Shown here one piece after another: positions 1 to 64,000 of a DNA stretch of 64,000 bases (position 1 is its first letter; every line of letters starts with the position of its first letter). The stretch lies in the NCBI GenBank assembly GCA_030068145.1, contig JAPJBO010000637.1, positions 1-64,000 of the forward strand, read 5' to 3'. Source of the DNA: Diplonema papillatum. Its lineage: Eukaryota; Euglenozoa; Diplonemea; Diplonemida; Diplonemidae. Made by a program: the position numbers and the translations under genes. Under the pieces are notes generated by a model. That model was given only the letters and a program-made list of their open reading frames with translations, ran no database searches and was not told where the DNA came from.

Positions 1-229
1 TGGCGAACAAGAAATACATATTACTTAATTTCACACTTTTGTTCTTGTTGCGCAGCCAGCTACGATGAAGCAGGACAAACCGGATTTGTAGGCTACAATT
101 GCTGTTCCAATCCATTCGCTTGGAGGATGGTAAACCAACCCCAACTCCACCTCACAGGAATGTTAACAGAGAAAACACCACATCGCAAACAGCGCTGGCG
201 AAGGAGTCTTGTGGCAGATACAGGTACTA

Positions 230-1240
230 TTTTGACTTCTTCCGGTTTTTCACGCTCTTTTTCGCTCGCTTTTCGTTGATTCATAAGATCTCTGTTTCGT
301 GTGTACAAAGTCGGTTTCGGTGGTTGCGCCTTCGGCGCTTCAATCCTTTATTAAGAGAGATCGCTCAGGTTGTTCCCAGTCGATTTCAGTGTGTGGGGTC
401 TCAATTTCAGTGAGTTTGCGATTCGTTCGCAACACTAACAGTTCGTCTGCCTAGGAGCACTTGATTTCAGTGTGTGGGAGTCCCAACTTCAGCGCGTTTG
501 CGATTCGTTTGCAACTATACAGTCGTCTGGCCTTGGAGCACTTGAAGCTCGTACTTTCCCCCGACGGGGTTTCCGACTTGTTCCGGTTTTACAGGCTACT
601 TTTTGCTTACTTTTCGTTGATTCATAAGATCTCTGTTTCGTGTGTACAAAGTTGGATTGGGTGGTTGCGCCTTCGGCGCTTAAATATTTTATTAAGAGAG
701 ATCGCTCAGGTTGTTCTCAGTCGATTTCAGTGTGTGGGGTCCCAATCTCAGCGTGTTTGCGATTCGTTCGCAACACTAACAGTTCGTCTGCCTAGGAGCA
801 CTTGATTTCAGTGTGTGGGAGTCCCAACTTCAGCGTGTTTGCGATTCGTTTGCAACACTATACAGTCGTCTGGCCTTGGAGCACCTGCATCTCGTGCTTT
901 CCCCCGATGGGGTTTCCGACTTGTTCCGGTTTTACAAGCTACTTTTTGCTCGCTTTTCGTTGATTCATAAGATCTCTGTTTCGTGTGTACAAAGTTGGAT
1001 TGGGTGGTTGCGCCTTCGGCGCTTAAATATTTTATTAAGAGAGATCGCTCAGGTTGTTCTCAGTCGATTTCAGTGTGTGGGGTCCCAATCTCAGCGTGTT
1101 TGCGATTCGTTCACAACACTAACAGTTCGTCTGCCTAGGAGCACTTGATTTCAGTGTGTGGGAGTCCCAACTTCAGCGTGTTTGCGATTCGTTTGCAACA
1201 CTAAACAGTCGTCTGGCCTTGAAGCCCTTGAAGGTCGTTT
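230..1240. repeat. Tandem repeat, about 342-bp unit, three copies
   Basis: A unit containing the marker TTGATTCATAAGATCTCTG recurs near 278, 617 and 958, a spacing of about 340 bases. The copies are nearly identical. A more diverged partial copy continues through about 1500-1640. The short reading frames across the array are repeats of one another and not genes. Confidence 0.9.
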
Positions 1241-1904
1241 GAGTGTCGGGGCAGCACAACCCTGATTCGTGGGCTACAAGCGGGCCCCTACATCACCACA
1301 CAGGAAAGTTGGAAGCAGAGAAGCCACCCCCAGAAGCGGTATGGGAGTCATTGCCGATCTGTGGAAGGTACAGGTACTTTTTGAAGTGCACTTTTCGCTG
1401 ATACAATATGCAAAAACCATACAGGACATTGAAACGGCCTCGGAAACGTGCCGGCCTTAGTTCTTGTTGGCTAAACAGTGGTATGCTGTAGCATCTTTTC
1501 GTGCACTATCCCGCTGATTCGTTCGCAACACGAGCAGTTTAGGAGCACTTGATTGCAGTGTATACTTGAGCTCAGCGTGTTTGTGATCTGTTTGCAACAC
1601 TTTAAAGTCGTCTGCCTCGGATCACTTCATTTCAGACTACGACTAGAGTATTGCTGCAAGTGCTCAAGTGCAAACTGCTACTATTACGGCCGTGAAGCGC
1701 ACACCGGACACAAAGCAAGACGACCGCATGACACGACACGTGCAAAGAGTTCTAAGGTCGATAGCGGCTTTGTGCAGTATCATCACAAGCACCTGGTCTT
1801 TTTTTAGAGTTGTCGTTTTCAGAGTTCTTTTTTTCCGACGTTTTTTCTCGACATTTTTTCACCTTTCCCCCCCCAATTATTTTTCCGGAACTTTCTCCGA
1901 AAAA

Positions 1905-2335
1905 GGTACCGATAAGGTCGCAACCTCAAAAATAGGTACCGATAAGGTCGCAACCTCCAAAAGAGGTACCGATACCGTCGCACTCTCAAAAGGTACCGAT
2001 AAGGTCGCACCTCGTCTTTTTTTCAGACTGCTTTTTTCTCGAAAAAAAAATTTTCCGTTTTTTCTTCTTCAAAAAGGTACCGATAAGGTCGCAACCCCAA
2101 AAAGGTACCGATAAGGTCGCAACCTCCAAAAAAGGTACCGATAAGGTCGCAACCTCCAAAAGAGGTACCGATAACGTCGCAACCTCCAAAAGAGGTACCG
2201 ATAAGGTCGCAACCCCAAAAAGGTACCGATAAGGTCGCACCTCAAAAAGGTACCGATAAGGTCGCAACCCCCAAAAGGTACCGATAAGGTCGCAACCCAG
2301 AAATGGGCAAAAGAGGTACCGATAAGGTCTCATGC
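1905..2335. repeat. GGTACC minisatellite, about 24-bp unit
   Basis: About 14 units of the pattern GGTACCGATAAGGTCGCAAC are separated by short A-rich spacers and interrupted once by a T/A-rich stretch near 2015-2075. The array ends directly against an RNase H-like coding remnant at 2331. Confidence 0.92.
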
Positions 2336-2515
2336 GACGTTATCGGGACCGCCGCCGCGGCGAGGAAGGGCGCATGCGTGGCCTCAAAGCCTTTGAACGA
2401 AGCAATCGTGGCAGCGTTGACACGCTTGTCAGAATTTGACACACAATTTACAGTGTCGTGGGTGCGCTCTGCAGCGAATATAGCTGACTTGCCTTCCCGC
2501 ATGTCCCCTGAGCAG
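2331..2515 (+). pseudogene. Retroelement RNase H-like fragment
   Basis: A frame of about 60 codons reads a short helical segment, then SEFDTQFTVSWVRSAANIAD and LPSR. The ending 'hydrophobic-x-W-V-x-S-x-x-N-x-A-D-x-x-S-R' is the typical end of the RNase H domain in reverse-transcribing elements (DIRS/Ty3-like). The part carrying the first catalytic acidic residues is missing or replaced by the adjoining minisatellite. It is therefore a truncated relic. The family assignment rests on this motif only. Confidence 0.5.
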
Positions 2516-2580
2516 CTCTCTTCCAGAAATGGAAAGATGATGGTTAGACAGGCGTTATGGAAGTTTTTTACACGCGATGG

Positions 2581-2947
2581 GGTTCGTTCTCGTTCAGAAG
2601 GTCTTTTTCGCCCTGTCTGGCCGAGACGTTCATCCCCTTCGCTTAGTTAACCTTTCTGGTTTCCCGTTTTCCCCGTTTATCTTTACACCAGCCGCGCGAA
2701 GAAGAATTCTCGTAGTTTAACTGAGGGAATTCTGTATCGCAAGGCACTCTCCCACAGGTTACCTTACCCCTCCCGTACACTTCGATCCCCGTTCTTTTCC
2801 CACCCATCCCGCCCTGTAGGTTCGTTCTCGTTCAGAAGGTCTTTTTCGCCCTGTCTGGCCGAGACGTTCATCCCCTTCGCTTAGTTAACCTTTCTGGTTT
2901 CCCGTTTTCCCCGTTTATCTTTACACCAGCCGCGCGAAGAAGAATTC
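2581..2947. repeat. 129-bp direct repeat pair
   Basis: Bases 2581-2709 recur almost unchanged at 2819-2947, 238 bases apart. Both end in GCCGCGCGAAGAAGAATTC. The intervening segment (about 2700-2800) has a diverged inverted copy at about 5530-5620. This looks like transposon-derived debris. No coding content was seen. Confidence 0.85.
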
Positions 2948-2995
2948 CCTGGTAAAATGCCTTGTGCGACTGTGACTAAAGACCTGCCGGGTTGG

Positions 2996-3232
2996 TGTGG
3001 GTGTGTTGTTTGAGTGGAGTGTGGGTGGGGTGGGTTGTGGTGTGAGTGTGTTGGGTGGGTGGTTGGGGTGTTGGTGTTGAGTTGGATGGGGTGGGTTGGT
3101 GTGAGTGGGGTGGGTGTGGTGTGGATGTATTGTTTGAGTGGGTGTGGGTGGGTTGTAAGTGGTGGGTTGGTTGGGGTGTTGGTGTTGGGTGAGTGGGGGG
3201 TGGGTGGGGTGGGTGGAGTGTGGTGCCAACAC
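2996..3232. repeat. GT/GGGTG-rich minisatellite
   Basis: Irregular G/T-only strand with GTGGGTGGGGTGGGTTG-like units. It gives apparent Pro/Thr/His-rich frames on the other strand that are purely compositional. Confidence 0.9.
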
Positions 3233-3575
3233 AGGTCAAACTGGATTTCTGTCTTGATCTTCCCTTTTGGAAGAGACACAGGCTAAACCAGGTTTCTGTC
3301 TTGAGGCACTTGCCAACACAGGTCAAACTGGATTTCTGTCTTGATCTTCCCTTTTGGAAGAGACACAGGCTAAACCAGGTTTCTGTCTTGAGGCACTTGC
3401 CAACACAGGTCAAACTGGATTTCTGTCTTGATCTTCCCTTTTGGAAGAAACACAGGCTAAACCAGGTTTCTGTCTTGAGGCCACACTTGCCAACACAGGT
3501 CAAACTGGATTTCTGTCTTGATCTTCCCTTTTGGAAGAAACACAGGCAAACCAGGTTTCTGTCTTGAGGCAACAC
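3228..3575. repeat. Tandem repeat, 84-90-bp unit, four copies
   Basis: The core CCAACACAGGTCAAACTGG starts near 3226, 3310, 3398 and 3489. Copies differ by a few bases. Not coding. Confidence 0.93.
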
Positions 3576-3709
3576 TTTCTTTCTGTTCCTTTCGTTCACA
3601 AGGAAAAGAATAAACAAAATGCATTTCTTCCACCTGTTCTTTCTGTCTTTTCTGTCTCTACACTTTCCCTTTCTTTTTGGTGTTCTGCCAGTGCAACTGA
3701 AGTGCAGGA

Positions 3710-4084
3710 GTGAGGAGTGAGTCAAACCAAAACCAAACCGGGAAAGAAGAGTGGTGCAAGCTGGTTAACATTGAGGCCACTCCCCCTGTTCAGGAATGCC
3801 TTGCAGAGACGTGCATTTCAGACAAGCTTGCTAAGCTGTCTGAGCCAGCAAAGCCAGGATCTCCGATTGCTGCAGAAGGAAACTTCTCCCCTCTATACCG
3901 AAACAAGCAGTGGGTGGCAGGAACACAGAAAGCAGACGGGTTGTGGAAACACTTAAAAGCCACACTCAAGACAAAAAACTGCAAGCAGCGTACAAAGCCA
4001 TCAGAGATTCTCACAACTCAGTGGAAACTGCAAAACACAGGTCTTGATCTTGTCCACCTCTTTCTGTGTGCCTTGGGCAAATAA
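3710..4084 (+). pseudogene. Possible transposase C-terminal fragment (ISXO2-like?)
   Basis: An open frame of 124 codons ends at 4084. Its last 60 residues contain GTQKADGLWKHLKATLK followed by a basic stretch and a W-rich tail. The pattern 'T-Q-x-x-x-G-L-W-K-x-L-K' resembles the end of the DDE domain in ISXO2/Merlin-type transposases. No catalytic Asp residues can be placed, and the frame starts right after a tandem repeat, so this is at best the end of a decayed element. The assignment is an inference from one motif. Confidence 0.3.
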
Positions 4085-4135
4085 CGGTTTTATAACGGTC
4101 AATAACGGTTTTTCTGGATTTAGGGGGGGGGTAAC

Positions 4136-4344
4136 ATGCAGGGTCAAAACCTTGTGTCTTTTTAAAACGCTCCCGTGGGGCCGATGGAGCCCTAAAAATT
4201 TTTTTGGAAAAAAAAATTTTGCTCAACTTCCTCAAAAATTACTGCAGAGTTTGTTCCAAACTTTTAAAATTCAAAAAACCCAATTTTTTTCCGGAAATTT
4301 TTTTTTTGCCTTTCTCAAAAAGACACAAGGTTTTTACCCTGCAT
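4136..4344 (+). mobile_element. MITE copy 1 (about 210 bp, 28-bp TIRs)
   Basis: Begins ATGCAGGGTCAAAACCTTG and ends with its inverse before TGCAT. It has no coding capacity and is rich in A and T runs. The flanks GGTAAC on both sides may be a 6-bp target duplication. Ten further copies lie in this window. Confidence 0.9.
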
Positions 4345-4385
4345 GGTAACAAATAACTCCGGGAATAACGTTATATAACATTATC

Positions 4386-4596
4386 ATGCAGGGTCAAAAC
4401 CTTGTGTCTTTTTAAAACGCTCCCGCGGGGCCGATGGAGCCCTAAAAATTTTTTTGGAAAAAAAAAGAATTGCTCAATTTCCTCAAAAATTGCTGCAGAG
4501 TTTGTTCCAAACGTTTAAAATTCAAAAAACCCAATTTTTTTCCGGAAATTTTTTTTTTGCCATTACAACAAAAGACACAAGGTTTTGACCCTGCAT
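4386..4596 (+). mobile_element. MITE copy 2
   Basis: Same element as at 4136, with both terminal inverted repeats present. It sits in ATAACGTTATATAAC-type DNA. A small change near 4565 interrupts the inner part of the right end. Confidence 0.9.
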
Positions 4597-4769
4597 GGTA
4601 TTCTCTTTTCCCTTGCCCCAATTGTGCACCCCCCAAAGGGAACATCAAACATCAAACACCCTTCTTTCCTTGCTTCCCCCCCTTGACTCGACCTTGGTCG
4701 GATTTGCGGCATCAGGATCTGTTCACGTCAATGCCCCTCTTGTTTCCTGTCTTCAGCATGCAGTGTGGC

Positions 4770-4850
4770 TTTTGTCTACACAAAATTACACAAAATTACA
4801 CAAAAAATTACACAAAATTACACAAAGCATTACACAAAATTACACAAAGG
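4770..4850. repeat. ATTACACAAA short tandem repeat
   Basis: About seven units of a 10-12-base pattern (ATTACACAAA). No gene. Confidence 0.9.
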
Positions 4851-5045
4851 ATTTCACAGTGTATTGGAACTCGAAATCGCTTTCGGAACCTTTTTCGAGA
4901 CTTTCCCGTCACATTTTGGCCTCAGCTTTGCCCCGTGAGTGAATTTGAAAGTCTTTCGAGAAATTTGACAGCTGGCAGACGAGTCTTCCACCACACCAGG
5001 CGTTAGCCATGCAGATTCATTTGGGGAATCGACATTCCTAGTAGC

Positions 5046-5201
5046 ATGCAGGGTCAAAACCTTGTGTCTTTTTAAAACGCTCCCGCGGGGCCGATGGAGC
5101 CTTAACAATATTTTTGGAAAAAAAAAAAATTTGCTCAACTTCCTCAAAAATTACTGCAGAGTTTGTTCCAAACTTTTAAAATTCAAAAAACCCAATTTTT
5201 T
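5046..5201 (+). mobile_element. MITE copy 3, right end missing
   Basis: The left terminal repeat and about 150 bases of the element are present. The sequence then breaks at about 5201 just before a perfect hairpin, so the right terminal repeat is lost. Confidence 0.85.
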
Positions 5202-5227
5202 GGCATGTGTAAAATAGCCATAGCGCT

Positions 5228-5281
5228 ACCTCTATTTTACATTGAACCGCAAAAAAACGCGGTTCAATGTAAAATAGAGGT
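5228..5281. repeat. Perfect 23-bp-arm hairpin
   Basis: The arm ACCTCTATTTTACATTGAAC plus three further bases (5228-5250) is repeated exactly in inverse at 5259-5281, with an 8-base A-rich loop. It sits at the truncated end of a MITE copy. It could be a small RNA hairpin or the remnant of another inverted-repeat transposon. The following 5290-5740 is T-rich low-complexity DNA without a gene. Confidence 0.85.
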
Positions 5282-5744
5282 CACAAAAAGTCATCATCAT
5301 TGGGTTCTCTGATAGACATTTCCTCACCACCAGAGCCTCAGCAGAGGGTGGTAGTCTATGTGGCGCGTTTTTTATTTTTAGGTGGAGTGTCGAGGTCTTA
5401 TGGCTGTGCCTGCCCCCCTAATCTCCACCCCCTCTCTGTTTTTTTTTTTTTTTTTTTTGAGTTTTTTTTATGGGAGGGGAGAGGGCCCCTTATGCATTGT
5501 CTTTTTTTTGTATTTTTAAAAAGAAGAACAGGACGTGTTGTGTGTAAACGGGGAGGGGGAACCTGTGAAGGTATGCTTGCAATATCGGAATTCCCTCAGT
5601 TAAACTACGATTTTTTTTCTCATGTTTTTTAGGTTTTTTGTATTTTTGTGTTTGTTTTTTTCGCTGATCGGTGCTAAGGAACACCCATTCAGAATGTTCT
5701 GAATGTCAAAATGGAGAGCAGAGGAATGTAAAAGAAAAGTAAAG

Positions 5745-6182
5745 TCACCAGTGCCTGTTCAGTTGCAGCCTCCTGCGACCAGACCTTTCCACGTGTTGAA
5801 AGATGGGAACACTTTGTTGTTCGTTGTCCTGTGAGAGCTGTGAAGCTGGCAGCACAAATGGATTCTCCTCCTCCTCACTCTCCTCCTGCACTGGTGAAGG
5901 TAGTTCAGGACCCTGTGCTGGTGAAGGCAATCCAGGATCCTGTGCTGGTGAAGGGAATTCACCTGGTTGTGCATCATCTTGTGGTGCTGGTGGCTGCTGT
6001 TCTGCCTGTGTCAACGCCCTCCACAACAAGTCACGCACACCTGGCTGAGACAATATTTGTTCATGCACACCAGGCTGTGCCAGAAGCTGTAACAGGTTGC
6101 TGTTCTTGTTGTCAGATTCAGACAAATCCTGTGCCAGATTAGGAGCATGTTCAGCCTCAACCACCAGCTCCATGTCAGACAC
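5745..6182 (-). CDS. Acidic Pro/Gln-rich open frame, function unknown
   Basis: A minus-strand frame of about 145 codons. The first ATG is three codons inside the listed boundary, and the frame stays open a little further upstream, to the edge of the large palindrome at 6199. The predicted product starts with an acidic helical stretch. It then has a short PGVHEQIL/PGVRDLL-type repeat, a Pro-Ala-Gln repeat region (four SPAQ-like units) and a Glu-run. Composition looks like real coding sequence more than its neighbours do, but no family is recognised. It may be the 5' part of a transposon ORF or an exon cut by the palindrome. Confidence 0.3.
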   Translation of the reverse strand: MSDMELVVEAEHAPNLAQDLSESDNKNSNLLQLLAQPGVHEQILSQPGVRDLLWRALTQAEQQPPAPQDDAQPGEFPSPAQDPGLPSPAQGPELPSPVQEESEEEENPFVLPASQLSQDNEQQSVPIFQHVERSGRRRLQLNRHW

Positions 6183-6290
6183 TTTCTTCCCATTTTTGGT
6201 CGAAAAATAACGTTATTTGACCGTTATAACGTTATATAACGTTATAATAACGTTATATAACGTTATATAACGTTATATAACGTTATTATC

Positions 6291-6761
6291 ATGCAGGGTC
6301 AAAACCTTGTGTCTTTTTGAAAATGGCAAAAAAAAAAATTCGCAGTTCACTGGGGGAATCCAGACAAGTCAAGTCACTTGAACAACACAGCCGAACAGGT
6401 TGGGTTTAGGGGAGCGGCACAGAGCAATCACTTTTCCCACCCATCCCTCCCCCTTCTGACGGTCGCTGCAAACGTGCAAGCGGCACAATGCCCCACTCGT
6501 GAGTTCCTCTCTTGTTAAGTACATAGTACAAGACACAGTTTCCCCTCTTCTTCCCGTTCTGGTTGATTAACTCTGCGCCTAGCTGTTGACGCTGACGGTT
6601 TCCCGGAAAAAAATTGGGTTTTTTGAATTTTAAAAGTTTGGAACAAACTCTGCAGTAATTTTTGAGGAAGTTGAGCAATTTTTTTTTTTCCAAAAATTTT
6701 TTTAGGGCTCCATCGGCCCCGCAGGAGCGTTTTAAAAAGACACAAGGTTTTGACCCTGCAT
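6291..6761 (-). mobile_element. MITE copy 4 with internal insertion (left arm)
   Basis: Both terminal inverted repeats of the 210-bp element are present, but its middle is split by about 260 bases of unrelated, more GC-balanced DNA (about 6343-6602). The copy is mirrored at 8937-9407. Confidence 0.85.
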
Positions 6762-7176
6762 GTTATAACGTTATTTTCGTCGCATGATACCGTTGTAGGG
6801 AGAAATCTGTACCTCACAAATTTTTTTTTCTCCCTGTGGCGAGTGAAATCGCGCGTTTTCAGCTCGTTTTGAGGCAAATCCGGTAGTGTTTGACCCTCAG
6901 TGCTCAAAGATCTGTGAAGAAGACCCCTCCTGTGAACGTTCCAGTCAAGCACCGTCTGCTAAAAAACGGAGGTCGAAGGTACTACCAAAATAGGCCAAAA
7001 TCTGAGAAAATCGGCAAAAATGGCCAAAACCCACCAAATATGGCCAGAAATCTGGAATAAGGGTAAAACTGGCCGAAATCTGGAAAAATCGGCAAAAAAA
7101 TGGCCAAAATCTGAAAATTCCCAAAAACCGTTATTTGCGTTATTTTTTCCGTTATTTTGCGTTTTCGACCGTTATC

Positions 7177-7386
7177 ATGCAGGGTCAAAACCTTGTGTCT
7201 TTTTGGAAATGGCCAAAATTTTATTTCCAGAAAAAAAATGGGGTTTTTGAAATTTAAAAGTTTGGAACAAACTCTACAGTAATTTTTGAGGAAGTTGAGC
7301 AAATTTTTTTTTTTCCAAAAATTTTTTTAGGGCTCCATCGGCCCCGCGGGAGCGTTTTAAAAAGACACAAGGTTTTGACCCTGCAT
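7177..7386 (-). mobile_element. MITE copy 5 (left arm)
   Basis: Complete element with 28-bp terminal inverted repeats. It is flanked by GTTATC and GTTATA, a possible imperfect target duplication. Mirrored at 8312-8521. Confidence 0.9.
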
Positions 7387-7414
7387 GTTATATAACGTTA
7401 TATAACGTTATATC

Positions 7415-7625
7415 ATGCAGGGTCAGAACCTTGTGTCTTTTTGGAAATGGCCAAAATTTTATTTCCAAAAAAAAAAAAAGGGTTTTTTGAGTTTTAAAAT
7501 TTTGGAACAAACTCTGCGGTAATTTTTGCAGAAGTTGAGCAAAAATTTTTTTTGCCAATTTTTTTTTGGGGGTCCATCGGCCCCGCGGGAGCGTTTTAAA
7601 AAGACACAAGGTTCTGACCCTGCAT
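7415..7625 (-). mobile_element. MITE copy 6 (left arm)
   Basis: Complete but more diverged element; its terminal repeats read GGTCAGAACC instead of GGTCAAAACC. Mirrored at 8073-8283. Confidence 0.9.
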
Positions 7626-7633
7626 GATATAAC

Positions 7634-7842
7634 ATGCAGGGTCAAAACCTTGTGTCTTTTTGAAAATGGCAAAAAAAAAAATTCCGGAAAAAAATTGGGT
7701 TTTTTGAATTTTAAAAGTTTGGAACAAACTCTGCAGTAATTTTTGAGGAAGTTGAGCAATTTTTTTTTTTTCCAAAAAATTTTTAGGGCTCCATCGGCCC
7801 CGCGGGAGCGTTTTAAAAAGACACAAGGTTTTGACCCTGCAT
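7634..7842 (-). mobile_element. MITE copy 7 (left arm, next to centre)
   Basis: Complete element ending at the palindrome centre. Its mirror copy starts 13 bases later at 7855. Confidence 0.9.
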
Positions 7843-7854
7843 GATAACGTTATC

Positions 7855-8064
7855 ATGCAGGGTCAAAACCTTGTGTCTTTTTAAAACGCTCCCGCAGGGC
7901 CGATGGAGCCCTAAAAAAAAATTTTGGAAAAAATTTTTTTGCTCAACTTCCTCAAAAATTACTGCAGAGTTTGTTCCAAAATTTTAAAATTCAAAAAACC
8001 CAATTTTTTTCCGGAATTTTTTTTTTTGCCATTTTCAAAAAGACACAAGGTTTTGACCCTGCAT
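7855..8064 (+). mobile_element. MITE copy 8 (right arm, next to centre)
   Basis: Mirror of 7634-7842. The two form a head-to-head pair across GATAACGTTATC, a plausible starting point for the palindrome. Confidence 0.9.
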
Positions 8065-8072
8065 GTTATATC

Positions 8073-8283
8073 ATGCAGGGTCAGAACCTTGTGTCTTTTT
8101 AAAACGCTCCCGCGGGGCCGATGGACCCCCAAAAAAAAATTGGCAAAAAAAATTTTTGCTCAACTTCTGCAAAAATTACCGCAGAGTTTGTTCCAAAATT
8201 TTAAAACTCAAAAAACCCTTTTTTTTTTTTTGGAAATAAAATTTTGGCCATTTCCAAAAAGACACAAGGTTCTGACCCTGCAT
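8073..8283 (+). mobile_element. MITE copy 9 (right arm)
   Basis: Mirror of 7415-7625. Confidence 0.9.
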
Positions 8284-8311
8284 GATATAACGTTATATAA
8301 CGTTATATAAC

Positions 8312-8521
8312 ATGCAGGGTCAAAACCTTGTGTCTTTTTAAAACGCTCCCGCGGGGCCGATGGAGCCCTAAAAAAATTTTTGGAAAAAAAAAAATTTGCT
8401 CAACTTCCTCAAAAATTACTGTAGAGTTTGTTCCAAACTTTTAAATTTCAAAAACCCCATTTTTTTTCTGGAAATAAAATTTTGGCCATTTCCAAAAAGA
8501 CACAAGGTTTTGACCCTGCAT
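8312..8521 (+). mobile_element. MITE copy 10 (right arm)
   Basis: Mirror of 7177-7386. Confidence 0.9.
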
Positions 8522-8936
8522 GATAACGGTCGAAAACGCAAAATAACGGAAAAAATAACGCAAATAACGGTTTTTGGGAATTTTCAGATTTTGGCCATTT
8601 TTTTGCCGATTTTTCCAGATTTCGGCCAGTTTTACCCTTATTCCAGATTTCTGGCCATATTTGGTGGGTTTTGGCCATTTTTGCCGATTTTCTCAGATTT
8701 TGGCCTATTTTGGTAGTACCTTCGACCTCCGTTTTTTAGCAGACGGTGCTTGACTGGAACGTTCACAGGAGGGGTCTTCTTCACAGATCTTTGAGCACTG
8801 AGGGTCAAACACTACCGGATTTGCCTCAAAACGAGCTGAAAACGCGCGATTTCACTTGCCACAGGGAGAAAAAAAAATTTGTGAGGTACAGATTTCTCCC
8901 TACAACGGTATCATGCGACGAAAATAACGTTATAAC

Positions 8937-9407
8937 ATGCAGGGTCAAAACCTTGTGTCTTTTTAAAACGCTCCTGCGGGGCCGATGGAGCCCTAAAAAA
9001 ATTTTTGGAAAAAAAAAAATTGCTCAACTTCCTCAAAAATTACTGCAGAGTTTGTTCCAAACTTTTAAAATTCAAAAAACCCAATTTTTTTCCGGGAAAC
9101 CGTCAGCGTCAACAGCTAGGCGCAGAGTTAATCAACCAGAACGGGAAGAAGAGGGGAAACTGTGTCTTGTACTATGTACTTAACAAGAGAGGAACTCACG
9201 AGTGGGGCATTGTGCCGCTTGCACGTTTGCAGCGACCGTCAGAAGGGGGAGGGATGGGTGGGAAAAGTGATTGCTCTGTGCCGCTCCCCTAAACCCAACC
9301 TGTTCGGCTGTGTTGTTCAAGTGACTTGACTTGTCTGGATTCCCCCAGTGAACTGCGAATTTTTTTTTTTGCCATTTTCAAAAAGACACAAGGTTTTGAC
9401 CCTGCAT
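8937..9407 (+). mobile_element. MITE copy 11 with internal insertion (right arm)
   Basis: Mirror of 6291-6761, including the same 260-base foreign insert, so the insertion predates the palindrome. Confidence 0.85.
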
Positions 9408-9499
9408 GATAATAACGTTATATAACGTTATATAACGTTATATAACGTTATTATAACGTTATATAACGTTATAACGGTCAAATAACGTTATTTTTCGAC

Positions 9500-9860
9500 C
9501 GTCGCGTGAGGTGATCGATTTTCGGGAGTTTCCTCCCGTTGACGATCTGCGCGTGTGCGAGTTTCCCGTCGTAGTGGGAGCCCAACTCCGGGTGGGCCTT
9601 CAGCACGCCTGCCGACCACCTCTTCTGCACATAGCTCTTGTGCCTGGCCGCCGCCGTCGATCGCGTGAGCGGGGGACGGGGTCCCCTTTCTCCTGGCGAG
9701 CTGGCGCCGGTCTTCGCCCGGGTATCCGCTTCGTCGTTCCCGGCCAGTCCACAGTGGCTGTAGACGAACTGGAGGTGGATGGTGTACCCACGATCGGCGA
9801 GCTTGCCCAGCAGCTGCCAGATCTCGATGTTGGCTGGGTCGACTTGGCGATGTGGTCCAT
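9500..9860 (-). pseudogene. Non-LTR retrotransposon RNase H fragment (ingi/vingi-like)
   Basis: On the minus strand, from about 9860 down to the palindrome edge, the frame reads IEIWQLLGKLADRG, IHLQFVYSHCGLAGNDEAD, a Gly/Pro-rich linker, then RHKSYVQKRWSAGVL. 'VYSHCGxxGNDEAD' is the final active-site region of RNase H in non-LTR elements, and the H-C-G form is typical of ingi/vingi-type elements. Upstream (towards 9900) the frame is broken, so the first catalytic Asp residues are not readable. The GC-rich codon use contrasts with the AT-rich palindrome that cuts it at 9500. Confidence 0.75.
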
Positions 9861-9929
9861 GGTCGAGGTCCTGGAGGAAAAATCAAAACGCACCGTGCAC
9901 AGGCTCTGGAGGTGAAGTTCTTTCTATTA

Positions 9930-10190
9930 CTATCCCCAAACTTTTATACCATTCTATTACTATCGCAAACTTTTATACCATTCTGTTACTATCCCCAAGC
10001 TTTTATACCATTCTATTACTATCGCAAACTTTTATACCATTCTATTACTATCCCCAAACTTTTATACCATTCTATTACTATCCCCAAACTTTTATACCAT
10101 TCTATTACTATCCCCAAGTTTTTATACCATTCTATTACTATCCCCAAACTTTTGTACCATTCTATTTCTATCCCCCCCCCCCAAATTTTT
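9930..10190. repeat. 30-bp minisatellite
   Basis: About nine copies of a 30-base unit containing TTTTATACCATTCTATTAC. It produces repetitive hydrophobic frames because 30 is a multiple of three; these are not genes. Confidence 0.93.
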
Positions 10191-10199
10191 GTACCATTT

Positions 10200-12942
10200 G
10201 CAGTGTGAGGTTTAGCTACAGTAGCCTTTTGTAGCAGCTATAGCTGCTACAGTTTTTAGCTACTGTAGCTCCTGTAGCTTTTTGTAGCCTTTTGTAGCCT
10301 TTTTTTTGTGCCATCAAAATACGATTCAAACCCATGTGAAACGTCACCCAAACCCGAATTCCGCCTGGTTTTCCACTTTTTTTGACGATTGTGGCGTCTG
10401 TCAGTGTCGGCAGCGCTCACGTTCTTGCTCTGTAGCAGTGTACGGTCTCCTGCACTGGCACAGGCTGCAGTAGGGGAAGGCTCTTGCAACTGCAGGCTAC
10501 AATAGCGAGTCCAACAGTGTGGAGGCTGGCCCCGGGGCTTCGGGGCTGAGCTGGCCCAAGAATGGGTTGTTTTTCGGGTGCGCACTTTGAAAACAACCAA
10601 GGAAATCGGCCGCCCCTGACACGGTCTGGGGGGCTGGCCGGTGCCGGGGCTCTTTTTTTCTCCGGGCTGAGAATGGACTACTACAACAGGGGGGCACTTT
10701 CTACTGTTTCAACGTTTCAACAGTAGATCCATTCCAGTGCCGCCGCGGGGCTCTCCGCGCGAGGTTGACGGCCTGTGTGGGACTTCCAAACTTGGTCAAT
10801 ACAAAAACACGTGCGTATCCTTAGCTTTGTGTACGGGCAGGACAGTAAGACAGCCGGACCGTGGCTGCACCTGGAGTCTTTCACCAAGAGTAGCTTTTTG
10901 CCCGACATTCTGCATCAGCATCAGTTCGGTCTTGAGTCAGAGTCTGACGCTTCTCGGCGAGCATCGCGGTAGCCGGGTGAGTGACTGAGCCTCTTGTCGA
11001 CTGTGACGCATGCCGTGTTGGCTACACGGCCTGCTGATACTGGTGGCTATTGAAAGCCTGTATCACAGGCTGCAGTCCGATGAGGACGAGTCACGCATCC
11101 GAGTCGCCAGTCCAGTGCGTGCTAATCCATGTGGTTCATGTACTTAAAAGAACTCAATGCTGAGCCGCACTCACAGTGGGCGGCACTCCCAGCAGAGATG
11201 CATCATCCGGCTACGAATCGGTACGTCCAGACCCGGCCCCGGGCTGCCAACTGTAGCAGTCAAGTTGCAAATCACCAACCACCACGAAGCTTTGTCGAAG
11301 GCCGTTAGGCAAAAGAAAACAGTCGAACGACGAAACGGAGTCATCACGATTTCCCAAGAAGTCTACAGTAGGGTCGGGCATGCGTGCACTCTACGACCCG
11401 ACCCTACTGTTCCCGGGCACCGACCAGCACCGGTGCACTGTTCTGTACTACTAGTACAGTCACCCCGGGCCGCAGCACCCCGCACGGCTCAACGTGTGCT
11501 GCGTTGCAGGCTAAAGTTTCGTGACACGTCTCGTATTGTTTCCTTGATCATAATTTGGATGAACTCCTCGGTTTGTGAAAACCGAGTGTGGCTGCCGGCA
11601 GCAGTGCCGCGGAACAAGCACAGCGGAGTGACAGCCACGCGTTCGTAGCGCGGTGGCGGCGACGTCTGCAGAGTCTGGGGTGCGGTAAGGATCGGCAAGG
11701 CCTCCGGGTTCAGTCGGCGTTTCGCCAGATCCAGCAGTCTTGAACAGGTGATGACACAGCTGGGAACGGAGACTTTCTTCGAGCTGCCGGCCATTGACTT
11801 CAATTTGAAGCCTACAAGGGTTTCGGCAGACGAGTGTGACCTTACCGAACGACCACCCAGTACCTGCATCTGCAGGCCGCTCACACGATTCCGTGACCAC
11901 GTTTTGTCGTAGATCGCTCACTACTTTAATGCTTTAGTGGCCGGACTGCGTTTTTGATTCGTGCTGAGCGGCGTGCTCTTCCCGGGAGTCCCGCCTGCCG
12001 GGAGCGTGCTGCCCGTCGAAAGCGCGCGCCAGGTCGAAGACGAGCAGCATGTGAATCGGCCTTTTTCCGGTTGATTGCGGTGTAGAGCTGCTTCTCTGTG
12101 CCTCTCCCTACCCGGAAGCCTCCGGACTGAGGAGCCCATCGATGGAGGAACGTGGGGCGGTCTTTGATAATGGTCTCCACTATCTTCCAAAGGGCAGGTG
12201 AGTGCGTTCTTCTTGTGGCGAATCCCCAAGAGGGCCCGAGGGGCTTTTGGGGGGCCCCGTCCGATGGGGAGTGACTGGTCTAAACGGTGGCTTCGGCAGT
12301 CCACACTGCAGCATCTGCCCAAGTGTTGGTAAGTGGTGGTACCGGCCAAATACCTGACTCAGCCCGGGGCTCTGGAGTGCAATGAGAGCTCCAGCCCGGG
12401 GCTCCGGGCCCACACTGTCTCGAGTGCTCTTCGCTCTGCTGTTGGGGTCCTGATTGGCTTCGCTTCATGGAACCGTCGAGACTCTGGCGCCCCAGGCTTC
12501 CCTGATGCATCACCCTCGCCGCCTGCGTGGTTGCAGCCTTTCCACTGTACGGAGAGAAGACCACGCAACGGAGCAGGCGCCCACAAGCAGTTTCTAACAG
12601 GACTAATCCCTCACACCGAAGTGATCATGAGTTGCCTTAACGAAACGAACCTTGTGGAGCTGAACTCAGGCTGATAGGTGGGCCGTCTACAACTTAGCAC
12701 CGGTCAGCAAGTAAACGTATCCGACCCCTGGCACAGAAGGCACGCGGTGGCTATCGGTAAACTGCATCGCGCACTCAGACAGAATTGACAGCATGTGCTT
12801 GGAACCCCTTCTCACGATCAGTAACCTGGACGACAATTACGCCGGAAGAAAGAAAGGACTGACGAATATCCTCGGGCTGCTTCGAAAATCTTCACACAAA
12901 ATACATGGGTCAAAAGGGATTCCCCCCCAGAAAAAAAAGACA
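10200..12942. other. Intergenic, no gene recognised
   Basis: It starts with TAGCTACAGTAGC-type short inverted repeats (10205-10310). The rest is mixed-composition DNA with short frames lacking any recognisable domain. A dispersed transposon-end motif (GCTAATCCATGTGGTTCATG) occurs at 11115-11162 and recurs at 26.9, 48.9, 50.3 and 60.8 kb. Confidence 0.6.
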
Positions 12943-13328
12943 CCAGATACGCAAACTCTTTCGAACGCTGCACACGGGTATCCTTCAAGTGACCTCTAAC
13001 TATCTGTTGCATACGCGTATCCGGATCTGAAAGCCGAAGACTTCGTAACACTTTACCGCAACCGAAGTCGCGAACCGGGTTCGGCTTGCACTGCAAAAGC
13101 AGCATAATTGTGTCTTGCGCCCGAGCGCGGAAATCCGCCACCCGCCATTCGGCTAGAGTGCAAGAACACAATTGCGAAGCGTACTACAAACGGATAGTGT
13201 TACAAAGGCGAACGAATCATGCGAGAACCTATGGAGGGGCCCCTCGACAGCTTTCAGAACACGGCATAGTAAGTCAAGAGTCGGATAAGCGTGTGCACAT
13301 TCTACTCCCGTTTGATCTGCATTTTCCA
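12943..13328. repeat. Fold-back element, left arm (386 bp)
   Basis: This segment recurs in inverse orientation at 14303-14691 with scattered substitutions. Together the arms enclose about 970 bases containing a telomere-like array. Long arms with little or no coding interior fit a fold-back transposon or a large inverted duplication. Confidence 0.85.
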
Positions 13329-13379
13329 CCTTGCCCCCCTTTCTTTGATCTGCGGTGTGTATTTGCAAAACAGTTCCGG

Positions 13380-13830
13380 CACGGCGGGTTTGCGGGTTTG
13401 CGGGGTTTGCGGGTTAGGGTATGCGGGTTTGCGGGGTTTGCGGGTTAGGGTACGCGGGTTTGCGGGGTTTGCGGGTTAGGGTAAGCGGGTTTGCGGGTTT
13501 GCGGGGTTTGCGGGTTAGGGTACGCGGGTTTGCGGGGTTTGCGGGTTAGGGTATGCGGGTTTGCGGGTCTCGGTATGCGGGTATTAGGGTTGGCGGGTTC
13601 GGGTATGCGGGTTTGCGGGGTTTGCGGGTTAGGGTATGCGGGTTTGCGGGGTTTGCGGGTTAGGGTTGCGGGTTTGCGGGTTAGGGTATGCGGGTTTGCG
13701 GGTTTGCGGGTTAGGGTACGCGGGTTGGCGGGTTCGGGTATGCGGGTATTGCGGGGTTTGCGGGTTAGGGTATGCGGGTTTGCGGGGTTTGCGGGTTAGG
13801 GTATGCGGGTTTGCGGGTCTGGGTATGCCA
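13380..13830. repeat. Telomere-like G-rich array
   Basis: Irregular tandem mixture of GCGGGTTTGCGGGG, GGGTTTGCGGGTTAGGG and TATGCGGG units, strongly G-rich on the plus strand. TTAGGG occurs about 14 times. The array lies inside the loop of the fold-back element. A tiny related patch occurs at about 45850 (minus-side neighbour of a SINE-like copy). It is an interstitial array: non-telomeric DNA lies on both sides. Confidence 0.9.
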
Positions 13831-14302
13831 GCCTCCAGTGATAAGAGGCGCTCTGCTGTGGCGGCCCTAACTCCGCGACTGTGCCGGGGTGTCGTATCGT
13901 CATCGGGCACGATGGTCGCTGGAGCTTGGGGGCTTCTGGTGGAAGTGGCGCAGGGTGTAGGGCTGCAGCCTGACGGTTTGGAGGTTGTTGATCGGGGGGA
14001 TGGGAAGCTGGTTTGGAAGTGGCGGTGCAGGTGGCATGGTGGCGAACCCCCTCCCGCAAGATCTCGAGCTTGGGAAGTAGAAACTCGCTATCGGTTAGTC
14101 GTGATGAAAGAGTATAGTGTACAAAGCAATTTACGTGTACGTCTGGAAGGTCCTTGCGTTCAGTTCGCGCTTCCTGTGGGCACAAAGACAGCCGATGACT
14201 TCAGGAAGGAATCAGCCATTCTTGCGTGATGTAATGTGGAGAGCCTCAGACTCCGTCTGTGGCCATATGGGTTGTTAGCCCACCGTCCTTCGCTTGCGTT
14301 CG

Positions 14303-14691
14303 GGAAATGCAGATCAACCGGAAGTAGAATGTGCACACGCTTATCCGTATCGTGGCTCACTCTGCCGTGTTCTGAAAGCTGTCGAGGGGCCCCTCCATAG
14401 GTTCCCGCATGATTCGTTCGCCTTCGTAACACTATCCGTTTGCAGTACGCTTCGCAATTGTGTTCTTGCAATATCTAGCCGAATGGCGGGTGGCGGATTT
14501 CCGCGCTCGTGCGCAAGACACAATTATGCTGCTTTTGCAGTGCAAGCCGAACCCGGTTCGCGACCTCGGTTGCGGTAAAGTGTTACAAAGTCTTCGGCTT
14601 TCAGATCCGGATAACGCCTTATGCAACATGATAGTTAGAGGTCACTTGAAGGATACCCGTGTGCAGCGTTCGAAAGAGTTTGTGTATCTGG
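14303..14691. repeat. Fold-back element, right arm (389 bp)
   Basis: Inverse partner of 12943-13328. The DNA between the telomere-like array and this arm (13830-14300) has no recognisable gene. Confidence 0.85.
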
Positions 14692-14788
14692 AGTCGGTTG
14701 TCCATCTCGGGGTATTTGAGACCCAAAAATTTAGCCCAAAAATTTGACGAAATTTTTGACCGCCGTGCAAATTTTTCTGAAACTTCGG

Positions 14789-14826
14789 AAAAAGTCTCTA
14801 TTAGCGAGCGCTAATAGAGACTTTTT
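14789..14826. repeat. Perfect 18-bp hairpin
   Basis: AAAAAGTCTCTATTAGCG is followed after two bases by its exact inverse. T-rich on the right, it could act as a terminator-like hairpin or be a small inverted-repeat end. Confidence 0.8.
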
Positions 14827-14864
14827 TCCCGCGAAAAGAGCGCTTTTTCCGCGTAAAAAGCCAC

Positions 14865-14965
14865 TTTTGCGCGAATAAAGACTTTTTGGGCGCGAATAAA
14901 GACTTTTTGTGCGCGAGTAAAGACTTTTCGGGCGCGAATAAAGACTTTTTTTCCGCGGATAAAGA
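14865..14965. repeat. 22-bp tandem repeat
   Basis: About five units of GCGCGAATAAAGACTTTTTG directly before a C-run (14995-15004) and the ubiquitin-protease fragment. The frame through it is not part of that protein. Confidence 0.85.
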
Positions 14966-15044
14966 CCCTGGGCCGCTAATAAGGACCCTGTCCCCCCCCC
15001 CCCCCTTCGTCCTACTGGTAAGCTCGCGCTCGGGGAGGAGCCAG

Positions 15045-16013
15045 CTCAGCCAAGACAGCCGAAGGATAGGGGCTGAAACAATCCTCGCCATGCTCCCAAT
15101 GTTCTGCGATGCGCGACAGCACGACGCGCACGAGGCTTTGGTTGCAATTCTGGATAGGACAGACAGCTCCCTAGGGCCGGACGAGACGACGGAGGCTTGT
15201 CCGGATTGGCGACTTTTCCAGACGTGCCTGGAGAACACGATGACGACAACAACACGATGTATCACCTGTGGCGCCACATCCACCCGTCATCAACTGGTAC
15301 GGTGTCTTCAAGTCCCTCGTGGAAGGCCGGTGGAGGACGCATTCTGTGTTCGTGGAATTATGAATCCGGAGAGGAGGTGTGACTGCGGAGCTGCTGGATC
15401 CGTTGTGGAGACCATGAACGTGCATGTGGCGTCCGAGTGCCTGCTGTTGCAGTTCGGCATTTACGCAAGCGATGGTGCGAGACTACGGAATGACGCTTCC
15501 CTACCGCTCCTCCTGCGACTGCCGGACGGCACACTACGCCTTTCCGCGGTGGTTGTACACACGGGACAAAATACGACAAGCGGCCATTTTGTCACATACG
15601 TCTTGCAAGGGATGCAATGGACGCTTTTCGATGACGAACGAGTCTTGCACGTCGACAACGTTCCTTGGACTGACATATACCTCGCCGCATACGTACGAAT
15701 CCCCAATGCGTCCCACGAGGTGGTCGAACGCTTGCCATCACCTACTATGATGGCAACAACAGTCCCACCGCAGGTCCCGCTGATACCTTCTAGTCCGCCC
15801 TGTACCGACGCGAATCTGGAATCTTGCCAACCCATGCCCTCCGACGCCGCTTTGGCAGCACACGACCAGCCACCTGAACAGCCCAAGGACCCCCCGGAAC
15901 TGCGCTGCAAGCGCTGCTTCACCGACCGCACCAAGGACGGTCGATTGTTCCGGGGCCTCAGAGGCCTGCGTGTGCACGAACGTCTCTGCACGTACGTCAA
16001 CTTCGGGGAGTGA
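15045..16013 (+). pseudogene. Ubiquitin-specific protease (USP), Cys-box missing
   Basis: The frame encodes the middle and C-terminal part of a USP/UCH-type deubiquitinase, which removes ubiquitin from proteins. Visible motifs: RQHDAHEALVAIL (the QQDAxE box), RCITCG and later RCDCG (the four zinc-ribbon Cys), HTGQNTTSGHFVTYV (the His box), WTLFDDERV and AYVRI. A tail after the domain has RCKRCF...H...C, a possible extra zinc finger. The N-terminal Cys box (G-N-T-C-Y type) is absent. Upstream lie a short tandem repeat and a C-run. A possible splice acceptor (CCAG) ends at 15044, so the Cys box might be on an unseen exon. As it stands the protein lacks its nucleophile. Annotated as partial or pseudogene; the family call is firm. 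Confidence 0.8.
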
Positions 16014-16659
16014 TGTATGCCCTGCGGAACAGCCGGAATCTCGGCCTAGCGGGGCTGAGTTCAGGTACGGTGCCCACTGTAAATAAGAGGACGCATTGCT
16101 GAAGTGCTGCGTCGGCGAAGTTTGCTTTTCGTGCCGCGTCTGATGACGACCTGCCGACTTGCGTTTAATGTACTGGAGGTTCGTTAAAGACCGCCTGGCC
16201 GTGTGCTAGGCGTAGTTTAAGGTTGTACTGATCTACAAACAACCACTTACGAGCTTGTCAACCCCACCGATTTTCTATCTTCTTTCCCCCTCCCCCTTTT
16301 CGACGTTGCTGTTGACTAACGGTTAGGTCGGACCCTTCCCCGGTGAACATCCCATGAAAGTAACAGTGTTGACTTAGACCGATACGGGCTACATGGCAAC
16401 CCCTGCTCAACATGTATGCACGTGGGGGGCCCAGGGCCACATTCATTGCGAATGTGTTCGTGGTGTCGGTCGCAGAAGTCTTTTGTTTTGGCTAGCCAAA
16501 GAGAGAAAAAGAGCGAAAGAGTACGTACAGTAGTGAGTAGAGAAGAGAACGAGTGTAAAAGAAAGGAGGTAGCACGGACTACCAGGCCAGCGGAGACCAC
16601 CGCAAAAAGAAATTTTCTTTCCCCTACTTCATCCCACAAAACCAGCACCAACAACAACG

Positions 16660-16692
<33 letters not shown>

Positions 16693-16745
16693 AGCTCCCC
16701 CACTGTCTGGTTGCTCCTGAAGTACGCCTGTGGGCCTGATCCTGG
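16014..16745. other. Intergenic with 33-base C-run
   Basis: No gene seen. Bases 16660-16692 are uninterrupted C. A segment near 16455-16500 (GTGTCGGTCGCAGAAGTC) has a diverged relative at about 54078-54115. Confidence 0.7.
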
Positions 16746-16749
16746 CTCG

Positions 16750-17710
16750 TGGAAGCCGGACCACATTACCAGACCTTTTTCGACGAATTTTTGCTCGAGA
16801 TCAGCTCCGATGAAGAGAACGGCGCAAAATAGACCTGGGGACCAACAACTACGGGCTTGGTTCGTGGGTATTTGCATGCTGCAGGACACCGGGCGGGGAA
16901 GCCACCAGGTTTTAGTGGGGAAGAAACTGCCTACTACAGGAATCGATCCCCTGGTTGGTAACATTTTCCCGCTGGTCCACGTAGCAGACCTTTTTCGACG
17001 ATTTTTTGCTCGCTTTCAGCTCCGATGAAGAGATCCGTGAAAAATGGACCCGAAGACCAAAAAGTATGTGCGTGGTTCGTGGGTCCTTACAAGGCGCAGT
17101 GCACCGGGCGTGGAAGCCACCAGGTTACCATTGGGAAGAACGGGAATCGATCCCCTGGTTCGTAACATTTTTCCGCCGGTCCGCGTAGCAGACCTTTTTC
17201 GACGAGTTTTTGCTCAATTTCAGCTCCGATGAAGAGATCCGTGAAGAATGGACCCGAAGACCAAGAGGCATTCGCGTGGTTCGTGGGTCCTTACAAGGTG
17301 CAGAGCACCGGGTGTGGAAACCACCAGGTTACCGTTGGGAAGAACGGGAATCGATCCCCTGGTTGGTAACATTTTCACGTAGCAGACCTTTTTCGACGAT
17401 TTTTTGCTCGCTTTCAGCTCCGATGAAGAGATCCGTGAAAAATAGGCTCGGGGGCCTGCGAGTAAGCGCGTGGTTCGTGGTACCTTGCGAGATGCAGAGC
17501 ACCGGGCGCGGAAAACCTGGGGGTAGGTTTTCATTGGGAACGGCGGGAATCGATTCCCTGGTTGGTGAAATTTCTTCGCTGGTCCACGACACGGCACTTT
17601 TTCGACGAAATTTTGCTCGCTTTCAGCTCCGATGAAGAGATCCGTGAGAGATAGGCCCGGGGACCAATAGTGTGGGCCTGAACAAGATGCAGAGCACCAG
17701 GCTATCTGTA
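16750..17710. repeat. Satellite-like array, about 205-bp unit, five copies
   Basis: The marker GACCTTTTTCGACGA recurs near 16773, 16987, 17191 and 17387, with a variant at 17594 (spacing 196-214). Each unit also carries TCAGCTCCGATGAAGAGA and AATCGATCCCCTGG. The units are imperfect. Long frames exist on both strands but simply follow the unit. Confidence 0.93.
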
Positions 17711-18094
17711 GTCCATCCGTGATCACAAACCCAAGGAAAAGCGAACCAAAACTCTGCACCATAAACCCAAGCCAAAAAGGTCGAAACTACCGGCGCAATT
17801 ATGTTCCCTCGTCGGATGTAAAAGGTGAAAAACAGGTCCTGCGGGCATTGACTCTGGAGAAAAACCGGAGAAAACCCTCACCTGCGGGAATTGACTCTGG
17901 TGAAAATTTCGAATTTTATTTCCGTTTCCACGATTTACATTTCCACGTGTGTCCAGCCTGGGGGGGGGGTCCAACTCAAAAAAATTCTGCTCAAAAAACC
18001 GAGATCGGTGCCCAAAATACGGTTGCAACACTTTTTTTTCGTTTTTTTGAGGTTTTTGAGTGGTGAAATCTGATTTTTTTTTTCCAGCCACTGG

Positions 18095-18165
18095 GAGCCA
18101 CTGGTGGCTCAGCCACTGGTGGCTGGTGGCAGCCACCAGCCACCAGTGGCTGCCTGCCACACTGC
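18095..18165. repeat. CCACTGGTGGC palindromic cluster
   Basis: Nested inverted repeats of GCCACTGGTGGCTGG and its inverse. Able to fold into a GC-rich hairpin. Just downstream is a short duplication of GAGTATGTCACCCCCC at about 18205-18232. Confidence 0.85.
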
Positions 18166-18442
18166 CCCAGCCGAGCCTCAGATGACCTCTGCAAACCCTT
18201 AAGTATGTCACCCCCCTTGAGTATGTCACCCCCCAGCGGATTTTTGCACAAAAGGGGGTGACATGTTCATGGGGGGGTAGGTAGTCCACAAAATGTGCCG
18301 CCGAAAATAATAATTAACGATTTATAAATTATAAACCACGCTTATTATTGGCCTATAAATTAGAAGCTAGACGGTACGCGTGTCTGTATGATGTTAGCCA
18401 GACGCTTGTCACTCGCAAGATGACCCTTGAATCGCTTCGCGT

Positions 18443-18709
18443 GTGGGGTCACAGCTCACAGGAGCACCGGCCCGCCACCCTCCCCGCCCCCGGCCGAAAG
18501 AGTGCGCGCCGCGCCGGGCCGGGAAGAGAGCGGGTGCGAGGACCGAGGCGCCGGCGGAGGCCGCCGCGAGCTTCCTCGCCTCGCTCGCTTACCCCGCGAA
18601 GCTGGCCCCCGCGGCAGAGGCGCCCCCGCCCGGGCTTCCTTCCCGGCTGCCGCCAGCGTCGCCGGTGGCGCCGCCGTTCCGGGTCGGCGGCGGGGCTAAC
18701 CATCCTTGA
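18443..18709 (+). other. GC-rich Ala/Pro segment, possible exon
   Basis: A sharp GC-rich island in AT-richer DNA. One plus-strand frame reads an Ala/Pro-rich chain with AEAAASFLASLAYPAKLAP, like the low-complexity start of the C2-domain exon at 33 kb. No splice signals or domain could be fixed, so this is only a candidate. Confidence 0.2.
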
Positions 18710-20121
18710 GCTGCACGCTGTGCAGAACGTCCGGAATGGTTATACCCTCAACACCGCACCGGTCCCATCCGCACGTGTTTCGGTCCGTTGAGCCACGGAC
18801 ACATACGGTAGAGGGCTGCCTGCAGACAGGACAGCGGTGTGAGTCTGGCTTGTCAGGCGGCTGTTCGTAGCTCGTATCTGTGCGGTAGCCGGTAGCCAAC
18901 ACCAAGGACGGGTGGAGAACGTAGTGTGTACCGAACGTGCTGAGTCGACCAAAATGGTCTGCCTGAATCAACTTTCAGCGGTGAACCCGATATCGGTGTT
19001 ACGCTCCATCGAGGCTCACGCACAACGGCTTCACAGCGTGATCCACGCACGCATACGCATTGGCTACGTGAGCCCTACATCTGGGTGGTGTGCTCGTGAA
19101 CTCTTGCAGCCCATTCCATTGGCAGGAACGAATGTTGCACCCACAACAAACCACGAACTTCTAACCTGCGCTCTCGCAGAGCTTTTTTCTACCTCCCCGC
19201 ACCGCGCCTTTAGTTTGGTGCCGGTTCCCGCTGTTTTGCTGGTTCTTTCTTGTTGTTGTCTCCCGTTCTAAGCCTAATGCACAGTTCACGCTATGGCGGG
19301 AGGGCTTGGGTTTCCTCCGGTCGAATGAGGGAGAATCAAGAATACACGTGATCATCACTAGGGCTAGGGGCATGTTGAGCGCCTGCTTGATTTCGGGCAG
19401 ACGATGCGTTTGGACGAGAACACTTGTCATCCACCGAAACCTTGACTTAAGCTTGACCAACCCCAGCCTGTAGGCCGTTTGTGAATATCACTCATTGACA
19501 TTTGTTGCTTAACAAACACCAGGAAAAACGTCTGAAAGGTGTAACCCGGCAGCTGCACGGCGGTTTACGTAACCGTGGGAAGACAAATGCCTGAGACGTA
19601 TGTCCAGGTGCCGACTAGAGCGACGATGTCCGGTAACGACTGTAACACACATTCACAATGTCGGACGCTAGCGTCTGTCAAGAAGGTGCGAGACACAGCC
19701 GTGTCTTGACAGGGGATCGGAGGCATCGACTCAATCTATCGAAGGACAACACTATCGCAGCAACAGTCCGGAGCATCGCGACCCGGCGTCGCCTCTGCTG
19801 GTCACGACATGTGCGTGCCGTCACCTTCCCGAAGTGAGTACGGCGGGACGCTGCGGGAGACCCCACCGTCTGATCAACGGAGGGAGTCCGTGACGTGACT
19901 GAAGTTGCTGTGTAGAGTTGCGCGGCCGGCGAAACTCAGGTGGTCCCGTCACATCACTGCCGAAGCGCGGCAGTGATGTGACAGGAAGAACATAAGCGAT
20001 TTGATAGGTTAGGTGCCTCGTGTGGGGCAGATGGGCCTGTGGCCCGCTTTAAGACCTCTGGGGTCCGGCATTTAATGTTGTCTTGCGACGTAAAGCTGGT
20101 GAAGCCGCTGCCAGCTATATA
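18710..20121. other. Intergenic
   Basis: No gene recognised. A segment near 19000-19095 (GCTCCATCGAGGCTCACG) has a diverged relative at about 47220-47310, another dispersed repeat. Confidence 0.6.
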
Positions 20122-20259
20122 TTTTTTGTATGAGCACCTGCTTTGTAGGAAATACTTGAGGAGACTGCCAGTTGCGATAGATCAAAGGAGGTAAATGCGC
20201 TGTAGCCCACGAAACACTGGTAAATCTGGGTTTAGTGGCGGGCGTAAGCGTTCAACAAA
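20122..20259 (-). mobile_element. SINE-like dispersed repeat, copy 1
   Basis: Read on the minus strand it begins TGTTGAACGCTTACGCCC and ends GGTGCTCATAC followed by an A-run. Related copies lie at 32165, 33780, 45424 and 51101 in both orientations. No coding content and an A-rich 3' end suggest a short retroposon. Confidence 0.7.
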
Positions 20260-23200
20260 AGTTCGGGTGATGCAGGCTTCACCTGGCTGCTTCACCTGGC
20301 TGCTTCACCTGGAGCTTTTTTTAGGGTATGAACGAAGCATCATCAAGAAGTTCTACAGCTACTCACATTGTGGCTTTTTCTGGATAAATTACAGTGCGTC
20401 AGTGGCTCAAGACCCAGGCACAACATTGCCGGCATGTGTGCATACTGTCGGCTTCCTGCTCATGGGGGACCAAGGCAGGTACTCTCACACCTCAAACATA
20501 GATCAACAGTTTTTTACCCCTGCCGTACTTGCGTTCTACCTAATTACACCGCAGAGAGTCACCGCGTATTCTAATTTCCAACGATTCAGGCAGGGGGGGC
20601 TGAAGGAAGGGTGGAGGGCTGCGCCCTTTGTCCACAGCAGTTGGGTCTTCATGGTGTGGGACGTGCCCAACTTCGGAGGCAGTAGCGTTCTGGTACAAAA
20701 TGCAGGAGACGGCAAGCTCGGGATGAAAATGAAGGGTATGGTATTGGATGAACTGGATGGGTCACCAAAGAACATAGCGTTGATGCCATTTGTTGGAATG
20801 AAGCTGACACACGTGAACAATTCAGCAGTGAGAAATGAACACGAGGCTTTGTTGGCCATGTCTCGTTCCACGAACGGTATTACGCTAACATTCGACGACG
20901 TTTCACCTGCACTCGGAAGTCCCAGACTTCAATATGTATCCACTGGGTTCAAAACAAATGTCTCGGTGCCGAAGGGTGTTACCGGGGACATAGGCTGCGT
21001 GTTCGAAGAGAACCTCCTCCAAAGAGTGATACCCGGGTCAAACGCCGAGCTCCACGGGCTCTCCGGCTACGTTGGTCGCACCGTAACGCATGTTAATGGC
21101 ATACCCGTGGCTGATTTGGACGACATTTGTAAGGCCGCAGCTTCGTTCCCCGCAGAAGTGTCACTCACATTTCACATGCCAGCACCGCTGTACGCATCCC
21201 CCCCAACATCACCGAGTAATGTTCGCACTGCTTCGACTATTCGGTTCCAAAAAACTCCCATTGCCAGCATCTCCCCAATGCGTGGGCCTGCGCCAGTCCG
21301 GCGAAGCGAACCGCAACTCCGCAAAGACACGGAAGGAAAGCGTGGCTACCAGTTCCGAATATCTCCGCCTCGCCCTGGGCGCCCGCCCACCAGGATCAAT
21401 CCACCTTCCCCGTCGCAGCAACTTCAGGGGGGTTCAAGAATAGACACACCGTACGCCCGGAAGGGTGTCGGCGACGAGTCTCCGCGATCCACAAAGAGCG
21501 CTGGCTGCCAGACAAGTGTCCCACGTCTTCGATACCCGCCGAAAATGTCGCAAAACCTTCCGATTGAACCGTACACTGACAAGCCGGTGCCCGATCGCCC
21601 GTCCCAGCCTCAGCCATGCGCTTCGTCCCCTGCCGACGGTCGTCAACAGAGACAACTTCTCCTTCCAAATTCGAGAGGCCCTCCGGAACCGCCGACGACC
21701 CCAGTAGCCAAGACCACATCCAACGAAAACGTTGCAAAGCAGCCGCTCTGGGAAGCCCCGTCTCATCCCTCGGATGTTGCATCAGATCCCTTCCCCATGC
21801 AATCACGCAACGAGAAGCTATCGTCGAATATCACCTGTCAGCAAACTCAACCCGATCTGGCGCAGAACCACAGTGCAGCACAATATCAGACGTCATCCGA
21901 GTACCGCGGGCGGCCCACGCTGGACCAGTCGAGCTCGACTTTTCATGAAGCCGGCGTGTTGCCGTCCGTTTCGAAGAAGGCAACCGTTTTCTCGGTGAAG
22001 TCGGATGCCGTATCTGGAGATCAGAAGTCGTCACAACTGCAGCCCGCAGCTGGGCCAAATGGCCAAGACCTCCTCCAGCGCCAGCCCCCAACGTTGTCTG
22101 CACACCGTCCGCCGACGGACGTAAACAGCCCGCCTTCCCCACAAATCCAACCTCCATTCTTGCAGCCACACAGCCAGCCACCGCACCAGCTGCCCCCCGA
22201 GCATCCGCGCGACCCCGGACCGGCGGCACGCGTGCACAGCCAACGTCAGCAGCAGCAAGCTTCGCAGAACTTACAACAGTATTTCACCCCAGGCCAAGCC
22301 AGCCTGGATCTTCACACCCAGCACCTTCAAACCCACGGTCAGCCCTCACATCCACTTGTTCACGAAAACAGTTTCGCGCATTCTCACTACCACGCTTCGC
22401 CATCCTCTCCACTCGCATCCCCACGGTTCAGGGGCGACCTACGAGATAACGCAGCTGACCACAACACCGCAAAGTTCAAGCTTGCAGCAGGGATGGTTCC
22501 TTACGAAAGGGCACAAATGGCACAGTACGAGCTGATTATCAATAAAGCCCCACAAGAGCCCTTGGGCCTCAGTTTGGCTGGCATGAACCTGCATGCTGTG
22601 GCTGAGAGCAGTGCCGGTCACCGGGCGCAAGCCGAACGGTTCATTGGAATGAAGATTACCCACGTGGAAGGCGATCCCATATCGAACGTCTTCCCTTTGA
22701 CAAATCGATCACTTGGAAACAGTCGAGTCACCATTCGATTTGCGCACCCCTCCGTAGAACTTGACGAGGCGGTAGTCGACAAGGCTCCTGGGGAGCCATT
22801 GGGCCTTCACTTGGAGGACACTCAAATTACGCACATCGCCGAAGATTCTCCGGCTGATCTCTGCGGACTCGACCAGTTCATCGGTCGCGAGCTGACGCAT
22901 ATTAACAACTTTCCGGTCACCAGTCCCTCCGAAGTTCAGGAAGTGGTCCGTGAGGCAGATGCACGTGTGCCTGCCGGTCGGTATTCCACCTTGCACCTAC
23001 GCTTCGATCCCACCGAAGCACCGAATGAGCTCCCTCCGCCGGGGACGCAAGTCGTCGCGAACGGCTTAACCGGAGCCACGGTTCCCAATGGAGCCGTCGG
23101 GACTCTAATGGGACCGAATCTCCTACAAGGGGAATGGGTCGCGGTCGTCGAGTTCCCCCCACCGGTCGGGCAGATCAACATGCGGTACTCGAACCTCGTC

Positions 23201-23689
23201 CCTGCTGACGCCGGCCGGCCCGCTCGGTCTCCTGCTGCCCTTGCGCTGTCCCAGGCTCCTTTGCAAGGCTTTGCGCACCCCAACCTCCCCTTCGTGTTAC
23301 GGCACAACCCAACGGCCAACGCACACTATGGTCAATCACCGAGTGCTTCTCCCGGGCCCAAGTTCAGCTCTCAACAAGGACCGGATCATTATTACCCACA
23401 CCAGCTGGGCACTTCACCCCGGGCTATCCCAATTTCACACGCGCATTCGTTTGACACCCTGCCAGGTGTCCCTGCATCCCAGGCCTTCCGAAGCGCTTCG
23501 CTCAATGCTTCGCGACAAGGCTTCTCTTTCAACCCCGGAGCCTCGTACAAAACCGCTCAACTTGGGGCTTCGGGTAAAGGTCCTGTATCGCAAGTCGATC
23601 CCGCGGAGAATGCACCTGTCTTCGACACGCCGGTGCAAGATGCCATACGTCCAGATCAACACCCGTCGTTCTATCATGGCTACATCTGA
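20195..23689 (+). CDS. Multi-PDZ-repeat, proline-rich scaffold-like protein
   Basis: The open frame is 1,164 codons, but the first 65 bases are inside a SINE-like repeat and residues 1-150 look non-coding. The credible start is the ATG at 20651 (MVWDVPNFGG) or an unseen upstream exon. PDZ-like repeats lie at about residues 165-235, 255-331, 778-853 and 857-950. Each carries a core like FVGMKLTHVNN, YVGRTVTHVNG, FIGMKITHVEG or FIGRELTHINN. Between them are about 440 residues rich in Pro, Ser and Gln with no domain. Residues 947-1003 read GTQVVANGLTG, NGAVGTLMG and RYSNLVPAD, a small SH3-like beta module found in protist proteins. PDZ repeats bind C-terminal peptides of partners, so a scaffold role is likely; location is unknown. 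No signal peptide or membrane segment was seen. Confidence 0.8.
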   Translation: MRCSPRNTGKSGFSGGRKRSTKVRVMQASPGCFTWLLHLELFLGYERSIIKKFYSYSHCGFFWINYSASVAQDPGTTLPACVHTVGFLLMGDQGRYSHTSNIDQQFFTPAVLAFYLITPQRVTAYSNFQRFRQGGLKEGWRAAPFVHSSWVFMVWDVPNFGGSSVLVQNAGDGKLGMKMKGMVLDELDGSPKNIALMPFVGMKLTHVNNSAVRNEHEALLAMSRSTNGITLTFDDVSPALGSPRLQYVSTGFKTNVSVPKGVTGDIGCVFEENLLQRVIPGSNAELHGLSGYVGRTVTHVNGIPVADLDDICKAAASFPAEVSLTFHMPAPLYASPPTSPSNVRTASTIRFQKTPIASISPMRGPAPVRRSEPQLRKDTEGKRGYQFRISPPRPGRPPTRINPPSPSQQLQGGSRIDTPYARKGVGDESPRSTKSAGCQTSVPRLRYPPKMSQNLPIEPYTDKPVPDRPSQPQPCASSPADGRQQRQLLLPNSRGPPEPPTTPVAKTTSNENVAKQPLWEAPSHPSDVASDPFPMQSRNEKLSSNITCQQTQPDLAQNHSAAQYQTSSEYRGRPTLDQSSSTFHEAGVLPSVSKKATVFSVKSDAVSGDQKSSQLQPAAGPNGQDLLQRQPPTLSAHRPPTDVNSPPSPQIQPPFLQPHSQPPHQLPPEHPRDPGPAARVHSQRQQQQASQNLQQYFTPGQASLDLHTQHLQTHGQPSHPLVHENSFAHSHYHASPSSPLASPRFRGDLRDNAADHNTAKFKLAAGMVPYERAQMAQYELIINKAPQEPLGLSLAGMNLHAVAESSAGHRAQAERFIGMKITHVEGDPISNVFPLTNRSLGNSRVTIRFAHPSVELDEAVVDKAPGEPLGLHLEDTQITHIAEDSPADLCGLDQFIGRELTHINNFPVTSPSEVQEVVREADARVPAGRYSTLHLRFDPTEAPNELPPPGTQVVANGLTGATVPNGAVGTLMGPNLLQGEWVAVVEFPPPVGQINMRYSNLVPADAGRPARSPAALALSQAPLQGFAHPNLPFVLRHNPTANAHYGQSPSASPGPKFSSQQGPDHYYPHQLGTSPRAIPISHAHSFDTLPGVPASQAFRSASLNASRQGFSFNPGASYKTAQLGASGKGPVSQVDPAENAPVFDTPVQDAIRPDQHPSFYHGYI

Positions 23690-24395
23690 ATGTATTGGAA
23701 CATTCAAGGACCATCAAGTGTCTCTTCTGCGCTTGCTAGTGCACACAGGCCTTCGAAGGAATGGCCACCAGACGGTGTAGACACCCTGCATGACGCAGCG
23801 ATACTACTACGCAATGCGCACGTAGTATTCCGCCGCTGGCTGGCAAGCACCACATGCCACTTCGTTTGACCGCAACTCAATCAACAAAAATGACATCTAA
23901 TGCATAGTCTGGTAGTTGGTCAGTCGCAATTTGCAAATAAGAACAAAAGGAGGAATGCTTGCATGCACGCGTGGTGTGCCGGTTCTGGTGACAGCGAAAG
24001 CGAAACAAACCATGTGAATTCTTCGCAATCCATTGGCCAGAAACTGGAGCTTCCGAAAGTTCTCGTGTTGGTAATTCTGCCACTCGACCCGTGTACCGCC
24101 TCCCATCCCTTTCACTGTTAGATCTGTGGCTGCCTCATTCGTTTGTCTACTACTCTTAACATGTTGCACTGCAACACCGGCTGTTATTGTCCATATCATG
24201 ATTGCCGCTTAGAGCTCTTCGATACTTTTGACACATTTCGTTCTTTTCCTCGTTCTTTGTCTCAGCACGCCGCGAACGTGCTCACCAGTACTACGCGCCA
24301 GTTTGTTCTGAGCAGGCATGGCGAACTTTGCGATATTTTTTGCCTCTATTTGGCCGCATTCCGAAAAAGCAATTTAGTAGAGCAATCCACAGGAA
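23690..24395. other. Intergenic between PDZ and secreted-protein genes
   Basis: No gene seen. Ordinary composition, no strong repeats. Confidence 0.6.
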
Positions 24396-25046
24396 ATGCC
24401 TCTTTCTGTTTCAAGCATGTTGCCGGCCGTTCTGTGCGGGATAGCTGTTCTCGCGGATAGTAGCGCGGACATGTTTAAAGGCGAATGGCTGGTCAGCCAG
24501 TGGGATCCGAGAAGGCCTTTTCCAGATGCTGAGGTCGATGTGGAAAGCCTGACGTCGAACTGGAAGAGACTAGAAGGCATTCTGGAGGCAAACGAGACGC
24601 AATTTGAAGGCGTGTTGCTCGGCAAGTACTGGCCGACGAAGAGAGGAGGTGACGATGAGGCCGGCGCGGGTGTGAAGGTAGAGTCCGATGCGACCGGGAA
24701 CGGCATCGTGCTGTCTTTGGAGGATGCAGAGAACGAAGGAGAGTGGCTGACGGTGAAGATTGAACCGACCTTCTTAGGCAACGCACGGGCCTCCGCAATG
24801 CCCTACACCGCCCCAAGCGGCAAAGGTGGACTGGCTCACTTCTTCGAGCTCTCCAAGGACGCCTACTACCTGACTCTCGTTCCTTCCCAACCCAGCACTC
24901 CTGCTACATCCTTCCTCTTCCGCCGAAAGCCCGCGCCGGCATCCATCTTTGACGATTGGCGTATGCAATATTTCAAAAGCGCAGTGAACATCACGAGGTT
25001 CTCTGAAGGTCAATTCCCGAGAAAGACTTCAGTGTGTCAATCCTAG
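24396..25046 (+). CDS. Putative secreted/ER protein, family unknown
   Basis: 216 codons from the ATG at 24396, with a second ATG at 24417. The start has a hydrophobic stretch (MLPAVLCGIAVLADSSA) fitting a cleavable signal peptide, followed by DMFKGEWLVSQWDP. The body alternates beta-type segments (VKVESDATGNGIVLSL, GEWLTVKIEP, AYYLTLVPSQP, SFLFRRKP) and looks like a small secreted or luminal beta-rich domain. No family is recognised. The last dozen residues may be intronic: a possible donor (GAAG|GTCAAT) lies near 25010, so the gene may continue. Confidence 0.55.
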   Translation: MPLSVSSMLPAVLCGIAVLADSSADMFKGEWLVSQWDPRRPFPDAEVDVESLTSNWKRLEGILEANETQFEGVLLGKYWPTKRGGDDEAGAGVKVESDATGNGIVLSLEDAENEGEWLTVKIEPTFLGNARASAMPYTAPSGKGGLAHFFELSKDAYYLTLVPSQPSTPATSFLFRRKPAPASIFDDWRMQYFKSAVNITRFSEGQFPRKTSVCQS

Positions 25047-26876
25047 AGATCGCCCTGACCTGTTAGCCAACTGTACCCCGCAAATCGATATGGGAAAACA
25101 ACGACTCTCGCACCACGAACCATTCTGGCCACGCGACGACGTCCCGACTTTGTATCCAACAAGGTGCTGTTGTGGAGCGAGCACTGTCTACCAACACACT
25201 ACCACAGCGCTGTTCGTCCTCATAGGTATCGGCTTTGCCTGTGCCAAGTTTGCCACGTCGCGACTGACTGGGTATGTGCTCTTCTGTGAAGATTCGTGCC
25301 GCCCGACGGAAACGCGAAATCGTTCTTATGCTTGTATTCCGCTCCAAGATCTCATGACTATCAACCACATTCAACTCGGCCTCCAAGCGCAGCTACTCCT
25401 CGACGGCGCGCAATATTGTCCGACTCTAAATCTTGGCACGAGCACCGCCAACAAACGTTGTCGTGTCGAGAAGAAGTACAGCCCACCACCGAATCTCAGC
25501 GGATGGAGGAAATCATAGCTTCAGAGCACTTCCACCGGAATAAAGAGGGGCGAAGAGCCTGTGGGTCGCGTTACCAAAGTGTGACGCTTTGCAGCTTGCC
25601 ATCGTTGCGCAAAAGCGCTTGTCACAGCCGGACTGGACAACATTTTCAGCGTGCTTTATTGTTACTGTTGTAGTGCCTGGGAGCTCGCGTCTCGAAGCCT
25701 TACGCTGCCCTGCAATTGCACTGGCATGGGCCAATCAACGTCTTCTTGCCCTCTTCTCCTCCTAGGGTCAAGCCTCAAGGTCCTACAGAACTGCCTGAGG
25801 CTAACCACAAAATATGCACACAGGCGCGGCAATGTGCGTGCGTGGCATGACGAACGGAAGCAGAAGCTGGCTCAGAAGGAGAAGGCGAACGCCGTCGCGA
25901 GGCGATTGACCGCGCCTCTTCGGAAGCGGAAGTAAAGCTCCCGTTGCTGAAATGCGGCTGGCCGCCGCATGCCGCTTTAACATACGCCACTATGCAAACT
26001 GCGCCAGCTGCATATCTTCGGGGACGTATCGGCAAGCAGCATCTCAATGGATACCATCAACGTCTCCGTAGAGCGGCACTTGCAAGGTCCAGCGGCACTA
26101 TGCGCGAATAATTGTGCAAACGCTGTGCGCCACCTTCGTATACCAGCCAATAGCACTCTTCGTCGACTTATGGGAAGCCCCGCCGTCGTCCCCCTCCTGG
26201 ATTCTGTCATGACCAGTTGCCTCACCACCAGCCGGCAATTCTAAGTCAGCTCATTCTAACATTGCCAACGACTAATCGACCCCACTTTGCAAGCAAATGA
26301 GGGTTCTGCGAAAATCATGGTTCACAAGCTTCCCGTCTTAGTAAAAGGTGGCCCGAATGGTAAATGGAACTCATTGAGCTACCTGCGGGTTCCTTCACAC
26401 GAAAAGCGAACTTTCACCCCTGAAGTGTCCAAAATGCGGCGTCTGGAGCTGGCAGACAAGCTTTGAGATTTCGTCGCGAGGTGACCCCTCGCCCGCTAAA
26501 ATGCCCTCTTTCAGGCCCTCACCCCCTCGCCATTTTTTTTCGCGTCAAAGTTCCTGTTCTGGCCCTCGGCTCCCTTTGTAAAAAGGTTGAGCTCTGGGCC
26601 GGTGCGGGAGCTTCCCGGCGCGGAGAAGAATGGAGATGGAGGTGTTGTGCTCAGGAGCAAGGGTATCAGGTGGGCGCGTTGTTGCCAGGTGACTGTTGCT
26701 CTCTCAACAGAACACCGCTCTACCTCAGGCTCGGTACCGTGGAAGGAGAGGTGATGTAGGCACTTTCGCGACACCGCGAACAATGCACGCGCTGCCGAGC
26801 ACCCGCCGCTGCCGGTGCCGCGTCGCTGTAGCGTCCTTGGAATAGCCAATTCGGCCCTTCTCCCACGTCCAGCCTA
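25047..26876. other. Intergenic
   Basis: Only short frames without recognisable domains. No strong repeat. Confidence 0.55.
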
Positions 26877-27290
26877 GGTTGAGCACTGGTATCTTTTGAG
26901 TACCTGAACCACAAGGATTAGCATGCACATTCTCACAGGCTATGTTACTTTATGACGTCGTCGTCGCCTGCCATCGCGTCGTCAAGGTCGAGTGCTTGTG
27001 GACTTCCCGACGGGTTGTCTGCAGTTTCCATTTTGCTCACAGCAGTCTTGGGGCTGATCCAGAGACACCAGCGGCGGCGCTTTTGCTGCCCGGCGGGCGA
27101 TACGAGTGCGCCGACGTCGGTGTTGTATTCGACCCTGAACGATCGCTTCCTCGCCTGGCAAAAGCTTCTGGTACGAACGATCTCCACTCGCAAGGGAATG
27201 TGCCGGCACCCGCCCAGTCGTATCTGCCCTTTCAAAGCAGTCTCCCCGGCTGAGGCACTCCAGGCGTGCTGCCGGTTTCTTTCCACGACT
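26877..27290 (-). mobile_element. Decayed transposon 3' end ('DLDDAMAGDD' family), copy 1
   Basis: On the minus strand a frame runs to a stop at 26945 and ends ALDLDDAMAGDDDVIK. It is followed by about 15 bases and then a conserved terminal motif (GCTAATCCTTGTGGTTCAGG). The same C-terminus plus motif occurs at 48.8 kb and 50.3 kb. Upstream is a basic, Cys-containing stretch. A transposon ORF end is inferred from the repeated association; the superfamily is not recognised. Confidence 0.6.
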
Positions 27291-29326
27291 CAGCCAGGAA
27301 GACACCGGCGCCGACGCCAGCAAAACAAAGAAGATGGATGACAACCCGCCCCAACCACGTCAGGCGATTGGAGACAAAGACCTTGTCCAATGACCAAAGA
27401 CGCTGATACTCTCCTTTCACTGGCGATGCGGCGGGTGATCTCAACTCATTCCTATTCCGGAGGACGAAAGAACGCAAAGCGACCGCGCGAAGACGATGGT
27501 GCGAATGAGCTGAAGTGAGTCGCGACTCGGTAGGCAGTCACCTGAGTGACAAACGCAGACCATCACCCAAGATTCTCTGCATTCTAACCCAAGCTTCTGT
27601 GCAAAGCACCGGAAATATTGCTAAAAAGGAGTAGTAGCCGGACCGCGCGTCGTTCCGTGCGCACGACAGAAAATCACCGTCGTATCTCTTTCCCTGTTCG
27701 CGATCCAACCGCGAGCCGGTAGAAAGGCTATCCCCGTCTCGGCCCGGCCCGACGACTGATTCATCCGTTCACCCATCGATCATGGGCGCAATCATGAAAG
27801 CAGTCGATGTCTCATCATTTCTCACCCCTTCGGCGCCGCGTGGCAGGACAAATTGTGACTCGCGGGGCTAAAGAAAGGTCGCAGTTTCGTCTGTCCTGAC
27901 GTGTCCTAAGACCGCATGACCTATTGTTGGGTGACTATTTTACACAAGCGCCAGCTTTGGAAGAAAATACTCGACGAAGCTGCCAGAAAACGACCGAGAG
28001 ATCCCAAGTGCTGCGACTTCTGAACACGTGTTGAACGGACGTGCGAGGTAGATCATGCGGGTCTACCCAGCAGACACACAAACATAACAGCCTAACGCGG
28101 CGAAGAAGCCCTCATAATTTTTGTCCCAAATTGCCCCATTGTAGCTTGCCTTGCGTGGGCCCCCTATTGAAAATAGTTCTGAGTGAAACAAGCAACACCC
28201 TGTGGTGTAAGCTAAGACCACACTGCTTCGCTTAGTCTGTGCCTTCTCCACTCCCTGCAGGAAAAGCTTCCGTTTCCTCGGGTTGTCCATGGCGTGCCTG
28301 CTGCTGTAGAAAGCAGCACAACCTGCACACACAACTGTGCAACCTCGCACCTAAAAGTTGCTCCTCCCCGTGATTCTTTAGCACGGCTCAGGCGATCCAA
28401 AGAAGGAAAATAGTGCCAGGTCATCCTGCAAGGCTTCCGTGAGCACCGACCCCCGCCGTGCGGATTGACTTCGAAACCAAACCAGGGAGCGTGCTTCGCC
28501 GCTGCCTTTCGCAAGACTCCTGGGAGCAGGCGACGTAAAGAAAGGGAGTCCGGGAGGGAGGGGTCTCAAACCCCACCAAAAAAGGCCAAGGGAGCCTTGC
28601 CAACGAGAAGAGTCCAATGCGTCGCACCATCGTCCTCCTCGGAAGTGGTGGTGGTATCCAATCCGGCGGTGCAGGTAAATCATGGGGGGTATGTTGCATT
28701 TTTTTTTGTGTCTAACAAATGCAATTTGTCAAGAACAAAAACAGATCGATGGCAGCGTACTATCCTCACTCCCGTTAGATGAACAAAACAGGTTGAAGGA
28801 AGTGCGCACAAACAAAAGCAAAATTTGCTAAGCTAATTCATTGTGAACTCGAAAGAGAACGCTGGCAGCGTTTCTGGATGGAGATTGGCCCAACGATCCT
28901 GTTTACTCACACCGACAGGCTAACTTCCCCCGGCACAAACAACAGTCTTTTTGGAGGGAGGCGCGGATTGATTGTTGCCGCCGCTCCTTGCTACCTCAGA
29001 TAGTGTCGGGCAACCTAGTACCAAGAAGTTATGGGTGGACCTGGCACCTGTTTGCCATGTTCAATAGCCCAGGTGGGAGCAAATGGACGGTGCTGGAGGT
29101 CAACCCAGTCAGCGGAGCTTATAAAGAGGTTTTAATCCCGGTTCGATTGACCCGTTCGGTCACAACGCCTATTCCTTCCCTTCGTCTTCCGTGTTCAGAA
29201 AGGCTTGATCCGGAAAGATTCAACCACAGAGCAGAGCGTTCGGCGAACACCTGCAAACGCTACGTGGCTTCTCTGCCAGACAGCTCCGCTTAAAAATTCC
29301 ACATAAAAATACAAAACCGTCTGCAG
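27291..29326. other. Intergenic with a dispersed repeat at 27985-28090
   Basis: No gene seen. Bases about 27985-28090 (AACACGTGTTGAACGGACG, ATGCGGGTCTACCCA) have a close relative at 41262-41365. Confidence 0.6.
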
Positions 29327-29389
29327 GCCAAACCTCGGGAAGGTCGCAGTTGGCACACGCCGCGCGCGTTTCTGAACAGATACGGTGGC

Positions 29390-30499
29390 ATGTACACGAA
29401 ATCGCACAAGCCAGGGACGATGCGTGATCGGATGCCTCCGTACATGGTCCGGAACACCATGGCGTACCACCAGACCGAGCCGCCCGAGTACACGTATTTC
29501 GACTTCGTCGAGCGAAACGACCTGGTCGCCGACCGCAAGCAGCTCGTTGCGGAGGAGCACTTCGTCCCCGAGCAGAACAAGAAGATGTACGAGGCCTGGA
29601 AGATCGAAAACAAGGAAACCGTCGCGCGAGACCACGCCGGCAAGTACGTCGTCGCGACGTGGAAAATCGACGGGAAAACCGGCACCGGCGGCGAAGGCGG
29701 GATCGTGGCCGGATACACCCCGGCCGAGTTCGCCACGGTGCACGTGGAGCTCGACTTCAACACGTGGATTGATTACATCCCGAAGGGCTTCGGCCAAGCC
29801 ACGCCGACTGAGGACGACTTGCGGAAGGCCGAGTGGTTCAACGACACGGACTTCGACGACATGGACGGGATCAAGGACTGGCTGAACTTCAGCGACCGCC
29901 CCTCGTGGCACCACACGCGGGCCACGACGCCCGTGTCGAGGAACTTGCTCAAACCGGCGGCGACCGGCGACGAGGCGGCTGCGAGCTGCGAGCGGGAGCG
30001 CATCCCGATGCCCGCCGTCAAAAAGTTCCTGACGTTCAACACGTACTTCGGATACGGCTCCGAGCAGTTCTCCCCTTGGTTCATGAACAGACCAGAGGGC
30101 GTGAGCCACGTGGAAGACCACGCGTTCTTCCAGCCGAAGATGGAGTACGCTCGTCTGGGGTACGCCCGACAGATCGTATCGGAGACGTTGTACATGCGGG
30201 ATCCCAAGAAGAGGCGTTCCCACAAGCAGTTCACCTTCATGAGGGAGCTTGACCGCGACCTCTGCACGATCAGCAAAGTGGACCCGGCCGGTAAGGAGCT
30301 GTGGCTGGTCCCGCCGTCCCGCCTCGCGTACTACACCAGCAGGCGCTTCAACATCCGCACCAAGCTGCAGCAGCTGAAGAACATCGGCGACTTCGCGTCG
30401 ATCAGCACCTCGATGAACACGAACCCCAACGGTCCCCGGTACGGCGGCAAGAAGGTCCAGCGCCTGGCTGCGCGGCCGCTGAAGGTGCAGATTCACTGA
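29390..30499 (+). CDS. Conserved-looking protein of unknown function
   Basis: 369 codons, strongly GC-biased at third positions and with clean protein-like composition, so very probably a real exon. The ATG at 29390 is the first Met, but the frame is open further upstream. After a possible acceptor (CTGCAG, ending 29326) it reads AKPREGRSWHTPRAFLNRYG, which looks like true coding sequence, so the gene probably has an earlier exon. The product is hydrophilic, rich in Tyr, Trp, Phe, Arg and Lys, with no membrane segment. It contains YFDFVERNDLVADRKQ, FNTYFGYGSEQFSPWFMNRP and a basic tail PRYGGKKVQRLAARPLKVQI. The basic ends and aromatic richness would suit a mitochondrial ribosome or respiratory-complex subunit, but that is only a guess; no family is recognised. 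Confidence 0.75.
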   Translation: MYTKSHKPGTMRDRMPPYMVRNTMAYHQTEPPEYTYFDFVERNDLVADRKQLVAEEHFVPEQNKKMYEAWKIENKETVARDHAGKYVVATWKIDGKTGTGGEGGIVAGYTPAEFATVHVELDFNTWIDYIPKGFGQATPTEDDLRKAEWFNDTDFDDMDGIKDWLNFSDRPSWHHTRATTPVSRNLLKPAATGDEAAASCERERIPMPAVKKFLTFNTYFGYGSEQFSPWFMNRPEGVSHVEDHAFFQPKMEYARLGYARQIVSETLYMRDPKKRRSHKQFTFMRELDRDLCTISKVDPAGKELWLVPPSRLAYYTSRRFNIRTKLQQLKNIGDFASISTSMNTNPNGPRYGGKKVQRLAARPLKVQIH

Positions 30500-32164
30500 G
30501 AAACGCTTGCGTTTCCCGACGTGTGACCTCGCCTTTCGCACTTTCGCAGCCGGTGCGCCAACCCGCAGGTGCCCGCGGCGGCGCACACCGGTCTCCAGAC
30601 CCCCAGCTAAGCGTGTGGACTTGCTGAGAAACGCTGGGGGTTCGAAGTGTAGCTCGCTTTCCGCACTTACTGCCAGTATACCAACCGCAGCAGTACCCGA
30701 AGAAAAACAGCCACAGAATACCGGAAAACTTGCTCTAGATCGCTGCAGGTTGAAAAGTCGGCCAGAAAACGTCCCACCAAACAGTCGGGGACCACTGGGG
30801 ACCCCCGTCGATCAGCACTTCGATGATCACCGAACGGCGAGGCGCACACACGGGTCTTGGTTCCGGATACACTGGCATTCCAGATGTTCCTGGTCGGCTG
30901 CAGACCAGTCGTAAACTATATCGTTCATCGACAAGTTGATCCGATTCTCGGCCGTTCTGCTGACAGCTCGTTGGACGACGCCATTCGGCATTCATCGTCT
31001 CAAGACCCAGCTAAGCGTGTGGATTTGTGTCCGTCCCACAAATCCGCCAGGCCGTGGACACGCCATACGGGGGGGAAGAATCTGTTGTGTGGAGAAGGGG
31101 GGGGACACTGTGATAATCGTCGTTGGGCACCTCGGCCTGTCTCGCACCACGTGCACTGATGCTTGCTTACCGAACCAAGAAGAGAGGAAGAGGAAGCGTG
31201 GTATGAGAAAGTAGAACAGGCTTCACCCACCCAGGCCACCCACATGGTGCCTGGGGTAATCTGTGCGTCTTTGCCCTACATTGCCGGCGACTATTCCCAT
31301 CGTAAACTGCAGCTGGGTACTTCTCCGGGTTGTGCCTTCGACGAACCTGGTGGCTTCGGATGGGTCTACACGTGATGACCGATACAACATACGGCGGTCG
31401 GAAGGCCACCAGCGCTCGTAGCAGATCGACGGCGAGAAGTGCTCCTTCCATCGAGCTAGAAAACTTACGGCAGAAAGTTCGGCCTCTCATGTATCTACCT
31501 AAGAAACCTTCACCTGTGGCGTAGGAGTACGGACGACCCCGACAGTCCCTATCAAGTGGCAAAAGGCACAACACCCCCCCTCCACGTCCCCCCTTTTGTG
31601 GGGTTTCGCTGGAGCAGCTTGACTTTGGCGTACTTTCCTTGAGCAGTATCTGTTTCAGAACGTTCGTGCTCACGCTTTTTTTCTGCTTTCAGCTGACAGC
31701 CAGCACTGGCTCGAGGAAGTGGATTCCATCCACAGCGCCAGGTCAACATTCCTGGAGGTAGTGAGAGTGGCGCGTTCGCATCGACCTTTGGTGCTGCATC
31801 CAACTGCAGAGCGATATTTACCCCCACACAAAGGGAACCTAGAAGCATGCTTGTTGCTTTCGTTTCCTGCTGCTGCACGCTGAGTGATGCGGTTGTGTGC
31901 GTAGATTTTGTCCCGTACGACACCGCGCTGGCTTGGGCATCAAGGTTCAACGGTGCGTGGCCACACACAAACGGCGATCTCCACAGCTCGCAAGAGGAGG
32001 TAACATCGCGCAGCTCGCAAGCGGAGTTAGCATCGCCCAGCTGAACGTACGCGTGCCTTCGCCGGGGGGGCAGCATTTTCTAGCTGAGATACCTCCAGCA
32101 CTGCTGCCCTCGTGATAGTGTTGGTGGCACACAGTACTTGACCAAGTGCCTACCAATTGGGTCT
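30500..32164. other. Intergenic with degenerate copies of the gene's 3' end
   Basis: The segment after the stop (CTGAGAAACGCTTGCGTTTC, 30497) recurs diverged at 30624. A stretch near 30804 (GTCGATCAGCACTTCGATGA) resembles the coding region at 30398. These look like decayed local duplications of the upstream gene. Nothing else was recognised. Confidence 0.5.
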
Positions 32165-32330
32165 TCCTTTGTGTTGAGCGCTTTGCACCACAGGCACTGC
32201 ACCCAGATTTACCCGTGTTGGTGACATGCGGGTTACGGCGCAGGCCAACCTCACTCCAATCGAGGGTTGAGCTACAGCCTTTTGCCGCGCAGCCTCATCG
32301 ACCTCGCAACCAACAGGAAAGAAATATACA
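32165..32330 (+). mobile_element. SINE-like repeat, diverged copy
   Basis: Shares GTTGAGCGCTTTGCACC and CACCCAGATTTACCCGTGTT with the 20122/45424 family and ends in an A-rich stretch (AACAGGAAAGAAATATACAC). Confidence 0.45.
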
Positions 32331-32411
32331 CAGGAAGTGAAATACACCGCCCCCGGCCCGGCTCCCCCTTTTGACAAACGAAGAGGGGAGGGTGAGCAGG
32401 AAACCACCAGA

Positions 32412-32417
<6 letters not shown>

Positions 32418-32445
<28 letters not shown>
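32418..32445. repeat. (CT)n microsatellite
   Basis: Fourteen uninterrupted CT units. Confidence 0.95.
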
Positions 32446-32448
<3 letters not shown>

Positions 32449-32699
32449 CTCTGTTTCCACCCAGCGACTTCGCTCAAGTTTAGCGAAAGTCGACCCAGTA
32501 CGGAGAGGATCCGGCGTTGCCACGGCCTGCCGCGCAGCAAAGAACCAGCGGGAAATAATCCCTCCTCCGCCCCGCGAAGAAGAGCACGGCGAGGCGCCCA
32601 GAACCGCGCGCCACCGCCCTTCTGGGCAGCTTTCGTGGCAGCAGTCCGCGCATCGGATTGCTTGCTGCTGTCTATCACAGTCCAGCACGGGCTGCCATA

Positions 32700-32965
32700 G
32701 GCTAGTCACAGTCTATCAGTAGCTGTCAGCTGTCTATTAGCAGTCTATAGCAGTCTACTAGCAGTCTACTAGCAGTCTACTAGCAGTCTACTAGCAGTCT
32801 ACTAGCAGTCTACTAGCAGTCTACTAGCAGTCTACTACTAGCAGTCTACTACTAGCAGTCTACTAACAGTCTACTAACAGTCTACTAGCAGTCTATCAGC
32901 AGGTTATCACAGGCTAGCACGGGCTGCAATAGGCTTGTCACAGCCTATCAGCCGTCTATCAGTGT
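32700..32965. repeat. 11-bp tandem repeat (GCAGTCTACTA)
   Basis: About 15 close copies at 32745-32895, with degenerate AGTCTATCAG-like units on both sides. It ends directly upstream of the C2-domain exon. Confidence 0.93.
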
Positions 32966-33008
32966 CCTGGCTCAGTCACCGGTGTCCAGCACCCGCCCCA
33001 CTGACCCG

Positions 33009-33767
33009 ATGCTGTCGGTCGACGCGTCGTGCGGGGGCAGTCCGATGAGCACCTTCGCGCTGCCGCCGGCGGCGATCGGCGGCGCCGAGGCGCCGCCGGC
33101 CCGAGGCGACCGGGGGGGAGCGTCGCCGGCTGGCAGCCCCGCGCACTCGGCGGCGTCTTCCCCGCGGCTGCAGCGTGGGTCGCCGAGGGCGGCGGCCGCC
33201 GACACGGCGTCGCCGCCGCCGCGGAAGAAGAACCTCATTTTGAGCCTGTTTTCGCCGCTCTCCCCGCGGCCCCGGCCGAAGGACCTCGAGCCCAGCCCGC
33301 TGTCGTGGACGCGCGAGGAGGACAACGAGGCGCGGAGCCTGCGGGCGAAGCTCAGCGCGGCGGGGCTCGAGCCGTGGGAAGCCGACGCCCTCACGAGCCT
33401 AGAGCAGAGGGAGCGGACGTTCTTGGACAGCGGCATGGAGCTCCTCAGCAGCGCCGCGGTGCTGCTGGTGACCATGCACTGCGGCTGGATCCCGGAGAAG
33501 AACGCGAGGGTGTTCGCGGAGGTCAAGCTGCGCAGCGTGCTGAGCCACGGGAAGATCCTCAGCACCCACGACGACCCGCAGAAGTTCACGACCAAGGCGG
33601 TCCCGCCGGTCGCCGGCGAGAAGCACAAGTACGCGTGGGAGGACGAGCAGACGAAGCTGCTCATCCGCGCCCCTGACGCGCTCAGAGTCTCGCTCTACAC
33701 CTCGCGCGTCGTCGGCAAAGAGAAGGTCTGCAGCGTCGACGTCCGCCTCGCGAACCTGCTGCCCAAG
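33009..33767 (+). CDS. C2-domain-like protein, first exon
   Basis: Starts at ATG 33009 (MLSVDASCGG). Residues 1-100 are a disordered Ala/Pro/Ser/Gly-rich leader. Residues 105-170 are helical. About residues 170-253 resemble a C2 domain: QKFTTKAV, KYAWEDEQTKLLI, ALRVSLYTSRVVGKEKVCSVDVRLANLL matches the C2 core 'TK...W.e...f.v...L.v.vyd..gk...ig...i.L'. C2 domains bind phospholipids or proteins; the acidic calcium-binding loops are not evident. The exon ends at a consensus donor CCCAAG|GTTTTT (33767/33768). Thirteen bases on, a SINE-like repeat begins. No downstream exon was found, so the gene is incomplete here or truncated by the insertion. Confidence 0.6.
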
Positions 33768-33779
33768 GTTTTTTGCTTA

Positions 33780-34009
33780 TTTTTTTTTGTATAAGCACCT
33801 GCTTTGTAGGAAATGCTTGAGGAGACTGCCAGTTGCGATAGATCAAAGGAGGTAAAAAATGTGCTGTAGCCCACACGAAACACAGGTAAATCTGGGTTTA
33901 GTGGCGGGCGTAAGCGTTCAACAAAGAAGACCCACTTTGTAGTTGTATTGTTTTCTCCCCCTCTAGCCTCCTTCGAAATGAGCACGAGGCAGTCCCTCGA
34001 GTATTTCCA
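33780..34009 (-). mobile_element. SINE-like dispersed repeat, longer copy
   Basis: Minus-strand copy of the 20122 family. It extends about 80 bases further at its 5' side (AATACTCGAGGGACTGCC), as at 51101-51305, and ends in an A-run (T-run 33780-33788 on plus). Confidence 0.75.
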
Positions 34010-34137
34010 ACCAAACACGAACTGTTGGAGGAAATGGGAAGCTCGTCATGGGACGCCCGGCGTTTTCACTTGCGTCCTGAATCCAGCTTTTTTAACGTAA
34101 AACCGATCAGGCACTGCGTTCAACGAAAACAACTCTT

Positions 34138-34281
<144 letters not shown>

Positions 34282-34422
34282 AGTTTTGTATCAGCCGGTT
34301 GTGCGAGTGACGAGCTCTTATTCTTTTGTGTTAGCAGTGCATTGGTCGGTACACGTAAAACTTAGTGAACCACATGCAATCTACCGAAGCAGGCGAGTTC
34401 CGCTAGTGCGCACAAACAAATT

Positions 34423-34490
34423 GTGGTGTCTATTATTAGGGTCTAAGGGTTCGGTGCTTTAGGGTCTCCGGTTGACCGTTGAGGCTGGGA
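34423..34490 (-). repeat. Dispersed repeat (GGTCAACCGGAGACCC), copy 1
   Basis: Inverse copy of a segment also at about 54160-54220 and, diverged, at 63798-63850. The 34500-34860 stretch after it has no recognised gene. Confidence 0.7.
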
Positions 34491-34863
34491 GTCGGAAAAT
34501 AAACTCCCACGGCAGGAAATGGCGTAAATGCGGCGATAAGTCTGCGTGTATCCTTCGACGGGAATCCATTGTGTTTGAGCAGGTTGGAAAGGATAAACGA
34601 TTTCATTGCCGATCGAATTTGTTCTTGAACGCCACGGTAGGGGATGGTTCTGGGCGCAGTATTCCGGCAGAGCGCGTTGTTCGTGACCGAATGATCGTGG
34701 CCCCAAAGTTTCGCTCTCGCGACAGTTTCCCAAACAACCTTCACACATCTGCAGGTTGGTGCCAACAATGCCAAAAAACACCTGGTGTGGGAAGAGCTGC
34801 GACTCAACTACTCCCTCTCCAAGGCCAAGGACAGATAGGACAGGTGAGCAACGATTGCCTAGA

Positions 34864-35010
34864 ATGTACGTGTGAAGGCAGGTAAACCTGAAAATGACAA
34901 CAGAAGGTGCCTCCAATCATTTGCCCCGCCCTTCTCATTGTACGTGTGAAGGCTGGTAAACCTGAAAATGACAACAGAAGGTGCCTCCAATCATTTGCCC
35001 CGCCCTTCTC
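34864..35010. repeat. 73-bp tandem duplication
   Basis: GTACGTGTGAAGGC(A/T)GGTAA through TTTGCCCCGCCCTTCTC occurs twice in a row, almost identical. Confidence 0.93.
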
Positions 35011-35094
35011 AAAGGCTCGCGCAACGACAGAACAAACACCACCACAGCTCAAGCTCGGTGCGCCAGGGCGCAGATTTGCCTTGTCGGCCACGAA

Positions 35095-35790
35095 AGGCTA
35101 CGGCCGCATCGAGTTTTCGATCAGAAGGCTGTGACACGTGTGTTCGTCGCTTCTGCGAAAGTGACATGCTCGGTTCCAGCTAAGCGCACCGCACCCATCA
35201 GACGCGTGCATGCCATCTTTGCTGCGTACGCCACACCCGCAGCCCTGATCGAGCTTTCGATCAGAAGGTACATGCGTGGTACAGGCTCGGTTGCATCCTC
35301 CAGTAAAACGATCCACCAAGACGCGTACATGCCATCTTTGCTCGTCAGTTGTGTCCCAAGCAGCTTGCGCCACATTCCGGATATCCGTAGAACACCGGTT
35401 CAGGCTTGGGCTCTGCCCTGTTCACTCGCCGTTACTAGGAGCATCGCCGTTGCTTCCTTTTCCTGCGCTGAGTGATATGCTTAAGTTTAGCGCGTAGGTC
35501 TTCAACAGCTGAGGTCGGTACGCCACCCTGCAGCTCTGACCGAGCTTTCGATCAGAAGGTACATGCGTTCGTCGCTTCTGCGAAAGTGCTAGGCTCGGTT
35601 GCATCCTCCAGCAAAAGGACCCACCAAGATGCGTACATGCCATCTTTGCTGCGTTCGACGCCGTGCAGCCCTGTCCGCTACAATTGCAGCATCCGTATCG
35701 AGCTCGATCAGAAAGCTGTGGCACACGCGTTCGCCGCTTCTGCGAAAGAGACAGGCTGGGTCGCACCCTCCAGTCTCGCGACACACCCAA
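35095..35790. repeat. Degenerate tandem array
   Basis: At least four imperfect units share TCGATCAGAAG, TTCGTCGCTTCTGCGAAAG and CATGCCATCTTTGCT in the same order. Not coding. Confidence 0.8.
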
Positions 35791-36222
35791 GACGGTTTGC
35801 TGTGGCCAGCCATTCCTGCTCTGAGAGTTCTTCAACAGCCGAGTTTGCCGAGACTCAATGCGCCCAAGTCATTGTCTCTCCAGTCAGCCGCCACAAAAAG
35901 ACGCGACCCGATGCAGGAGCTTAGGATCACCCCCCAGTCTCTTTTTGGAACTTGCGGGTTGCCCTTCACTGCTATATAACGAAGCAGTATTGGTAAACCC
36001 CCCTCGCTTTACTAAATAGTAGTTGGCAGCGTACTACGTTTAACTTACCAAAAAAGCAGGTAAGTTCCGCTAGTGCGCCATACTATTTTCTTAGCACTTC
36101 CAGTCGGTTGCCTACGGTAAGGAAGGCTAGAAATAAATCATTTGCCGCAGGTCACCCAGAGGCTTTCAAAAAAACCCAGAGTCTCAAGCCTCCCGAAACG
36201 AACTTCAGTCCACAAAAGGGCG

Positions 36223-36474
<252 letters not shown>

Positions 36475-36587
36475 AATCCTTTATCCTGTCCCGAGTTTAT
36501 TCCTCAATCACATGCAACCCATGCTGTGCTGTGGATTTCCCAAATGGCAGCAAAACGGTGAAACAAGAAAACATCATATCGTATCCG

Positions 36588-37157
36588 TCAGGCACAGAAC
36601 ATGAACCAAGAAGAAAGGAAAGAAAGGGCCGAGAGACGGCACGAATAACTGGGAAGGAGGGAGTGCAAACAAGAGATGGTCTCCTGCGAGCCGTTCTGGG
36701 GTGTGGACTCGAGGCGGCCTACGCGGCTGGCGACGTCACCCAGCAGCGCCATCATCCGATCCAAGCGCGCCTCCAAAGCCGAACCAATGGCCGGGGGTGC
36801 GACCGGGACCGGAACACCTGAGGGATGATTCCGGGCAACGCAGCGGCGCAAACCTTCCACATCGGCCTGCTCCAGCTCCAAGGCGACGCCAACCAACGAG
36901 GGGGCGCTGACACTACCGATCTCGGCCATCGGGACCGCCAGCGCATCGGCCAAAACTCCCCGCAACTGCATGATGGATGCATCGTCACACTGGCCCATAA
37001 CCCGGACGCAGCCGGCCCGCATGTCGCCGACATCAAGGTTGCGGCGATGTCTCGGCTCTGAACCGAACTTTTTCTTCCAAGCAGCAGCGAGGGGTGCCGG
37101 GAAGTAAAAGTCGTACCGTTCTCTGTCCGGGAGCGGAGAGCTTGGCGGGGCAGACAT
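36588..37157 (-). CDS. Possible small exon or ORF, function unknown
   Basis: The minus-strand frame from ATG 37157 (MSAPPSSPLP) is GC-rich and protein-like to about 36690: RYDFYFPAPLAAAWKKKFGS, a Gly/Val/Leu-rich middle, then ALEARLDRMMALLGDVASRV, a likely coiled-coil. It then reads into non-coding DNA. The credible part is flanked by a 27-base direct repeat (GAAGGAGGGAGTGCA..CAAGAGATG at 36651-36679 and 37163-37190). This suggests a transposed or duplicated segment. No family is recognised; a gag-like transposon protein is one possibility. Confidence 0.35.
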   Translation of the reverse strand: MSAPPSSPLPDRERYDFYFPAPLAAAWKKKFGSEPRHRRNLDVGDMRAGCVRVMGQCDDASIMQLRGVLADALAVPMAEIGSVSAPSLVGVALELEQADVEGLRRCVARNHPSGVPVPVAPPAIGSALEARLDRMMALLGDVASRVGRLESTPQNGSQETISCLHSLLPSYSCRLSALSFLSSWFMFCA

Positions 37158-37346
37158 TCTTCGGGAAGGAGGGAGTGCATACAAGAGATGTAAGGCAGTG
37201 CGGTTCCTTTTTGGCCTGTTCGTTGTTTGCATCAACCAGCCTTTCCAACCTCGTAAAAGAGTGGAGAAAACAAGAATGCATCGCCCTTCTCGTGGACAGG
37301 ATAGGATTTCACTTGACGCGCCTTCGGCGCTCAAGCTAGCTTGCTA

Positions 37347-39889
<2,543 letters not shown>

Positions 39890-40035
39890 GCGAACAATCT
39901 TACGGGTTGCTTCCGTGTGTTGTGCGGGCTACAAAGACGTACTCAGCGCGTTTTGGTGGTTGATCAGAGTTCCTGCTCTGAAAATGAAACAGGGCGAATA
40001 CAACCGGGAAAACGATCAACTGGCACGCACACGCA
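39890..40035 (+). repeat. Dispersed repeat (TTTTGGTGGTTGATCAGAG), copy 1
   Basis: Homologous to 60600-60790 inside the RdRP gene's third intron and, more diverged, to 42790-42910. The shared core reads CGTTTTGGTGGTTGATCAG and ACGATCAAC. Probably a fragment of one transposon family. Confidence 0.7.
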
Positions 40036-40099
40036 AAACGGAGCGCCTGCCTTTTTTGATCCAAGCTAACCGGGCAGCCGATCTTCCTTGAAAACCGAC

Positions 40100-41660
40100 A
40101 GCACCGAGTAGCACACATACAAAAAGGTAAAGTCGCGCAGATGCTTCCGCAGTCAACTGCTGCATCGAGCTGCCTCGACGGCCCCATTCGCAGCGTCCGG
40201 TACGGCCCTCCTGAGAAGGATCGACTCATAGTTGCTCTATCAGCACCACCCGGATGTTTCCCCAGCATTTTTTGTGGACCCGAACGAGAGCGCTGAGCCT
40301 CACGCATCGGCACTCTAGTGTGTTGAAATCCGCAGTCCTCCCTGACAAGAACTGAAAACCAAGGTTGCTTCTGAAATAGCCACCCGGGCGTTCCCCCAGC
40401 ATTTTGTGTCCCCTAAAGACTTGCAGAGAGCACCGAGCCTCGCTTGTGGGCGGCCAGAGACTCCTGCATCCCAAGCCATTCAGCGGTGATAGATAGGGTC
40501 TCCCCCGGAAAGGACTGAAAGCACAGAGTAGCGGGTTGCTTCAAAAGAAGAGACACCCGACACTGCAAGCTGCCATCGAGCCCCCGCTTGTGGGCCGATT
40601 CATAGCGGCGAGCGTGTGTGTTAGATTCGCAGAGCGTCCGATAGGGCCCGAGTCGTTGTTTCGTAAATAGCGTTCACCCAGCATTGCGCAGTGAGTACCC
40701 AAGGAGAGCCTTGTGCCTCGCTAGGGGTACCTGCCGGCAATCGCGCTCTCTTCGACCGAAAAAAGCAGAGTAGCAAGGTTCTAGAGTTAACCCGTTAACG
40801 GACGGAGGGGAGGGAGGTTGTCCAGCGCGCAGAAAGCCTTCCGGGGAATCTGTGGAGTCGAGCTCGAGAGTTTTACGACTCCGAAATGGGCAACCTGGTG
40901 CTCCTTCGAAAGGATTCGTAAGACATCTCTTCACAGCACCAAACATTGATCCTTTTTGACATGTCTCTGCTCTGGAGGCCCAGTGTCCGAACTCCAGCTC
41001 CGGTTCTGGCTTTTTTGACATAAATATTTGTCCCCAGGGTTAGAGATTTTTGCTTCATAAAGAGCTGTTTCTCCAAGCGTTTCGTAGAACGAGAGCATCA
41101 AGCCTCGCACGTGGACAGGAAGGTGGAAATCTCGTCTTCAATCCATGCCATCCCAGCGGCTGGTACTGGCACCTTGGAAAGGACTGAAAGCGTGGAGTAG
41201 CACCGGAGTCTCCCAGATGTTTTCCATAAGCGCCAGCTTGAACGGAAATGCTCAACGATGCTGCCTGACAAAGAACAGAAGGGATCCCAAGTGCTGTAAC
41301 TACCGAACCACGTGTTGAACGGACGTGAGGTCATGCGGGTCTACCCACGACAAATCACACAAACACAACAGGTCAAAGTCCTGAGTAAGCAACACACGGT
41401 GGTGTAAGCGAAGAACAAATCAGATTGTGTTAGTATTGTATTTTGCCCCTCTACCTCTATATGTCCTCCCTTCCATTCGGAGTCGAAGCAGCTACGTCAA
41501 GTATTCTCTCAGGCGTCAACTGGACCAGAAAGAAGAACAGAAGCGACACTCGTGTGTAGATCTGCAGAGCGTCCGATTGGGGCCTCTATGAGAAGGACTG
41601 AAAACACAGCTCTGTAGCGAAGCCATTCCGGCGCGTTCATTTGCCCTTGGCCTAAACCCC
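40100..41660. repeat. Degenerate satellite-like region
   Basis: Several diverged units share GGACTGAAAGC(A/G), CAGAGTAGC, CCCAGCATTTT and CAGAGCGTCCGAT. A dispersed repeat (see 27291-29326) lies at 41262-41365. No gene seen. Confidence 0.6.
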
Positions 41661-42789
41661 TGGAGTAGACTGTTCGGCAGGAGAGGCACCCCCTCTCACC
41701 CACGGCAAAGAACGAAGTTGCCGACAGCCGCACCTCTCCTAACCATCGTTGCATCGTCGCAGGAAATCCTGAGGGGATCCTTCTTTTGCGGGGACGTGTG
41801 GTGGGTGAAAGGAGGGAAATCCCACGAGAAACGGAGGATGATAATAATAAGATATAAACTTTCCCGGACAGGTTCATAGCGGCTTCTAGGTGGGGAAGGA
41901 CGGCCGTCCAGCACACGATTGCCGGGAACCTTCAACCGTCGAAGAACTCAGGGTTGGGGGATGGACCTCTGCCTCTGCAGCCCTTCTCCACGCTTCGCCA
42001 GATTTCAAAAAGGTGGTTAGGCACAGCGCACCAGATTTCCACTGAGACGGTCCCGAACAGAAAGAGTGGATACGATCCCGCAAGTAGCGCACAAGCTGCT
42101 GCGTCGGCTCCGCTTGCGTCTATTGTGGGAGCACGAGTCTGAGCGACAACCAGGCTGTTCACTTCACCGGAATGCAAGAAGAGGTTGGCCATTGTCATCA
42201 ACTCTTTTATTCACAACGAGTCATTGTTCTGAGTAACCACATCCTCATAGCTAGATTGAGCAACAATGCCACGTAGATGGGTTTAATACAAAACGGGTTC
42301 GTGACGGAATGGAGTATACACGGGTTATCTTACAAGCATCACACTCAGCTAGCACCTGAGAGACCCGCTTTTCTGGTGTGACTCGCACTATAACTCCAGC
42401 TTCTGCGGCTGGACACCACCGCATGGGCCAAACCACGTAAATTAGCGTGTGCATTAGGTGCCTCAGGTGACCGTGTCAATTACGAACCATCTGGACCCCA
42501 AACCGGGGCTATGAAACAGTAATACGTTTCGGGGACGCGCCAGCTTGACCTTGGCGGACACAGTTCGGCGTGGGGGGTGGGATGTTCTTCTCTTTTTCGT
42601 CATCTTCTTCTTCTAATTCGTCGTCGTCGTCTTCTCCTTCTTCTTATTCGTCTTCTTCTTCGTCAAACCGCATTCTTTATGCGCGACGCGCGAAGAATCC
42701 TTCTCGAGAGGGATCACGCGCATCCGTATCGTTACCCAATCCAACTGAATACTTTTTGTCCGCCCATTCTTTAGTGCCAACAATCGTGC
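41661..42789. other. Intergenic with a TCT/TCG-rich tract
   Basis: No gene seen. Bases 42585-42665 are a pyrimidine-rich TCTTCT/TCGTCG tract. A fragment at about 42385-42415 (CTCCAGCTTCTGCGGCTGG) belongs to a dispersed family also at 44300, 45150 and 45290. Confidence 0.6.
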
Positions 42790-42910
42790 GGGGTGCCCCG
42801 CAATGCATTGTGCCGGCTTAAAGGCGTACGCAGCGTGTTTTGCTGGCGGACCAGAATCTCTGGCCCTAAGATGGGCAAAACCAGGCAACCGATCCAACCA
42901 AAACGAAGCG
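42790..42910 (+). repeat. Dispersed repeat, diverged copy (see 39890)
   Basis: Aligns with 39890-40035 and 60600-60790 around GCAGCGTGTTTTGCTGGCGG. Heavily mutated. Confidence 0.5.
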
Positions 42911-43171
42911 CCTGTCCTTTATTTGCAAACACCGCGTTCAAGCAAGCCCCCCTTCATCACATGGCATGCGAGGCCATGTCGTTCACGGCGGAGTCTGTCC
43001 AGTCTCGGATACTGGAATTTGGAAAGGGGAGGTACCTACCTGTGATCTAAATCGGAGTTGCCAGCCTCCTCGCGGTGGTCCCCGTCAACGTGCGCAAGCA
43101 CGGCTAATGCACAGTGCGCTGCTCAGGGTAGTTGAAGGCCTGCCAGTGGTCCCGAGGGACGATAGTATAAA

Positions 43172-43322
43172 TTTGTTGCATTAGTGTGATTGTCAGGCCT
43201 TCGACTACCCTGAGCAACGCACTAAACGATAGTACTAATGCAATCCCTTACTACACCTGTTGTAGCATAGTGCGTTGCTCAGGGTAGTCGAAGGCCTGAC
43301 AATCACACTAATGCAACAAATT
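43172..43322. repeat. Hairpin, about 54-bp arms
   Basis: TTGTTGCATTAGTGTGATTG at 43175 is repeated in inverse ending near 43320. Arms are about 54 bases, the loop about 42. A third partial copy (TGCTCAGGGTAGTTGAAGGC) lies at 43119. Likely a small inverted-repeat transposon. Confidence 0.88.
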
Positions 43323-45112
43323 GTGGGTGGTGACCCCCTCCGAACAGCCTCCCTGGCCCCGGCCCACGCCTGATGCCGCAACCCCTTAACCCGGGCGGCG
43401 GCGCCTTGGCATGAGCTAGGAACCTCAAGGGGAGCAGCGCGAGAGGCATCATCCACGCTTCAAAGGCCCACACACTAGTGCAACGAATTTACACCTGGGT
43501 GTGGGAGGAACCCGCACGGCTGTTTTGTCAACAGAAAAATTTGTAGTTGGCGACTAGTACTGGTCATGAGCAGACCTATACCTACCTGCCGCACTGGACT
43601 GAGACTGGCCTAGTGGCTTCAAACGGGGTTTCCGCGCCCGCGGCGCAGGTGTTTTTTCCTTCCACGATGAGCGAGGAAACACACGCCCCCGAGCAAAAAA
43701 AACGGTGTTCGGTCCCGAATCTGGCAGCGCCAAAAAACTTATTACCCACACCGCCCAAGCTCTAACTCATCTAGGGAGAGAGGATTTTTACTATAGCGGA
43801 CTTTTTTCCCACGAAAATGGGGGGGGGGGGGAGGGACCTACCCACCCCAGGCCCTAAAAACGTCTCTATACGCTGGTTGACAGCTGCACCATCAACGCAG
43901 CGTGTCCGACTCGTCGATACCGGCTCCTGATGACTCGCGGCGGCACCTGCCGAGCTATTGCAGTTGGTATACGGACAGTTATAGAAAACAGTGCAGCATT
44001 GTAAGGAAGTACACAACACCAGGTACCAGTGGGCGTGAACGTGTGGGAAGTAACGAACCATCGATAGCAGCGAGGGGTGCCTTTTACGTGCCGTTTACGA
44101 GCTACCGGGCACAATGAGATAAAGCTTTTTGAATCGAAAGCCGGGCCCAGCTACTCTCAGTGTGTGAGTGGGTTCACCACCTAAATCGGGGGGGGGGGGG
44201 GAGGGACCTACCCACCTCTGAGCCAAATTTGCGGGAAGAAATTCCGCGATAGTAATAATCCTCTCCCCCCTAGTGACCGTAAAATTCCGGAACCTACTGT
44301 AGCTCCAGCTTCTGAGACTGGGCTCCACCGTGTAGGCATATATTACTAAGACCCCCTCCCGGAACAGGACCAGAAGTCCCTTTCCCAAGGATCCACCGAC
44401 GAGCTCTAACTTCGGAATGGTCTGGCGATGAGCGAAGCACGAGAAGAAGAACGAGGTGCACACAACACCGCGCCTGGTTTCATTCCCAGCAGAAGGAGTC
44501 CCGCGTCCTTCCCCCCCCCCCTTTTCCCCTTTTCTCTGTTTTTCTTCCCACACAAGAACGAACGCAAGAAAGCTTGATGCTAACATCAAACATGCATGAA
44601 AGACAGACATTGCTAAGTATTAAACTCAGATTCTCTCCTCCGATCATATTAGCAATTCTCCAGTTTTAGGCCACGCCTTCAAAGCCGCTAGCTGAATCGG
44701 GGTGGGAGCAGCGTCGCTGGGTTTCGGCTCCGGACGTAATTAGGTATAGGGCGCTGGATAGGGCAGGGGGTGTACGTAGTCGTTGACCAACAGTGCCAAG
44801 GAAAGAACACCAACCCCCGCCTTGAATGTCGACCGTAGGCAGAAAACACGACCCTTCTTAAAGTCGAAAAGTCTAAAACTAGCTACGTATACCTGGCTGC
44901 CCTGGATGGGAGGGAGTGGATGCGCACTACCCCGGAATTGGTCGGGGCAGTGTTGGGTGCCTGTAATGGTAGTATTTCTCTCCTGCGGTCTCTCCCCGGC
45001 ATAAGCCGAGCAACCCCCACCGTGCACGTGCACAGTGGAGTCCAGCAGTCAGAAGCTGGTGTTAAAGCTGGAGTTAGAAAAAGCCGGTGGCTTTGCACGC
45101 GTTTTTGGTTGT
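43323..45112. other. Intergenic with G-runs
   Basis: No gene. Two similar G-run blocks followed by GAGGGACCTACCCACC occur at 43818-43852 and 44190-44216. Confidence 0.6.
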
Positions 45113-45390
45113 AGCACGCCGGCTTTTCGGGTGCGACTCGGGCACACCCTCTTCAACCCCAGCTTCTGAGGCTGGGCCTCACCGTGTGTGCATCCAACGG
45201 GGTCGAGGGGAGGTGGTAGCGACCGGACCACCACCATAGGTGGGTGCAACGTGCGACCCGCTTATCGGGTGCTTCTCGGGCACACCCTCTTCAACCCCAG
45301 CGTCTGAGGCTGGGCCTCACTGTGTGTGCATCCAACGGGGTCGAGGAGAGGTGGGAATGGCCGGACCGCCACCATAGGTGGGTGCAACGT
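45113..45390. repeat. About 127-bp tandem duplication
   Basis: Two nearly identical units contain GGGCACACCCTCTTCAACCC and CATCCAACGGGGTCGAGG. Confidence 0.92.
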
Positions 45391-45423
45391 GCGAAGTCTC
45401 GGTGGGCCGGAGATGGCCGAATT

Positions 45424-45569
45424 TGTTGAACGCTTACGCCCGCCACTAAACCCAGATTTACCTGTGTTTCGTGTGGGCTACAGCACATTTTTACCTCCTT
45501 GATCTATCGCAACTGGCAGTCTCCTCAAGCATTTCCTACAGAGCAGGTGCTTATGCAAAAAGAAAAAGC
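45424..45569 (+). mobile_element. SINE-like dispersed repeat, plus-strand copy
   Basis: Starts GTTGAACGCTTACGCCC and ends in AAAAAGAAAAAG. This is the clearest orientation showing an A-rich 3' tail. Confidence 0.75.
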
Positions 45570-46319
45570 AGTGTGTTCTCGCGTCCTGTTGCGGGGCTCC
45601 GCGCATTCTGCAGTTCCGGCAGCATGAGCGAGTCGCGCTGCCATCCTGACTCAGCTGCAACCCGGTCCATCCCCTCTTGATAGACCGAAGAATACAGCAC
45701 CGGGCAATTCGGACTAGGGATGGACCTGATAGACCGTGGTGGACCGTGATTCACTGTGATAAACAGCGGCAGGCACTTCGATGCAGTTTCAAGAGATAGG
45801 GACCGACTCACAAGTGCCGCAGCAGCAACCACACCTTTCGCGTTTGCAGGGGTTTGCGGGTTTGCGGGTTTGCGCGTGCAACCATGGGTGGTAGGCGATC
45901 CCACTGCCACATCGGACGCGTGAGCTGCACCTGCATTAGTCACTGGGTAGAGCTTTAAGGAAAGTCCGAACGTAACCCCTGTTCTCGTCGGCTGTCGTCC
46001 TCCCCTCGGAGCTGCATCGTTTCCAGAACCAAGGGGGCGGCGCGTATCGACAAACCGCAAGCACAAGCGGGTAACACACCGACTCCGGCCTCAGCAGTGT
46101 GTTGCGATCGAACTCACCAAGGGGATGATATGCACCACGTAGAATACCCATCCACCTACGTAGCACCCTACAGGGGATATAGTCGGGATATGGTGCATAT
46201 GGGTAACGTTAAATCGGGCGCAAGCTCGGTGTTGCTTCATTGAACCCGAGAACGACTCTCGCTTTTGTGCACCGTGGAGCCATCCGCCGATGTGGGGTTT
46301 TCGGACTCCTCTCCAAAAT
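45570..46319. other. Intergenic
   Basis: No gene recognised. Short GGGTTTGCGGG patch at 45848-45872. Confidence 0.55.
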
Positions 46320-46665
46320 CGAACCCGAGCTCCCCGGTCATTTCGGGGTATATGAGGGTGTAGGGGTCAAATCGGGGTCGTGTGGGGGTCATTTTTGCTT
46401 GCCCGTTGCTCCACACTACCGTCACAAAGCGCATAGGGCAGAAGCTTCCGTGCGCCCCGGTGTACGTTCACCTTAACCCGAGCTCCCCGGTCATTTCGGG
46501 GTATATGAGGGTCATGTGGGGGCCAAATCGGGGTCGTGTGGGGGTCATTTATGCTTACCCGTCACTCCACACTACCGTCAACAAAGCGCTTAGGGCAGAA
46601 GCTCTTGCGCACCGCACTCTCTCAGTGCGTCCCGGTGTACGTTGGTCACCTTAACCCGAGCTTCA
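46320..46665. repeat. About 165-bp tandem duplication
   Basis: Two units begin CCCGAGCTCCCCGGTCATTT and include TCGGGGTCGTGTGGGGGTCA. Confidence 0.92.
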
Positions 46666-48165
46666 CGCTTCCGAGCTTTGTTCCGCTAGTCTTGCCCTTA
46701 CCGCCCGCGAGTGGTTCGAAGCGTGTCAGCTGGTCTGTTATTCATTGTTTCGCGCGTACCATCGACAGCGAGCGAGCGCTGGTATAAATGAACGGGGGGA
46801 AACCCGTTTTAAAAAGAGAAAACAGAAAAAAAAGCCAACTCAAGCAACTTCATCCGCTGGAAAAGAGAAAAATAAAATAGTGCTAAAAATTAAGGAAGCC
46901 GAGCAAAGACTGTCGGTAGGTATCGACCACAACTCCGGGTGCTTTGCTTTGGCACTTGCCGTCGTAGGGGGGAAGGGCGGTCCACTAGTCACCACTTCAG
47001 ATCTCTGCATCCGGGTTGCGGAATGTTCACGCATTCCCTTTCGGCAATCCTGCACGTCCGAGCAAGCTCGTCAGTGGCAGCTTTGAGGCGAGCAATTACA
47101 CCTTGCCTTAAGACCGACTGACCCATGTCCAATTGCTGTTGACACGGAAACCTTCTCCACTTCGGCCTTCAATGTTCTCCATTGAATATTCGCTACTACA
47201 ACCAAGATCTGCACTCATCCACGCTCCATCGAGGCTCACGCCAACGACTTCGCGGCGTGGACCACGCACTCCTACGCACGCCTGGCTTTGTGATACCAGT
47301 ACGCGGCCAACTATGGGTGGATCGCTTGTCGTTGTTCTCACTGCGAGTCGTACGAAAGGCTGGCGTGCTATTGATTTAGCCAACCAGCTCTTCGAAAATA
47401 CCGTGTCCGCGACGGGACCAGTTACCCTCTCACCCTCGGATTCTTCCGTCGAATTTTAGCAGCGCGCCACTATACAAGCAGTTGCTTCAAGCATTACTCC
47501 GCCGGAATCTACAAACGGCGCGTCCTTTGACCACCCTCCGCAGCGCCAGCGAGTGTGCGCGGCAGTGCGCCCTGATGCCAGTAGACGCCTGTTTTCCAGA
47601 GAAAGCCTTTCCTGTTTGCGCGTGTGCTCATCTACTGCAACAGCGGCGCTGGCGCGCGGAAGTGAAAAAGAGAGAGATTCAGCCTGCATGGCACGAACCA
47701 ATTCACCTACCCCCCTGCAAGCGACCTTTTTGAGCTCAATTACACGGCGTTTGCACTCCACTCTCCAAACCTGAAACGGTAACATACCGTTTCAGGTTTC
47801 ACTGGAGTGCCCGTTCCCGGCGAGCTACGAGGAAACGAACCTGTAAGAGTGCCAACGCTACTCTTTCAATAACGTACATATAAAAGGTGTCACGGGATAA
47901 GCCGGCAGCCGCTGCTTAACGGATATCACCAGCCCTGCCACCTCGACTTCATCCTCATCCATGTCAGGATCGCCCTCTCGAGCGACTGCTTCGGCAGGAC
48001 AGCCGGCGCGAAAGCGCAACAAACGAAGAATGGAGCTGGATATCACCAGCCTATTATCACCGTCCTCGTCCGCTTTGAGATCGTCCTCGGACGACGTATT
48101 CAAATAACCCTAGCCTATGACAAATGCAAGCTTACCCCTGTGGTACCTGCATTTCAAGTTCACAC
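46666..48165. other. Intergenic, with a small hairpin at 47767-47798
   Basis: No gene recognised. AAACCTGAAACGGTA is followed by its inverse at 47784-47798. A dispersed segment lies at about 47220-47310 (see 19000). Confidence 0.55.
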
Positions 48166-48940
48166 TGCTTAACGGTGCACAGAGCACAGCACGACGAAGT
48201 GCGGCGAGTGCAAGACGGCGGCGGCGTGTTGCCGCAGCGGGCATCATGCCTGCCGCACGCATGGCAGAGGGACCTGCCAAGAGTGCAAAAGGCACCCTAC
48301 GCTGACGCAGAGGCGACCGGCGGCATGTTGCAGCCGCGGCCACCACCAGTCCAACAAGCCGAACGTCCAGTCAACCCCCGGACGCAACAAGAAGAAGAGG
48401 CCCTCCTCACCCACCCAGGTGGGTGTACAGCGGGAAACGCCAGTAGGAAAGCGAGCGGCGCGAGCGGCGCGAGCGCCGCTCGCGGCAACGAAAAAGGAGA
48501 CGGCGACGACCGGACGGGCGACCAAGAGGCCGCCACCAACGCCAGGAACCAGCGAACGACCAGCGCTGAAGAAGAGGGTGCTCGGCACCCCGAAGGAAGG
48601 CCCGATCGCCGGCCGCAAGCGGAAGAAGACGAAGGCGACCACACCCGACTCAGGGGTGCATCGAAGGAAGAAGAAGGTTCCGAGGGCAAGCAGCTCTCAG
48701 AAACGACCGGGGACCACGGGCACACCAATGCCCTCGAAAGTGGAAAACGGGCACTCCTGCCCGCCCTCGTACTCGCCGACTCAGTCTTTGGAATCGCAAG
48801 AAAGCCAAACCCCGCTAGCTCCACAAATGCTCGACCTTGACGACGCAATGGCAGGTGACGACGTCATCCGATAACCTGACTTTCAAGGCAGTGCATGTTA
48901 ATCCATGTGGTTCATGTACTTAAAAGAACTCAATGCTTAA
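48166..48940 (+). mobile_element. Decayed transposon 3' end ('DLDDAMAGDD' family), copy 2
   Basis: In one plus frame 48185-48300 reads KCGECKTAAACCRSGHHAC, then HGRGTCQECK, a Cys/His cluster likely to bind zinc. A long basic Thr/Arg/Lys-rich linker follows, then QMLDLDDAMAGDDVIR and a stop at 48872. The terminal motif GTTAATCCATGTGGTTCATG comes 20 bases later. This is the most complete copy of the family. Upstream parts carry stops, so the ORF is broken. The Cys/His cluster has a relative at 62.8 kb. Zinc clusters near the C-terminus occur in several transposase families, such as piggyBac, but this one cannot be assigned. Confidence 0.6.
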
Positions 48941-50194
48941 CGGCTTATCACGTGGGCGGCCCTGAGATTACCCCCTCAGGTGACACCACTTTATCTTGAG
49001 CCATACTTCAACTCTTTACGAAACTTCGGCGATGCAGATTATCGCCACATATTCTTTACATCGTAACCCAAACAACGAAACTCGATTGCGTTCTACAAGG
49101 CTCGACACTGCAGGTTATCGCCACAGATTGTTTGCATTCTAACCCAAAACCTACAAGGCTCGACAAGATTCGATCGGGCAGGGGGTGAATTGGCTCAACA
49201 TGTGTCCTGGTTAAACCGCTGCCACCGTTCTTTTTAGCTGACAACGAATACTGTCTCCGGGGAAGCAGAAATTGGTTGTTGTCCACAAATAGGTAAGAGG
49301 ACAGAAGAAGAAGAAAGAAAAGAAGAAGGCCGCTCCTGGTCCCCCTCTGCCCTGTGGCTGACCGTCTCGACGAGCTTGTGTTCAGCGCAAGCGCCAAGCC
49401 CCAAGGTGCGCCACGCCTTGATGCTTTAGTTTGGGAAATCCGTAGCCACTTGACCCGTAGGCCCGTGGCTCTGCAGTACCGCCGAACACGTGAAGCTTGG
49501 CTCCCGTGTAGCAGGCTTTCCCTGGTACCTGTGTTGTAAGAGGACAGAAACGTAAAAAAGGAAACCGTCTAAAAGGCAAAATGCAAGCAAGCAAAGGTGA
49601 CAAGACCAATTGCCCGTCATTCGAACACCGCAGCAGGAGTCCAAAAAGGATGTGTCGCTGCTCATCTGCCAGATCCGGAAGGATGCCCGTTTTTCTGACT
49701 TCTTTGCATCCATTGGCAGATCATTGTGCTATCAAAACCGAGGTCCTACAGCTGAAAGCTGGTTTATCATCAGGAAAGTCTTGGTTCACTGACCCCTACA
49801 ACGAAACGATTTACGCCCGCCGTAGTCGTACGGGTAGGAGTGAGGCGACACAGAAAACTTCTCCGGCGATGGTCCCTCGTGTCTCTCTCTCGCCTCCCTT
49901 TTTGTGAATCGTGTGGAATATCCTAGGATCTCAAAATAATTACTGCTTTCCGACTAGTGCGAACGAACTGCATAACCGGCTTTTCTTTTTTTTTGTTTAA
50001 AAGTATGCCAATCCTGCATAGGAATAGTTGACCAGACCTCTTGAGCTTGTGCTAACCACGATTGTGGGGGGGCGGGAGAACCTATCATATAGTAGAATAG
50101 CGTGGTGCCACTGGTGGTGATTTACACTGGACCACTACAGGTACCACTGATAGCAGTGCGATCGCGACTGCCACTGTCACTGAATACTAATCAT
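48941..50194. other. Intergenic
   Basis: No gene recognised. A short repeated phrase (GATTATCGCCACA / GGTTATCGCCACAGATTG) occurs at about 49037 and 49113. Confidence 0.55.
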
Positions 50195-50375
50195 GCTCGA
50201 CGTTGAACTCGCTGACACAGTCGGAATCACAAGAAGACGTAGCCCCGCTACCTCCACATGTACTCGATTTTGACGACGCAATGGCAGGTAACGACGTCAT
50301 AAGTGAGCTGACCTACGAGAAAGTGCACGCTAATCCATGTGGCTCATGTTCTCAAAATAACTCAATGCTCCCGGT
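50195..50375 (+). mobile_element. Decayed transposon 3' end, copy 3
   Basis: A frame ends HVLDFDDAMAGNDVIS and is followed by the diverged terminal motif GCTAATCCATGTGGCTCATG. Confidence 0.6.
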
Positions 50376-51100
50376 GGCCTGGCGTGGTTAAACGTTCGTC
50401 AGACCGAAGCGGGCCACAGAGTGCGTAGGAGCCATTGTCTAGGGCTATTTCATCGTTCACTGCCGATCCAGCAGGCATATTTTTATCCGTCCGATGGCAA
50501 TGCCGCGCGACGCCTCGTTTCTGGTCTCTTTCGTGGCCTTTGCAGAAGGTGAAGGGTGGCAAGGCAAGAACGTGGGGGGCGACCGGAGTTTTTATAACCA
50601 CGGGTAAACAGAATTAAAGAACGTGAATGAAAAAGTCGAAAAAAAATCAATCGGCCACAAGCGAATCTGACCCTATGAGGCCAGCTCGGCCGGCAACAAA
50701 TAATTTTCGCGAACGGTTCTCTCCTTGAATGAGGAATGCCGAATAGTAAGCAGTCTAGTAAGCGCAAGTCCCTGTCATTTGTACACGTCGCCCGTCGTTG
50801 CTACGGTTTAGAGCTTGGGAGAGGGAAGCTCGTTCTTGGCATAAGGTTCAGCGCCCGCATCCAAGCAATGTTTTTGTAGAGGAAGCAAAAGTCGTAACAA
50901 GGTTGCTGTAAGGTTGGTAAATCTGCATCAGGATCTTTAAAGTTCTTAGACTCAGAGGGACAACAACGAGCTGCTGTTCCGAGAAGGCTGTTCGCGCACG
51001 TGCTACCATTCTGCCGCCGTGGTCCATTTTGCACTTTTGCGCGGCGCCTTTTCGGCCTAAAGAAACCGGGTACGGGCCACCAGGAATCCAGGCATTCCAT
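50376..51100. other. Intergenic
   Basis: No gene recognised. Confidence 0.55.
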
Positions 51101-51305
51101 TTGTATAAGTACCTGCTGTTGTAGGAAATACTTGAAGAGGCTGCCAGTTGTGAAAGTACTCGAAAGGAAGGAAGTGTGCTGTCCCGAAACGGAGGTAAAT
51201 CTGGGTTTAATGGGCAGGCGTAAGGGTCGACATTTGGACCCAACCTTTTGTTTTCTCCCTTCAGCCTCCTTCGAAATACGCACAAGGCAGCCCTCGAGTA
51301 TTTCA
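51101..51305 (-). mobile_element. SINE-like dispersed repeat, diverged copy
   Basis: Same order of blocks as 33780-34009, with about 15 percent differences by eye and no clear A-run. Confidence 0.6.
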
Positions 51306-51975
51306 TGGCATTTTGCACAGCAGATCGAAGTTCGGCGGACCGGGAATCGTTTGTTGCACAGTTAAGTGCGGCTGCGTCGCACTTAAAATAACCAGCTCTA
51401 CGGCCGCGCTCCTCTACCTTGATTGCAGCAGCCCGCACTGCTTTTTGCGCGAATGTTTCGTCTTTTTCCGGCCCTCCCTCACCCTCGCACAGACCCCCCC
51501 CCTATTAATCTGCTGTCCGTCTGCCTCCTTTTAGCGTTTATTCCCGCTTTTCTCTGTTCCAAAGAAAATTAAAAAGCGCCCATTCGAGATCGTCGGAAAC
51601 ACAAAAATACAGAAGGAAAACAACAGCAACAACAAAAAAAAAAAAGAAAAAAAAAAAAAAACATCAACCCCCACGTGTCTTTCCACAAAGAAAAGAATCG
51701 GCTCCATCCGACGCGTTTCTTTTTCGCTTCTGACCTCTCATCAGGCTTCACCTGACACCAATTGCGCACTTGGCCGTGGTTAAAACAGACGAAAACATGG
51801 ACGCCAATATAACGGCTAAACGCATCTGCACGACCACATGACTCGAGGTAAGCCTCCGTTTGACATCTCGACTGTCTGAGGTGCTCATAGAGGGCGCCCC
51901 GCCGCGCACTCTATGAGCACCTCAGACTGAAGTGAGACCACGTCGCCGACGACCGGGCAATAACGAGAGAGAGTG
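51306..51975. other. Intergenic; A-rich tract and 17-bp hairpin
   Basis: Bases 51600-51662 are A-rich. CTGAGGTGCTCATAGAG at 51877 recurs in inverse ending at 51926. A segment at about 51735-51790 (CACCTGACACCAATTGCGCA) is related to 61935-61965. Confidence 0.65.
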
Positions 51976-52439
51976 TCCTGAAGCCCGTTTCCTCGAAAGT
52001 ATGGAACAGGAAACGAGAACCGTTTCCGTTTACTTGCCGACACCGACACACTTCCCCGACCAAGACTGCAGGATCCTCCAGGCACGGGGGTGTGTGTGGG
52101 TGGTGGGTGGGTGTGTGCATGACAGTATCCTGCCGGTGCGGAGTGCATGTCTGTTGCGGTGATGACGCGTGCTTTTACGTCGACGGGAGCGGGGTGCACC
52201 TCATCGTCAACCCCGAGCGGAGGGCCGTAGTGGAGGAATCGGTCGCCCTGGCGGTCGCCGAGAAGTACGCAAACGCGTCGTGCAAGGCGTGCGCCGCGAA
52301 GCTGGGCGTCGTCACCCACCATGGGGCCCGACGGCGCCTCGTTCCTCGGGTTCGGCGCCGACAAGGTGGGCGTGGACGGCCGCACGTACTCGAAAAAGGC
52401 GAAGTGCGCGCGGAGCACCAATCATGAGAACGGAAACGT
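51976..52439 (+). pseudogene. Decayed Cys-rich exon copy A (sense)
   Basis: Near-copy of 53331-53760: about 150 bases upstream of the exon, the CHVCCGDD-type start, and the exon to GAAGTGCGCGCGGAG. It has one extra base in CACCCACCATGG (the intact exon reads CACCACCATGG) that breaks the frame, and it lacks the final part. Confidence 0.85.
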
Positions 52440-52445
52440 CTCACC

Positions 52446-52680
52446 CTGCTCCCGTCGAAGTAAAAGCACACGTCATCACCGAAACAGACATGCACTCCGC
52501 ACCGGCAGGATACTGTCATGCACACACCCACCCAACACCCACACACACCCCCAGGAGTGTCTTGGTCGGGGAAGTGTCGGCAAGTAAACGGAAACGGTTT
52601 TCGTTACCTGTTCCATACTTTCGAGGAAACGGCTTCAGAGTGCACCTGGAAGTGTGGAGGGGAGGAGGAGACGTTTCCGT
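52446..52680 (-). pseudogene. Decayed Cys-rich exon copy, antisense fragment
   Basis: Inverse copy of the upstream flank and the first 25 codons or so of the exon only. It joins head-to-head with copy A around 52440. Confidence 0.85.
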
Positions 52681-52682
52681 TC

Positions 52683-53108
52683 CCATGATTGGTGCTCCGC
52701 GCGCACTTCGCCTTTTTCGAGTACGTGCGGCCGTCCACGGCCACCTTGTCGGCGCCGAACCCGAGGAACGAGGCGCCGTCGGGCCCCATGGTGGGTGACG
52801 ACGCCCAGCTTCGCGGCGAACGCCTTGCACGACGCGTTTGCGACCGATTCCTCCACTACGGCCCTCCGCTCGGGGTTGACGATGAGGTGCACCCCGCTCC
52901 CGTCGAAGTAAAAGCACACGTCATCACCGCAACAGACATGCACTCCGCACCGGCAGGATACTGTCATGCACACACCCACCCACCACCCACACACACCCCC
53001 GTGCCTGGAGGATCCTGCAGTGTCTTGGTCGGGGAAGTGTCGGCAAGTAAACGGAAACGGTTCTCGTTTCCTGTTCCATACTTTCGAGGAAACGGCTTCA
53101 GAGTGCAC
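52683..53108 (-). pseudogene. Decayed Cys-rich exon copy B (antisense)
   Basis: Inverse copy of flank plus exon with a short internal deletion and the same extra base in CACCCACCATGG as copy A. With copy A it can pair over about 400 bases. Confidence 0.87.
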
Positions 53109-53130
53109 CTGGAAGTGTGGAAGGGAGGAG

Positions 53131-53330
53131 GCACCTCATCGTCAACCCCGAGCGGAGGGCCGTAGTGGAGGAATCGGTCGCCCTGGCGGTCGCCGAGTAC
53201 GCCAACGCGTCGTGCAAGGCGTGCGCCGCGAAGCTGGGCGTCGTCACCCACCATGGGGAGGCGAAGTGCGCGCGGAGCACCAATCATGAGAACGGAAACG
53301 TCTCCTCCTCCCTTCCACACTTCCAGGTGC
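53131..53330 (+). pseudogene. Decayed Cys-rich exon copy C (sense, internal deletion)
   Basis: Contains the middle of the exon (CACCTCATCGTCAACCCCGA onward). It then skips from CACCCACCATGGGGA directly to GGCGAAGTGCGCGCGGAG, losing the part that encodes the end of the domain. Confidence 0.85.
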
Positions 53331-53465
53331 ACTCTGAAGCCGTTTCCTCGAAAGTATGGAACAGGAAACGAGAACCGTTTCCGTTTACTTGCCGACACTT
53401 CCCCGACCAAGACACTGCAGGATCCTCCAGGCACGGGTGTGTGTGGGTGGTGGGTGGGTGTGTGC

Positions 53466-53851
53466 ATGACAGTATCCTGCCGGTGCGGAGTGCATGTCTG
53501 TTGCGGTGATGACGTGTGCTTTTACTTCGACGGGAGCGGGGTGCACCTCATCGTCAAACCCGAGCGGAGGGCCGTAGTGGAGGAATCGGTCGCCCTGGCG
53601 GTCGCCGAGAAGTACGCAAACGCGTCATGCAAGGCGTGTGCCGCGAAGCTGGGCGTCGTCACCACCATGGGGCCCGACGGCGCCTCGTTCCTCGGGTTCG
53701 GCGCCGACAAGGTTGCTGTGGACGGCCGCACGTACTCGAAAAAGGCGAAGTGGGCCGCCGTGCGCGCGGAGCACCCCGCCATCTCGGCCAGGGACCGGTC
53801 CACATTCTTCGCGGGCACCGCACCGCCGCCGTCGCAAGAGCCGAAGAAAAG
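53466..53851 (+). CDS. RNAi helicase-RdRP gene, exon 1: RIG-I-type CTD-like Cys-rich domain
   Basis: The only copy with an unbroken frame. ATG 53466 gives MTVSCRCGVHVCCGDDV, and residues 5-7 and 55-58 hold paired Cys (CRC and CKAC) about 50 apart. The second pair is followed by KLGVV, then FLGFGADKVAVDGR and KKAKW. This matches the layout of the RIG-I-like receptor C-terminal regulatory domain, a zinc-bound beta domain that grips RNA ends: two Cys knuckles 50-56 apart, then G, a 'G-L...L-x-I-x-x-F-V-V' strand and a basic K-x-W. One knuckle is C-x-C instead of C-x2-C. A consensus donor (GAAAAG|GTGTG, 53851/53852) leaves phase 2, which matches exon 2 exactly. In RLRs the domain follows the helicase; here it precedes it. 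An earlier exon is possible (CACAG-type acceptor at 53472). The homology is inferred. Confidence 0.55.
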
Positions 53852-54660
53852 GTGTGCCGTCGTCCTTTCAAATGAAACGGAGCAATAGCACCTGCTTTGG
53901 ACCTCTCGTGAACTTGGGCTGGGGACCTTGTGTACTGTCAGGTTTCAGATGATATATACGCGCATGTTGAGTGCTAAATAGTCAAGGACATTCAAGGCGC
54001 CACAGACCAAGGTCGCGCGCAGTCCTCTTAAAGAAGTGAGGGGCCCAAGACCAAATTCAAAGCGAATTTCTTCTTGGTGTCGGTCGCAACAGTTACAAAC
54101 TTGGCTAGCCGTAGTTAAAGTGTGTAATCATACCTACATCCCTCATACTACCCGCCTCACAGCCTCAATGGTCAACCGGAGACCCTAAAACACCGAACCT
54201 CTAAACCACAATAAACGCTAGAAGTGGTAGAGCGATCAATCGATCCTCACCACGCCGCAAGTTCAAAACATTTCCCACCCACCACCACTTCTTAAGGACT
54301 GCGCGAGTTAAGAAGTGGTGGAGGGTGGGAAATGTTTTGAACTTGCGGCGTGATGAGCATCGATTGATCGCAAGTATTCTCCTCGAATGAAGAGTGCTTA
54401 GCGCAAGTCATCAGCTTGCACTGATTGCGTCCCTGCCATTTATGCTATTGACGCTCTCTTCCGCGCACTAATAGTCGCGCGCAAAAACTTGCAAGCACCA
54501 CGCGCTCTGCGGACTCAATAAATTATTCCTCCCCCCGCCTACAACGACACGCCCACCTATTTAAGGGTCGAGATCTCGTTCGTTAACGGAATCTACCTGG
54601 TACCACCCTCCCCTATCTCTTCTGGCACCACCACTCCAAACTACCCTTATCTCTTTGCAG
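53852..54660 (+). other. Intron 1 (809 bp)
   Basis: Starts GTGTGCC and ends TTATCTCTTTGCAG after a pyrimidine-rich stretch. It joins phase 2 to phase 2 (AG|G). It contains a dispersed repeat at about 54160-54220 (see 34423) and a large hairpin at 54234-54370. Confidence 0.65.
54234..54370. repeat. Hairpin with 62-bp arms in intron 1
   Basis: CCGCAAGTTCAAAACATTTC and flanking bases (54234-54295) recur in inverse at 54308-54370 with few mismatches and a 12-base loop. Likely a MITE or other inverted-repeat insertion. Confidence 0.92.
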
Positions 54661-55954
54661 GAGCTCACAGGAGGAGGCCCGGCCCGTCGTGCTGCCGACG
54701 GAAGACGGGCACTTCGACTGGGAGCGGTACATCATCTCGGGGAAGACCCCCCGCTCGTACCAGCTCGAGGCGTTCTTCGAAGGACTGCAGCGGGACCTCG
54801 TCGTGTGCCTGCCGACGGGCAGCGGGAAGACGCTGGTTGCGGCTTTGGTGCTTGCCGCCTTCGCGGCGCTGAACCCGGCGAGGCTGGCGGTGATGGTGGT
54901 CGACCGATTGCCGCTGGTGTTCCAGCAGGCAGAGTGCATCAGGAGGGACACAGGGCTGAGCGTCAGCGAACTGTGCTCCGTGACGGCGTCCGGGTACGTG
55001 AAGAAGCAGCTGGCTGAGCGCCGCTGCCAGTGTGTCGTGGCGACAGCGGGATCCCTCCGGGAGATGCTGACCGAAGCGTGGCTGTCTCCAGACGACTTCA
55101 GCGCCGTGGTGTTCGACGAGTGCCACAACGCCACCGGCGGGCACAGCTACGTCCACCTGCTCCGCGCGATGGCACGCGCGCGGCACCCGTGCCGGCTCCT
55201 CGGGCTGTCCGCGTCGCCGGTGGACCCGCGGGGGGGCGCGGGGCTGGCGAAGGCGACCGAGCACCTCGGCTCGCTGTTCAGGGGCCCATTGTTCCGCCCG
55301 GCGAGCCTCGGCGAATACGCGGCTGCGGCCGTCGACTTCGTCGAGGCGGCGCTGAAGCCGAGCGCGCGGCGGTTCGACGCCGCGGTCCTCGCGGAGATCC
55401 GGCGGCTGGTGAGCGCAGCGGGAATACCCCGCATCGGCATCGACCCGGGGGTATCCCTGGCCGACGGCCACCAGCAGGTCGTGCACCTTGTGTCCACTGC
55501 GCAGGCTGGCGCGGCCGAGAGAGAGTCACCAGGCTCGTCTGAACTGTTCGGTGCTCTCCGGAAGTTGCTTGACGCGTGGCCCATCGCAGAGGCACTCGGC
55601 ACCCGCTCCGCCCTGCGGTACCTGGGCCGCGACCTCGCCGGCGTGGCGGCGGAGAGCAGCTCCGCGTTCGACGCCGTCGTCGCCGAGCTCTCCCGCAGCC
55701 CCGGGGGCAGGGCGCTCGTCTTCGTAGAGACGCAGCTGGTGTGCGGGCACCTGGCCGCGGCCCTCGAAGCAGCCCTCGGGGCTGCTTCGAGGGCCGTCGT
55801 GGGGCACACTGGCATGGACTGGGCGTCCCAGGAAGCGGCCGTCGAAGAGTTTCGCGCAGGCTCGGTCAGAGTCATCGTGGCCACGTCGGTGCTCGAGGAA
55901 GGTTTCGACGTCCCGGAGTGCGATTTGGTCATTCGGATGGACTTTTCGGCCACA
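54661..55954 (+). CDS. RNAi helicase-RdRP gene, exon 2: Dicer/RIG-I-type DExH helicase
   Basis: Encodes residues about 129-560 of the joined protein. Helicase motifs in order: RSYQLEAF (Q-like), LPTGSGKT (I, about 179-186), VVDRLPLVFQQ (Ia), VVFDECHN (II, DECH at about 281), LGLSASPV (III), GRALVFVET (IV), VRVIVATSVLEEGFDVPECDLVIRMDF (V, split here for length: VIVATSVLEEGF then DVPECDLVIR). This is the SF2 subgroup of Dicer, DRH-3 and RIG-I, which tracks along double-stranded RNA using ATP. The insert between the two RecA lobes is short. Motif VI is encoded at the start of exon 3. The exon begins after TTTGCAG and ends GGCCACA|GTGTGT in phase 0. No RNase III or PAZ domain was found nearby. 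Confidence 0.93.
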
Positions 55955-57696
55955 GTGTGTTCTTGCCGCCATTTACGCTTTCTAGAAATCAATTATGGGT
56001 CGATTTCGGGATTTGAGGGGTGGCTTCGGGGCACCCAGAGGGGTGTGTTCTTGCCGCTATTTACGCTTCTAGAAATCAACTTTAGTCGATTTTCGGGATC
56101 TTAGGGGTGGCTTCGGGGTACTAAGGGGGGTTGAGTGCTGTGCCACTTCTAGGCCCCCAGGGCCAGGTTGCCCTGCGGTACCTGGGCCGGGACCTCGCCG
56201 GCGTGGCGGCGGAGAGCAGCACCGCGTTCGAGGTGATTTGGTCATTCGGATAGACTTTTCGGCCACAGTGTGTTCATGCCGCTATTCACGCTTCTAAAAA
56301 CCAACTTTGGTCGATTTTCGGGATTTTAGGGTGGCTTCGGGGTAATATGGGGGGTTGAGTGCTGAGCCACTTGCCAGGTTGCCCTGCGGTACCTGGGCCG
56401 GGGCCTCGCCGGCGTCGAGCTCTCCCGCAGCCCGGGGGGCAGGGCGCTCGTCTTCGTCGAGACCCTCGAAGCAGCCCTCGGCCGGGGTCGGGGCCGTGGT
56501 GGGGCACAGGAAGCGGCCGTCGAAGAGTTCCGCGCAGGCTCGGTCAGAGTCATCGTGGTCACGTCGGTTTCTCGAGGTAGGTTTCGACGTCCCGGTGTGC
56601 GATTTGGTCATTCGGATGGACATTTCGGCCACAGTGTGTTCTTGCCGCCATTTACGCTTTTTAGAAATCAATTTTGGGTCGATTTTCGGGATTTTAGGAG
56701 TACCCAGAGGGGTGTGTTCTTGCCGCTATTCACGCTTCTAGAAATCAACTTTGGTCGATTTTCGGGATTTTAGGGTGGCTTCGGGGTACTATGGGGGGTT
56801 GAGTGCTGAGCCACTTGCCAGGTTTCCCTGCGGTACCTGGGCCGGGGCCTCGCCGGGCGTCGAACGCGGAGACAAGCTCCGCGTTCGACGCCGTCGTCGC
56901 CGAGCTCTCCCGCAGCCCGGGGGGCAGGGCGCTCGTCTTCGTCGAGACCTCGAAGCAGCCCTCGGCCGGGGGTCGGGGCCGTGGGGCACACCGGCATGGA
57001 CTGGGCGTCCCAGGAAGCGGCCGTCGAAGAGTTCCGCGCAGGCTCGGTCAGAGTCATCGTGGTCACGTCGGTTTCTCGAGGTAGGTTTCGACGTCCCGGT
57101 GTGCGATTTGGTCATTCGGATGGACATTTCGGCCACAGTGTGTTCTTGCCGCCATTTACGCTTTTTAGAAATCAATTTTGGGTCGATTTTCGGGATTGTA
57201 GGGTGGCTTCGGGGTACTATGGGGGGTTGAGTGCTGAGCCACTTGCCAGGTTTCCCTGCGGTTCCTGGGCCGGGGCCTCGCCGGCGTCGAACGTGGAGAC
57301 AAGCTCCGCGTTCGACGCCGTCGTCGCCGAGCTCTCCCGCAGCCCGGGGGGCAGGGCGCTCGTCTTCGTCGAGACCTCGAAGCAGCCCTCGGCCGGGGGT
57401 CGGGGCCGTGGTGGGGCACACCGGCGTGGACTGGGTGTCCCGTTCTGCGCAGGCTCGGTCAGAGTCATTGCGGCCACGTCGGTTCTTGAGAAAGGTTTCG
57501 ACCAGGTCCGTCGTTATTCTTGCACATGCCGCGGCTGACAGATTGGCGAGCTCTGATTTTCGATGTGCATCATGATAAAGGAAGGTCTAGCCAGCCACTA
57601 AAACACACCACGCCCAGTCTGCGCAATACGTTTTAGGGCAACCCGCATTGTCAGTACCTAAAAATAAAGCCGCAAGCACCGATCAACCCAAAACAG
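55955..57696 (+). repeat. Intron 2 (1,742 bp), built of repeated copies of the exon 2 end
   Basis: The intron runs from GTGTGTTCTTG to AAACAG. It carries four decayed copies of the last part of exon 2 plus the donor region: a minimal one at about 56165-56270, then 56380-56640, 56828-57140 and 57248-57510. The landmark CCACTTGCCAGGTT repeats about every 430-440 bases. Copies keep CGGCCACAGTGTGTTC (the splice donor context) but have frameshifts in motif V (reading VSRGRF instead of VLEEGF). The fourth copy ends without the donor. They cannot replace exon 2, but could act as decoy donors. Confidence 0.9.
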
Positions 57697-60424
57697 GTGC
57701 GCCCCATTCGTTTCATCCAGACCAAGGGCCGCGCCCGAGCCAACCGCGGCGGGATGAAGTGCATAGTCCGACCCGGCCTGCCCAGCACGCTGCTGGAGCT
57801 GGAGGGCGCGATGGTCGCGCACGTGGTGCAGGAAACCGAGAAGGCGGGGCTGCCGTCGCGGCGCACCCGCGCCATGCTGGCGCAGCCGGACGTGCACCGG
57901 CGCACGCGGCCGGTCAGCTTGGCCAGGGGCCGCTTCGCGGCGGAGTTTCTGGTCGCTAAGTCCACCGGGAAAGACAGCGACCGCACCATCGCCAGCCTCG
58001 GCAAGGCGCTCGAACCGTACTTCGGCTGCGATTCGGACGCAGCGGCCATGAGCAGCAGCACCCGAGAGGCCCGGATCCTCGTCGAGTTCCACGCGGTGGG
58101 CGAGGCCTCGGTCGCGAAGCTGTGCGCGGAGTGGTCCTTCCGCGTCGACAAGCGCCCCGTCTTCTACGCGCCGCAAACCCTCCCCGCCGCGATCAACCGC
58201 CCGCTGCCGGCCGAAAACGTCTCCGTCACGGTCGGCTTCCTCAGCCGAAGCATGCAGACCTTCCACCGAGGCGACTGCTCCCTGCCGCTATGCGCGGCCC
58301 GTTTCGATGGCGAGGTCACGCTCATCGCCTGTAATTTCTCCGTTGTAATCACAGCGGCAGACATCCTGGACTGCATCGTGGTCGACGCCAGAGAACACCA
58401 CCACACGCTGTACATCCACATGACGACCCCCCCGGATTGTAGAATGGACCCGGACGTGCGACCGGAACTGGTGGCTGGAATCGAGGAACAAATCTGTCGC
58501 TTCCGACGGGTCCTCGGCGCGTTCCCGTGCGTAGCGCTGCGGGTCCACGTGGCCGTGCCGTTCGAGAAAGGGGGAAGGGCGGTGCGCTGCGGGATCGCGG
58601 TGGCCGCGAGGCTGACCAGGGTGGCTGAAGAGCCGGTCTCCGTAGAGGAGCCGTCGTGGGGGCCGTCGGACGGCGTGCTCGAGATGCTCGTGCAAGGCCG
58701 GCGCGGCGGGCTCGCGCCGCATAACCCGGGCAGCGCGGGCCGGGGCCTGCCGCTGATCGTGGAGGGCTGCTTGCGGGTGTTCGAAGACGCACGGTGCCTC
58801 GGCGCCACCCCCGCGTACCTGGCCGCCGTCCGAGGGAAGCTGCGCCAGGCGCTGGCCGCCGGGCAATCGGACCGAGAGCTGGAGCGCGGGTGCCGCGACG
58901 TGATCACCGCCGACTTCCCCGAGAGCAAGCATCTCTTCTGGCACGTCAGCCGGAGGGACGCGTTCTCGTTCATGCCCGCGGTGTGCGTGACGCCGTACCG
59001 GGTGAAGTTCGTGCCCCCGATCATGGTGTCCGCCGGCAGCCGGATGCTTCGGCTACTCGCCTCGCGCGGCATCTCCGCCCTCACCGCGCGGGTCTGCTCC
59101 GAGAACTACAACGGCCGAGTCCCGAACCCGGCGGTGCTCGCGAGTTGCTTGGTTTCATGCGGAATCGCGGTCGGCGGGGTCCAATTCAACCACCTCGGCA
59201 GCTCGATGTCGCAGCTGCGCCGCGGGTGCGCGCTGTGCGTCGCTGCGCCTGCGGCCGCGTGCGAGGAGCTGCGGGCGATGGTGGGCGGGATCCCGGACAC
59301 CTTCAAGCGGATGAGTCGGTTCGCTCTGCTCCTTTCCTCCGACCGGGCGCACCTCCCCCCCACCGCGGAGCACCCGCTGTCCCACCGCGTGCTGCGCGAC
59401 ACGGTCAACCGCAAGGGCCACCTGCTAACCGACGGGTCCGGGTTCATCGACCCAGCCACGTGCCTCGCCCTGGTCCGCAACCTCCACCCGCACCTCGAAA
59501 CGCCCCCGGCCGCCGTGCAGGTCCGGTTCGCGGGCATGAAGGGCGTGTTGGTGACCGATTTTGCCGGCGCGCACACGTCGCGGCAGGTCCCCGTCGCCGC
59601 CCGGGATTCGATGGTCAAGTTCAGGCCGGCGGCGGCGGCGCCGGCGGAGCTGTGCCTGTGCGATTACAGCAGGGACGTGCCGGCCCACCTGAACAAGGAG
59701 GCCATCACGCTGCTGACCGCCGCGTCAACCCGATTCGCGGGCGCGGCCGCGCACGTCAGGGTTGAGGAGCTCCTCGAGCAGGAGCTGGAGGGTCTCCGAG
59801 AGCTGCTGTTCGACGATGTCCGCGCGTTCGAAACGCTGCGGCCCGTCCTCAACCAGCTGCCTGTCGACCGGCTGCGGGAGGCGGGTGTGCACTTGTTCCG
59901 GGACCCCTTTTTCGCGGACGTCCTGCGGTGCGTGTACAGGTCCCGCGTCAACCTCCTCCGCACCAAAACCCGGGTACCCGTGCCCGACGGCCGCCATCTC
60001 CTCGGCATCCCAGACCCGACCGGCGTTCTGCACGACGGCGAGGTGTACGCGAGCGTCAGGAGGCGTCCGGAAGACGGCTACGAGCCGGTGCTGGGACCGC
60101 TGCTGGTCTACCGGAACCCGTGCCTGCACCCCGGGGACGTCCGCGTGGTGACGGGCGTGGCGCGCGGGGAGCTGCGGGCGTACGTCGACGTGGTGGTGTT
60201 CCCGGCGGGGGAGGAGTGCCGGAGCGTGCCGGGGGAGTGCAGCGGGGGAGATCTCGACGGAGACTCGTTTTCGGTCGTGTGGGACGGGGGGCTGGTGCCG
60301 GAATCGACCGCGCCGCCGTGCGATTACGACGCGCTCGCGCGCGAGGCGCGGAGGGAGGCCGCGGAACCCGCCCCCGAGGACCCGCGCCTCATCCACACCA
60401 TCCCCGGCGAAGAAGCCCCAGCTG
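57697..60424 (+). CDS. RNAi helicase-RdRP gene, exon 3: helicase motif VI plus RNA-dependent RNA polymerase
   Basis: Starts after AAACAG in phase 0: VRPIRFIQTKGRARA completes the helicase (motif VI). The remaining 890 residues are a cellular RdRP (plant RDR / nematode EGO-1 / QDE-1 family), which copies RNA into double strands for siRNA production. Motifs: TDGSGFIDP, VRFAGMKGVLVTD, SMVKFRP, LNKEAITLL, TKTRVPVPDGRHLLGIPDP, VYRNPCLHPGDVRVV, VVVFPAGEE, then ECSGGDLDGDSFSVVWDG. The three catalytic Asp of DLDGD (60250-60264) are intact. No linker domain separates helicase and polymerase, so one chain carries both. The exon ends at 60424 (CAGCTG|GTTGTA) in phase 1. Codon use is GC-rich throughout. 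Confidence 0.97.
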
Positions 60425-60867
60425 GTTGTATGCATGTCTTGCTGCCTTCCCCCCCCCCCCCCCCCCCAGCTAAATATAAAATAACGCGCCATCCAAACAC
60501 AATGCCACCAGCACTGTCTGGTGGTGTAGAAACCTGGGACACCTGGCAGTTCAAAAAACTTTCATCCTTGCGAGAGAAAAAAAAGTCTCTCGCTGGTCAA
60601 ATTGTGGTCAATCCCCGCTGTGCGTTCGTTTCTTGTGTCGAGTACCAAAAGTCTTGCGGGTTGCCCTTCAAGTGTATCGTGCAGGCTAAAAAAAGACGTA
60701 GACAGCGTGTTTTGGTGGTTGATCAGAGTTCCGTACCTGGAAATGACACAGGGTAAATACAAGTGGGAAAAACGATCAACCGGCACGCACATAGTTAGCA
60801 TTGAGTTCTTTTGAGTACATGAACCACATGGATTCGCATGCACTAGTTAGCACTTACACGTACACAG
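60425..60867 (+). other. Intron 3 (443 bp) with transposon fragments
   Basis: Donor GTTGTA, acceptor ACACAG, phase 1 both sides (the split codon becomes Gly). It holds a C-run (60451-60467), a dispersed repeat at 60600-60790 (see 39890), and at 60794-60848 an inverse copy of the transposon-end motif known from 11.1, 26.9, 48.9 and 50.3 kb. Confidence 0.75.
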
Positions 60868-61366
60868 GCATCCCGCTGGATGTCCACTTCGGCAAGGTCA
60901 TCGCGAACGAGTACATCGGGCGGGTAGCGCACCTGCACCTGGCCCTCACCGACATCCTCGCCGACGGTGCCTCCGACCCGCTGTGCGTCAGCGTCGCCGA
61001 ATCGCAGTCGACCGCGGTCGACTACCCCAAGACCGGAGTGGCCCCGTGCGTGCCGGTTGCCGGAAAGGAAATTGTCGAGACGGCCGGGTACCCGGACCAC
61101 ATGATGAAGCCGTCGTCGGTTTCGTACCGCTCGGGCAAGGTGCTCGGCCGCATGTACCGCCGCTGCGTCGCGGCGTCGTTCGACGACGCCGCCGCCGCCG
61201 GGCCCGACCGCGCCGGCGAGCCCGGCGCCGGCTTGGTCACCAAGGGCCAGGCCGCGCACGCCGAGTGGGCCGGCGAGTTCTGCGAGCGGTACTCGCACGA
61301 CGTCGCGGTGGTGGTCGCGCGCTTCGGCGTCCGCAGCGTCGGCGAGCTGCTGGTGGGGCTGCCCAG
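60868..61366 (+). CDS. RNAi helicase-RdRP gene, exon 4: RdRP C-terminal part
   Basis: Reads GIPLDVHFGKVIANEYIGRV, LHLALTD, DPLCVSVAESQSTAVDYPKTG, GYPDHMMKPSSVSYRSGKVLGRMYR. This matches the RDR segment after the catalytic loop ('IAN.H.a.aD...ca.LA...s.AVDfpKtG...YPdfm.k...y.S..vlG.lyr'). A helical Ala/Arg-rich end follows. The start is fixed by phase to exon 3 and the end by the donor CCCAG|GTATAG (61366/61367). A pyrimidine-rich acceptor 50 bases on (CTTTTTCTTTTTAG, ending 61416) would add only Ser-Arg and a TGA at 61421-61423, a possible gene end. The true terminal exon is uncertain. Confidence 0.88.
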
Positions 61367-61418
61367 GTATAGTAGACGAGTTTTCTTCTCGAGTCACTTT
61401 TTCTTTTTCTTTTTAGCC

Positions 61419-61497
61419 GGTGAGGAAACTGAACCGCCCGAGTACGATGCACGTCCAGGATTTGGGGATGCTAAAAGTGCGGGGAATGGTACTAGGC
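61419..61497 (+). repeat. Dispersed repeat between the exon 4 copies
   Basis: GTGAGGAAACTGAACCGCC through GATGCACGTCCAGGATTT also occurs at 63543-63612. It separates exon 4 from its duplicate, so its insertion or co-duplication accompanied the event. Confidence 0.8.
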
Positions 61498-61886
61498 GGG
61501 TCGCGCACCCACCCGCTGTGCGTCAGCGTCGCCGAATCGCACTACCCCAAGACCGGAGTGGCCCCGTGCGTGCCGGTTGCCGGGAAGGTAATTGTCGAGG
61601 CGGCCGGGTACCCGAACCACATGGTGAAGCCGTCGTCGGTTTCGCACCGCTCGGGCAAGGTGCTCGGCCGCATGTACCGCCGCTGCGTCGCGGCGTCGTT
61701 CGACGACGCCGCCGCCGCCGGGCCCGACCGCGCCGGCGAGCCCGGCGCCGGCTTGGTCACCAAGGGCCAGGCCGCGCACGCCGAGTGGGCCGGCGAGTTC
61801 TGCGAGCGGTACTCGCACGACGTCGCGGTGGTGGTCGCGCGCTTCGGCGTCCGCAGCGTCGGCGAGCTGCTGGTGGGGCTGCCAAG
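61490..61886 (+). pseudogene. Duplicate of RdRP exon 4
   Basis: Near-identical to 60868-61366 from DPLCVSVAES onward, but lacking two stretches: about 15 residues around LHLALTDILADG, and QSTAVD just before the conserved YPKTG. Both losses are in frame, so it stays open and ends at a donor (CCAAG|GTATTA). Missing the conserved AVD it is unlikely to be functional. The low divergence points to a recent duplication. Confidence 0.85.
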
Positions 61887-62075
61887 GTATTATAGGCGAT
61901 TTTTCCGCGGCGGCGCCGAAGCTTTACCAGCTTCGGCTGACACCATTTGCGCACTTAACCATGGTTAAGAAGACGACTGAAAGCACAGACACGAAGATAG
62001 CTCAAAGCATTTGCAAAATAACACGAAAAGCCTCTAGGCAAAAACCCGTTTTCACATTTCTTCTCAAGCCACGTA

Positions 62076-62168
62076 CAATGCTGCTGGTGGGGTTGCTAAG
62101 ATATTATAGGCGTATTTTCTCAAGCCACGTACAAAGCTGCTGGTGGGTTTGCTAAGATATCATAGGCG
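62076..62168 (+). repeat. Two short copies of the exon 4 end plus donor
   Basis: GCTGCTGGTGGGGTTGCTAAG followed by ATATTATAGGCG, and again 47-50 bases later, both resemble the end of exon 4 (CTGCTGGTGGGGCTGCC). The surrounding 61887-62430 shows no gene. Confidence 0.75.
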
Positions 62169-62429
62169 TATTCCAACTTATTCCAACTCGTCTCGGGAAA
62201 GGTCAGTCGACGACCGTATGCAGGTGGATGGAGGCACTGGGACTGCGAAGGCGTGACCACCCCACAAGGAGGACTCTCTATCTGGCATTATCTGTCCCAG
62301 TCGCCATAGCAACCTTATCCTCGGCCAAGCATCATCCTGCAACCCTGCTTTCAGGATGGCCATCGTGCCTCACATTTTGGTTATCAACCTTACTCCTCGC
62401 TCGATTGCCGTCTTCGACCGTATCTGCCC

Positions 62430-63410
62430 CTGGTCCTGGTGTTAGGGTTTAGCATGCAAAGAGCCTGTGGCGATAATCTGCATCTGCTCTCCTTTCGTGA
62501 CTATCTCTTCGCGCCACCTCTCTTCGTCACTGGCACTTTATCGTGCACCTCTGCCCGCCGCGGGGTGCACGTCTCTGTCTTCGATGACGGCGAGTCCTTA
62601 CGCCGCCGCTTCGTTGCCAGCGGCTGTCCTAGTGTCGTCGCCTTCTGCGGCGTTCATGATGGCGGTGTTGGCGCCGGCATCCGCCGCTTCCCTTGTGGCG
62701 CTTTGGGCCGATGGCGCAGCTTACGTCTCAACTTCGGTGTCGCTTCGGGCGTCCCCGGGGGCGAAGGCCCGCACGTGGTGTGAGTTCCTGCAGCATTCCG
62801 CGATCGTCTTGCACGTCCCGCACTGCGCCGTCCTGAGCTTCTGGCAATACTTCACGGCGAGGCCGTCCCCTGCTGCGTGGTGTGCCTCGGCAGCAGTGCG
62901 CTACCGACGCTTGCCGATGCTTGCACTCTTCGCATTTCTCTCGTCCTTGGTGGTGGCCTGGGCACGCCCACCTCCCATGCGCTGGGTCTCCGCCGCCCAC
63001 TAAATTTACCCTCTTCTGCCCCTTCTTGCCGGAGGTGCCGTCTTCGAAGGCGTCCCACCAGCACGTCCGATCCTTTCCTCCCCATACGTGGAAAATACGT
63101 CCATCCCCCAGACCTCATCATTGAAGGCGTGCCTGTTCGTCCCCAGCTGCGACTCGAGCACGAGTATCGTCTCTGTACCCGCACGATCTCTGGTGGAACG
63201 GTTCCTGCTCTCCTTGCCGCAGCGGATCCTGTCGCTACCTGTGTCAAACCATGTCAACCTGTACCTCCCAGTCTGTCCTTCCTTCTCAGCCTCTATCTTC
63301 GTCTTCGCGGAATAGCCAAACTCGGGACCGCTCTGCGCAAGGTAGGGCCATAATAGCGTAGCTTCCTCCCCGCCTTCGCCAAGGCCGGCTGCAGGGAAAG
63401 TGGTCGCCCC
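62430..63410 (-). mobile_element. Decayed transposon coding region with Cys/His cluster
   Basis: On the minus strand, 62870-62755 reads YCQKLRTAQCGTCKTIAECC then RNSHH. This is closely like KCGECKTAAACCRSGHH at 48.2 kb. A second cluster (EKCEECKHRQ, HCC) precedes it in a shifted frame. Further upstream, minus-strand fragments (NDEVWGMDVFSTYGEERIG) continue to about 63180. Stops and frameshifts show it is dead. Superfamily not recognised. Confidence 0.5.
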
Positions 63411-63414
63411 AAAG

Positions 63415-63525
63415 GAAATACCCCAAAACTCCCCGAATTTCCCCGAAATTCCCCGAAACTCCCCAAAATTCCCCGAAACTCCCCGAAACTCTCCGAAACT
63501 CCCCGATACTCCCAGATATTTTTGT
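63415..63525. repeat. About 11-bp minisatellite (CCCCGAAACTC)
   Basis: Ten or so units of AAACTCCCCGA/AATTCCCCGA. Not coding. Confidence 0.92.
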
Positions 63526-63540
63526 CTGGACCAGGTGGAA

Positions 63541-64000
63541 TTGTGAGGAAACTGAACCGCCTGAGTACGATGCACGTCCAGGATTTTGGCATGCTAATCC
63601 TGCAGGGAATAGTACCAGACTTTGGAACCTGACAAATCTTAAAGCAGAACCGACCCCCCGTTTTTTTTTTCGTGGGAAAGGGTAGAATACAAACACTCTC
63701 TTTTCCCGCTAGTGCGCACAAACACATGTACGCAACTGCCACTACCGCAGAAACGATACGCACACGAGCATACGATACCTTAAAGGAACCTTTACAACAA
63801 TGGTCACCCGGAGACTTTAAAACGCCGGATCTCTAAGCGAACTAAAGCGCCATACTATTTTTTGCTATCTGTTTTGCCAGAATGCTGCGACTCTACCAAT
63901 CTTTGCCAGTTGTCACGTGACAGGGGAAGCGTACATTCGTCAACGCAAGGTTTTTGGGAAAGGATGCGAAGGTGCATTCTGTGAAAGAATGTTTCGGACG
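63541..64000. other. Intergenic to window end
   Basis: Dispersed repeats at 63543-63612 (see 61419) and 63798-63850 (GTCACCCGGAGACTTTAAAA, see 34423 and 54160). No gene seen. Confidence 0.6.

Follow-up and report, generated by a model that had tools for sequence, protein, structure and literature searches.

The single-celled marine flagellate Diplonema papillatum encodes DIPPA_03987 (P0001), a protein of 2,563 aa annotated merely as "hypothetical protein". It probably amplifies RNA silencing within one chain, as a member of an ancient eukaryotic family, and would be the counterpart of complexes that are elsewhere separately encoded. In this reading, an RLR-type CTD comes first, then a helicase of the Dicer/RIG-I type and the RdRP; a Cid1/GLD-2-type nucleotidyltransferase follows and, towards the C-terminus, a stretch that may be KH-like and a Cet1-like tunnel. 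The protein keeps the order of its modules and has intact catalytic residues in both the RdRP and the nucleotidyltransferase.

Gene structure and locus

The original prediction placed the gene at 53466..61423 of the window, a 64,000-nucleotide stretch of D. papillatum DNA, as four exons with agreeing splice phases. We found that all four exons are present, with GT/AG borders and agreeing phases at the exon 1-4 joins (read from the sequence), and that in a protein search the whole of their joined translation matches DIPPA_03987 at 100% identity. Two of the proposed junctions, 53851/54661 and 55954/57697, are right, and 60424/60868 is not: the donor at 60424 (followed by GTTGTA) is wrong by 3 nt and loses one Cys, and the true donor at 60427 (followed by GTATGC) gives an exact match. 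As corrected, 53466-53851, 54661-55954, 57697-60427 and 60868-61366 equal residues 1-1637 letter for letter. The predicted start also holds; the predicted end does not. Exon 4 stops at 61366 (followed by GTATAG), 61367-61423 is intron, and the gene extends past the window to C637:69748, with exons 5-7 at approximately C637:64518-66430, 68548-69108 and 69455-69748. The features of the window are:

52065..53465, both orientations: incomplete duplicates, upstream of the gene, of the exon-1 region together with its 5' flank
53466..53851, plus strand: exon 1, coding for residues 1-128 plus the first two bases of codon 129; zinc domain resembling the RLR CTD, with Cys 5, 7, 55 and 58
54661..55954, plus strand: exon 2; residues 129-560; DExH helicase Hel1, a ~150-aa spacer and most of Hel2 (Pfam DEAD, ResIII and Helicase_C; PDB sequence matches)
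55955..57502, plus strand: intron 2 region, in which the 3' end of exon 2 recurs as degenerate copies (direct repeats and tblastn fragments)
57697..60427, plus strand: exon 3, coding for residues 561-1470 plus the first base of codon 1471; QTKGRAR, linker region and RdRP core (Pfam RdRP 4.1e-77; PDB RDR2 2.2e-37; donor set by the exact match to DIPPA_03987)
60868..61366, plus strand: exon 4, from the remainder of codon 1471 into codon 1637, of which it holds two bases; completes the RdRP domain (Pfam RdRP 4.1e-14, profile 485-581 of 582; exon 5 acceptor at C637:64518)
61489..61911, plus strand: degenerate exon 4 copy within the following intron, corresponding to residues ~1500-1645 (tblastn 84% identity, direct repeat)

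The inverted repeats at 52065..53465 are 94-182 nt long and 94-99% complementary, and some arms reach into exon 1 (repeat search); all seven assembly matches of the exon-1 peptide (7/7) lie at the DIPPA_03987 locus. According to the available part of the genome paper (PMC10161547), gene-bounding repeats upset automatic models in D. papillatum, and this locus is rich in them; local repeats might thus have misled gene callers, with exons 1, 2-4 and 5-7 being separate genes joined by annotation. We consider such an artefact very improbable. Helicase motif VI (QTKGRAR, in exon 3) becomes complete only when exons 2 and 3 are joined. Many homologues (e.g. P0003, P0007 and P0014) likewise begin with a Met two residues ahead of the CTD's first Cys, though some have longer N-termini. 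Moreover, the module order is identical in other species and in P0008, whose 7,806 coding bases nearly fill its listed contig of 7,943, so that the fusion is independent of splicing guesses. The RdRP profile matches a single locus in the assembly (271 Mb, 2,910 contigs), which agrees with the single RdRP given in the available part of the genome paper (PMC10161547).

Modules of the protein

The claim that one chain carries an N-terminal RLR-CTD-like domain together with a cellular RdRP and a helicase of the Dicer/RIG-I type was borne out. Profile searches recovered the helicase and RdRP families as foreseen; RIG-I_C-RD (PF11648), the sole Pfam family found for exon 1, stayed below its curated cut-off (17 vs 25.6 bits; E=0.007), with residues 3-108 matching profile positions 3-114 of 117 (limit E<=10, HMMER filters removing most matches above 0.1). 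A structural comparison of residues 1-129 with the RLR CTD, set beforehand as a test, was positive: the predicted model has a zinc-binding CTD fold of the RLR/DRH type. We are confident in this fold prediction; two of the five models were poor. In the structural ranking, the 50 entries listed are solely RLR/DRH CTDs.

By sequence, the assignment is less distinctive. Across the family, Yippee-Mis18 matches the domain in 13/18 members (best 2.2e-5) vs 12/18 for RIG-I_C-RD; the two match about equally well, and the RLR assignment therefore rests on the structural ranking. These matches, together with those to MsrB, Mis18 and Yippee and with a Foldseek comparison in which cereblon domains (2.4e-3) came close behind the best entry (1.0e-3; none counted at E<=0.001), would suit a generic beta-tent zinc domain (Yippee/MsrB/cereblon-like) that makes protein contacts and does not bind RNA ends. 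We regard that alternative as unlikely: it fits poorly with a structural list confined to RLR/DRH CTDs, with an exon 1 Pfam list of RIG-I_C-RD alone, and with the position of the domain next to an RLR/Dicer-type helicase. Because the CTD lies N-terminal to the helicase, we do not class DIPPA_03987 as an RLR.

The helicase carries Walker A PTGSGKT at 54812 and DECH at 55115 (read from the sequence), and matches Pfam DEAD (6.8e-18) and Helicase_C (8.8e-14). Its best PDB sequence matches are AncD1D2 (8.3e-28), whose name points to a reconstructed ancestor of Dicer, then, at 2.9e-25, 1wp9 ("ATP-dependent RNA helicase, putative"), and Dicers from 5.2e-24 downwards, with RLRs lower. In RIG-I/Dicer helicases, Hel2i occupies the position of the ~150-aa spacer between Hel1 and Hel2. 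Judged by its sequence, then, the helicase is of the Dicer/RIG-I type. In the RdRP, DLDGD is intact at 60250-60264, and PF05183 matches residues 991-1569 with 315.1 bits (cut-off 23.8); a profile match above cut-off together with the DxDGD motif identifies it as a cellular (eukaryotic) RdRP. Plant-type RDR2 is the best PDB match, with QDE-1 at 7.0e-12. Plant RDR2 and Neurospora QDE-1 share the RdRP core with DIPPA_03987; to our knowledge, they have no fused helicase, CTD or nucleotidyltransferase. On the same sequence evidence, DIPPA_03987 is a helicase-fused RDR, with a DExH helicase N-terminal to the RdRP in one chain.

The original module list of CTD, helicase and RdRP is correct as far as it goes. 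Because its gene model stopped at 61423, it missed a nucleotidyltransferase and a Cet1-like module, both of which alter the mechanistic picture. The predicted nucleotidyltransferase has the Cid1/GLD-2-type features of a Pol-beta-type palm, GS...D-x-D and a third Asp. It matches PF22600 with 27.8 bits against a cut-off of 27 when the domain is scored alone (23.7 bits in the whole protein) and PDB GLD-2 at 8.2e-12; G41-S42, D53, D55 and D120 of alignment A6 (residues 1777-1778, 1789, 1791 and 1856) are invariant in 8 aligned members. The stretch that follows is possibly KH-like.

For the C-terminal part, we found no PDB sequence matches and no shared Pfam family. Its model (mean pLDDT 58.8; 199/504 residues under 50) suggests, with low confidence, a Cet1-like triphosphate tunnel fold at the C-terminus. 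With the strand register anchored on the FG motif of Cet1, the acid of the last tunnel strand is kept in 17/18 members, the first Glu of strand 1 in 5/18 (it is absent from P0001) and the second Glu in 0/18. Since the metal-binding glutamates are not kept, we class the module as tunnel-like and not as a triphosphatase: Cet1 is an active capping enzyme, whereas this module is degenerate.

A widespread family and its known relatives

Three protein searches yielded 127 RdRP proteins of at least 1,462 aa, which we scored with custom profiles; in one search the best 120 of 200 matches are listed, and the family counts are thus lower bounds. Among the matches listed, 77/127 combine helicase and RdRP. 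The CTD is present in 49 of the 58 listed helicase-RdRPs that have more than 140 aa ahead of the helicase, and the nucleotidyltransferase in 68 of the 70 listed proteins whose RdRP is followed by more than 350 aa (all but P0177 and P0182); 44 listed proteins have all four modules. Conversely, none of the 50 listed proteins without a helicase match has a CTD at E<1e-3. The profiles were built from rows that are also counted (without those rows, 49/58 for the CTD becomes 41/50, and the other counts 58/60 and 36), and many counted rows are closely related, such that the counts are not independent. Carriers of the four modules include Rhopilema, Hydractinia, Hydra, Artemia, Macrostomum, Effrenium, Prorocentrum, Cladochytrium and Riccia. 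What had been taken for an oddity of one gene, the CTD-helicase-RdRP order, is thus a family feature (49/58 among the matches listed) that Pfam scores under its cut-off.

We rescored the nine CTD-negative proteins with a wider profile, A5, whose controls reached at most 2.5 bits among 220 shuffled proteins and -0.3 bits among 109 others. Dendronephthya (a soft coral; 1.5e-6) and Heterostelium (2.2e-4) became positive. Seven oomycete proteins, four of them from one species, gave weak, partial matches of 3.0-13.7 bits; the 3.0 of Albugo, set against the shuffled maximum of 2.5, is no better than noise. The helicase-RdRPs P0177 and P0181 had no CTD match with A5.

In an RdRP tree of 44 rows, restricted to proteins found here, the helicase label requires 2 changes vs a shuffled mean of 9.2. 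Helicase-bearing proteins fall in both main clades of this quick tree. The Diplonema protein lies in the other large clade than the Dictyostelium and oomycete RDRs, on a long branch that makes its placement unsure.

Dictyostelium RrpA-C and the peronosporomycete oomycete RDRs have an N-terminal DExH helicase and a eukaryotic RdRP, as does DIPPA_03987, and the helicase domain of Dictyostelium RdRPs is of the Dicer type. Their relatives from Heterostelium, Phytophthora ramorum, Pythium, Albugo and Globisporangium have nucleotidyltransferase matches, save one shorter P. ramorum model; the CTD match is N-terminal in Heterostelium, and weak and partial in the oomycete RDRs. The literature, in its available parts, describes the Dictyostelium and oomycete proteins with helicase and RdRP domains only. 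Helicase-RdRP fusion is itself already known: the available text of PMC4791657 reports it from Dictyostelium, peronosporomycete oomycetes, Hydra and Nematostella.

Two profiles cover the region after the RdRP: among the matches listed, CT1 finds 67 of the 70 proteins with room there, and CT2, which covers the last part, 35. The tunnel may therefore be absent from half the family; the low CT2 count would mean either that the tunnel is less general or that many gene models are short. This count slightly lowers our confidence in the amplifier reading. It would also suit a plainer view, in which DIPPA_03987 is nothing more than a helicase-fused RDR like those of Dictyostelium and oomycetes, its additional modules being structural remnants that neither sense nor tail RNA. 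The published fusions (PMC4791657, in its available text) and the poor retention of the tunnel glutamates, in the register anchored on the FG motif, point the same way. However, the catalytic residues of the nucleotidyltransferase are invariant in the aligned members, and the four-module order is constant across distant lineages, which would be unlikely for dead weight; we give this view a low probability.

Proposed function and origin

In the amplifier reading that we favour, the CTD and helicase would engage RNA ends or a duplex and feed a single strand, the nucleotidyltransferase would add untemplated nucleotides to the template's 3' end, and the RdRP would copy the tailed template into dsRNA for Dicer. 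The degenerate Cet1-like tunnel would hold the 5'-triphosphate of a product begun de novo. All of these steps, the tailing and 5'-triphosphate-binding roles among them, are inferred. As originally proposed, a primary amplifier of RNA silencing is a reasonable description of such a protein.

Several lines of evidence bear on whether its dsRNA would serve RNAi. Dicer-like, Piwi and Argonaute proteins are reported from D. papillatum in the available part of the genome paper (PMC10161547), and we found eight Piwi-domain places in the assembly, as well as one RNase III match above cut-off and one weak one. The Dictyostelium helicase-RdRP RrpC is required for secondary siRNAs from a hairpin, as the available text of PMC3661229 states. 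Nematostella, however, has four RdRPs and showed no secondary siRNAs, according to the available part of PMC12768352, and possession of such genes is thus no proof of amplification. A dsRNA-making enzyme that acts outside RNAi, e.g. in antiviral sensing or RNA repair, would suit the RLR-like parts, and a non-RNAi role has been speculated for Branchiostoma (amphioxus) RdRPs in the available text of PMC6396948; set against the silencing proteins of D. papillatum and the requirement for RrpC, this strikes us as rather improbable.

The amplifier reading makes DIPPA_03987 a one-chain match to known assemblies. Fission yeast RDRC, as listed in the available text of PMC3380556, unites three separate proteins, Rdp1, the helicase Hrr1 and the poly(A)-polymerase-family Cid12, in one complex, with no CTD or triphosphate tunnel. 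In contrast, the RdRP, helicase and nucleotidyltransferase of an RDRC-like assembly are all encoded in DIPPA_03987. Hrr1 is an SF1-type helicase, whereas that of DIPPA_03987 is of the Dicer/RIG-I type. In worms, an RdRP, DRH-3 and RDE-3 supply the same parts as separate proteins, nematode DRH-3 (helicase plus RLR-type CTD) being a separate partner of RdRPs. C. elegans DRH-3 and the RLR helicases pair a Dicer/RIG-I-type helicase with a zinc CTD, as DIPPA_03987 does, but their CTD follows the helicase and they lack a fused RdRP, whereas in DIPPA_03987 the CTD is N-terminal and the RdRP fused. The DRH-3 CTD structure has been solved with 5'-ppp RNA (PDB entry titles).

In the open-access literature, we found no description of a CTD or nucleotidyltransferase in helicase-RdRPs, though other journals may contain one. 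The main texts of PMC4791657 and PMC6396948 lack the terms "RIG-I" and "nucleotidyl", and those of PMC3661229 and PMC12768352 lack "nucleotidyltransferase". DIPPA_03987 thus belongs to a widespread family, and the complete module set of this family seems to be undescribed.

We also put forward, as a speculative and taken as a whole unlikely extension, that early eukaryotes had one RNAi amplifier with all these parts, which this family has kept while elsewhere the parts went separate ways. Its CTD-helicase end would be kin to what became the RIG-I/DRH sensors, and its C-terminal module kin to, and perhaps the source of, RESC1/RESC2, the kinetoplastid guide-RNA holders. RESC1/2 are separate mitochondrial editing proteins, reportedly without sequence relatives outside kinetoplastids (PMC10201420, in its available part). 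On this extension, kinetoplastids would owe their guide-RNA handling (5'-triphosphate, 3' tail) to an RNA-silencing polymerase, and triphosphate-binding-type folds at both ends may let the enzyme detect 5'-ppp products of its own making and so act as a feedback switch.

If these readings are true, polymerase, motor, sensor-type and tailing parts would be united in one polypeptide in cnidarians, a crustacean, a flatworm, dinoflagellates and a diplonemid, and the steps of RNAi amplification would be open to study in a single enzyme. An RLR-type CTD in a silencing polymerase outside animals would bear on the origin of RIG-I-like sensing, and the C-terminal module would be a candidate RESC1/2 relative outside kinetoplastids.

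Repeats within and beside the RdRP gene

A repeat search combined with tblastn found that introns of the RdRP gene (DIPPA_03987) contain partial, degenerate copies of the adjacent exon ends. These copies resemble the repeat-bounded structures of other D. papillatum genes, as these are described in the genome paper (PMC10161547). The intronic copies and other repeats lie as follows:

Window 55955-57502: degenerate exon-end copies
Window 61489-61911: degenerate exon-end copies
Contig JAPJBO010000637.1, 67847-68214: degenerate exon-end copies
Window 55955-56118: tandem repeat with an 87-bp unit, its first base exactly at the intron 2 donor site of the RdRP gene
Window 61420-61495 and 63543-63618: 76-nt repeated sequence (88% identity, spacing 2.1 kb; repeat search)

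Other predicted genes and Piwi-domain loci

Elsewhere in the window, the following RNA-gene calls and open frames were recorded:

14805-16010, + strand: open reading frame that encodes a ubiquitin carboxyl-terminal hydrolase domain (8.1e-14)
18605-18698, + strand: predicted tRNA-Gly (TCC) of 94 nt, above the usual tRNA length; it may hold an intron or be a spurious prediction
20195-23686, + strand: 1,164-aa open frame whose sole domain match, to PDZ, is borderline (26.7 bits versus 27)
46925-47199, - strand: eukaryotic LSU rRNA gene fragment (Rfam, 90.5 bits)

The D. papillatum assembly also holds a tandem series of five Piwi-domain places with identical scores, spaced about 5,780 bases apart (contig C924, 13568-37564), and three more on contigs C185, C847 and C27.

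Inverted copies at the start of the RdRP gene

In the repeat search, the start of the RdRP gene was found to be bordered by inverted copies of the exon-1 region (window 52065-53593). One such pair is:

Window 52840-52998 and 53435-53593: inverted-repeat arms, exon-1 region, 159 nt, 99% complementary (repeat search)

If this region is transcribed, a read-through transcript would fold as a hairpin matching the first exon of the RdRP gene.
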